NCBI GenBank assembly: GCA_000990585.1 | Contig: LBQD01000004.1 | Location: forward strand, 1,470-41,706 | DNA length: 40,237 nucleotides | Source of the DNA: Candidatus Moranbacteria bacterium GW2011_GWE2_35_2- | GTDB lineage: Bacteria; Patescibacteriota; Minisyncoccia; Moranbacterales; UBA9337 | Reading direction: 5' to 3' | Part shown: in pieces, positions 1 to 40,237 of the stretch | How the letters are laid out: each line of letters begins with the position of its first letter | Numbering within the stretch: position 1 is the stretch's first letter | Made by a program: the position numbers and the translations under genes | The notes under the pieces: generated by a model | What the model was told of the DNA's origin: nothing | Databases searched by the model: none | What the model saw: only the letters and a program-made list of their open reading frames with translations

Positions 1-93
1 ATCCTTTCTGATTCAGAGTTTTTTGGGGGGAATGCAGAACAGACGGCGCTTCGCGCCGACCATATTTTTGGCGGAAATTTGAATTCCGAATTT

Positions 94-183
94 TGGCGGA
101 GAGGGGGGGATTCGAACTCCCGGTACCCTTTCGAGTACACCGCATTTCGAGTGCGGCCCATTCGACCACTCTGGCACCTCTCC
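94..183 (-). tRNA. tRNA-Ser(CGA), CCA encoded
   Basis: Reverse complement GGAGAGGTGCCAGAGTGGTCGAATGGGCCGCACTCGAAATGCGGTGTACTC...GGTTCGAATCC-like T-arm...CCTCTCCGCCA; 7-bp acceptor stem, long variable arm, CGA anticodon. Confidence 0.95.
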
Positions 184-381
184 ATAAATTGTATAGCCGT
201 AAATATATACCTTGTCCCTTTCTACCACTGAATCCACCTTTGGCGGACTGGCACCTCTCCATAAATATAAAAATATAGTATTAACATATATTTGGCAATA
301 CGGCGCTTTGTTTTTTTGTCTTTTTGTTGTAAAATAAAAACGTGTGGAAATATTAAAATTGCATGATATTTTAAAAAAGAA

Positions 382-421
382 TTTTGTTTTTATAAAAATC
401 ATGATTCTTATAAAAACAAAA
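382..421. repeat. 40-bp near-perfect palindrome upstream of the MTase gene
   Basis: TTTTGTTTTTATAAAAATCA|TGATTCTTATAAAAACAAAA; one mismatched pair. Confidence 0.7.
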
Positions 422-430
422 AACAAAAAA

Positions 431-985
431 ATGGAAGAAGAAAGAAAATATATAGCTGGTAAATTTGCTGATCCGATGGAAACAATCAATGAAATAGATG
501 TGAAAAAAGGAGATGTTATGGCGGATTTTGGTTGCGGAGCAGGTTTTTTTTCATTGCCCTTTGCCAAAAAAGTTGGAGAAGAAGGAAAAGTTTATGCTTT
601 GGATGTGTTGTCTTCAGCGCTTGAGGCGGTAGAAAGTGAGGCAAAAGCAAACGGAATTTCTAATATCATTACCAAAAGAGTGAATTTAGAATTAGAAAAA
701 GGATCGAAGCTGGATGATGAAAGCGTGGACTGGGTTGTGATGAAAAATATTCTTTTTCAAAACAAAGATAAAGATATTATTATAAGAGAGGCTTATCGCA
801 TTTTGAAGAAAAATGGAAGAGCATTGATTATGGAATGGGATAGCGGGAATTCTTTTATCGGTCCCGACCGAAAACTTCGAATTTCTGAGGAAGAATTGGA
901 TGCAATGGTGGAAAAAGGCGGATTCATTTTGGAAAAAAAAATAAAAGCGGGAGATTTTCATTATATGTTGATTGCTGTTAAATAA
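431..985 (+). CDS. class I SAM-dependent methyltransferase
   Basis: VMADFGCGAGFFSLPFA motif I, YALDVLSSALE; start trimmed from ORF 344 to MEEERKYIAGKF. Confidence 0.8.
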   Translation: MEEERKYIAGKFADPMETINEIDVKKGDVMADFGCGAGFFSLPFAKKVGEEGKVYALDVLSSALEAVESEAKANGISNIITKRVNLELEKGSKLDDESVDWVVMKNILFQNKDKDIIIREAYRILKKNGRALIMEWDSGNSFIGPDRKLRISEEELDAMVEKGGFILEKKIKAGDFHYMLIAVK

Positions 986-989
986 AAAA

Positions 990-2399
990 ATGAAAACAAA
1001 AATAAAAAAAATAATTTCAATATTTATTTTGATAAGCAGTGTTTTTTTGTTTTCCGGATGCGGAAATAATAATAATTCTCCAAAGTATCAGGTGGATTTG
1101 GAAATATGGGGTCTTTTTGACGATAGTTCAATTTTTGGTGAAATAATAAGTGATTATGAAAAAGTCAATCCTTTGGTGGGAAAAATAACCTATCGAAAAA
1201 TGACACAAGATAATTATAAAAAAGAACTTATAAACGCGATGGCGGAGGGAAACGGTCCGGATATTTTTTTGATGAATAACGCTGATCTTTATTTTTTCAA
1301 AAATAAAATCGAGTCGGCTCCGGAAAACATTTTTTCTTTGAGTGAATTTTCTTCCAATTTTGTTGATGTGGCGAAGGATGACTTTGTTGCGGATGGAAGA
1401 ATATACGGAGCACCACTAAGTGTCGATTCAATGCAGCTTTTCTATAATAAAGATATTTTTAACTTCAATGGAATATCACTGCCACCTGAAACTTGGAATG
1501 ATTTTGCGGATGTTTCCAGAAAACTTACAAAAATAGACAGTAAAGGAGAGATCATACAAGCGGGAACGGCAATGGGAACCGCCTATAACGTTAACCGCGC
1601 TTCGGATATTTTAGGATTGTTGATGCTTCAAAATAAAGTGAAACTTCCAACTGTTCAAGATTCGCAAATAAACTTAAATATGATAAATGTTGCGGAAAAT
1701 GGAAGAGAAAACAGTGCCCGTAGCGCTTTTGGATTTTATACGCAATTTGCTTCGATAAGCTCTCCTTTTTATACGTGGAACAGGGATATGCATTATTCTA
1801 TTGATGCTTTTGCTGAGGGAAGGGCTGCGATGATGTTTAATTATTCGTGGAATATAGATACTATAAAAAGCAAAAATTCAAAATTGAATTTTGCGGTGTC
1901 TCAAATTCCACAATATGAAAATTCGCTTCCGGTAGGGTATGCTAATTATTGGGGATTTGCGGTAAATAAGAATAAGCAGATAAAAATTTCTCCGACTGGA
2001 GGCGGAAAAGATATGGTAGTTAATAATGATATGCGAGTCCATGAGTCTTGGCAATTTATTAAGTTTTTGACGACAAAAAATAACGGATCTTTTAATGTGG
2101 TTCATGCTACTTCGGGAGAAATTAAATCTTTTCCAACCAGCATTGATCCGGCGAAAATATATTTAGAGAAAACCAATAAGCCGGCTGCCAGACGCGACTT
2201 GATTGATGTTCAGCAGGCTAATCCTACAATAAAACCTTTTGTATTAGGAAATTTGATTGCCAAAAGTTGGTATCAACCAGACACTGAAAGTGTTGATGCA
2301 ATATTATTAGACGCGATAGATTCAATCAATAAAGGCGATTCCAATATCGATCAAGCATTGAAGTTGGCAAACACTCGAATTGAACAATTAAAAAAATAA
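990..2399 (+). CDS. ABC-type (sugar-like) extracellular solute-binding lipoprotein
   Basis: Lipobox signal MKTKIKKIISIFILISSVFLFSGCGNN; YGAPLSVDSMQLFYNKDIF, PETWNDFADVSRKLT typical of family 1 SBPs. Confidence 0.85.
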   Translation: MKTKIKKIISIFILISSVFLFSGCGNNNNSPKYQVDLEIWGLFDDSSIFGEIISDYEKVNPLVGKITYRKMTQDNYKKELINAMAEGNGPDIFLMNNADLYFFKNKIESAPENIFSLSEFSSNFVDVAKDDFVADGRIYGAPLSVDSMQLFYNKDIFNFNGISLPPETWNDFADVSRKLTKIDSKGEIIQAGTAMGTAYNVNRASDILGLLMLQNKVKLPTVQDSQINLNMINVAENGRENSARSAFGFYTQFASISSPFYTWNRDMHYSIDAFAEGRAAMMFNYSWNIDTIKSKNSKLNFAVSQIPQYENSLPVGYANYWGFAVNKNKQIKISPTGGGKDMVVNNDMRVHESWQFIKFLTTKNNGSFNVVHATSGEIKSFPTSIDPAKIYLEKTNKPAARRDLIDVQQANPTIKPFVLGNLIAKSWYQPDTESVDAILLDAIDSINKGDSNIDQALKLANTRIEQLKK

Positions 2400-2404
2400 A
2401 CCCA

Positions 2405-3475
2405 ATGAAAAAAAACAGACTAATTAATTTTCTTCTTTTGTTGCCCGTTTTATTTTCTCCTTTGGCAACAAAAGCGGCTCTTGTTCCTTGTGGAACGAGT
2501 GAGCATCCGGAAGTGTGCACATTGTGTCATTTTATTGTGGGAATAAAAAATATCATTGATTGGGGAATGGGAATTTTGACTTTTGTGGCAATTGGCGCGA
2601 TTGTTTTGGGCGGAATTTTTTATATTATCTCTGCCGGAAATCAAGAAATGATGAAAAAAGCCAAAACCATTATTATTCAAACATTAACCGGATTTGCGAT
2701 TGTTTTGGGAGCGTGGTTGATTGTTACGTATTCGATGTATATTATAGGATCTTCCAATAGAGACGGGGTTATGCGTACTGATGGCGCATGGTATGAATTT
2801 ACCTGTGATACCGTTTCTAACCAAGCGGCTATCGATATTGGAAGTATTTCTACTTCTACAACTACTTCTCCAACATCTTCTACGGTAGCATCAGCGGCGG
2901 TGGATTCTAGTGGAGATTGTCTTAATGCGGCAATGCCAGGAGCGCAAACTTGTACCGGATATTCTTGTATTTCAACTTGCGGAAGTATTTCTAGTTATGT
3001 GTCTGCGATTTCTTCCGCATCTTCCTCCTATAATGTAAGTGAAAATCTTATTCGAGGAGTTATCTGTCGAGAATCATCTGGAAATACAAACGCAATAAAA
3101 AATGAATCCGACGGAACAATGTCGTGTGGCTTAATGCAGGTTAATGTAGATACACAGGCTGAATGTGAGTATTTAACAGAACATCCGGCGGAAAATATTA
3201 TGCAAGGGACGGCAAGTTTGAGTGCAAGGATTGCACAAGCGCAAAAAACCATGGATTCGCATGGATATAATACAGTGGAAGTGGAGGAGATGGCAGCAGC
3301 AGCATATAATTGTTGCGCCAATGGAGAAGATCCGAATTCTCCGAGTAATGATTGCACGGCGGCAAATGATTGGGGATTGGTTCCAAAGTGGGCGTGTCCT
3401 ATTGATCCGGGAACGAGTGAGTTCAATATGTGCGCGGTCAAGGATTATGCTTGCAGTGTCGGATCATGTGAATAA
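2405..3475 (+). CDS. VirB2/TrbC-like pilin domain fused to Cys-rich lytic transglycosylase-like domain
   Basis: Signal peptide, two TM helices with YIISAGNQEMMKKAK, Ser/Thr linker, then VICRESSGNTNAIKN...SCGLMQVNVDTQ resembling the SLT/VirB1 catalytic motif. Confidence 0.75.
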   Translation: MKKNRLINFLLLLPVLFSPLATKAALVPCGTSEHPEVCTLCHFIVGIKNIIDWGMGILTFVAIGAIVLGGIFYIISAGNQEMMKKAKTIIIQTLTGFAIVLGAWLIVTYSMYIIGSSNRDGVMRTDGAWYEFTCDTVSNQAAIDIGSISTSTTTSPTSSTVASAAVDSSGDCLNAAMPGAQTCTGYSCISTCGSISSYVSAISSASSSYNVSENLIRGVICRESSGNTNAIKNESDGTMSCGLMQVNVDTQAECEYLTEHPAENIMQGTASLSARIAQAQKTMDSHGYNTVEVEEMAAAAYNCCANGEDPNSPSNDCTAANDWGLVPKWACPIDPGTSEFNMCAVKDYACSVGSCE

Positions 3476-3495
3476 TAGAAGATATTAAAATTTTT

Positions 3496-3783
3496 ATGTT
3501 TGAAATTGGAAATAAAATTATTCATACGGCACAGGCGGGAGTGATTTCGGATGCGCCGGGGCTGGCACAGATCGGAGGAAATATTCTGAATTTTTTATTG
3601 TCTATTGTTGGAATTTTTGTTATAATCAGCTTAGTAATTTCCGGAGTAATGTATTTGACATCGGCAGGAAATGAAACTCAAATTGAGAAAGCAAAAAAAA
3701 CAGCATTTTATTCTGTAGTGGGGATTATTACGGCGCTGGGTGCGATGCTGATTGTGAGACAAATTGGAATTTTTTTCAAATAA
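3496..3783 (+). CDS. small T4SS pilin-like (VirB2/TrbC-like) membrane protein
   Basis: Two hydrophobic segments around YLTSAGNETQIEKAKKTAFYSVVGIITALGA. Confidence 0.75.
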   Translation: MFEIGNKIIHTAQAGVISDAPGLAQIGGNILNFLLSIVGIFVIISLVISGVMYLTSAGNETQIEKAKKTAFYSVVGIITALGAMLIVRQIGIFFK

Positions 3784-3837
3784 AAGGTTGAAAATTAAAA
3801 TAGAAAATAAAAATTAAAAAAGAATGGAGGTGAGAAT

Positions 3838-4200
3838 ATGAAAAATGCAATTAAGAAAGCGGTTTATGGAGCGGCTTCATCGGCTCTTTTGCTTCCGGTA
3901 ATGGCTTTGGCTCAATTTGACCCGCCATCCGGAGCGGCTACCGGTCTGCCTGAGTCGACAATATATGGTATTGTTGAAAATATTATGTATTGGCTTCTCG
4001 GATTGGTTGGTATTGCTGGAGTTATCGGATTTGCGATTTCCGGTATTATGTACCTTACTTCAGCCGGAGATGATGATAGAATGGGAACAGCCAAGAAGGC
4101 TATGATATATTCGATTATTGGTGTGATTGTGGCATTGGTTGGTTTGATCGCCCTTACAGCTATTCGAAGTATGTTGGGAGGAAGCAACACCCAATTTTAG
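3838..4200 (+). CDS. small T4SS pilin-like protein with signal peptide
   Basis: SD GGAGGTGA; signal peptide; IMYLTSAGDDDRMGTAKKAMIYSIIGVIVALVGL. Confidence 0.8.
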   Translation: MKNAIKKAVYGAASSALLLPVMALAQFDPPSGAATGLPESTIYGIVENIMYWLLGLVGIAGVIGFAISGIMYLTSAGDDDRMGTAKKAMIYSIIGVIVALVGLIALTAIRSMLGGSNTQF

Positions 4201-4219
4201 TTTTAAGGAAAAAATATTC

Positions 4220-4252
4220 AAAAAACAGATTCATTTTGTGAATCTGTTTTTT
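4220..4252 (+). terminator. intrinsic terminator within pilin array
   Basis: AAAAAACAGATTCA-TTTTG-TGAATCTGTTTTTTT. Confidence 0.8.
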
Positions 4253-4279
4253 TGTGAATTTTTTGGATTATGTTATAAT
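4252..4279 (+). promoter_or_regulatory. candidate sigma70-type promoter
   Basis: TTGTGA-16 bp-TATAAT directly after the terminator and before the next pilin gene. Confidence 0.5.
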
Positions 4280-4317
4280 TACGACAGTACAAATTCTTTA
4301 TAATTAAATTAAAAAAA

Positions 4318-4683
4318 ATGAAAAGTAAAATCAAAAAAATTGTGTTGGGAGTTGTAGTTTCTTTTTCGGCATCGCCTTTGATTGCATTGGCGCAATGGAA
4401 TGCGGGATTGGCTAACGCTCAACAATCCGGTCTTCCGTGGGATAACATAGCAAGTATTATCGGAAATATAATGTTTTGGATACTTAGCTTAGTTGGGGTA
4501 GTTGCGATTATCGGATTTGCGATTTCAGGACTTATGTATTTGACTTCTGCCGGGGATGACGATCAGATCAAAAAAGCCAAAAATGCTATGAAAAATTCCA
4601 TTATTGGTGTTATCGTTGCCTTGGTAGGTTTAGTGGTAATTTATGCGGTTAATAATATGTTGGGCGGAATGTCTGATTTTTAA
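4318..4683 (+). CDS. small T4SS pilin-like protein with signal peptide
   Basis: LMYLTSAGDDDQIKKAKNAMKNSIIGVIVALVGLVVI. Confidence 0.8.
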   Translation: MKSKIKKIVLGVVVSFSASPLIALAQWNAGLANAQQSGLPWDNIASIIGNIMFWILSLVGVVAIIGFAISGLMYLTSAGDDDQIKKAKNAMKNSIIGVIVALVGLVVIYAVNNMLGGMSDF

Positions 4684-4684
4684 T

Positions 4685-5092
4685 ATGAAAACAAAAATAA
4701 TTATAAATTCGATTGTTTCCTTGATGATGGTTTTTGTGTTTTTGAATGTGCAGGCCGCTCCGAATTGCAGTGCCACTCCCGGATTTGTTCTTGATCCTTC
4801 CGGAGTTTGCGTGCCGAGTGCCACCGGATTACCTGATCCGGTCGGAAACGATCCTGTGGCAACTATTTTGATTAATGTGATGCAATGGCTTTTGGGAAGC
4901 TTTGGAGTCGTAGCGATAATCGCTTTTGCTATTTCTGGATTGCAATATATGCTGGCGGCGGGAAATGACAACGTTATGGAAAAGGCCAAGCGGAATATGC
5001 TCTATTCGATTATCGGAGTGGCGGTAGGTTTGGCGGGACTTTTGATTGTTATAGCTATCAATAATATGCTTGCGGGGGGATCAACTTTTTAA
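4685..5092 (+). CDS. small T4SS pilin-like protein with Cys-containing N-terminus
   Basis: LQYMLAAGNDNVMEKAKRNMLYSIIGVAVGLAGLLIVIAINNML; start trimmed to 4685. Confidence 0.8.
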   Translation: MKTKIIINSIVSLMMVFVFLNVQAAPNCSATPGFVLDPSGVCVPSATGLPDPVGNDPVATILINVMQWLLGSFGVVAIIAFAISGLQYMLAAGNDNVMEKAKRNMLYSIIGVAVGLAGLLIVIAINNMLAGGSTF

Positions 5093-5102
5093 TTACAAAA
5101 AA

Positions 5103-6077
5103 ATGAAAAGTAATAAAATATTTTTCGGTTTAAGAGAGAAGATAATAATTTTTTCTTTTTTAATGTTGGGTTTGGTGAATTTCGGGGTTTCAAGCGTGCT
5201 GGCAACAACTGTGCAATGCAGTTCTGCTAGTGGAGTTTGTTCGGTACAAGGAGGAAGTGGATGCCCTCTTGGATCAACGGTTATTTCGGGTATTATATGT
5301 GACGAAGGAGAGGCGTGCTGTACAGCTCCTCCGCAGCTGGTTTGTTGTCAAATTAGCACAGATACTTGCGCGGAAAATACTTCCGGACTATGTCCAGGAA
5401 GTATTATTCCAATTCCCGGTTCTTGCTCGGAAGTTTCAACTTGTCCACAGTATACGTCGCCTGATGTTTCTGATCCGACTGGTTCTGATCCTGGATCGAC
5501 CGATGTTTCTGATCCGACAACTCCCACATCTTCTGCAGGTTGCGCAGATGGATCGATTTGTTTTACTTCTCCTTTGGCATTTACAACGGTTGAGGGCGTG
5601 CTGGGCAGTATTTTGAGTACTTTGCAAGGAATTATCGTTTTGATTTCAATCGTTTTTATTGTGATTGGAGCAGTGATGTATATTATATCCTCCGGCAATG
5701 ATGATATGATAAAAAAAGCGAAAAACGCGATTACAGCGGCAATGATCGGGCTGGCGATTGGAATCGCGGCACCATCGTTTCTCAAAGAAATTGCGACAAT
5801 TTTAGGATGGGGAGATGATGATATTAATAATCCTGAGGTTAGCGGCGCTCTCACTTTGGCGCAAATCGCAACCAACGCTTTGGATTTTCTTCTTGCGATT
5901 GTCGGTGTTTTGGGAATTATTATGCTGGTAATCGGAGGATCGATGTATTTGACTTCAGCGGGTGATGAAAAGAAAATCGATACTGCTAAATCAATCACTA
6001 AGTGGGCGATTATCGGAATTGCAGTAGCCTTGGCGGCATTGGTAATCGTGCGCCAGATCTCCAGATTCTTTGTGTAA
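5103..6077 (+). CDS. Cys-rich protein with two tandem pilin-like domains
   Basis: MYIISSGNDDMIKKAKNAITAAMIGLAIGIA and MYLTSAGDEKKIDTAKSITKWAIIGIAVALAA; Cys-rich N-term and DVSDPT...STDVSDPT linker repeat. Confidence 0.75.
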   Translation: MKSNKIFFGLREKIIIFSFLMLGLVNFGVSSVLATTVQCSSASGVCSVQGGSGCPLGSTVISGIICDEGEACCTAPPQLVCCQISTDTCAENTSGLCPGSIIPIPGSCSEVSTCPQYTSPDVSDPTGSDPGSTDVSDPTTPTSSAGCADGSICFTSPLAFTTVEGVLGSILSTLQGIIVLISIVFIVIGAVMYIISSGNDDMIKKAKNAITAAMIGLAIGIAAPSFLKEIATILGWGDDDINNPEVSGALTLAQIATNALDFLLAIVGVLGIIMLVIGGSMYLTSAGDEKKIDTAKSITKWAIIGIAVALAALVIVRQISRFFV

Positions 6078-6093
6078 TAAATTTTGCAAATAT

Positions 6094-6132
6094 AAAAAGC
6101 GCGGATTCGATACTACGAATCACGCGCTTTTT
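6094..6132. terminator. bidirectional terminator between convergent genes
   Basis: AAAAAGCGCG...ATTCG...CGAAT...CGCGCTTTTT. Confidence 0.8.
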
Positions 6133-6133
6133 G

Positions 6134-6778
6134 TCAAAGCAGTTTTTCTGCTTTGACAACGAGATCTCCCTTGTTGTTAGCAAAGACCCCGTTGATTTTG
6201 TTGTTAGATGAAACATTCCACTCTTGCGGAATGTTTACCGTCAGAAAAATAGGATACTTGTCGTCAAGGACGACGGTGGCGTTTTTTCCAATCAGGAAAT
6301 AGGCGCCATCTTTTTTTTCTCCCATTCTTCCGATCAGTACTCCGAACGGGGCACTAGGAAGGGGAAGGGTGAAGTTGTCCGGAAAGGACAAGTCTTTCCC
6401 TTCTGGCGGGATTGCCAAAAAATTCCCGGTCTTGGTACTTTTGTACCACAGGCCGGTGGCGGAAATCCGGTACTTTCCCTTCTCTCCGTCAAAAAACTTT
6501 TGACAACCCAAACTTTCACGCGACCAAACGTTGGGCGTGAAAATCATCTCGGCGACAACCTTGTTATGGTTTCCGAACAGCGACCACAACAAGAGAATAA
6601 TTCCGGCAATTGTGCCGAGAATTATTCCGGGTACAATAAGTGATCCCCAAGAAAATTTTTGCGTCGCCGGTGTGGCGGGTGTTACTGTCGAGGCTTCAGG
6701 TTGGGGCTTTGACTTTTTGCCCCATAAAAAAATGCCAATTCCTGCAATAAACAGGATAATGCTTAACGTTATTTTCAT
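6134..6778 (-). CDS. membrane-anchored protein with LecA/PA-IL-like C-terminal domain
   Basis: Two N-terminal TM segments; KYRISATGLW...PFGVLIGRMGEKKDGAYFLIG...PIFLTVN pattern. Confidence 0.5.
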   Translation of the reverse strand: MKITLSIILFIAGIGIFLWGKKSKPQPEASTVTPATPATQKFSWGSLIVPGIILGTIAGIILLLWSLFGNHNKVVAEMIFTPNVWSRESLGCQKFFDGEKGKYRISATGLWYKSTKTGNFLAIPPEGKDLSFPDNFTLPLPSAPFGVLIGRMGEKKDGAYFLIGKNATVVLDDKYPIFLTVNIPQEWNVSSNNKINGVFANNKGDLVVKAEKLL

Positions 6779-7659
6779 TTTTTCCCTCTAAGAAATGAAG
6801 ATGCCATCGAAGCCACGACAGCCGGAATTTCTCCTTTTATTTCTTGTATATTTTTAGTGGCTTGTTTCTGCCATACCTGGACAGCCTCAAGGACTTCCTT
6901 GTCACGTAGCTCCGGAAAGTCATTTTTAATTTCAGCCATTCTTTCACGGAGATGTTTCCATTCCGTGCTTTGACTTTCTTTTTCATATTGCTCACGTTGT
7001 TTGGCATCGCGAGCCTTCTGAAGTTCCTCATCCGGATCAATGGTGTCAATACTCGCCTTCAGTATTTCTACACCATAGGAATTTTCCGTATAAGAAACTT
7101 TTTTTCCGAGAACGATCCTCGTCTTTTGTTTTTCTGGAGGATCATTGGGGTTTATTATTTCCCCTGTAAGCTTATCCCACAGAGCTTGAGATACAGCAGC
7201 TCTTTTAGTGATAGCTTCCTCCATTCCTCCACCCAGCAAATGAATGCCGAGGATTTGGTTTAATTCACTTTCCAGTCCATCACTTATGGTCTGGTCGGCG
7301 ACTTCTTCAAATCGGTAGAGCATTTTAATGGAAGGGCGATATTGAATTACGCCACTAACGAGAACGGTGCCTCCTTCGGCAACCTGAAATTTTTTCTTTT
7401 TTATTTCCTTAGTCACAGGGTCTTTACTGGCTAATGTTATCGTCCACCATGGGAGTTTAAATCCCAATCCCTCAGTGTAAGCCGCTCTGATTGGAACGGA
7501 ATTTCCATTAGAGTCAACCCCTCTAAACCTTCCGCCAAATAAGCTTGACGGGAGACCATAATAGATGTCCGGAATTTTAAAAATACAGGAATATGCTAAT
7601 CCTGCAAAAAAAACAACCAATGCCAAAATAAACAATACATTATCCATAATTTCCTCCAA
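6775..7659 (-). CDS. SPFH/band 7 (prohibitin-like) membrane protein
   Basis: N-terminal TM then VSGVIQYRPSIKMLYRF...GVEILKASIDTIDPDEELQKARDAKQREQYEKE; start may be 7647; 4-nt overlap with the next gene. Confidence 0.7.
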   Translation of the reverse strand: MEEIMDNVLFILALVVFFAGLAYSCIFKIPDIYYGLPSSLFGGRFRGVDSNGNSVPIRAAYTEGLGFKLPWWTITLASKDPVTKEIKKKKFQVAEGGTVLVSGVIQYRPSIKMLYRFEEVADQTISDGLESELNQILGIHLLGGGMEEAITKRAAVSQALWDKLTGEIINPNDPPEKQKTRIVLGKKVSYTENSYGVEILKASIDTIDPDEELQKARDAKQREQYEKESQSTEWKHLRERMAEIKNDFPELRDKEVLEAVQVWQKQATKNIQEIKGEIPAVVASMASSFLRGKK

Positions 7660-7781
7660 ATATTAACTTGTCAAAGAGCCGGGATTGGCTCTTGGTTTTT
7701 CCCTCAAATCGGGCAAAGTGCCAAGTTATGAAGAACGCCTCCATAACGCTCTATCCTAGCATATTTTCGTAAAAAAGTCAA

Positions 7782-7894
7782 CCCCGCAAAATCGCTTTGC
7801 GATCGCGGGGTACGGCCCCTTGAAATCGCTTTGCGATCGCGGGGTATGGTCTCTTGAAACCGCTTTGCGATCGCGGGGTATGGTCTCTTGAAAC
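7782..7894. repeat. hairpin unit plus three tandem 34-bp repeats
   Basis: CGCTTTGCGATCGCGGGGTAYGGYCYCTTGAAAY at 7793, 7827 and 7861; CCCCGC-AAA-ATCGC-TTT-GCGAT-C-GCGGGG at 7782-7810. Confidence 0.9.
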
Positions 7895-7908
7895 CTTTTT
7901 GCCTCACC

Positions 7909-7937
7909 TTGACTTGAGTCCTTTTGTTTGCTATAAT
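7909..7937 (+). promoter_or_regulatory. sigma70-type promoter of nusA
   Basis: TTGACT-17 bp-TATAAT. Confidence 0.8.
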
Positions 7938-7963
7938 GAAAATAGGATTGAGATGAGAGATGG

Positions 7964-7989
7964 GTTCGCTTTTGAGAGCGAACTTTTTT
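7964..7989 (+). terminator. terminator-like hairpin in nusA leader (candidate attenuator)
   Basis: GTTCGCT-TTTGAG-AGCGAAC-TTTTTT between promoter and nusA ATG. Confidence 0.65.
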
Positions 7990-8012
7990 ATTAAATTAAC
8001 TTAAAAAATTAT

Positions 8013-9296
8013 ATGGCAAAAAAAAGCAAGAAAACAGAAGAAAAAGAAGCTAACGCGAAATTGGTTGAATTCGGAAGCGCAATCACTCAAATTGCTGATG
8101 AAAAAGGAATTGATAAGGGAAAAATTATTGAGACTGTCGAAGCGGCCCTAGCGGCGGCGTACAAAAAGGATTATGGCAAAAGAAGCCAGAATATCCGCGC
8201 CCAGTTCGATGAGATTTCCGGAAGAACCAAATTTTTCTTGGTAAAAGAAGTGGTAGATGAAACGACTCGCGAATTTGTCGTTGAAGAAGAAGGAAAAGAG
8301 GCGGATGAAAAAGCAAAAACGAAAAAAAACGCCGGTAAATTTGAAAAATCTTCCGTATCAGCAGAAAGCTCTGATGAGGAAAAATTGCCGCGATTCAATC
8401 CGGAAAGAGACATCATTTTATCCGATGCAAAGAAAGCAAAAAAAGATGCCAAGCTCGGAGATTTTATTGAAAATGAATTGGAATCCAAAGAAGATTACGG
8501 ACGGATTGCCGCTCAAACAGCCAAACAGGTGATTATCCAAAGAATTCGAGAAGCTGAAAGAGAAGCGATGTTCAAAGAATACAAAGAAAAAGAAGGTGAA
8601 ATTATCAGCGGAACAGTGCAGCGGGTTGAAGGGCGCAATGTCTTTATTGATATGGGAAAATCCACCGGAGTCTTGTTTCCATCTGAGCAAATTGAAGGAG
8701 AAAATTATCGTATCGGGCAAAGAATCAAAGTATATATCGTGAAAGTTGAATCTGACACTAAGGGTCCCGGAATTTTGCTTTCCAGAACCCATCCTGAAAT
8801 GGTGCGCCGGATTTTTGAATTGGAAGTGCCGGAAATTTTTGCCGGAACAGTGGAAATTAATGCCATTGCCAGAGAAGCCGGGGGACGCACCAAAATTGCC
8901 GTTTCATCCAAAGAGGAAGGAATCGATCCGATTGGGTCTTGTGTGGGACAAAAAGGAACGCGTGTCCAGGCGGTTATCGAAGAATTGAGCGGAGAAAAAA
9001 TTGATATTATTTTGTGGAATAAAGATCCGAAAAAATTTATCAGCGCGGCAATGAGTCCTGCCAAAGTTCTTTCAATTGAAATAAATGAAGAAACCAAGCA
9101 GGCAAAAGTGATTGTTCCTGAGGATCAATTGTCTTTGGCGATTGGAAAAAGAGGACAAAATGTCCGTTTGGCAGCCAAACTCACAGATTGGAAAATTGAT
9201 GTCGAAGGCGGAAAAAATAAAGAAGAGGTTGCGCCGGAAGGTGATGAACAAAAAGTAGAAAACAGCGAGCAAGAGGCAGTTAATGATGAGAAATAG
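8013..9296 (+). CDS. nusA: transcription termination/antitermination factor NusA
   Basis: NusA N-term, S1 domain, KH domains: GSCVGQKGTRVQAVIEELSGEKIDII, LAIGKRGQNVRLAAKLTDWKIDV. Confidence 0.97.
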   Translation: MAKKSKKTEEKEANAKLVEFGSAITQIADEKGIDKGKIIETVEAALAAAYKKDYGKRSQNIRAQFDEISGRTKFFLVKEVVDETTREFVVEEEGKEADEKAKTKKNAGKFEKSSVSAESSDEEKLPRFNPERDIILSDAKKAKKDAKLGDFIENELESKEDYGRIAAQTAKQVIIQRIREAEREAMFKEYKEKEGEIISGTVQRVEGRNVFIDMGKSTGVLFPSEQIEGENYRIGQRIKVYIVKVESDTKGPGILLSRTHPEMVRRIFELEVPEIFAGTVEINAIAREAGGRTKIAVSSKEEGIDPIGSCVGQKGTRVQAVIEELSGEKIDIILWNKDPKKFISAAMSPAKVLSIEINEETKQAKVIVPEDQLSLAIGKRGQNVRLAAKLTDWKIDVEGGKNKEEVAPEGDEQKVENSEQEAVNDEK

Positions 9297-9454
9297 GCAA
9301 GTAATGAACAGGAAACAGTGAACAATGAATAAAGAACAGTAATAAAAAAGAGTAAATACTAATAAAATAAAAGAAGTTTCTGTTTTTAAATTTTAAATTT
9401 AATCATTGAAAATTGATTAGAAATTAGAAATTAAAAATTAGAAATTGTGAAATT

Positions 9455-9991
9455 ATGAACATGTGGCATGAAATTTCCGCGGGAAAAAACGTTCCAAATA
9501 ACATTAATGTTATTATTGAGTGTCCTCGCGGTTCAAAAAACAAATATGAAATCGATAAAGAAACCGGCTTGATCAAATTGGATCGTGCGATGAAAACTTC
9601 ACAAGATTATCCTTTTGATTATGGTTTTGTTCCGCAAACTCTTTGGGAAGACAATGATCCGTTGGATGTGATTGTGCTTTCAACATATGTTTTAGCTCCG
9701 GGAATTTTGGTGGAAGCTCGACCGGTAGCGGTAATGAGAATGGTGGATTGCGGAGAAGGGGATGACAAAATTATCGCTGTTCCGAAAAATGACCCAAGAT
9801 GGGATAATGTGAAAGATATGAAGGATTTGAATCCGCATACATTAAGAGAATTCAAACATTTTTTCGAGACATACAAATCTATTGAAAATGGAAAAGAAGT
9901 TGTTATAAAAAAAACCGAAGGTAAGGCTAAAGCGCTTGAAGCAGTTAAAAAATCTTTGAAAATGTATAAAGACAAGTTTGGAAAAATATAG
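9455..9991 (+). CDS. ppa: inorganic pyrophosphatase
   Basis: MNMWHEISAGKNVPNNINVIIECPRGSKNKYEIDKETG...DNDPLDVIVL. Confidence 0.97.
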   Translation: MNMWHEISAGKNVPNNINVIIECPRGSKNKYEIDKETGLIKLDRAMKTSQDYPFDYGFVPQTLWEDNDPLDVIVLSTYVLAPGILVEARPVAVMRMVDCGEGDDKIIAVPKNDPRWDNVKDMKDLNPHTLREFKHFFETYKSIENGKEVVIKKTEGKAKALEAVKKSLKMYKDKFGKI

Positions 9992-10045
9992 TTTGAAAAA
10001 CTGTCTTATTTAAAGAGTTATATAAATTTTAAAGAATTAAAAGTA

Positions 10046-11356
10046 ATGGATATAAAAAAATTGGGAAATTCTGAGATTGAAATAAATCTATCTATTCCGT
10101 GGAAAGAATGGGAAAAATATTTGGTTTTAGCAGTGGAAGATATTTCTAAAAATATCAAAATTGAAGGATTTCGACCGGGAAAAGCTCCGAAAGACATGAT
10201 TGAAAAGAAGGTTGGAAAAGAAGCAATTCTTAATGAAGCGGCGGAAAAAGCTATTAAAAAAAATTATTCCCGCGTAGTTTTAGATGAAAAATTGGATGTT
10301 ATTGGTGCTCCTAATGTGGAGATTTTGAAATTGGCGGAAGGCAATGATTTGGAATATAAAATAAAAACTGCTGTTATGCCAGAAGTAAAAATGAATAATT
10401 GGACAGAAGGAGTGAAAAAAATAAATAAAAAACAGCAAGAGAAGAAAACGGAAGTTTCTAAGGAAGAAATAAAAAAAGAATTGGAAAAATTGGCAAACAG
10501 TCGAGTGCAATTGATTACGGTTGATCGGGAGGCGAGAAAGGATGACAGTGTGGAAATTGATTTTCAAGTGAGTCTCGGTGGAGTTCCGATTGAAAATGGA
10601 ACCAGTAAAAAACACAATTTGATTTTGGGGCGCGGAGTTTTTATTCCTGGGTTTGAAGAAAATGTGATCGGAATGAGCGGTGGCGACGAAAAAGAATTTG
10701 AACTTGAATTTCCAAAAGATTATCATGCCAAAGATCTTGCCGGCAAAAAAGCTACGTTCAAAGTGAAACTTAATATTGTACAGGAAAGAAAAACTCCTCA
10801 AATTGACAATGCTTTCGCGGTTTCTTTGGGAAATTTTAAAGATCTTTCCGAGCTGGAAAAGAGCATTGAAGACGGGATTTTCAAAGAAAAAGAAATTCAA
10901 AAAAAGGAAGAAAATAGGAGTGAGATAGTGGAATTTCTAATCGGAGAAATGAAGGTGGAGCTTCCGGAAATTTTGATTCACGAGGAATTGCATCGAATGA
11001 TTGGCGAATTTGAAGCACAACTTTCCGGAATGGGAATGAATGTGGATGGTTATCTTGAAAAGATGTCCGCCCATGATAAATCGGGAAAAAAGAAAACCAG
11101 ACAAGATCTTGAAAAAGAGTGGGAGCCGCAGGCGGAAAAAAGAATCAAGTCCGCTTTGGTTTTGGAGGAGATTGCTAAGCAAAAAGAAATTGAGATTGCC
11201 AGTGAAAAAATCGAGAAAGAGATGAATAAGCTCTTGGCTCAGTATAAGGGCGTGAAAGATTTGGAAAAGAATATGGATATGAGTCGCGTATACAATTACG
11301 TTAAAGGAATGCTCACAAATGATGAAGTGTTTAAACTTTTAGAAGGACTTAAATAA
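10046..11356 (+). CDS. tig: trigger factor
   Basis: GFRPGKAPKDMIEKKVGKE; FKBP-like domain ILGRGVFIPGFEENVIGMSGGDEKEFELEFPKDY. Confidence 0.95.
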   Translation: MDIKKLGNSEIEINLSIPWKEWEKYLVLAVEDISKNIKIEGFRPGKAPKDMIEKKVGKEAILNEAAEKAIKKNYSRVVLDEKLDVIGAPNVEILKLAEGNDLEYKIKTAVMPEVKMNNWTEGVKKINKKQQEKKTEVSKEEIKKELEKLANSRVQLITVDREARKDDSVEIDFQVSLGGVPIENGTSKKHNLILGRGVFIPGFEENVIGMSGGDEKEFELEFPKDYHAKDLAGKKATFKVKLNIVQERKTPQIDNAFAVSLGNFKDLSELEKSIEDGIFKEKEIQKKEENRSEIVEFLIGEMKVELPEILIHEELHRMIGEFEAQLSGMGMNVDGYLEKMSAHDKSGKKKTRQDLEKEWEPQAEKRIKSALVLEEIAKQKEIEIASEKIEKEMNKLLAQYKGVKDLEKNMDMSRVYNYVKGMLTNDEVFKLLEGLK

Positions 11357-11463
11357 TTTTCAATTTTCAATTTACAATCAATTTTCATTAAAATAATTTT
11401 ATGATTTGAAAATTGATAATTGTAAATTTAATGAAAATTAATTATTTATCATTGAAAATTAAT

Positions 11464-12057
11464 ATGAAAAAAATTTCCAATCAAATTTTGATTCCTACGG
11501 TTATTGAAAAAACCAATTATGGAGAGAGGGCGTATGATATTTATTCCCGTCTTTTGAAAGATCGGATTATTTTTATCGGAAATATAATTGAAGATAATAT
11601 GGCAAATGCTGTAATTGCTCAGCTTTTGTTTTTGGAATCGCAAAATCCGAAAGAGGATATTAAAATATATATCAATTCTCCGGGAGGATCGGTTACTTCT
11701 GCGATGGCGATTTATGACACGATGCAATATGTGCGCCCGGATATTCAAACGATTTGCGTTGGATTGGCGGCATCTGCCGCGTCACTTCTTCTTTCTGCCG
11801 GAAAAAAGGGAAAGAGGATGATTTTGCCCAATGGAGAGGTAATGATTCATCAAGTGATGGGAGGAGCACAGGGTCAAGCGACAGACATCGATATTCATGC
11901 TCGGCATATTCTTAAAACTAAAGACAACCTGAATAAAATTCTTGCCAAACATACCGGACAAAAAGTTGCCAAAGTGGAAAAAGACAGTGAGCGGGATAAT
12001 TTTATGACTGCTGAAGAAGCAAAGGCGTATGGAATTGTGGACAAGATAATCAGATAG
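11464..12057 (+). CDS. clpP: ATP-dependent Clp protease proteolytic subunit
   Basis: [51 protein letters not shown]; start trimmed to 11464. Confidence 0.97.
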
Positions 12058-12130
12058 GCTATTATAAATATTTCAGTTGCCATAAAATATCTATTTTTTT
12101 ATAGGTTAATTGTGAAATAGTTTGTATTTT

Positions 12131-12169
12131 ATAAAAGCCCAACTTCTCCAATAGAGGTTGGGCTTTTAT
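12131..12169. terminator. bidirectional terminator clpP/gpmI
   Basis: ATAAAAGCCCAAC...GTTGGGCTTTTAT. Confidence 0.85.
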
Positions 12170-12193
12170 TTTTATTGTGAGTAAAAAATTATT

Positions 12194-13753
12194 TTATTTC
12201 AGTAGCGGAAGTAGGCTTTCGCCATTCATTTCTTTGGGTTTTTCGATACCCATAATTTCAAGAACCGTAGGCGCAACATCACTGAGAAGCCCTCCCGGAT
12301 CATATCCTTGCTTGGTTTTTATTTCTTCTCGATGATTGTCCGGAGTTATATACCAAAAAGGAACAGGATTTGAAGAATGTTCGGTGTTTATTTCTCCGGT
12401 GCGGAGATTTTGTAATTCTTCGGCATTTCCGTGGTCGGCGGTTATGAGTAAACATCCGCCTTCTTTTAAAACAGCCGGAATTAGGACAGAAAGATTTTTG
12501 TCTACAATTTCTACCGCCTTGATAGTCGCTTCCATATTTCCAGTGTGTCCGACCATATCCGCATTGGCATAATTGATTAGAATAAAGTCATATTTTTTTA
12601 ATTCCAAGGCCTCAATCACTCTTTCGGTTATTTTGTCGGCGCTCATTTCCGGAGCTTGATCAAATTTGGAAACAGACGGAGAAGGAATAAGAAGACGGTC
12701 TTCTCCCGACCATGGATCTTCTTTTCCGCCATTGAAAAAATAAGTTACGTGGGCATATTTTTCTGTTTCAGCAATACGCAGTTGTTTTTTTCTATTTTGA
12801 CTAAGGATTTCACCTAAACCATTTTCGATTTTTTCCGGAGGAAAAGCGACGGAAACTGGTAAATCTTTTTCATATTCGGTCATTGTGACAAAATCAATTT
12901 TGAGACGTTTTTCTCTTTTGAATTCATCAAATTCCGGTAGGACAAAAGCTTTTGTTATTTGTCTGGCGCGATCTTCGCGAAAATTGAAAAAAATCATCGT
13001 GTCTCCATCTTGAACGAGTGCCACTGGTTTTCCATTTTCAGTAATTATTCCCGGTTCAATGTATTCGTCGGTAATTCCTTTGGTATATGAATCTTGTAGA
13101 TATTTAATAGGATCGGTTATATGTTCTCCTTCTCCTTGAGTCATCATTTTGTAGGCTTTTTCAATGCGCTCCCAATTATTATTTCTATCCATTGTCCAGT
13201 TTCTTCCGCAGACGGTGGCGATTTTTCCCACTCCTTTCATTTTTAATTTATCTTGAAGCATTTTGATTACTTTTGTTCCGCATGTCGGAGAAGAATCACG
13301 CCCATCGGTGATTATGTGCAAGTAGAGATTTTTAATTCGTTGAATGCTTGCCATTTCAATCAATGCATAAAGATGCTCGGAATATGAATGTACGGCTCCT
13401 TCTCCCATAAGTCCCATTAAATGCAATGATCCGTTTTTTTCTTGAATATTCCGCATACTGTCGGAAAGAGCTTTATTGCGAAAAAAGGATCCATCTTGAA
13501 CTGATAGGGTTATTCTCGGTAGGTTTTGATAAATTATTTTACCTGCGCCAAGTGTCATATGACCAACTTCGCTGTTGCCGGATTCTCCCCATGGAATTCC
13601 CACGGAAATTCCCGATGCCTGAAGTGTGGTAGAGGGGTAATATTGATTCAATTTGTCTACTGACGGTTTGCGAGATTTGGAAATGGAATTTCCTTGTTGA
13701 TTACTAGAAAGACCCCATCCATCCAAAATTACTAAAACCACTGGTTTGTACAT
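12194..13753 (-). CDS. gpmI: 2,3-bisphosphoglycerate-independent phosphoglycerate mutase
   Basis: VVLVILDGWGLS, GESGNSEVGHMTLGAGKIIYQ, HIITDGRDSSPTCG, ITADHGNAEEL. Confidence 0.97.
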   Translation of the reverse strand: MYKPVVLVILDGWGLSSNQQGNSISKSRKPSVDKLNQYYPSTTLQASGISVGIPWGESGNSEVGHMTLGAGKIIYQNLPRITLSVQDGSFFRNKALSDSMRNIQEKNGSLHLMGLMGEGAVHSYSEHLYALIEMASIQRIKNLYLHIITDGRDSSPTCGTKVIKMLQDKLKMKGVGKIATVCGRNWTMDRNNNWERIEKAYKMMTQGEGEHITDPIKYLQDSYTKGITDEYIEPGIITENGKPVALVQDGDTMIFFNFREDRARQITKAFVLPEFDEFKREKRLKIDFVTMTEYEKDLPVSVAFPPEKIENGLGEILSQNRKKQLRIAETEKYAHVTYFFNGGKEDPWSGEDRLLIPSPSVSKFDQAPEMSADKITERVIEALELKKYDFILINYANADMVGHTGNMEATIKAVEIVDKNLSVLIPAVLKEGGCLLITADHGNAEELQNLRTGEINTEHSSNPVPFWYITPDNHREEIKTKQGYDPGGLLSDVAPTVLEIMGIEKPKEMNGESLLPLLK

Positions 13754-13894
13754 ATTAGAATATTAAGAGGTTAATTGAAAGTCGATCCGTCTTTGGCGGA
13801 CAAATCCCATAAACAGGCTATGAGAGTTTGCAAAAATATTAATTATTAGGGTTGTTTGAAACTACAATTATTATTTTAGCATTTTTGAAAGTCT

Positions 13895-13923
13895 TTGACA
13901 AAAGAATTTTTATACAGTAAAAT
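13895..13923 (+). promoter_or_regulatory. sigma70-type promoter of rny
   Basis: TTGACA-17 bp-TAAAAT. Confidence 0.75.
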
Positions 13924-13993
13924 GGCTAGTAGTAATAATTATATACAACCTTTCAATTTAGCCTTCGGATAACTGAAGAAAACTGTAATTTAT

Positions 13994-14092
13994 ATGTCGA
14001 GCAATATTTGCGGGAAAACAATAAACAAATTTTTTTCAAAATCATCAAGCAATAAAAAAACGCTTGGATTTACTTTATCTTTTTTGGAATAA
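13994..14092 (+). CDS. candidate 32-aa upstream ORF in rny leader
   Basis: ATG...TAA: MSSNICGKTINKFFSKSSSSNKKTLGFTLSFLE; ends at hairpin AATGCC-GAC-GGCATT; no clear SD. Confidence 0.25.
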   Translation: MSSNICGKTINKFFSKSSSNKKTLGFTLSFLE

Positions 14093-14142
14093 TGCCGACG
14101 GCATTTTTCTATGCAGGTTTAATTGAATAGGATCTGAAAAAT

Positions 14143-15669
14143 ATGGGAATAAGCCTGATAACCGTAGTTGTTTTGGCATTAGCTACGGGATCGGTTTTGG
14201 GATATTATGCCAGACAGTCTATTGCTAAAAAGCAACTTACGACAGCTGAGGGAAAGGCAAGTAATATGCTTGCGGAGGCGGAGAAAAAAGCACAAGAGAC
14301 TGCGCTTAACGCAAAGAATAAGGCTGTGGAGATATTAGAGGAGTCTAGAAAAAAAGAGAAGGAGCGAGAAAGTCAATTATATCGGATGGAGCAGAGAATC
14401 GAAAAAAGAGAAGAAATTATTGATAAGAAGATGGAGGAGTTGGATCGGGGAAAGAACATTTTGGAGAAAAAAGCGGAAGAAATTAAAACAATAAAAAGTG
14501 AGGCGGAAAAAATCAGACAAGAAGAGCTGAACCGTTTGGAGAAAATTGCCGGACTTGATAAGGAACAAGCAAAAAATATTCTTTTGCAACTTACCGAAGA
14601 AGAAAATCGAGATGTGTTGGTGGAGAAAATTTCTCGTTTAGAAAATGAAGGAAAAAAGGCTTTGGAAGACAAAGCGCGTTCGATCATGACACAGGCTATT
14701 CAAAAATATGCCGGTTCGCATTCAGCAGAAGTAACTACTAGTACAATCAGCATTCCTTCTGATGATTTGAAAGGGAAAATTATTGGAAGAGAAGGGAGAA
14801 ATATCAAAGCTTTGGAAAGGGCTACCGGAGTGGAAATTATTGTTGACGATACTCCCGAGGCGATTGTTATTTCCGGTTTTGATCCGGTGCGTCGTGAAAT
14901 TGCCAGAATTGCATTGGGGAAACTTATTGATGATGGTAGAATTCATCCAACACGTATTGATGAAGCGGTTGAGTATGCCAAAAAAGAAGTTGATAATAAG
15001 GTTCGAGAAGCCGGAGAGGCGGCGGCGTATGATTTGGGAATTGTGGGACTTAATCCAAAATTATTATATTTGATTGGAAGGTTGCGTTATCGAACAAGTT
15101 TTGGTCAAAATGTTTTGATTCACTCTATCGAGGTGGCTCATTTGTCCGGAGCTTTGGCGGCTGAACTTGGAGCGGATGTAGCAGTGGCGAAAAAAGCCGG
15201 ACTTTTTCATGATATTGGCAAGGCGGTTGATCATGAAATACAAGGAACTCATGTGGAAATTGGAGTCAAGATATTGCAGAAATTTGGAATTGTTCAGGAA
15301 ATTATTGATGCGGTGAAACCTCATCACGAAGAATATCCCTTTGAAACGCCCGAATCTTTTATTGTGGCGGCAGCAGATGCTATTTCAGCAAGTCGACCTG
15401 GAGCAAGAAAAGACAGTTTGGAAAATTATCTCAAGAGATTGGAAGAATTGGAAGCAGTTGCTTCTTCTTTTCCGGCAGTGGAGAAGGTATATGCCATTCA
15501 AGCTGGAAGAGAAATTCGAGTGTTTGTGAAACCGGAAGAAGTTGATGATCTTGGGGCGATGAAATTGGCAAAGAATATTGCAGAAAAAATTGAAGAAGAA
15601 TTGAAATATCCGGGGGAAATAAAAGTGAATGTTTTACGGGAAACTCGCGCAATCGAATATGCCAGATAA
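14143..15669 (+). CDS. rny: ribonuclease Y
   Basis: N-terminal TM + coiled coil, KH GKIIGREGRNIKALE, HD domain LFHDIGKAVDHE, C-term ETRAIEYAR. Confidence 0.97.
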   Translation: MGISLITVVVLALATGSVLGYYARQSIAKKQLTTAEGKASNMLAEAEKKAQETALNAKNKAVEILEESRKKEKERESQLYRMEQRIEKREEIIDKKMEELDRGKNILEKKAEEIKTIKSEAEKIRQEELNRLEKIAGLDKEQAKNILLQLTEEENRDVLVEKISRLENEGKKALEDKARSIMTQAIQKYAGSHSAEVTTSTISIPSDDLKGKIIGREGRNIKALERATGVEIIVDDTPEAIVISGFDPVRREIARIALGKLIDDGRIHPTRIDEAVEYAKKEVDNKVREAGEAAAYDLGIVGLNPKLLYLIGRLRYRTSFGQNVLIHSIEVAHLSGALAAELGADVAVAKKAGLFHDIGKAVDHEIQGTHVEIGVKILQKFGIVQEIIDAVKPHHEEYPFETPESFIVAAADAISASRPGARKDSLENYLKRLEELEAVASSFPAVEKVYAIQAGREIRVFVKPEEVDDLGAMKLAKNIAEKIEEELKYPGEIKVNVLRETRAIEYAR

Positions 15670-15705
15670 AATGCAAAATGCAAATCTTGAAAATTGAATG
15701 CTGTG

Positions 15706-15740
15706 CAACGTGATTCGACGTCGCGTCGGATTTTACGTTG
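15706..15740 (-). repeat. hairpin repeat family member
   Basis: Reverse complement CAACGTAAAATCCGACGCGACGTCGAATCACGTTG matches the GTAAAAT...ATCAC family elsewhere in the window. Confidence 0.7.
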
Positions 15741-15829
15741 TGGATAACTGGATTTGCTTTATTTCAGGGAAAAGTTGTAGAATTACTAAGGTTGGAAATA
15801 AAAACTAAAAAGGAAGGGAGGTGTATATT

Positions 15830-16111
15830 ATGGAAAATATAAACAAAGACGCTTTGGTAGATGCTATTTCTTCCAAGGTAGAAGTTTCAAAAAAAGAAAT
15901 CGGAGCGATTATTGAAGCTATGACTGATAAAATTACCGAAGAACTTCGAAAAGGAAATAAGGTTACTTTGACAGGTTTTGGAACCTTCAAGGTTTCCAAT
16001 AGAGCTGCTCGCGTAGGACGCAATCCTCAAACTGGAGCAAGTATTAATATTCCAGCGATGACCGTTCCTAAATTCACAGCCGGAAAAGCTTTGAAAGAAG
16101 CTGTAAAATAA
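15830..16111 (+). CDS. hup: HU-family DNA-binding protein
   Basis: SD GGGAGGTG; VTLTGFGTFKVSNRAARVGRNPQTGASINIPAMTVPKFTAGKALKEAV. Confidence 0.96.
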   Translation: MENINKDALVDAISSKVEVSKKEIGAIIEAMTDKITEELRKGNKVTLTGFGTFKVSNRAARVGRNPQTGASINIPAMTVPKFTAGKALKEAVK

Positions 16112-16146
16112 ATATCTTTGAGTCCGTACGGAATTAAAAGATAGCG

Positions 16147-16177
16147 ACAAATCCGCCGAAGAGGCGGATTTGTTTTT
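16147..16177 (+). terminator. intrinsic terminator after HU gene
   Basis: ACAAATCCGCC-GAAGA-GGCGGATTTGT-TTTT. Confidence 0.8.
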
Positions 16178-16263
16178 AGTTGACGAAATAGTTTTTTTCC
16201 AGTAATATGGGTTAAGTTGGTTGAAGAAGAGAGTTTATGAGTTTTAAAAAAAGTTAAAAATAT

Positions 16264-16334
16264 CGGGGTGTAGTATAGTGGTAGTACGAGTGGTTTGGGA
16301 CCATTTAGTCTGAGTTCGATTCTCAGCACCCCGA
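16264..16334 (+). tRNA. tRNA-Pro(TGG), no encoded CCA
   Basis: CGGGGTG/CACCCCG acceptor stem, anticodon loop TTTGGGA, GAGTTCGATTCTC T-arm. Confidence 0.93.
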
Positions 16335-16341
16335 CAAATTG

Positions 16342-16368
16342 AAAAACAGCCTCTGTTAGGCTGTTTTT
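16342..16368 (+). terminator. intrinsic terminator after tRNA-Pro
   Basis: AAAAACAGCCT-CTGTT-AGGCTGTTTTT. Confidence 0.85.
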
Positions 16369-16371
16369 GTG

Positions 16372-16399
16372 TTGACTTTTTATATTCGTTTGCTATATT
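16372..16399 (+). promoter_or_regulatory. candidate promoter of sigma factor gene
   Basis: TTGACT-16 bp-TATATT. Confidence 0.6.
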
Positions 16400-16451
16400 T
16401 CTAAATCAGTACCTTAACTTAAATCCATAAAAAATCCAAAGGAGGGCAATT

Positions 16452-17519
16452 ATGAAAGTAAAAAGTTCTCCTAATGTGTGGAGAAAAAAGAAAGAAGAAT
16501 ATGATGTTGAAAATCTGAAATTATGCAGAGAAATCAGATCTTCTTTTGATTACCTGATTCATCTTATTGAGAAAAACAAATCTACTTATTTTTCTGCATT
16601 AAGAAAAATGGTAAAGAAAAGAAAATGTGAATTTGGAGGAAAAATCTCCTTGAAAGAAGGTAGAAATAAAAAATATTTTTATCACTTCAATTTCCTGATG
16701 TGCATCAGGAAAGAGTTGGAAATAATTTCAAGTGAGAATATCCCTCTGAAAGTGCTTGATGACGTGGATGTTATGAATATAACAATTAGTTATATTCATG
16801 AAAGAATATCTGATTTGTATTTGGCGAATCTCAATTTGATAAAAAGAGTTGCTAGTAGGTATTCTGATGAAGATCTTTTTCTTTTTAGTGATTTGATCGC
16901 AGAGGGTTTTTCTGGAATTCAAAAAGCTGCGATTTGTTTTGATGAAATTGACGGAGGGGCAAAATTTTCCACTTTTGCTATTTGGTGGATAAAACAATCA
17001 ATAGCTGACTCAATGAAGAGCAAATATGGCAATCTGATTAGAAAGCCATCACATGTTTTTGATAGGAAAAGTTTCTTGAAAAAGAAAATTGCCATATTGC
17101 TGGAAAATGGAGAGCCTGCTTCGTATGAAGCTTTATCCGAAATTACCAAAATGTCTTTAAAAAAAATTAAGGAGGCCTTGCAATTAAGAGAAATTTCTTT
17201 GGATATGCTTTTTGGCGACGATGGGGAATTGATTGAATTTATTCCTTCAGACGCTCCTAATCCAGAAGAATATTTCACTCAAAGTAGCGCAGAAGAGGCA
17301 GTCTGTAAATTGATAGGTTCTTTAAATAAAGAAAGGGATAGAATTGTTATCTCTATGAGATTTGGAATCAACGGGTATAAGCGTGAACATACTCTTAAGG
17401 AGATAGGTGAAAGATTTAATTTAACCCGTGAACGCATTCGACAGATTGAGGCGGGTATATTGAGGACGCTTCACTTTAAGGCGAATGCAATGGGATTAGA
17501 TTTAGTAACAGTTTTTTAA
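16452..17519 (+). CDS. RNA polymerase sigma-70 family factor (RpoD/RpoH-like regions 2-4, divergent region 2)
   Basis: SD AGGAGGG; FSTFAIWWIKQSIADSM; TLKEIGERFNLTRERIRQIEAGILRTLH. Confidence 0.9.
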   Translation: MKVKSSPNVWRKKKEEYDVENLKLCREIRSSFDYLIHLIEKNKSTYFSALRKMVKKRKCEFGGKISLKEGRNKKYFYHFNFLMCIRKELEIISSENIPLKVLDDVDVMNITISYIHERISDLYLANLNLIKRVASRYSDEDLFLFSDLIAEGFSGIQKAAICFDEIDGGAKFSTFAIWWIKQSIADSMKSKYGNLIRKPSHVFDRKSFLKKKIAILLENGEPASYEALSEITKMSLKKIKEALQLREISLDMLFGDDGELIEFIPSDAPNPEEYFTQSSAEEAVCKLIGSLNKERDRIVISMRFGINGYKREHTLKEIGERFNLTRERIRQIEAGILRTLHFKANAMGLDLVTVF

Positions 17520-17523
17520 TGCG

Positions 17524-17550
17524 GGTGTGTAATTTTGCACACCTTTTTTT
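17524..17550 (+). terminator. intrinsic terminator
   Basis: GGTGTG-TAATTTTG-CACACC-TTTTTTT. Confidence 0.8.
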
Positions 17551-17644
17551 ATTTGTTAAAAATAAAAATCGGCAGCGGTCCAAATAGGACTCTGCCGATT
17601 TGTGGATAAAATTTTGGAGAAATGGTAGAATAAAAAGGTAAAAA

Positions 17645-18127
17645 ATGAATAAAGCAAAAATGAACAAAATAAAACTTTTCATTTCGATTGCCATCCCTCT
17701 TTTTGCCGGATTTTTGGGATCAATTTTCACCAACACTTCTGTTTCAACTTGGTATCAGACGCTATCCGTGCCATCTCTTAATCCTCCCGGTTGGGTTTTT
17801 GGTCCGGTATGGACAGTATTGTATATTTTGATGGGAACAGCGCTGTATCGCGTGTGGAGGAAGAAAGAAATGGGGCTGGATATTTTTTGGGCAGTGTGGT
17901 TTTTTTTCGCGCAACTGTTTTTCAATATTGCATGGTCTCTTTTATTTTTTGGAATGGAAAATCCGATGCTGGCGCTGTGGGGAATTGGAATTTTGTGGAT
18001 TTTCATTTTTTTTAATGTTGTTGCTTTTTTTAAAGTTGACAAAAAATCCGCATGGTTAATGCTCCCATATCTTGCATGGACATCTTTTGCCGCCTATCTA
18101 AATTATGCAATTTTTGTTTTGAATTAA
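17645..18127 (+). CDS. TspO/MBR family protein
   Basis: WYQTLSVPSLNPPGWVFGPVWTVLYILMGTALY...FFNIAWSLLFFGMENP. Confidence 0.93.
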   Translation: MNKAKMNKIKLFISIAIPLFAGFLGSIFTNTSVSTWYQTLSVPSLNPPGWVFGPVWTVLYILMGTALYRVWRKKEMGLDIFWAVWFFFAQLFFNIAWSLLFFGMENPMLALWGIGILWIFIFFNVVAFFKVDKKSAWLMLPYLAWTSFAAYLNYAIFVLN

Positions 18128-18183
18128 AAAATAGGTTTACGTGTCTGAAAAGTATTTGTTCGGTTTTTATTGTGTATATTTTT

Positions 18184-18765
18184 ATGTTTATCCAAAAATG
18201 TGAAGGGAAAACCGATGAAGAGTTGGTGCGGATGGTTCTGGAAGACCATAATTTTTATGCGTGCTTAGTGGCAAGATATGAAGATAAACTGGCGCGGTAT
18301 ATTCGTAGAATTTCCGCTTCTTCCAAAGAAGATGTGGAAGATTTGTTGCAAGAAATTTTTATCGCCGCTTATCGGAATTTGAATGATTTTGATCAAGGTT
18401 TGAAATTTTCTTCTTGGATTTATCGTATTGCTCATAATAAGACCATTAGTAGTTGGAGAAAAACTAAAAGCCGTCCGCAGTTGGTGCATTCGGAAGAAGC
18501 TCAAGAATTGGTAAAAATCGTTTCCAGTGATGAGGACATGGCAAAAGATTTGGAAAAGAAATTTGATGCCAAACAGGTGGAAAAAATTTTATGGAAGATG
18601 AATGAAAAATATCGGGAAGTTTTGGTGCTTAAATTTCTTGAAGATAAAGATTATCAAGAAATTTCTGATATTTTGAAGAAACCGATGGGAACGGTAGGGA
18701 CGTTGATTAGACGTGCTAAAAATCATTTTCGGGGAATAGCCAAGAAGGAAAAAGTGGATTTATAA
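18184..18765 (+). CDS. ECF-type RNA polymerase sigma factor
   Basis: DVEDLLQEIFIAAYRNLNDFDQGLKFSSWIYRIAHNKTISSWRK; region 4 DYQEISDILKKPMGTVGTLIRRAK; start trimmed to 18184. Confidence 0.92.
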   Translation: MFIQKCEGKTDEELVRMVLEDHNFYACLVARYEDKLARYIRRISASSKEDVEDLLQEIFIAAYRNLNDFDQGLKFSSWIYRIAHNKTISSWRKTKSRPQLVHSEEAQELVKIVSSDEDMAKDLEKKFDAKQVEKILWKMNEKYREVLVLKFLEDKDYQEISDILKKPMGTVGTLIRRAKNHFRGIAKKEKVDL

Positions 18766-18788
18766 TTTTTTTTGTTTAAAATAAAGCG

Positions 18789-19553
18789 ATGGAAGAAAAA
18801 ATAAGCGGGAAAATATTGGAAAAAATAAAGCGTGAAAAAATAATACCAGATCCGAAGTGGAAATTTTTAGCAAAAGATTATTTGGTTTGGATCGCTTTTA
18901 TGGTGTCTATTTTTGTCGGTGGAATTGCGATTGGTAGTATGGCTTTTGTTTTGACAAACAGCGATTGGGATATTTATCCTCGTATCGGAGAAGATTTTTC
19001 CCAATATTTGGTAATGAGTCTTCCATTTTTTTGGATAATTGCTTTGATTGGGGTTTCTTTTTTATCGTTTTATAACTATTCCCACACAAAAAAAGGTTAT
19101 CGTACCAATCCTTATATTATTGTAGTATCCAGTATTGCGCTTAGTCTTGCTTTAGGGTTGCTTTTTTATCAAATAGGATTGAGTGAAAAAGTTGAAAGAA
19201 ATCTTTCTCGTTCTATTCCTTATTATCAAAGGAGTGCTGATTATCGTATAAAAATCTGGAATCAACCGGAGCAAGGATTGGTCGCTGGCAGAATTGTCCA
19301 AATTAGAAATAAAGATGATTTCAAGATAGAATGTTTTGATGGAAATATATGGATGATTAAAGGAGAAAATATTTTATGGCGACCGAGAGCTGTTTCTGAA
19401 GAAGGGGCGCAAGTGAAAGTTTTGGGAGAAGCAGAAGATGTAAGGAGATATATTTTTCATGCAAAAGAAGTGCGTCCTTGGATTGGTGAAATGAGAAAAA
19501 ACCCGATTATTAATGAGCGAATGGACAGGGATGAATTTAGGGAAGAGAGGTGA
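18789..19553 (+). CDS. membrane protein, putative anti-sigma partner of the ECF factor
   Basis: Three predicted TM segments and cytoplasmic N-term; 23 nt downstream of sigma factor; function by position only. Confidence 0.45.
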   Translation: MEEKISGKILEKIKREKIIPDPKWKFLAKDYLVWIAFMVSIFVGGIAIGSMAFVLTNSDWDIYPRIGEDFSQYLVMSLPFFWIIALIGVSFLSFYNYSHTKKGYRTNPYIIVVSSIALSLALGLLFYQIGLSEKVERNLSRSIPYYQRSADYRIKIWNQPEQGLVAGRIVQIRNKDDFKIECFDGNIWMIKGENILWRPRAVSEEGAQVKVLGEAEDVRRYIFHAKEVRPWIGEMRKNPIINERMDRDEFREER

Positions 19554-19582
19554 AATAAAAAGAAGGAGCGGACGTAATACAA

Positions 19583-19613
19583 ACTGTGAATGAAAAACGC
19601 GTTTTCATACAGT
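19583..19613. repeat. inverted repeat upstream of 19634 gene
   Basis: ACTGT-GA-ATGAAAA-ACGCG-TTTTCAT-ACAGT. Confidence 0.6.
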
Positions 19614-19633
19614 AATAATTAAAATCATAACTA

Positions 19634-20095
19634 ATGAGTAATAAAAAGCTTATTATCGGAACATCAGTCTTGGTGGCAGTAATTTTGGCAGGAGCCTTTT
19701 CTGTCTCTCAAGCATATCGAGGAGATTATTTGCAAAAGGGACCAAATTATACTCCTGAGAGGCATGAGGCAATGACAAAAGCCTTTGAAAGTAATGACTA
19801 TCAAGCATGGAAGAAATTGATGGAGCAAAATCAATTTAGAGGAAGAGTAATGGATGTGGTTAATGAAGGAAATTTTGCCAGATTTACTCAGATGCATCGT
19901 TTGATGGTAGAAGGTAAATACGAAGAGGCTAATCAAATTCGCGCTGAACTCGGTCTGCGAACTCGAGATGGGCAAGGTGCCGGATACGGACAAGGGATGA
20001 GAGATGGGCGAGGGCAAGGCAGAGGGAATGGATCAGGTTGCGGACAATCATTTACTGATGCTAATAATGACGGCGTATGCGATAGGCTTCAGTAG
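19634..20095 (+). CDS. small secreted protein with Gly/Arg-rich tail and DANNDGVCD motif
   Basis: N-terminal signal; repeated YQAWKKLMEQ / EGKYEEANQIRAELGL; C-term GCGQSFTDANNDGVCDRLQ. Confidence 0.55.
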   Translation: MSNKKLIIGTSVLVAVILAGAFSVSQAYRGDYLQKGPNYTPERHEAMTKAFESNDYQAWKKLMEQNQFRGRVMDVVNEGNFARFTQMHRLMVEGKYEEANQIRAELGLRTRDGQGAGYGQGMRDGRGQGRGNGSGCGQSFTDANNDGVCDRLQ

Positions 20096-20125
20096 ACAAG
20101 AATTTGCAAATGCAAATTAAATTAT

Positions 20126-20155
20126 AAAAAACCCGGGTTAATCCCGGGTTTTTTT
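20126..20155 (+). terminator. intrinsic terminator
   Basis: AAAAAACCCGGG-TTAAT-CCCGGGTTTTTTT. Confidence 0.85.
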
Positions 20156-20158
20156 GTA

Positions 20159-20235
20159 TGGTGGACGATACTGGACTCGAACCAGTGACCTCTGCAATGT
20201 CAATGCAACGCTCTAACCAGCTGAGCTAATCGTCC
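20159..20235 (-). tRNA. tRNA-Val(GAC), CCA encoded
   Basis: GGACGAT...TTGCA-TTGACAT-TGCAG...GGTTCGAGTCC...ATCGTCCACCA on minus strand. Confidence 0.95.
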
Positions 20236-20305
20236 TTTTGATATCGGATAAAACACTAAAATATTTTAGTGTTTTATCCTAGACTAGATGTTTTTCCTTG
20301 TTTTT

Positions 20306-22147
20306 CTATTCTTTTTCCTCCTGATTTTCCTCTTTTATTCCAATTAATTTGTCGTATTCTTCTTTTTCGATTGTTTCTTTTTCAAGCAATTCATTGGCGA
20401 TTTTTTTGAGGACATCTTTTCTTTTGATTAAAATATTCTCTGCTGTTTGGCGGGCGTCTTCAATTAATCTGGAAACTTCTTTGTCGATTTGGTCTGCGGT
20501 TCTTTCTGAATAATCTTTTTCTTCACTCATTTCTCGTCCAAGGAAAATCATCTCTTCTTTTTTTCCAAAGGTACGCGCTCCCAAATCGCTCATTCCAAAT
20601 CGCGTTACCATATTGCGGGCAAGATGAGTGGCTCTTTCCAGGTCGTTAGAAGCCCCGGTAGTAATATCGCCGATGGTAATTTTTTCGCTTACATATCCAC
20701 CCAAAAGCGTCGCCAGTTCATCAATGAAATGCGCACGGCTTTCCAATCTTTTGTCTTCTTGCGGGACTGACATCGTGTATCCTCCGGCTCGTCCACGGGA
20801 AATGATGGAGATTTTTTGTACCGGGTCGGCGTTTTTCAAACTAGAAGCAACCAAGGCGTGTCCAGCTTCATGATAAGCGATAATCTCCTGCTCTTTTTTG
20901 TTGATTGCCCGACTTCTTCTTTCCGGACCAAGCATTACTTTTTCGATTGATTCTCGCAATTCTTGATTGCTAATCATTTTTTTGTTTCGCCTGGTGGTTA
21001 AAATAGCCGCTTCATTGAGAAGATTTGCCAAATCAGCTCCGGAAAAACCGGGAGTTCTTTGGGCGATAATTTTCAAATCGATACTTTCTTCCAGTGGTTT
21101 TCCTTTGCTGTGTATTTTTAAAATAGCTTCTCTTTCTTTGATATCCGGCAAATCCATTGTCACGCGACGGTCAAAGCGTCCAGGGCGAAGCAGAGCAGGG
21201 TCAAGAACATCCGGGCGGTTGGTGGCGGCGATAACGATTACGCTGGTGTTGGTTTCAAACCCGTCCATTTCAACTAATATTTGATTGAGAGTTTGCTCTC
21301 GTTCATCATGACCTCCGCCAAGTCCGGCTCCGCGATGCCGTCCGACAGCATCAATTTCATCAATAAAGACAATAGAAGGCGCATTTTTTTTGGCTTGTTT
21401 GAAAAGATCGCGAACGCGGCTGGCTCCGACTCCGACAAACATTTCCACAAATTCGCTTCCACTGATATTGAAAAATGGAACTTGGGCTTCACCGGCTACG
21501 GCGCGGGACATCAAAGTTTTTCCAGTTCCCGGTGAACCGAGGAGGAGTACTCCTTTGGGAATTTTCGCCCCCATTTCCAGAAATTTTTTCGGGTGCTTGA
21601 GAAATTCAACAATTTCCATCAGTTCTTCTTTTGCTTCCTGCGCTCCGGCGACGTCGGCAAAAGTAATTCGATTTTTTTTGTCTTTCGGATCAATCATTCG
21701 AGCCCGGCTGGTGCCAAAGGAGAGAGCTTGCGAGTTTCCTCTTTGTGCTTGGCGCATCATAAACCAAAGGAAAGCGCCGATGAGAATGAAAGGCAAGAGA
21801 AAAGGAAGAATGGCGGCCGCCCAAGCAGTGGCTCCTGAGTCTGTTTTAACTTCCAGTTTTATCCCTTGAAGTTTTTCCGCGGATACTCCGTAGCTTGCAA
21901 GCGATTGAGTGAGAGAGGAATCCGTTTCTTTGATAGCTTTTTCTTTTGTTTTATCGGAAAGTTCGATTTCAAGATTGTTGTTTTTTATTATAATCGAAGA
22001 AACTTTTTCATCGTTTATTTGCGTTGCTAATTCGCTCAAAGAAATTTCCTTTGGTTTTTGAGCAGGGGAATTAAAAAGGGTTATTATTCCAAATGTTAGA
22101 AAAGTAATTGTCGCTATAATCCAAATGTTCTTAGTTAATTTGTTCAT
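20306..22147 (-). CDS. ftsH: ATP-dependent zinc metalloprotease FtsH
   Basis: GSPGTGKT Walker [29 protein letters not shown] zinc motif. Confidence 0.98.
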
Positions 22148-22168
22148 GTTTTATTTTTTTAATTTAAA

Positions 22169-23152
22169 TTATATTTTTATCAAAGTTAGTTTATCACCTT
22201 TTCTCTGGATTTTCAACCCTCCGAAAGTTGTTTGCTGATTTTTATTTTTCTTACTGTGGATGATTTTGAAAATTTCTTCAATATTTACCAGTTCAACATT
22301 GTTTAATCCAGATAAGGAAGATATGACTTCTCGGAGAGATTGTCTTTGAAGAGAGTGAGGAAGCGAGAGGAAATGAGTTATTTCAAGGGAAATTTTATTG
22401 AAATTTTCGTCGATCATTTGTTTGTTTGCTTTGCGTGCGGAGTTTTGAATATATTCAAAATCATCTGAAACAGTTTCTGCCAATGTAGCGAGGTTTTGTT
22501 TGATTGAGATTTTGAAATTTTTTTCCAAATACGGAATCAGACGGTGGCGAATTTTATTGCGAAAAAAAGCAATATCTGCGTTGGTCTTGTCTGTACGATA
22601 ATAGATTTTTTTTTCTTTCAAATAAGTTTCAATTTCTTTGCGTGATGTGTTGAGTAGGGGGCGGATGAGATTGTTTTTTTTAGCAGAGATAGCAGAAAGC
22701 CCTTGCAATCCGCTGCCGCGCAAAACGCGCATCAGGACGGTTTCTGCCAAATCATCTTGGTTGTGTCCAACAGCGATAAGATTGAAATTTTCTTTTTTAA
22801 GAATTTTTTCAAAAAAAGCATAGCGGATTTGGCGAAGCTTATTTTCCAAATTTTCTCCCTTTTTTAGTTTGGAAATTTTTTTGGCATTAAGGACGCTGAT
22901 GGGGAGGGAATATTTTTTTGCCAGTTGGCGGACATATTTTTCATCTCCGTCACTGTCTTTTTCTCGCAGACCGTAATTAATATGGGCGATATACAATTTT
23001 AAATTGTATTTTGGCGCCAAAAACGCAAGCATATCCAAAAGACAGACACTATCCGGTCCGCCTGATACGGCAATAATAATTTTATCGCCCTTTTTCCAAA
23101 GATGTTTTTGGAAAGCAAAATTTTGAATATTTTTGATTAAATTTTTTTTCAC
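22169..23152 (-). CDS. tilS: tRNA(Ile)-lysidine synthetase
   Basis: VSGGPDSVCLLDML PP-loop, YIAHINYGLR, AVGHNQDDLAETVLMRVLRGSGLQGL. Confidence 0.95.
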   Translation of the reverse strand: MKKNLIKNIQNFAFQKHLWKKGDKIIIAVSGGPDSVCLLDMLAFLAPKYNLKLYIAHINYGLREKDSDGDEKYVRQLAKKYSLPISVLNAKKISKLKKGENLENKLRQIRYAFFEKILKKENFNLIAVGHNQDDLAETVLMRVLRGSGLQGLSAISAKKNNLIRPLLNTSRKEIETYLKEKKIYYRTDKTNADIAFFRNKIRHRLIPYLEKNFKISIKQNLATLAETVSDDFEYIQNSARKANKQMIDENFNKISLEITHFLSLPHSLQRQSLREVISSLSGLNNVELVNIEEIFKIIHSKKNKNQQTTFGGLKIQRKGDKLTLIKI

Positions 23153-23156
23153 AAAA

Positions 23157-23717
23157 TTATTTTTTTATTATTTTTACAAATTTTTCAACCGCTTCGTTTA
23201 ATTTTCCTTGTTCATTTTTGATTTTGTAATCAAAAGCATCTTCATTTTCAAGCCAGCCTTTTGCATATTCCATTCTGGCTCGAATAAATTCTTCACTAGC
23301 ATTATCGCGAGTGCGAATTCTTTTTTCTAAAATATCCAGTGGAGCGGTGATAAGAACGGAGATTGTTTCCGGTAAGAGTTTTTTTATAGTAAGTACTCCT
23401 TTGTAGTCAACCTTCCATAGCACGATCTTACCGCTTTTTTTTACTCTGGCTATCTCTTTTTTAGTTACACCGTAAAATTTTTCGCGATCTGCTTGTGCCC
23501 ATTCCAAAAATTTTCCATTTTTAATGCCATCTTTAAATTCATCAGCGGTGGTAAAATAGTACGTTTTTCCGTTGATTTCTCCTTCTCGCGGTTCTCTGGT
23601 GGTGGTGGTTATGGGTTTTATAAAATCAATCCTATTTTTAATGGAATTTAAAATCGAATCTTCTCCGGCGCCAGAAGGTCCGGAAATGAGAAAAATGTTT
23701 GTTTTATTAGAATGCAT
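23157..23717 (-). CDS. guanylate kinase-like protein with altered Walker A
   Basis: TTTREPREGEINGKTYYF, FYGVTKKEI, RIRTRDNASEEFIRARM; P-loop reads GPSGAGEDS; start trimmed to 23717. Confidence 0.8.
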   Translation of the reverse strand: MHSNKTNIFLISGPSGAGEDSILNSIKNRIDFIKPITTTTREPREGEINGKTYYFTTADEFKDGIKNGKFLEWAQADREKFYGVTKKEIARVKKSGKIVLWKVDYKGVLTIKKLLPETISVLITAPLDILEKRIRTRDNASEEFIRARMEYAKGWLENEDAFDYKIKNEQGKLNEAVEKFVKIIKK

Positions 23718-23762
23718 AAAGTATAATATTAAGTATAATATGTTAATTATAACAAAAAACGT

Positions 23763-24050
23763 ATGCCAGTAAATATGAACTTTGTTTCTGGTCCGGAGTA
23801 TGGGGCGCAAGGAAAAGAAAATAACAGCAATCACCAGAAACTTCAAGAGGAGAGAATGCAAAAAAGAGCGGATGAAATGATTGAGTCGGGACACGAGCTG
23901 GCGGAAGAAATAAGAGAAATAATGAGTGGCAGCGAAAGAGGGTTTGTCGGACTTAACGAAGAAGAGATTAAAAAATTAGCTGAATCCGGATATGACAGGA
24001 AACTCATTGAAATAATATCCGCAAAAATAGGAGACAGAATTACTCAGTAA
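23763..24050 (+). CDS. hypothetical protein (95 aa, charged, soluble)
   Basis: ORF between divergent promoter region and strong terminator. Confidence 0.5.
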   Translation: MPVNMNFVSGPEYGAQGKENNSNHQKLQEERMQKRADEMIESGHELAEEIREIMSGSERGFVGLNEEEIKKLAESGYDRKLIEIISAKIGDRITQ

Positions 24051-24100
24051 AATTTTCAAATAAGCAGAGAAGAATATTTCTTGCAAATATATTTATAGTA

Positions 24101-24128
24101 ATAAAAGCAGGCTTCGGCCTGCTTTTAT
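24101..24128. terminator. bidirectional terminator with TTCG tetraloop
   Basis: ATAAAAGCAGGC-TTCG-GCCTGCTTTTAT. Confidence 0.85.
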
Positions 24129-24142
24129 TGCATTTCTTATTC

Positions 24143-25462
24143 TTATTCAGCGTTTTCTTCTTTTTTTGTTTCTTTCTTGCTTTCACCTTCTTTTCCATCC
24201 ATTAGGATTAATCCCATGCGATGATTTTTCGGTTCAATGGAAAGAATTTTCCAATTGTATCCCTCACCGACTTTAATAGTGTTTTCCATTTTCTTTCCCG
24301 GGTGGGTTTCTTGAAATTCACTAATATGAGCTAGTCCGTGGATATTGGCATCCAAATAAACAAAAGCTCCAAAGTGATTTATTTTATCAACTTTCCCTTT
24401 GTAAATTTCTCCGACTTTGTATTTTCCTGCTGCTTCTTCCCATGGATCTTTTTCCAAGGCGCGAATAGAAAGGGATATTCTGGTATCATCAATTCCGATG
24501 ATTTTAGCTTTAACTTTATCGCCGACTTTGATTACTTCGCGGGGATTATTGATAAGTTGCCATGCCAGTTCGGAAATGTGAACCAATCCTTCCAATTTGT
24601 CGCTGTCTTTTTTGCTGTCAGTCTTGCTTGTAGGAAGGAATTTTATAAAAGCTCCGAAATCAACTACTCCGCTGATTTCACCTTCGACGATATCATCAAT
24701 TTTGAGTTCGGAAATAACCTTTCTTTCTTTTTCGCTCATTGCCGCTTTTTCACTCACAATCAATTTTTCATCTTCGCGATTGGTATCGATTATTTTTACA
24801 GAGAATTCATTTCCTACATAGGCTTTGAGAAGCTCGAGAATACGGTTCTTGTTTCCATCTTCAACGCGCGGATAATGTTCGCTGGAAAGTTGGGAAACAG
24901 GCAGAAATCCCTTGATTCCGTTGAGTTCTACCATAAGACCTCCTTTGTTGGCATCCAAAATTTTAACTGAGAGAACTTCCTGAGTGTCGCGTTTTGATTC
25001 AAGATCATCCCATGATTTTTCATGGGAAGCTTCACGAATGGAAAGTTCAATGAAACCGTCTTCGTTTTCTAAATCGATTATTGTTGCGCTAATTTTATCT
25101 CCGGGCTTGAGTTTCTTAGAAAGCCCCATTCCGTCGCGGGATTCTTTTCCCAGAACGATTCCGGTTCCGATTGCTCCCAAATCTAAAAGAACAAGACTGG
25201 ATGAAGCTTCGATCACATTTCCTTCCAGTGTATCTCCAAGTTCAGGAATTTCAATTGGATTTTCGGAAAGAAGTTTTCCCATAGGAGAAGAATCTTCTTC
25301 TTGTTCGGTCGAAGAAATTTTTTCAGGAACTGATTTTTTTGTTGCTTTCTCTTCTTTTTTGCTTGTTGTTTTTTTCTCTGTTTTGATTGTTTTGGATTTG
25401 ACGGTAGTTTTGATTTTATCCACTTCTTCTGCCAATTTGTCCAGAATATTTTTCTTAGCCAT
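24143..25462 (-). CDS. S1 RNA-binding domain protein (30S ribosomal protein S1-like, four S1 repeats)
   Basis: Repeated S1 signatures: GFLPVSQL, VDFGAFIKF...GLVHISEL, NHFGAFVYLDANIHGLAHISEF. Confidence 0.9.
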   Translation of the reverse strand: MAKKNILDKLAEEVDKIKTTVKSKTIKTEKKTTSKKEEKATKKSVPEKISSTEQEEDSSPMGKLLSENPIEIPELGDTLEGNVIEASSSLVLLDLGAIGTGIVLGKESRDGMGLSKKLKPGDKISATIIDLENEDGFIELSIREASHEKSWDDLESKRDTQEVLSVKILDANKGGLMVELNGIKGFLPVSQLSSEHYPRVEDGNKNRILELLKAYVGNEFSVKIIDTNREDEKLIVSEKAAMSEKERKVISELKIDDIVEGEISGVVDFGAFIKFLPTSKTDSKKDSDKLEGLVHISELAWQLINNPREVIKVGDKVKAKIIGIDDTRISLSIRALEKDPWEEAAGKYKVGEIYKGKVDKINHFGAFVYLDANIHGLAHISEFQETHPGKKMENTIKVGEGYNWKILSIEPKNHRMGLILMDGKEGESKKETKKEENAE

Positions 25463-25707
25463 TTTATTGAATTTTTTGGCAATTGCGCTACTTTGCCGTT
25501 AAATTATTAAAAGCGCATAAAACAAAAAATTCCCGTTCAATATGGGGGAATTATCAAGAAAACCAAAGAGATTAAATCATCTCAATATTCAATTTTCTTA
25601 ATAATTATTCTTGTATAAATCAGTATATATTAAAACAGGTATTTTGTAAAGAGAGAGCAGGAGAGTGGTGTTGCACTGGGCGAGTATGTAGCGTAGGATA
25701 AGTCTAT

Positions 25708-26664
25708 ATGAAGGAAGAAATAATTATAAAAAAAGAACAAGCGGGGAAAAGGATTGACAAGATGCTTGTTGATTTGAATGTTGCGCCGAGTTTTTCTCGG
25801 GCGGATTTTGCGCGCCTTGTGAGTGATGGAAAAATTTTAGTTAATGGAAATAAAGTTAAGCCAAGTTATGTTTTGAAAGATGGAGATAAATTAAGAATTA
25901 ATAATTATGAATTAAAAGTTAATAATAGAAAGGTGCGAGCGAATCTAAATATCAAGGTTGATGTTGTATATGAAGATGAAAATATTATTGCAGTGAATAA
26001 ACCGGCAGGAATGCAAGTGCATCCCGATTTTTATGAAAAAGAAAAAACGTTAGTAAATGGGTTGTTGGCAAAATATCCGGAAATTGAAAATGTCGGCGAT
26101 GGATCAAAAGGGTCCGAGTTGCGCCCTGGAATTGTTCATCGGCTTGATAAGGATACTTCCGGCGTGATGGTTGTGGCGAGAAGTCAAAAAGCTTTTGACG
26201 AGCTTAAAAATAAATTCAAAAATAGGCAAGTACAAAAAACCTATCAAGCGATTGTGTTTGGAAAACTTAAAGAAAAAGATTTTATTATCAGAGCGCCGAT
26301 TGCCAGAGCTTCATCATATAAAAAACAAGTGATTGCAGGAAAGAAAACGAAAACAAAAATCAGGGAAGCTTTGACTGAGTTTAGGGATGTTAGGGGGTTT
26401 GTAAACTTCACACTGGTTGAAGCGCGACCAAAGACCGGAAGGATGCACCAGATTCGAGTCCATCTCTTTCACATCGGGCATCCGATTGTGGGGGATAAAT
26501 TATATCGAAAAAAAGAATTTTTGAGTGAAAAATATCCTCAAACCGATCGCCATCTTCTCCACGCCGAAAAAATTGAATTTGAGTTGTTTGAAAAAAAATA
26601 TAATTTTACTGTCAATTTGCCGGACGATATGAAAAGTTTTATTAATCAAATAGACGGGAAATAA
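25708..26664 (+). CDS. RluA/RluD-family pseudouridine synthase (S4 domain + catalytic domain)
   Basis: S4 domain; VNKPAGMQVHP; PGIVHRLDKDTSGVMVVARS. Confidence 0.95.
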   Translation: MKEEIIIKKEQAGKRIDKMLVDLNVAPSFSRADFARLVSDGKILVNGNKVKPSYVLKDGDKLRINNYELKVNNRKVRANLNIKVDVVYEDENIIAVNKPAGMQVHPDFYEKEKTLVNGLLAKYPEIENVGDGSKGSELRPGIVHRLDKDTSGVMVVARSQKAFDELKNKFKNRQVQKTYQAIVFGKLKEKDFIIRAPIARASSYKKQVIAGKKTKTKIREALTEFRDVRGFVNFTLVEARPKTGRMHQIRVHLFHIGHPIVGDKLYRKKEFLSEKYPQTDRHLLHAEKIEFELFEKKYNFTVNLPDDMKSFINQIDGK

Positions 26665-26815
26665 ATAGACGAGATAGATGGACAAGTATTGACTAAATCC
26701 TGATTTGATTATACGATAGAGTAGCTTTAAATTTAATAATTTTTCCGGATTTAGGACCGAAGAGGTTTTTTTGTTTGGTTTCGGTTTTTAACTTCCAGAC
26801 GTAGAGAATAAAAAT

Positions 26816-27331
26816 ATGCAAAAGAAATTGATCGAATTCAATATGGCACAGAGAGGGAAGACCATTCCTGATTTGCAAACCGGCGATGTGGTTCGTGTTT
26901 ATCGAAAAATTAAAGAAGGGGAAAAAGAGAGAATTCAGGTTTTTGAGGGGATGATTATCGCTATCAAGGGTGGACAAAGTTCTTCACCGGTAATGACAGT
27001 GCGAAAAGTTTCCGTCGGAGTCGGAGTAGAGCTTATCCTTCCAATGTATTCTCCTATGGTTGAAAAAATAGAATTGGTAAAAAGAGCGAAAGTGAGACGA
27101 TCTAAGTTATATTATGTTCGAGAAAAAACCGCTAAATCTTTGCGTTTTAAATATACTGATGTCAAAGATATAAAAACAAGCAAGCAAGAAGAAATGAAAA
27201 ATGAGGTTGTTGAAGAAAAAATAGAAGAGGAAGTAAAGACTGAAGAAATAAAAGAAGTTCCAAAGAAAGAAGATAAAAAAGAAGAAGTTTCTGAAAAGAA
27301 AGAAAAAGAAGATCAGAAAGAAAATAAATAG
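26816..27331 (+). CDS. rplS: 50S ribosomal protein L19 with long Lys/Glu-rich C-terminal extension
   Basis: PDLQTGDVVRVYRKIKEGEKERIQVFEGMIIAIKGG...RRSKLYYVRE; tail EEVKTEEIKEVPKKEDKKEEV. Confidence 0.96.
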   Translation: MQKKLIEFNMAQRGKTIPDLQTGDVVRVYRKIKEGEKERIQVFEGMIIAIKGGQSSSPVMTVRKVSVGVGVELILPMYSPMVEKIELVKRAKVRRSKLYYVREKTAKSLRFKYTDVKDIKTSKQEEMKNEVVEEKIEEEVKTEEIKEVPKKEDKKEEVSEKKEKEDQKENK

Positions 27332-27388
27332 CTCACCAAAGGCTATTAAGTTAGCCTTTTTTGTATAGTGGGTGATGTGTTATACTTA

Positions 27389-27475
27389 GGGCGGATGGCG
27401 GAACTGGTATACGCGCTACCTTGAGGTGGTAGTTCTCGCAAGGGATTGGAGGTTCGAGTCCTCTTTCGCCCACCA
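27389..27475 (+). tRNA. tRNA-Leu(GAG), CCA encoded
   Basis: GGGCGGA/TTCGCCC acceptor, loop TTGAGGT, long variable arm. Confidence 0.93.
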
Positions 27476-27508
27476 CGTAAAATAAAAATCGGAATTTTTA
27501 TCACGTGG
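27473..27508 (+). repeat. hairpin repeat family member overlapping tRNA-Leu CCA
   Basis: CCACG-TAAAATAAAAATCGGAATTTTTATCA-CGTGG. Confidence 0.8.
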
Positions 27509-27532
27509 CGCAGCCGTAAAAATTGAAAATAT

Positions 27533-27606
27533 GCGCGCTTAGCTCAGTTGGTTAGAGCATCTCGTTTACACCGAGAGGGTCGGGGGTTCGAATCCCTCAG
27601 CGCGCA
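27533..27606 (+). tRNA. tRNA-Val(TAC), no encoded CCA
   Basis: GCGCGCT/AGCGCGC acceptor, loop TTTACAC, GGTTCGAATCC. Confidence 0.94.
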
Positions 27607-27664
27607 CCGCGTAAAATCGCTACGCTCACACGCGGCGCAGCCGCAGTAAAATCGCTACGCTCAC
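27607..27664 (+). repeat. hairpin repeat family member plus partial second copy
   Basis: CCGCGTAAAATCGCTACGCTCACACGCGG; 20-bp direct repeat GTAAAATCGCTACGCTCACA at 27611 and 27645. Confidence 0.8.
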
Positions 27665-27695
27665 AAGCCAGCTGCAACAGTTAAAATTGAATATT

Positions 27696-27767
27696 GCCTC
27701 GGTAGCTCAGTGGTAGAGCAAAGGACTGAAAATCCTTGTGTCGTCAGTCCGATTCTGACCCGAGGCA
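27696..27767 (+). tRNA. tRNA-Phe(GAA), no encoded CCA
   Basis: GCCTCGG/CCGAGGC acceptor, loop CTGAAAA. Confidence 0.94.
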
Positions 27768-27855
27768 CAATAAAATCAAAAGCGCAAAGTGAAAAGTGTA
27801 AAGAAAAGCAATTAAACTTGCTGTAAGTTTTTCACTTTAAGCCTTGCGCTTTTTT

Positions 27856-27928
27856 GGGACCGTAGCTCAGGGGTTAGAGCGGACGACTCATAATCGTTTG
27901 GTCGCTGGTTCGATTCCAGCCGGTCCCA
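27856..27928 (+). tRNA. tRNA-Ile2(CAU), lysidine substrate (alternatively elongator Met)
   Basis: GGGACCG/CGGTCCC acceptor; CGACTCATAATCG anticodon arm followed by TTGGTCGCTGGTTC, as in E. coli ileX/ileY-type tRNA. Confidence 0.8.
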
Positions 27929-28061
27929 CTCTGATGAAATTTTCAATTTACAATTCTCAATTTTCAATGAATTTTCAATTATTCAATTTGAAATTAATAA
28001 ATTATAATTTGATTGAAAATTAAAAATTTGAAATTATAAATTACATGCGGAGCACGCATAT

Positions 28062-28136
28062 GCGGGTATCGTATAGTGGCTATTATACGTCCTTGCCAAG
28101 GATGAGACGGCAGTTCGATTCTGCTTACCCGCTCCA
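28062..28136 (+). tRNA. tRNA-Gly(GCC), CCA encoded
   Basis: GCGGGTA/TACCCGC acceptor, loop TTGCCAA, CAGTTCGATTCTG. Confidence 0.94.
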
Positions 28137-28280
28137 AATCGAAAATCCCCGGAATTATTCTGGGGATTTTTTGTTGTTTGAGGTGAAATATATTTAAATT
28201 TGACGGGTACTATATAATGGGTATATATTCATAATATAAAATGAGTTGAGAAAACTAAACTAGAAAGGCGGGTGATAAAT

Positions 28281-28529
28281 ATGCCACGACAAGATAAAAC
28301 CGGACCAATGGGAATGGGACCTGAAACCGGAAGAGGAATGGGTCCTTGCGGAAAAGGATTTGGTTTGGGAGCGGGAAGGGGCTATGGAAGAGCGATGTGC
28401 GGTTGGTTCTACCGAAAATACCAAGCCATGTCGAAAGATGAAAGAAAAGAATTATTAAAATCGGAAATTGAAGATTTGAAACAAGAATTGCAAATGATAG
28501 AGGAAGAGATGAAAGAACTGGAAAAGTAA
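28281..28529 (+). CDS. DUF5320-like small Gly/Met/Cys protein
   Basis: MPRQDKTGPMGMGPETGRGMGPCGKGFGLGAGRGYG plus C-terminal coiled coil. Confidence 0.75.
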   Translation: MPRQDKTGPMGMGPETGRGMGPCGKGFGLGAGRGYGRAMCGWFYRKYQAMSKDERKELLKSEIEDLKQELQMIEEEMKELEK

Positions 28530-28624
28530 TAATTTCTATCGGAAACAGTCTTTCTCCTTCTTCGGCTAGCAAGAAGGAGGAGATTATTTTGGATAGTATA
28601 ACAAAATAGAATTGAAAAAATAAT

Positions 28625-28900
28625 ATGACAAGACCAAAGCTATGCAGGCGGTTGCATTTTAAACCCAAATCGCATTATTTCAAGCCCCAGGGTATTCCAA
28701 TGACCGAATTGGAAGAGGTAATTTTAACCAAAGAAGAAATGGAAGCAGTGAAGCTCAAAGATTTTGACAAAATGGATCAAATTGAAGCTTCTGAAAAAAT
28801 GAATACTTCCCAAAGCACTTTTCAACGGATTTTGGCATCCGCCAGAATTAAAATTGCCGAGGCAATTGTCAAAGGCAAAGCATTAAAGATTGAGGAATAA
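28625..28900 (+). CDS. DUF134-family putative DNA-binding protein
   Basis: YFKPQGIPMTELEEVILTKEEMEAVKLKDFDKMDQIEASEKMNTSQSTFQRILASARIKIAEAIVKGKALKIE. Confidence 0.88.
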   Translation: MTRPKLCRRLHFKPKSHYFKPQGIPMTELEEVILTKEEMEAVKLKDFDKMDQIEASEKMNTSQSTFQRILASARIKIAEAIVKGKALKIEE

Positions 28901-29051
28901 ATCAAAAAATAGAAAATCTATTCTTATTATAGTATGATCAGAGTACGAATCATTTTTTCATAGATCCGGTTATAATCGTGACTACTAGTCAATTCAAAAT
29001 CAAAAATTCTTTTCAAAAAAAGTTCGAGCTTCCGCATAAAAACAGCTCATT

Positions 29052-29082
29052 AAAAAACGGCCCATACTGAGCCGTTTTTTTT
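29052..29082. terminator. bidirectional terminator
   Basis: AAAAAACGGCCCATACTGAGCCGTTTTTTTT. Confidence 0.8.
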
Positions 29083-29104
29083 GTTCTGCCGCGACGTGTC
29101 TTTT

Positions 29105-29344
29105 TTAGCGGATAGCTTTTACGATTGCTATTAAGATTACTGCTCCAATTAGCGCTACGAACATACTGTACAGGTTGAAACCTGTAACTCCGCTTTCTCC
29201 CAGAAAGCTCATCAGCCATCCGCCTAACATAGCGCCCACGATTCCCAGAATAATATTCAGAACTAAGCTATCGTTGGTGCCCATAACTAGTGAGGCGACC
29301 CAACCTACGATTGCCCCGAAAATAATCCATAAAATAATGCTCAT
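29105..29344 (-). CDS. GlsB/YeaQ/YmgE (transglycosylase-associated) family membrane protein
   Basis: IIFGAIVGWVASLVMG...IILGIVGAMLGGWL. Confidence 0.9.
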   Translation of the reverse strand: MSIILWIIFGAIVGWVASLVMGTNDSLVLNIILGIVGAMLGGWLMSFLGESGVTGFNLYSMFVALIGAVILIAIVKAIR

Positions 29345-29370
29345 ATATTTTTTTTAATTAATTATTTTTT

Positions 29371-29721
29371 TTATTGCTCGTCTAGTTTAACTGCGGCTTC
29401 CGATGTTGAAACAGTTTTTCCCATAAGAAACAATTTGATTATGCCGATGGCAATTATCCAATACACAAACATTGCCAAGAGCGTCGTCCATTCAAAGACA
29501 TTGCCTGATACTCTGGAAACATTAAAGACACTCAGGAAAGGAGCGGTGAAAATGTAGGTTACTCCATAGACAAAACTGGTGAAACCGGCCTCCATATTGG
29601 CTCCAAGTAATTTCAAGATGAAACGAAACGCCAGCAATATTTCCAGAAGTCCCAAGAGATACCAAATGATTTGTGTCCCGCGGTAAAGAGGTTTTGTGCT
29701 GGGAGAAGTTGATGAATCCAT
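29371..29721 (-). CDS. YggT-like small membrane protein
   Basis: QIIWYLLGLLEILLAFRFILKLLGAN...YIFTAPFLSVF. Confidence 0.6.
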   Translation of the reverse strand: MDSSTSPSTKPLYRGTQIIWYLLGLLEILLAFRFILKLLGANMEAGFTSFVYGVTYIFTAPFLSVFNVSRVSGNVFEWTTLLAMFVYWIIAIGIIKLFLMGKTVSTSEAAVKLDEQ

Positions 29722-29788
29722 ATGATTATAGATTAGTTATTAATTTGAACTAAACGAGAATCTTTCTAGGTCACTTTTATTTAATTAA

Positions 29789-29971
29789 TTAAGGTGCTAG
29801 ATGGCGGATATCGGTTCTTCTAATTATTGTTTCTTTGGGCAAATATTCAATCAAGATTTTTTCAACTAAAGCGGTTAAACTCAGACCATCAACAATAGCC
29901 TGCGCTTTGGCTTGTTTCAAAAGATCGGGGTTCAGGAATAATGTCACGCGTTGTTTTTTGATTTTTTTCAT
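29789..29971 (-). CDS. small ribbon-helix-helix-like protein
   Basis: QRVTLFLNPDLLKQAKAQAIVDGLSLTALVEKILIEYL. Confidence 0.55.
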   Translation of the reverse strand: MKKIKKQRVTLFLNPDLLKQAKAQAIVDGLSLTALVEKILIEYLPKETIIRRTDIRHLAP

Positions 29972-30129
29972 ATTTTATAGCTCAAAATTGCGATTTAGCT
30001 TCAATGGTTGTCCTACTGCAACTACTAGTACACACGCAACACCTTTTATCTTTCATAAACAAAATATTTCTTGGTTGAAAATGGTAGTAGATGGTATTAT
30101 TAAGATGCAAGAAGATAATTTTTTGGATT

Positions 30130-31317
30130 ATGGAAAACAAAATTATTAATACTTGGGTTGGAACTTTGATTTTGATCTCCTTGTCATCGGGAGTGGCTTT
30201 TGTGGCGATTGAAGGTAATAGTGATTTTTCTCCGGAATTTTCGCAAATGATTATAACCGCAAAAAAGAAGGTTGCCGAAGCGGTTCCTGTTTTGTTTCCT
30301 TCGCCACTGCCTCCTCCGCTTCCGCCGGACATTGAAAGAATGAAAAAACAGGGATGTGTGGCGGATGGACTCCTTTCCGGATTTGGAGGCGATACCAAGG
30401 AGATGATCAATGTGGTTAACCGGTCTGATTGCTATTATCTTCATCGCGCATTGGAAACATGGGCGGACAAGCCGGATTTTGAAAAGGCCAAAAAAATCAA
30501 GGCGAAAATTGAAAAAGATAATATCGTGTACGGAATGTTTATTGCCGAAGCTATTGGCACAAAAGTCCTTTACCGCTATCAAGATGAAGATCGCAAGTTT
30601 GATTTTGAAAAAATGTGTAAAAATGATCACAGTGATCATTGGAAAAAAAATATATGTATTCCTTCTTTTGATTCTGGGGAATATCGTAAATATTTGAAAT
30701 ATATTACTGAACAAGCAATGGATATGGGAATTCAAAGTTTTCTTTTTGGACAAATTTTTCTTCAAGAAACTTCCGATTTAGATAATCCAAGAATAACTGG
30801 AATAATTAGAGATATGAGAAAATATGCCGATTCCAAGAAAATGAAAATTGTGGTTGGAGCACAAACTAATGACATTACTAATGAAAAATATTTGCGCAAT
30901 TTTGATTTTATTGATGGCGGTGTGGGATTGTATTCCGACGGAACACTGGAAAACGGTCCGTGTTTTTCTCGCTGGTGGAAAAAGGACGGAGATTGGTGCT
31001 GGGCGCTTTTGTGGAACGACAAATTTGCCAAAAAAGCCAATAATGTTTTTTTGCATCTCGATTGGACGCCTCAAATTGGAGATGATATGAGTACTTTCGC
31101 TCGGATGGATGATGACAAGCGGAGAAAAACATTGCGGGATTTGCATGATTTTTTCACTTCCCAGGGAAAGGGTTTTATGCTGCCGATTCTTGCAGTGTTG
31201 CCGAAGGATAATGGCGGATGTTACGGAGAAAAAAAGAATTTTTATTCGCCTTCAAAAAAATATTCCTGCGACGACGAAAAGACGATTAACAATATCTTGA
31301 AAAAAGCTTGGCAATAA
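30130..31317 (+). CDS. large secreted/membrane-anchored protein, possible TIM-barrel (glycoside-hydrolase-like) fold
   Basis: N-terminal TM, Pro-rich linker, MDMGIQSFLFGQIFLQE, MKIVVGAQTNDI, FIDGGVGLYSDG, FLHLDWTPQ; family not recognised. Confidence 0.5.
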   Translation: MENKIINTWVGTLILISLSSGVAFVAIEGNSDFSPEFSQMIITAKKKVAEAVPVLFPSPLPPPLPPDIERMKKQGCVADGLLSGFGGDTKEMINVVNRSDCYYLHRALETWADKPDFEKAKKIKAKIEKDNIVYGMFIAEAIGTKVLYRYQDEDRKFDFEKMCKNDHSDHWKKNICIPSFDSGEYRKYLKYITEQAMDMGIQSFLFGQIFLQETSDLDNPRITGIIRDMRKYADSKKMKIVVGAQTNDITNEKYLRNFDFIDGGVGLYSDGTLENGPCFSRWWKKDGDWCWALLWNDKFAKKANNVFLHLDWTPQIGDDMSTFARMDDDKRRKTLRDLHDFFTSQGKGFMLPILAVLPKDNGGCYGEKKNFYSPSKKYSCDDEKTINNILKKAWQ

Positions 31318-31346
31318 TTTCGTTATTTTAGTATGCTCCAGAGGGC

Positions 31347-31375
31347 TTGCCAAAAGGCGGATAGTCTGATACAAT
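31347..31375 (+). promoter_or_regulatory. candidate promoter of rpsF operon
   Basis: TTGCCA-17 bp-TACAAT. Confidence 0.6.
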
Positions 31376-31400
31376 AGGGGAACAACTGAGAAAGTCCTGT

Positions 31401-31438
31401 TCGCGCCTCGCCCGACATTTGGCTGGGATAAGGAGCGA
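31401..31438 (+). ncRNA. structured leader hairpin of rpsF operon (possible r-protein leader)
   Basis: TCGC-g-CCT-cg-CCC-gacatttggct-GGG-ata-AGG-a-GCGA. Confidence 0.4.
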
Positions 31439-31577
31439 TTAAGCTGCAAAGCTGGATTTTCTTTGTGGTTTTTATTTTTATTAAAAAGCGATGCGAATGA
31501 TGCGAATTACATTCGAATGATGCGAATATTTTTTTCGTAGATTCGGGAAAATTCGCGGATTCGAATCGGCACAATGT

Positions 31578-32153
31578 ATGATTGAATACGAATTGTTTTA
31601 TTTAGTAGGAGAATCCAGAGAACATGATCTGGATAAAATCAAAAAAGAAGTAGATGAAGTTGTTTCCAAAGAGGGCGGAAAAATTTTGGAGGTTGAAGTT
31701 GTCACCCGCAGAAAGATGTCTTATGAAATAAAAAGAGAATCTCGCGGAGTATATATTACTAAAAGATTTGAAATTTTAGACAAAGACGAGAGAGAAGAAC
31801 AGGGTCTTGCCAATAAGGATATTGTGTCAGACATAAATATAAAGCTTTTGCAAAATCGGGACGTTTTGCGGTTTTTGATTACGCGTGCAGATCAATTGCC
31901 AGCATTGGGTATTGGGATTGAAAAAGATGATAAGTCGGAACGAGAAAAGCAGGTTTTAAAGAAAGAAGAGGTTAAAAAAGAAGAAAAAGTTGCTCAAATC
32001 AAAGAGGATGATAAAATAGAGAAAGAGAAAGCAAAGAAAAAATCCATAGCAAATAAGGAAGAAAAACCTTTCAAAGAGAAAAAAAAGAGGGAGAAAAGAG
32101 AGAAAGTGGAAGAAGATATCGACGAAAAACTTAATGAGATATTGAATATATAA
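31578..32153 (+). CDS. rpsF: 30S ribosomal protein S6 with Lys/Glu-rich C-terminal extension
   Basis: YELFYLVGE..., RKMSYEIKRESRGVYITKRFE; followed by ssb and rpsR. Confidence 0.92.
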   Translation: MIEYELFYLVGESREHDLDKIKKEVDEVVSKEGGKILEVEVVTRRKMSYEIKRESRGVYITKRFEILDKDEREEQGLANKDIVSDINIKLLQNRDVLRFLITRADQLPALGIGIEKDDKSEREKQVLKKEEVKKEEKVAQIKEDDKIEKEKAKKKSIANKEEKPFKEKKKREKREKVEEDIDEKLNEILNI

Positions 32154-32194
32154 TTTTTCAATATTTTAATTTTTTAAAACTAAAAATTAATATT

Positions 32195-32728
32195 ATGAAT
32201 GTAAACAAAGTTATTTTAGTCGGTCGATTGACCCGCGATCCGGAATTGAGGACAACCACTGGTGGAAAAACTGTTGCCAGCGTGAGTCTTGCTACCAATT
32301 CCACATGGAAAGATCAGAGTGGGCAAAAACAAGAAAAGACTGAATTCCACAATGTTATTCTTTGGGGAAGAGTGGCGGAAATTGCCGGACAATATTTGAC
32401 GAAAGGGCAAGAAGCGTATTTTGAAGGAAGATTGCAAACAAGAAAATATACAGCAAAAGATGGAACAGAAAGACGGACTACTGAAGTGGTGGCGGAAAGT
32501 ATGCAACTCGGAAGCCGTCCTCAAGGAGGAGGACAAGGTGGAAATTATTCCGGAGGTGGAAATTCATATCAAGCACCAAGACAATTTGCAAATAATCCGG
32601 CGCAAAACAAATCGACAGCGTCAGTGGCCGGAAAAAATCAAACGCCTCCAATGCAAGATGATAATATTCCAACTATCAATCTGGATGAAGAACAGGAAGA
32701 CGTTCGAATTGAAGATGTGCCGTTTTAA
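32195..32728 (+). CDS. ssb: single-stranded DNA-binding protein
   Basis: MNVNKVILVGRLTRDPELRTTTGGKTVASVSLATN...; acidic C-terminal tip ending DVPF. Confidence 0.97.
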   Translation: MNVNKVILVGRLTRDPELRTTTGGKTVASVSLATNSTWKDQSGQKQEKTEFHNVILWGRVAEIAGQYLTKGQEAYFEGRLQTRKYTAKDGTERRTTEVVAESMQLGSRPQGGGQGGNYSGGGNSYQAPRQFANNPAQNKSTASVAGKNQTPPMQDDNIPTINLDEEQEDVRIEDVPF

Positions 32729-32757
32729 ATAGTATAATTGTTGAATAATTTAAAATT

Positions 32758-32970
32758 ATGGAAAATATTAAAAAAGGTTGTTATTTTTGTCAGGAAAAAA
32801 TTGATAAAATCGATTATAAGGATGCATATACATTGCGTCGTTTTATGAATTCTCAGGGAAAAATTTATCCGCCAAAAAGACATGGAGTTTGTACCAAACA
32901 TCAAAGAAGTTTGACTGCGGCAATCAAAAAAGGAAGAATTATGGGTTTGCTTCCGTTTATAGCGAGATAA
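32758..32970 (+). CDS. rpsR: 30S ribosomal protein S18 (CxxC form)
   Basis: CYFCQEKIDKIDYKDAYTLRRFMNSQGKIYPPKRHGVCTKHQRSLTAAIKKGR. Confidence 0.97.
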   Translation: MENIKKGCYFCQEKIDKIDYKDAYTLRRFMNSQGKIYPPKRHGVCTKHQRSLTAAIKKGRIMGLLPFIAR

Positions 32971-33129
32971 TGGTAAGTGCGTATTTTCAAAATATAATTT
33001 TCAAAAAAATTATATTTTGAAAATTTAAATAGTGTATTTATTTCAAAGTTATCAATTTTTGTTAATTTAAAATTTAATCATTGAGAATTGATTAGAAATT
33101 AAAAATTGATAATTAAAAATTTCACAAGT

Positions 33130-33687
33130 ATGCTTTCAATATCTGATATTAAAACGGGAAAAACTATCGTTCTTGATGGAAATCCTTTTGTGGTTATTCG
33201 CGATGAGCATTCAAAAACAGGAAGAGCTGGAGCCGTGCTTCGCACTAAGTTGAAAAATTTGGCGACCGGGGCGGTTTTGGAAAAAACCTTTCAAGGAGCG
33301 GATAAGGTGGAAGAAGCGGATATTTTCAAATCCAAAGCGCAATATTTGTATCGGGAAGGTGATGATTTTGTTTTTATGGATATGGGAAATTATGACCAGT
33401 TCAATCTTTCCAATGCCGTTTTAGACGGGGCGGATAAATATTTACTTGAAGGGACAGAAGTTTCCATTTTGAATTTCAACGGCAATCCGATTAATCTTGA
33501 ATTGCCGATCAAGATGCAATTTCGTGTTGTTGAAGCTCCTCCCGGACTCAAGGGCGACACTGCTTCCGGCGGGGACAAGGTGGTAACTTTGGAAACCGGA
33601 CTGAAAATAACCACGCCATTGTTTGTCAAAGAAGGCGACATCGTAATCGTGAACACAGAAAAAGGAGAATACGTTTCCAGAGCGTAG
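33130..33687 (+). CDS. efp: elongation factor P
   Basis: DGNPFVVIRDEHSKTGRAGAVLRTKLKNLATGAVLEKTFQGADKVEEAD; start trimmed to 33130. Confidence 0.96.
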   Translation: MLSISDIKTGKTIVLDGNPFVVIRDEHSKTGRAGAVLRTKLKNLATGAVLEKTFQGADKVEEADIFKSKAQYLYREGDDFVFMDMGNYDQFNLSNAVLDGADKYLLEGTEVSILNFNGNPINLELPIKMQFRVVEAPPGLKGDTASGGDKVVTLETGLKITTPLFVKEGDIVIVNTEKGEYVSRA

Positions 33688-33733
33688 AAAACAGACATAA
33701 GATTTAAGACATAAAATAGAGGTTTTGAATTTT

Positions 33734-33761
33734 AAAAAAACAGACACAGTGTCTGTTTTTT
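33734..33761 (+). terminator. intrinsic terminator after efp
   Basis: AAAAAAACAGACA-CAG-TGTCTGTTTTTT. Confidence 0.8.
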
Positions 33762-33848
33762 GGTGCAATTAATTAAAGATAAGATGTATGTCTGTATTTT
33801 TTCAAACATTGCTAAAATGATAAAATGTTAGTATGCTAAAATGAAATT

Positions 33849-34070
33849 ATAAAATTTGGGATAAGCTCAAAATTTAAACCAGCTGGCGACCCCGTAAAAT
33901 AAAAATAATAATTTTTATCACGGGGCGAGACTTATTTTATGGTTTAATTCTTTATATTTATGAAATTTAAAATAAACTCAAAATTCAAGCCGGCGGGGGA
34001 CCCCGTAAAATAAAAATAATAATTTTTATCACGGGGCGAGACTTATTTTATGGTTTAATTCTTTATATTT
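33849..34070 (+). repeat. two tandem 111-bp units, each a truncated uvrB 5' end + hairpin element + uvrB upstream region
   Basis: Units 33849-33959 and 33960-34070; the second is followed by the real uvrB ATG at 34071 in the same context. Confidence 0.9.
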
Positions 34071-36032
<1,962 letters not shown>

Positions 36033-36082
36033 AAAAAATCAAAAAATGTGGTATATTTAAAACAAGTAAAGCAATAATAAAA

Positions 36083-36418
36083 ATGAATTTTTTTAAAAAA
36101 ATATTTTCTGTGATTCGAGATATGTATTTTTTGATTTTTCGTTATTCTTCCGAATGCCAGCTTCGCGCGCAAAAGAAAAAAAATATATTTACCGGTGAAG
36201 AAAGTGGTTTTGGAAAGTTTGATTCCTATGCCGATTTGAAAAATTATCAAAAGAGAATAAAATTTTTTTTGGCAGGAATTTTCTCTTTCGGAGTTATTTT
36301 TTCCGTTATTTTTATTTTTTCCGTTATTTTTTTGATTCAATATTTATACGAAATGTTTCATATCGACAGTAATATTTTTGATTGGAATAAAATAAAAGAT
36401 TTAATAAATAATAATTGA
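36083..36418 (+). CDS. hypothetical membrane protein (111 aa)
   Basis: ORF with TM segment(s); terminates next to the response regulator. Confidence 0.5.
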   Translation: MNFFKKIFSVIRDMYFLIFRYSSECQLRAQKKKNIFTGEESGFGKFDSYADLKNYQKRIKFFLAGIFSFGVIFSVIFIFSVIFLIQYLYEMFHIDSNIFDWNKIKDLINNN

Positions 36419-36447
36419 GGTTTTGTGCGGGACTTCTAAATAAAAAA

Positions 36448-36837
36448 ATGAAAAATGAAAAATTCACAATTATTCTTGCCGAAGATGAGAAGGATTTGAT
36501 GGAGGTTTATTCGATTGCTCTTGGAAAGAGATTCAATCTTTTTGTGGCGGAAAATGGAAAGGAAGTTCTCGAAAGATTGAAAGAGAGTAATGGAAAAATT
36601 GATTTGATTGTTTTGGATATTGTGATGCCGAAGATGGATGGTTTTGACACTTTGCGCAAGCTTAAAAAAGATAATAAATATAAAAATATTCCTGTGGTGA
36701 TGTCGACAAATCTTAGCGATAGCAGGGACAGAGACGAAGCGATTGATTTAGGAGCGGTAAAATATTTCGTTAAGGCTGATCGAACTCCTAGTGAGCTGGC
36801 GGAAGATATTGCGAATATATTAATTGAACAAAAATAA
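36448..36837 (+). CDS. stand-alone response regulator receiver (CheY-like)
   Basis: IILAEDEKDLMEVY...DLIVLDIVMPKMDGFDTLRKLK...VVMSTNLSD...KYFVKAD; start trimmed to 36448. Confidence 0.93.
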   Translation: MKNEKFTIILAEDEKDLMEVYSIALGKRFNLFVAENGKEVLERLKESNGKIDLIVLDIVMPKMDGFDTLRKLKKDNKYKNIPVVMSTNLSDSRDRDEAIDLGAVKYFVKADRTPSELAEDIANILIEQK

Positions 36838-36846
36838 TCGGATAAC

Positions 36847-36874
36847 AAAAAACAGGCCTTCGCGCCTGTTTTTT
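36847..36874 (+). terminator. intrinsic terminator
   Basis: AAAAAACAGGC-CTTCGC-GCCTGTTTTTT. Confidence 0.85.
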
Positions 36875-36953
36875 GTTTGGGTTGATGGAAATAAAATTTG
36901 ATGATATGATGTAATATCTCTAAACAATGAAATATGCAGACAAATTAAAAAAT

Positions 36954-39854
36954 ATGGACAAAAAAATAATAATTCGCGGAGCAAGGGAACATAATTTGAA
37001 AAATATCAATCTTGATATCCCCCGTGAAAAACTGATTGTTTTTATGGGAATTAGCGGATCGGGAAAAAGTACGTTAGCTTTCGATACTCTTTTTGCCGAA
37101 GGGCAAAGAAGATATTTGGAAAGCTTATCGTCTTATGCCCGGCAGTTTTTGGGGCAAATGGACAAGCCAGACGTGGATTATATTGAAGGGCTTTCGCCAA
37201 CAATTTCTATTGATCAAAAATCAGTTTCTCACAATCCTCGTTCAACAGTCGGAACGATTACGGAAATTCATGATTATTTGCGTTTGTTATATTCAAAAAT
37301 CGGAATTCCTCATTGTGAAATTTGTGCCCGGGAAATAAAACGGCTTTCAACTGACGAAATTGTTGATCGAATTTTGGATTTGGGAGATAAAAAAATAGTT
37401 GAAATTATATCCCCCATTGTGCGGAGTCGCAAAGGAGAATATGCGGCTTTGCTGGAAAATTTATGGAAAATGGGACTTTCAAAAATATATGTTGACGGAA
37501 AGATATTTTCTTTGGAAAATCGTAAAAAAATAAAATTGGAAAAAAACAAAAGACATTCATTGGAAGTTGTTATTGATGAAGTGGAAATAAGCGAGAAAAC
37601 TATTTCCCGTATTTTTGAAGCTGTGGAAAAGGCGCTAAAATTGTCCGGTGGAATAGTGAAAATAAATTTACCATTTTCTCACGATCATGAGAAAATGGTA
37701 AATTTTAAAAAAAGAAAAAATGATACTGAAATAAATATTGAAAATAATGAAATTATTTTTAATCAAAATCTTTCTTGTCCGGTTCATGAAATCGAATTTC
37801 CTCCCTTGGAGCCGAGGCTTTTTTCCTTCAATTCTCCCTTTGGGGCATGCAGCGCTTGCGAAGGATTAGGAGTAAAAAAGGAAATAGACGCGAGCTTGAT
37901 TGTTCCTGATGAAAATAAAACCATAAATGAAGGAGGAATTCTTCCGTGGAGTTATAAGCCGAATAATTATCAGGGGACGATAATTCGCGCTGTGACTAAT
38001 TTTTACCATATTCCCGATAACAAACGTTTGCGCGATTTGCCGAAAAAATATCTTGATCTGCTTCTTTATGGTAAAGAGGGTGGAGAATTGATTGATGTAA
38101 AATATCATTTTCGCAACGGGACGAGAAATTTTCATTTGGATTGGAAGGGCGTTTCCGGCTGGCTCGAAGATCGTTATCAAAAAACAACTTCTGATGCGGT
38201 GCGAAATGATATTGAAAAATATATGTCCCAAAAGCCTTGTTCAACTTGCGGCGGAAGCCGTTATCGGAAAGAAGTTTTACTGGTAACGGTAGGCGGGAAA
38301 AATATTGTGGAAGTGTCGCAGATAAGTATTGATAATTGTCTGGATTTTTTCCGGAAACTGGAATTGAACCATCAAGAAGAATTGATTGCCGGAAGAATTG
38401 TTAATGAAGTCATTAATCGCTTGAAATTTCTCAGTGATGTGGGATTGAATTATATCTCTTTGCATCGGACCGCGTTTACTCTTTCCGGGGGGGAATCGCA
38501 AAGAATCCGTTTGGCTTCGCAAGTCGGTTCGCAATTAGTCGGTGTTTTGTATATTTTGGATGAGCCGTCAATCGGATTGCACGCGCGGGATAATAGGAAA
38601 CTTTTGGAAACATTGAAACATTTGCGGGATATCGGAAATACCGTGATTGCAATTGAACATGACGAAGAAACGATGCGCGAAGCGGATTTTTTGGTGGATA
38701 TCGGACCGGGAGCCGGAAAACATGGAGGAGAAATCGTGGCGTTGGGAACTCCTGAACAAGTGATGAAAAATCAGGATTCCATAACAGGGAAATATTTAAG
38801 CGGAAAAATGCAAATTAAAATTCCTGATTCGCGTCGGTCAATGAAAAATAAAAAAGCCTTGATTGTGCGCGGAGCCTCGAATCACAACCTGAAAAATATA
38901 AATGTGCAATTTCCCCTTAAGAGTTTTGTTTGCGTGACAGGTGTTTCCGGAAGCGGAAAATCGACTTTAGTGGAAGAAACTTTGCACAAAGCGCTGGCAA
39001 ACAAATTGCACAGGTCTCTGGAGGTTCCAGGAAAACACAAGGAAATTGTCGGATTGGAAAATATCAATAAAGTTATTATGATTGATCAATCTCCAATCGG
39101 GCGTACTCCGCGTTCTAATCCGGCGACATATACCGGACTTTTTACCCCGATTCGTCAGCTTTTTTCCGCCACCAAAGATGCGCGACTGAAAGGATATGGA
39201 CCGGGAAGATTTTCATTTAATGTGAATGGAGGGCGTTGCGATAATTGCCAAGGAGAAGGATTTTTGAAAATTGAAATGCAATTTATGCCGGATGTGCATT
39301 TGCCTTGCGATATTTGCAAAGGAAGAAGGTATAACAGGGAAACGTTGCAAGTAAAATATAAAGGAAAAAATATTTCCGATGTTTTGGCAATGACGGTTTC
39401 TGAGGCGAAGGAATTTTTCGAGAGTTATCCGCAAATTCATGATCCGCTCAAAGTCCTGGAGGAAGTTGGATTAGGATATATAGAATTGGGGCAAAATGCG
39501 ACGACGCTTTCCGGCGGAGAGGCGCAAAGAATCAAACTGGCCAGCGAGCTTTCCAGGCGCGCCACAGGGGACACTTTGTATATTTTGGATGAGCCGACAA
39601 CCGGACTTCATTTTGATGATATTAAAAAATTACTCAACGTTCTTAACCGTTTGGTGGATGCGGGAAATACGGTGGTGGTAATTGAGCATAATATGGATGT
39701 GATCAAGTCCGCCGATTGGATAATCGATTTGGGACCGGAAGGCGGCGATGGTGGAGGAAAACTGGTGGTTGCCGGCACCCCGGAAGAAGTCGCAAAATGG
39801 CACAAAGAAAGCTATACAGGAAAATACCTGCGCGAAGCTTTGCGGAAAAAATAA
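36954..39854 (+). CDS. uvrA: excinuclease ABC subunit UvrA
   Basis: IIIRGAREHNLKNINLDIP, GISGSGKSTLAFDTLFAEGQRRYLESLS, two ABC signatures; start could be 36927. Confidence 0.98.
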   Translation: MDKKIIIRGAREHNLKNINLDIPREKLIVFMGISGSGKSTLAFDTLFAEGQRRYLESLSSYARQFLGQMDKPDVDYIEGLSPTISIDQKSVSHNPRSTVGTITEIHDYLRLLYSKIGIPHCEICAREIKRLSTDEIVDRILDLGDKKIVEIISPIVRSRKGEYAALLENLWKMGLSKIYVDGKIFSLENRKKIKLEKNKRHSLEVVIDEVEISEKTISRIFEAVEKALKLSGGIVKINLPFSHDHEKMVNFKKRKNDTEINIENNEIIFNQNLSCPVHEIEFPPLEPRLFSFNSPFGACSACEGLGVKKEIDASLIVPDENKTINEGGILPWSYKPNNYQGTIIRAVTNFYHIPDNKRLRDLPKKYLDLLLYGKEGGELIDVKYHFRNGTRNFHLDWKGVSGWLEDRYQKTTSDAVRNDIEKYMSQKPCSTCGGSRYRKEVLLVTVGGKNIVEVSQISIDNCLDFFRKLELNHQEELIAGRIVNEVINRLKFLSDVGLNYISLHRTAFTLSGGESQRIRLASQVGSQLVGVLYILDEPSIGLHARDNRKLLETLKHLRDIGNTVIAIEHDEETMREADFLVDIGPGAGKHGGEIVALGTPEQVMKNQDSITGKYLSGKMQIKIPDSRRSMKNKKALIVRGASNHNLKNINVQFPLKSFVCVTGVSGSGKSTLVEETLHKALANKLHRSLEVPGKHKEIVGLENINKVIMIDQSPIGRTPRSNPATYTGLFTPIRQLFSATKDARLKGYGPGRFSFNVNGGRCDNCQGEGFLKIEMQFMPDVHLPCDICKGRRYNRETLQVKYKGKNISDVLAMTVSEAKEFFESYPQIHDPLKVLEEVGLGYIELGQNATTLSGGEAQRIKLASELSRRATGDTLYILDEPTTGLHFDDIKKLLNVLNRLVDAGNTVVVIEHNMDVIKSADWIIDLGPEGGDGGGKLVVAGTPEEVAKWHKESYTGKYLREALRKK
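37664..37705. repeat. perfect inverted repeat within uvrA
   Basis: AAATTTACCATTTTCTCA-CGATCA-TGAGAAAATGGTAAATTT. Confidence 0.95.
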
Positions 39855-39892
39855 ATTAAGAAATATATAAGAAATATATTGTGAACTCGCCA

Positions 39893-40237
39893 ATGCTGAA
39901 AAATAAAATAAAAAATTTTCCTGATGCTCCGGGGGTGTATATTTTTTTTAATGCGAAGAAAATAATTATTTATATCGGCAAAGCAACTAGTTTGAAAAGT
40001 AGAGTAGGGTCGTATTTTGTTCCCTCACCCCAACCCTCTCCCGGGGGGAGAGGGGGAGGTCTGAGACCGATCGAGGAGATGATTCATCAGGTTTCTAATA
40101 TAAAAATAATCGAAACCGAATCGGTTTTGGACGCTTTGATTTTGGAATCCAACCTGATTAAAAAACATCAGCCAAAATACAATATATTAGGAAAAGATGA
40201 TAAATCATTTTCATATTTTGTTATTACGAAAGAAAAT
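39893..40237 (+). CDS. uvrC: excinuclease ABC subunit UvrC, N-terminal part (runs off window)
   Basis: Not in ORF track; MLKNKIKNFPDAPGVYIFFNAKKIIIYIGKATSLKSRVGSYF...ETESVLDALILESNLIKKHQPKYNI; GTG at 39881 is an alternative start. Confidence 0.93.
   Translation, partial: MLKNKIKNFPDAPGVYIFFNAKKIIIYIGKATSLKSRVGSYFVPSPQPSPGGRGGGLRPIEEMIHQVSNIKIIETESVLDALILESNLIKKHQPKYNILGKDDKSFSYFVITKEN
40022..40059 (+). repeat. GC-rich palindromic dispersed repeat, in frame inside uvrC
   Basis: CCCTCACCCCAACCCTCTCCCGGGGGGAGAGGGGGAGG. Confidence 0.8.

Follow-up and report, generated by a model that had tools for sequence, protein, structure and literature searches.

A patescibacterial array of VirB2-type pilins that includes a predicted pilin-transglycosylase fusion

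Introduction

Tandem arrays of VirB2-like pilins have been recorded across Patescibacteria, with 441 arrays of 2-11 pilins reported from 383 assemblies at an average identity of 25%, and their link to VirB4 has been described, according to the accessible text of PMC12102498. The same text notes a VirB1 gap in this lineage. Tandem VirB2 copies in Bartonella or Anaplasma have been proposed to serve antigenic or host-range variation. The available portion of PMC12857230 describes the six-pilin T4SS array of Southlakia epibionticum ML1 as essential, and the VirB1 proteins of Gram-positive bacteria as anchored in the membrane, their enzyme domains lying outside the cell. In the part of PMC11665869 that was available, what the T4SS does in Saccharibacteria is termed completely unknown, though the system proved essential in the single species tested (PMC12857230).

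This study examined a 40,237-nucleotide window (the whole stretch of DNA analysed) from Candidatus Moranbacteria bacterium GW2011_GWE2_35_2-, of the order Moranbacterales; the source bacterium is tiny and probably host-dependent. The kind of array found in the window is already known; what is new is the joining of a VirB1-type enzyme to a VirB2-type pilin, for which a function is proposed. In the open literature on patescibacterial T4SS arrays, insofar as its text was available, no fusion of a pilin to a hydrolase was found.

Results

A first-pass annotation of the window had described six genes with seven pilin domains of the VirB2/TrbC type, and these were recovered as ORFs with the same domain content (Table 1): the T4SS_pilin profile PF18895 scored above the Pfam cut-off in 6/6 array proteins by hmmscan, with two domains in gene 6. 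Across the genome, whose six contigs total 923 kb at 96.6% completeness, PF18895 returned the seven array domains at E-values of 8e-11 to 8e-8, together with an eighth pilin on a different contig. The assignment to the VirB2/TrbC type is in part supported by PF04956 (TrbC/VirB2), which was matched by 21 of the 80 array pilins of types other than gene 1 (76 from relatives and 4 from the window), the best at 8e-17; within the window the sole match was the weak one of gene 5 (18.8 bits, under the cut-off of 27.9). The array pilins also score against NF045849, the profile of mycoplasma ICE pilins, at up to 3.5e-10, which is under the cut-off for that family. The seven domains share pairwise identities of 24-62% (mean 36%). 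Across 218 pilin domains, Lys and Arg number 3.0 on average in the inter-helix loop vs. 1.4 in the remaining domain, and the array pilins are predicted to form two-helix hairpins with a basic loop that would lie on the cytoplasmic side. PF18895 pilins occur in 36 of the 37 genomes of the order examined (this one included), mostly in clusters, and the array is therefore real rather than a chance arrangement.

Table 1. Coordinates of the array, its domains and its neighbouring features within the window.
Feature	Position (nt)	Strand	Remarks
Class I methyltransferase	344-985	+	Upstream of the solute-binding protein; NCBIfam methyltransferase matches; neighbourhood conserved by synteny
Extracellular solute-binding lipoprotein	990-2399 (ORF open from 972)	+	Directly upstream of the array; PF13416, 81.7 bits
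Gene 1	2405-3475	+	356 aa; PF18895, 29.0 bits (cut-off 26.6); PF01464 SLT, 41.8 bits (cut-off 21.3)
Pilin hairpin of gene 1	2516-2749	+	Residues 38-115
SLT domain of gene 1	3008-3319	+	Residues 202-305; PF01464, E 9e-11
Predicted catalytic Glu223 of gene 1	3071-3073	+	SLT motif alignment
Gene 2	3496-3783	+	95 aa; short pilin without long signal peptide; PF18895, 32.6 bits; conserved positional type
Gene 3	3838-4200	+	120 aa; variable, putative major pilin group (tree); PF18895, 40.3 bits
15-pair hairpin with T-run	4220-4252	+	Between genes 3 and 4; consensus scan
Promoter-like site	4252-4279	+	After the hairpin, between genes 3 and 4; consensus scan
Gene 4	4318-4683	+	121 aa; variable, putative major pilin group; PF18895, 39.2 bits
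Gene 5	4685-5092 (ORF open from 4643)	+	Variable group; PF18895, 34.2 bits
Gene 6	5103-6077 (ORF open from 5070)	+	Cys-rich N-terminus and two different pilin domains; two PF18895 stretches, 66.1 bits
Pilin domain 6a of gene 6	5577-5807	+	
Pilin domain 6b of gene 6	5844-6071	+	

Gene 5 probably starts at the ATG listed, 1 bp past gene 4, and gene 6 at the start listed, 10 bp past gene 5. The hairpin downstream of gene 3 would fit separate control of that gene, and hairpins alike are found between the pilin genes of several relatives. By synteny, the solute-binding protein is linked with the pilins across the order. The neighbours of the array also include the housekeeping genes nusA-ppa-tig-clpP, and a serine recombinase lies just upstream, at the contig end.

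Contrary to the first-pass annotation, which had seen the window as devoid of further T4SS genes, a VirB1-like SLT domain forms part of gene 1 (Table 1). The fusion of pilin and hydrolase had been missed, and the fused domains mentioned only in general terms can now be defined as the SLT domain of gene 1 and, in gene 6, a second pilin domain and a Cys-rich N-terminus. Gene 1 encodes, in order, a signal peptide, a VPCG-x(n)-CTLC motif, the pilin hairpin, a linker and a C-terminal lytic transglycosylase domain, in which the catalytic Glu, G-x-M-Q and A-x-Y-N are invariant across seven sequences (gene 1 aligned with six homologues). An AlphaFold model of moderate overall confidence (pLDDT 64.6) places long helices at residues 40-75 and 80-116; the linker that follows is modelled with low confidence and most of the SLT part with confidence. 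Foldseek paired the latter with MltE and with the transglycosylase EtgA at E about 0.01 and probability 1.00; a PDB sequence search with the same part gave no match. The signal peptide and the basic loop, read by the positive-inside rule, place both ends of gene 1, and therefore the enzyme, outside the membrane, as far as topology can be inferred. No second SLT domain was found in the genome. Because its SLT domain is fused to a T4SS pilin and is the sole one found in the genome, gene 1 is most likely a pilin-anchored VirB1 equivalent.

The gene-1 type, recognised by a CTLC-type Cys motif ahead of the first helix, was found across the order (115 of 131 genomes) and across a sample of the class (182 of 238). 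Its orthologues end in SLT, SLT_3, NlpC/P60, metallopeptidase-like or Ig-like tails, or in none. Within the first set of loci, 12/25 gene-1 proteins vs. 5/162 other pilins ended in a long C-terminal tail (Fisher p 8e-9). For the order, with 65 tailed gene-1 proteins, Pfam matches comprised SLT (7), SLT_3 (3), NlpC/P60 (3) and Ig-like (2), counts that may overlap, and for the class sample, with 41 tailed gene-1 proteins, they comprised SLT_3 (6), SLT (3), Destabilase (1) and a lectin-like domain (1). The 80 pilins of other types showed no SLT or NlpC/P60 among the 25 of 34 families listed. When 147 gene-1 pilins were grouped by tail, 64 were enzyme-like, some by motif alone; the sample was chosen partly for long frames, and tail counts therefore do not give prevalence. 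A total of 39 of the 147 orthologues are without an enzyme tail, and the enzyme is therefore no constant part of gene 1. On the tree of these 147 pilins, which is poorly resolved, tail type requires at least 66 changes. At the level of sequence, the gene-1 family thus appears conserved and its tail exchanged often.

In the tail group termed M15a, an H...D...HxH pattern is invariant; a PDB profile search returned Hedgehog N-domains only (E 0.03), and Foldseek with a confident model (pLDDT 91.6) returned no significant match; among full-length ones, a phage L-alanoyl-D-glutamate peptidase ranked best (E 0.36, TM 0.45). Because the PDB match reaches only E 0.03 and the Foldseek match is insignificant, the term metallopeptidase-like is offered for these tails as a suggestion. 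The PDB search with group M15b gave nothing meaningful, and group iLYS matched i-type lysozyme at E 0.16 only, with one Destabilase match by Pfam in the class sample.

The remaining genes were compared on a tree of 218 pilin domains, whose resolution is limited by few alignment columns. The 6a type forms a single clade (35/35 rows, SH-aLRT 95), the 6b type needs two changes, and all positional labels together need 14 changes vs. 92.5 when shuffled. Comparison with genomes of the same family pairs gene 1, gene 2, 6a and 6b with the domain in the corresponding position wherever one is present. For genes 3-5, which are the most alike among themselves (48-62%), there is no one-to-one sorting between genomes. 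Because the former keep their identity and position while genes 3-5 do not, the array consists of fixed, apparently specialised types (gene 1, gene 2, 6a, 6b) and a variable group (genes 3-5). The first-pass view of the copies as specialised subunits rather than recent duplicates is thereby supported for the fixed types but not for genes 3-5.

Parts of a T4SS are encoded elsewhere in the genome; the components looked for were those of the patescibacterial, MPF_FATA-like type. VirB4 lies on another contig than the array (PF19044 above cut-off; NF045971, 374 bits vs. a cut-off of 325), and this ATPase, for which the first-pass annotation had proposed searching the genome and its relatives, is present in 124/131 genomes of the order. 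The outcome that the annotation had named as refuting its reading, which included absence of a VirB4-like ATPase from close relatives, was therefore not obtained. Adjoining virB4, in the expected positions, are a PrgI-like (PrgI/VirB3) protein (22.7 bits, under the cut-off of 27) and a TrsD-like protein (32 bits, under the cut-off of 200), with a large polytopic protein without profile match in the VirB6 position nearby; a search of the genome for TrbL gave no match. The same contig encodes, far from VirB4, a coupling ATPase of the TraD/VirD4 type (PF10412, 34.8 bits vs. 20.5), with the eighth pilin directly downstream. No PF03432 relaxase, the MOB class covered by the search, was found in the genome. 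Among named records, those closest by VirB4 are Moranbacteria/Moraniibacteriota. A LysM-CHAP protein beside the VirB4 core could be an alternative VirB1 equivalent.

The order of these genes differs between families. Sister families carry methyltransferase-solute-binding protein-pilin-double pilin-prgI-trsD-virB4 (L062, L068, L073, L054; L077 with the double pilin only), and a second order, chap-VirB6 position-unknown-pilins-nusA, is seen in L056 and L063, with parts in L049, L052 and L053. The genome of the window instead has its pilins in a single array, flanked by the methyltransferase-solute-binding protein pair and nusA, while the other genes run chap-VirB6 position-unknown-prgI-trsD-virB4. 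This arrangement resembles the outcome of a single exchange between two T4SS loci that both carried pilins. The same pilin types stand beside virB4 in sister families, and the array is therefore tied to the T4SS by position.

Discussion

Combined, these results favour a reading of the array as the VirB2-type pilin genes of a chromosomal T4SS in a Moranbacteria-like (Paceibacteria) genome, a system split over several loci and with no relaxase detected, in which gene 1 is most likely the VirB1 equivalent; a probability of roughly two in three is given to this reading. The pilins in the window would be served by a VirB4/TrsD-like/PrgI-like core encoded elsewhere, with the coupling ATPase and the eighth pilin on the contig of the core. 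Genes 3-5 would supply the bulk subunits of the filament, gene 6 a minor or platform subunit, and gene 1 would sit at the filament base or tip. Gene 1 would hold the transglycosylase on the membrane's outer face, so that a local opening of the peptidoglycan lets the filament through. The filament may be used for contact with a host cell. The substrate of the enzyme could be the bacterium's own wall, which is what VirB1 acts on, or that of the host, and frequent enzyme exchange between genera would fit with a changing wall target.

The lack of one-to-one sorting among genes 3-5, together with their high mutual similarity, is what would be expected if the genes were redundant variants of one pilin, tandem-amplified and only some used at once; such antigenic or host-range variation is proposed for patescibacterial arrays in the accessible text of PMC12102498. 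For the array as a whole this is unlikely, as gene 1, gene 2, 6a and 6b retain both their identity and their place, the 6a type forms a single clade, few label changes are needed relative to shuffling, and gene 1 recurs in most genomes of the order. Variation of this kind was rejected for genes 1, 2 and 6, with genes 3-5 exempt.

The order-wide link with the solute-binding protein bears on a further alternative, a non-filamentous membrane complex in which pilin-type hairpins form a pore or uptake platform with that protein; the available part of PMC12857230 also considers that the patescibacterial T4SS might serve uptake from the host. Homology to T4SS pilins, including those of PF04956, and co-conservation with VirB4 count against it and make it quite unlikely. 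If the array belonged to a mobile conjugative element, or were what is left of one, the serine recombinase and the sub-threshold match to the mycoplasma ICE profile would be accounted for. This reading is very improbable: it was rejected because no PF03432 relaxase was matched (only that MOB class was searched) and because conservation is order-wide, and the housekeeping neighbours also argue against it.

Under the favoured T4SS reading, the covalent link between a pilin and a peptidoglycan hydrolase provides a concrete handle on the role of the system and suggests how the filament crosses the wall, and the gene-1 fusion could fill the VirB1 gap noted for this lineage in the accessible text of PMC12102498. 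A more specific and tentative proposal, doubtful at present, is that the gene-1 pilin is a modular filament head, i.e., a conserved CTLC-type pilin displaying an exchangeable wall-cutting or wall-binding module at the base or tip, so that one machine could be fitted to different host envelopes. The gene-1 tail, whose enzyme class differs between genera, is predicted to reflect the wall that is cut. Additionally, the separation of fixed from variable pilins makes the choice between antigenic variation and specialised parts testable gene by gene.

Compared with described systems, the array pilins resemble the mycoplasma ICE pilin-like proteins (NF045849, Mbov_0395 family) in belonging to the same hairpin family by profile, and differ from them in scoring under the cut-off and in the relaxase (PF03432) not being found. 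They share with the VirB2/TrbC pilins of PF04956 the two-helix hairpin and basic loop, although the window copies match that profile weakly or not at all. In layout, within the accessible text of PMC12102498 and PMC12857230, the array resembles the patescibacterial VirB2 arrays, which also combine tandem divergent PF18895 pilins with a VirB4-type system of the monoderm class and no detected relaxase; here, however, gene 1 is fused to SLT, gene 6 carries two pilin domains and virB4 lies apart from the array. Gene 1 itself is like VirB1, including the Gram-positive two-domain enzymes of the TraG/PrgK type as described in the available part of PMC12857230, in its SLT motifs and in its predicted place outside the membrane; unlike them, it places the pilin first and is anchored by a VirB2-type pilin hairpin.

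Organization of the pilin array and its genomic surroundings

Within the pilin array, a strong hairpin separates the third and fourth genes, and comparable hairpins were found separating pilin genes in the related DNA stretches L043, L044, L050, L051, L066 and L067. The methyltransferase and solute-binding lipoprotein genes accompanying the array are linked with it order-wide, in the window and its relatives.

On contig C2 of the same genome, a separate locus with a TraD/VirD4-type ATPase carries the eighth pilin, the PF18895 copy outside the array; its 1273-aa protein was without a Pfam match, and an rpoB-like gene lies downstream.

The large serine recombinase at the end of contig C4, which carries the window, comprises Resolvase, Recombinase and Zn-ribbon domains, and its gene adjoins a tRNA-Ser. 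Elsewhere in the window, a 408-aa ORF had no Pfam match at E 0.001, a tandem repeat precedes nusA, and a TspO/MBR gene was observed between two sigma-factor genes.

Coordinates of the features (L009, C4; L010, C2; bare numbers, window)
Feature	Position	Setting
Hairpin with T-run, then promoter-like site	4220-4279	between array genes 3 and 4
Methyltransferase, lipoprotein genes	344-2399	
1273-aa protein, then TraD/VirD4-type ATPase, then eighth pilin	L010:1433-9097	contig C2
Serine recombinase	L009:121-1479	shortly upstream of window
tRNA-Ser	94-183	
408-aa ORF	30091-31317	
34-bp unit, 3.1 copies	7789-7893	upstream of nusA
TspO/MBR and sigma-factor genes	16452-18765

Follow-up and report, generated by a model that had tools for sequence, protein, structure and literature searches.

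A gene of a Moranbacterial genome encodes, by its sequence, a T4SS pilin and a Cys-rich lytic transglycosylase (SLT) domain in one chain, with the catalytic motifs of the enzyme intact; it leads an array of pilin genes, its architecture is conserved, and in relatives the enzyme behind the pilin is exchanged for other payloads. We favor, at somewhat better than even confidence, the prediction that its product serves as a minor pilin and supplies VirB1-like activity in cis. The gene lies in a stretch of 40,237 nucleotides, here called the window, from a bacterium that is tiny and probably host-dependent.

The fusion is a single intact open frame of 356 codons with an ATG start on the + strand (Table 1). 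A Pfam-A scan placed a pilin domain (PF18895, 29.0 bits against a cut-off of 26.6) at residues 47–109 and an SLT domain (PF01464, 41.8 bits against a cut-off of 21.3, E = 9e-11) at residues 202–305, in agreement with an earlier note on this DNA that had claimed pilin-like residues at ~50–115 and a lytic transglycosylase-like C-terminus at ~190–356. The catalytic motifs of this C-terminus are intact and run in the order CRESSG...CGLMQ...AYN, and 15 of the 18 cysteines of the protein lie beyond the second hydrophobic helix; the note had seen many cysteines around the transglycosylase-like region. The C-terminus itself is acidic and Cys-rich. Hydropathy is maximal at residues ~57–75 and 89–116, with the loop NQEMMKKAK between, and by the positive-inside rule the C-terminus is predicted to lie outside the cytoplasmic membrane.

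Table 1. Fusion gene, its parts and the neighboring genes, in window positions.
Feature	Position	Strand	Basis or remark
Extracellular solute-binding lipoprotein (PF13416/PF01547)	972–2399	+	5 bp upstream of the fusion
Fusion gene: Sec signal, T4SS pilin domain, Ser/Thr linker, Cys-rich SLT (lytic transglycosylase) domain	2405–3475	+	356 aa
Signal peptide-like N-terminus MKKNRLINFLLLLPVLFSPLATKAA	2405–2479	+	Predicted from hydropathy and sequence
Exported Cys motif VPCG...CTLC of the pilin mount (Cys29, Cys38, Cys41)	2486–2527	+	Conserved in related pilins; alignment
T4SS pilin domain PF18895, residues 47–109; two hydrophobic helices flanking a K-rich loop	2543–2731	+	Pfam, hydropathy
Ser/Thr-rich linker	2807–2917	+	Sequence; model of low confidence at residues 115–187
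SLT lytic transglycosylase domain PF01464, residues 202–305	3008–3319	+	Pfam, Foldseek, PDB profile matches
Predicted catalytic Glu223 (CRESSG)	3071–3073	+	Invariant in alignments; aligns with the ES motif of MltC/MltE
GLMQ motif, residues 242–245	3128–3139	+	Relatives' alignment, PDB profile alignment
AYN motif, residues 300–302	3302–3310	+	Relatives' alignment, PDB profile alignment
Cys-rich tail KWACPIDPG..NMC..YAC	3353–3469	+	Conserved with the SLT domain in Moranbacteria and Nomurabacteria
Unfused T4SS pilin	3496–3783	+	Pfam
Unfused T4SS pilin	3838–4200	+	Pfam
Unfused T4SS pilin	4318–4683	+	Pfam
Unfused T4SS pilin	4688–5092	+	Pfam, scanned from an upstream ATG at 4643
Double T4SS pilin, tandem PF18895 x2, Cys-rich N-terminal part	5103–6077	+	Pfam

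Several comparisons bear on the fold of the C-terminal domain. The AlphaFold model, computed from six sequences, was of modest quality (mean pLDDT 56.6, the SLT part mostly 70–85), and the top Foldseek matches of the C-terminal part of this modest-confidence model were MltE and goose-type lysozymes, at a probability of 1.00 with E-values of 6e-3 or worse. A single SLT domain compared with PDB sequences by phmmer had no significant match (best E 0.25); a profile of five fused SLT domains matched MltC (1.8e-11) and MltE (7e-10), and also Slt70 and goose lysozyme. The earlier note had named a C-terminus without a lysozyme-like fold as grounds for giving up its reading; the region resembled lysozyme-like proteins in both structure and profile comparison, and the prediction of this fold stands. 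By these comparisons the fusion shares the fold and the catalytic Glu with MltE, MltC and goose-type lysozyme, whereas those enzymes lack a pilin half and do not resemble it in the cysteines and the C-terminal tail.

The extra Cys-rich segments around the fold, which are unusual for VirB1, could be read differently: the SLT domain might be catalytically dead and bind murein, holding the pilin assembly to the wall. We consider this very improbable, given that none of the three, catalytic Glu, GLMQ or AYN, has been lost; across six fused relatives Glu223, Gln245 and Tyr301-Asn302 are invariant, and over an alignment of 27 fused proteins the catalytic E and Q are invariant or nearly so.

The same architecture recurs well beyond the window. 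A search of 131 genomes of the order with the SLT domain of the window matched six genomes, that of the window included, and all six matches were pilin–SLT frames. For the class, 238 genomes were sampled irrespective of the fusion and searched with PF01464, which gave 89 places, and an in-house pilin profile matched ahead of the SLT domain in 21 of these 89 SLT frames, again counting the window's own; a search with a fused-domain profile added six fused frames from a phylum sample. When these 27 proteins were scanned independently with Pfam, the SLT domain was recognized in all of them and PF18895 in 22. The named relatives belong to the Moranbacteria/Moraniibacteriota and the Nomurabacteria. 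When named genomes were scanned with a single protein no relatives were found, and an alignment of five fused SLT domains used as the query recovered eleven loci; searches of plasmids and of viral contigs yielded no relatives. Two genes joined by a sequencing or assembly error, an explanation that the earlier note had itself offered as its possible undoing, are rejected by the presence of the joined frame in many independent assemblies; we found no point in favor of such an error and assign it a negligible probability.

When the fused label was mapped onto a tree of 110 SLT domains, it required 4 changes, against about 26 after shuffling, and a single part of the tree held 28 of the 29 fused rows, figures to be read with its 120 columns, its weak deep support and the gathering of some rows with a profile built from fused members. 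Nomurabacterial rows were scored as fused via a diverged two-helix N-terminus, which hhalign matched to pilins at 94%, and two rows truncated by contig ends (L051 and L054) were labeled by likeness. Since the fused domains cluster in this way, the pilin–SLT architecture looks old.

Within the window, the fusion is the first gene of a pilin array that continues with five further pilin genes. Double pilins similar to the last of these also occur at loci L031, L057 and L061. The solute-binding gene ahead of the fusion likewise precedes the pilin half, hereafter the mount, in many relatives; with gene names assigned by eye, L057 and L061 share the order apparent methyltransferase, solute-binding gene, fusion and pilin array, a translation-factor-like gene being interposed in L061. 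No ABC permease (PF00528) was found in this genome, whereas 14 of 14 control genomes were positive, and the solute-binding protein therefore looks like an orphan, of glycan type and tied to the pilin operon. No SLT other than the fused one was found in the genome (923 kb), which also encodes two M23 peptidases. VKOR, which might supply disulfides to a protein so rich in cysteine, was searched for and not found.

The link to a T4SS comes from relatives. In this genome the virB4-like gene lies on contig C2 and the fusion array on C4, and the two are thus unlinked; at L052, a pair of fusions follows virB4 some 4.5 kb further downstream, and at L053, L056 and L059 (Nomurabacteria and a related MAG) virB4 has, at a distance of 1–4 kb, SLT proteins whose two-helix N-terminus is the diverged one. 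Genes of 941 and 389 aa are adjacent at the virB4 locus of this genome, and genes of 1017 and 386 aa, which appear to correspond to them by size, order and sequence start, flank the two fusions at L052. A recent survey found pilin genes near virB4 in 1135 of 1948 assemblies, an arrangement that is common but not required (PMC12102498). The earlier description of a VirB2–VirB1-type fusion was fair as to the domains, in that the fusion is real and conserved and its motifs are intact; its link to the T4SS is shown in relatives only. VirB4 itself is apparently encoded by two adjacent genes (about 223–234 aa and 603–617 aa) in this genome (L047:10152–11960 and L047:11964–12665) and at L052, L053 and L056. 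A split shared by this genome and three relatives looks conserved rather than a frameshift; a Pfam scan of the short VirB4 gene gave no match.

The unlinked virB4 also fits another account, in which the protein is a murein hydrolase of the ordinary kind, held in the membrane by a borrowed two-helix pilin and with no role in a T4SS or pilus. Two hydrophobic helices could anchor any domain, and the Nomurabacterial N-termini have diverged beyond Pfam recognition as pilins. One helix suffices for anchoring, however, and by the same measure a single hydrophobic segment is seen in most of the class's SLT frames that are not fused; moreover, the mount keeps its Cys motif and fronts a pilin array, and relatives are linked to virB4. 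We regard such borrowing as unlikely.

What varies among relatives is chiefly what stands behind the pilin. The N-terminal half (VPCG...CTLCH, two helices and W.EF.CDT) is kept in most of them and the C-terminus is variable: among 33 distinct mounts the tails include SLT, M15-like and NlpC/P60 domains, Cys-rich modules and other long stretches, and about a dozen mounts have almost no tail. The payload at L023 is NlpC/P60 (PF00877 above cut-off). The second recurrent payload is called M15-like only, on the strength of its invariant H, D and H residues (H..D..H), one Pfam M15_3 match at E 0.02 and weak Foldseek matches: its model is confident (pLDDT 86), and the top PDB matches were non-significant ones to hedgehog domains (best E 0.34, probability 0.54). 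Hedgehog domains are related to M15 peptidases. Repeated Cys-rich modules (e.g. GEYCG..G.C....CP.G..C....CC) stand behind the same mount at L010, L011, L014, L020, L026 and L029; the one such protein scanned matched no known family.

Neighboring genes can carry near-identical mounts with different payloads. The mounts of an SLT and an M15-like protein are 92.9% identical in DNA over 397 bp at L052 and 89.3% identical over 456 bp at L060; at L027 (1384–3432, G005) the identity is 100% over 421 bp, between an M15-like protein and a second one in which SLT and pilin are both above the Pfam cut-off, an identity that could come from a recent duplication, from gene conversion or from the assembly itself. 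At L053 mounts 99.3% identical over 294 bp precede an SLT domain and a payload that is NlpC/P60- or CHAP-like by eye and without a match in a Pfam scan. Mounts that are 89–100% identical in front of different payloads suggest duplication of the mount, or gene conversion, with exchange of payloads, and a shared partner of the mount; such identity is what a shared partner would lead one to expect, and it counts against a merely borrowed anchor.

These data suggest that the pilin half is a general mount, reusable for wall cutters at a secretion or pilus site. The fixed pilin–hydrolase pair implied by the earlier note accordingly needs amending: the fusion is conserved, but SLT is one of several interchangeable payloads and many relatives carry none. 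In its broadest form, this would make the pilin a general patescibacterial mount for interchangeable wall cutters (SLT, M15-like, NlpC/P60), exchanged by recombination, with the mounts of neighbors kept alike and an orphan glycan-binding lipoprotein paired to it, a proposal that we hold only tentatively. If it is true, a modular complex, either a filament or its base, would both cut walls and sample them, and these might be the walls of a host.

Varied payloads on near-identical mounts could also serve as a weapon or feeding tool displayed on a pilus or the cell surface. Hydrolases would face outward and let the epibiont open a bacterial host's wall, and the orphan lipoprotein would bind host or released glycans. 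The solute-binding gene beside the mount in many relatives and the absence of a PF00528 permease here agree with such a tool, and according to a review it has been proposed that lytic transglycosylases of Patescibacteria compromise the envelopes of their hosts (PMC11665869). Outward display cannot be separated from action on the cell's own wall by sequence, however, and this organism has no known host. Methanogenic archaea are not known to have murein. One cultivated Patescibacterium is a parasite of a methanogenic archaeon (PMC12281837), which also speaks against this reading. We rate it as possible but doubtful; it is the chief rival of the explanation that we prefer.

A minor pilin with VirB1-like activity is our preferred explanation, and it can be set beside known systems. 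Patescibacterial VirB2-like pilins and their arrays share with the fusion the pilin family (PF18895), the array organization (2–11 genes) and the bacterial group; in the survey the pilins are described as separate genes, whereas here the transglycosylase lies inside a pilin gene (PMC12102498). With VirB1 of the T4SS (MPF-T) it has in common an SLT domain with ES...GLMQ...AYN, export and, probably, local opening of the wall; VirB1 is described as soluble and secreted (PMC12857230), whereas the fused SLT domain would be tethered behind two predicted membrane helices. The two-domain VirB1 of monoderm T4SSs, SLT plus CHAP, pairs glycan cutting with peptide cutting (PMC12102498), as some patescibacterial loci appear to do, but as one protein rather than as two pilin-mounted neighbors (SLT with M15-like or NlpC-like). 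A search of the open literature turned up no paper describing a pilin–transglycosylase fusion.

We propose the following sequence of events. The product would be exported and inserted into the membrane as a VirB2-like minor pilin, its signal peptide being cut, with two helices in the membrane, the K-rich loop on its inner side and the C-terminus on the outer one. The fusion subunit would then join an assembly of the neighboring unfused pilins, and its transglycosylase would open murein locally where this assembly crosses the wall, so that VirB1 function would be supplied in cis and not by a separate soluble enzyme. The target is more likely to be the cell's own wall, with a host wall as the main alternative. 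Against this explanation, virB4 in this genome does not lie beside the array, and the two M23 peptidases could also open the wall. About a dozen of the 33 mounts being almost payload-free, the hydrolase is not essential for the pilin system across the order; together with the M23 peptidases here, these mounts make the SLT domain an option and not a universal need.

The fusion bears on how these pili are thought to work. The 2025 survey found patescibacterial VirB1 homologs to be scattered and inferred that VirB1 is dispensable for the VirB2-like pilus, since it is missing from most genomes that have VirB2 (PMC12102498). For part of the group the fusions offer a direct answer, namely that a wall cutter can hide inside a pilin gene. 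Near-identical mounts with different payloads also amount to a natural experiment, in which the functions of payloads may be compared on one scaffold. T4SS and pilin genes are reported to be essential when the one species tested grows as an epibiont (PMC12102498), and how the apparatus crosses a wall, and whose wall it is, therefore bears on the life of these bacteria on their hosts.
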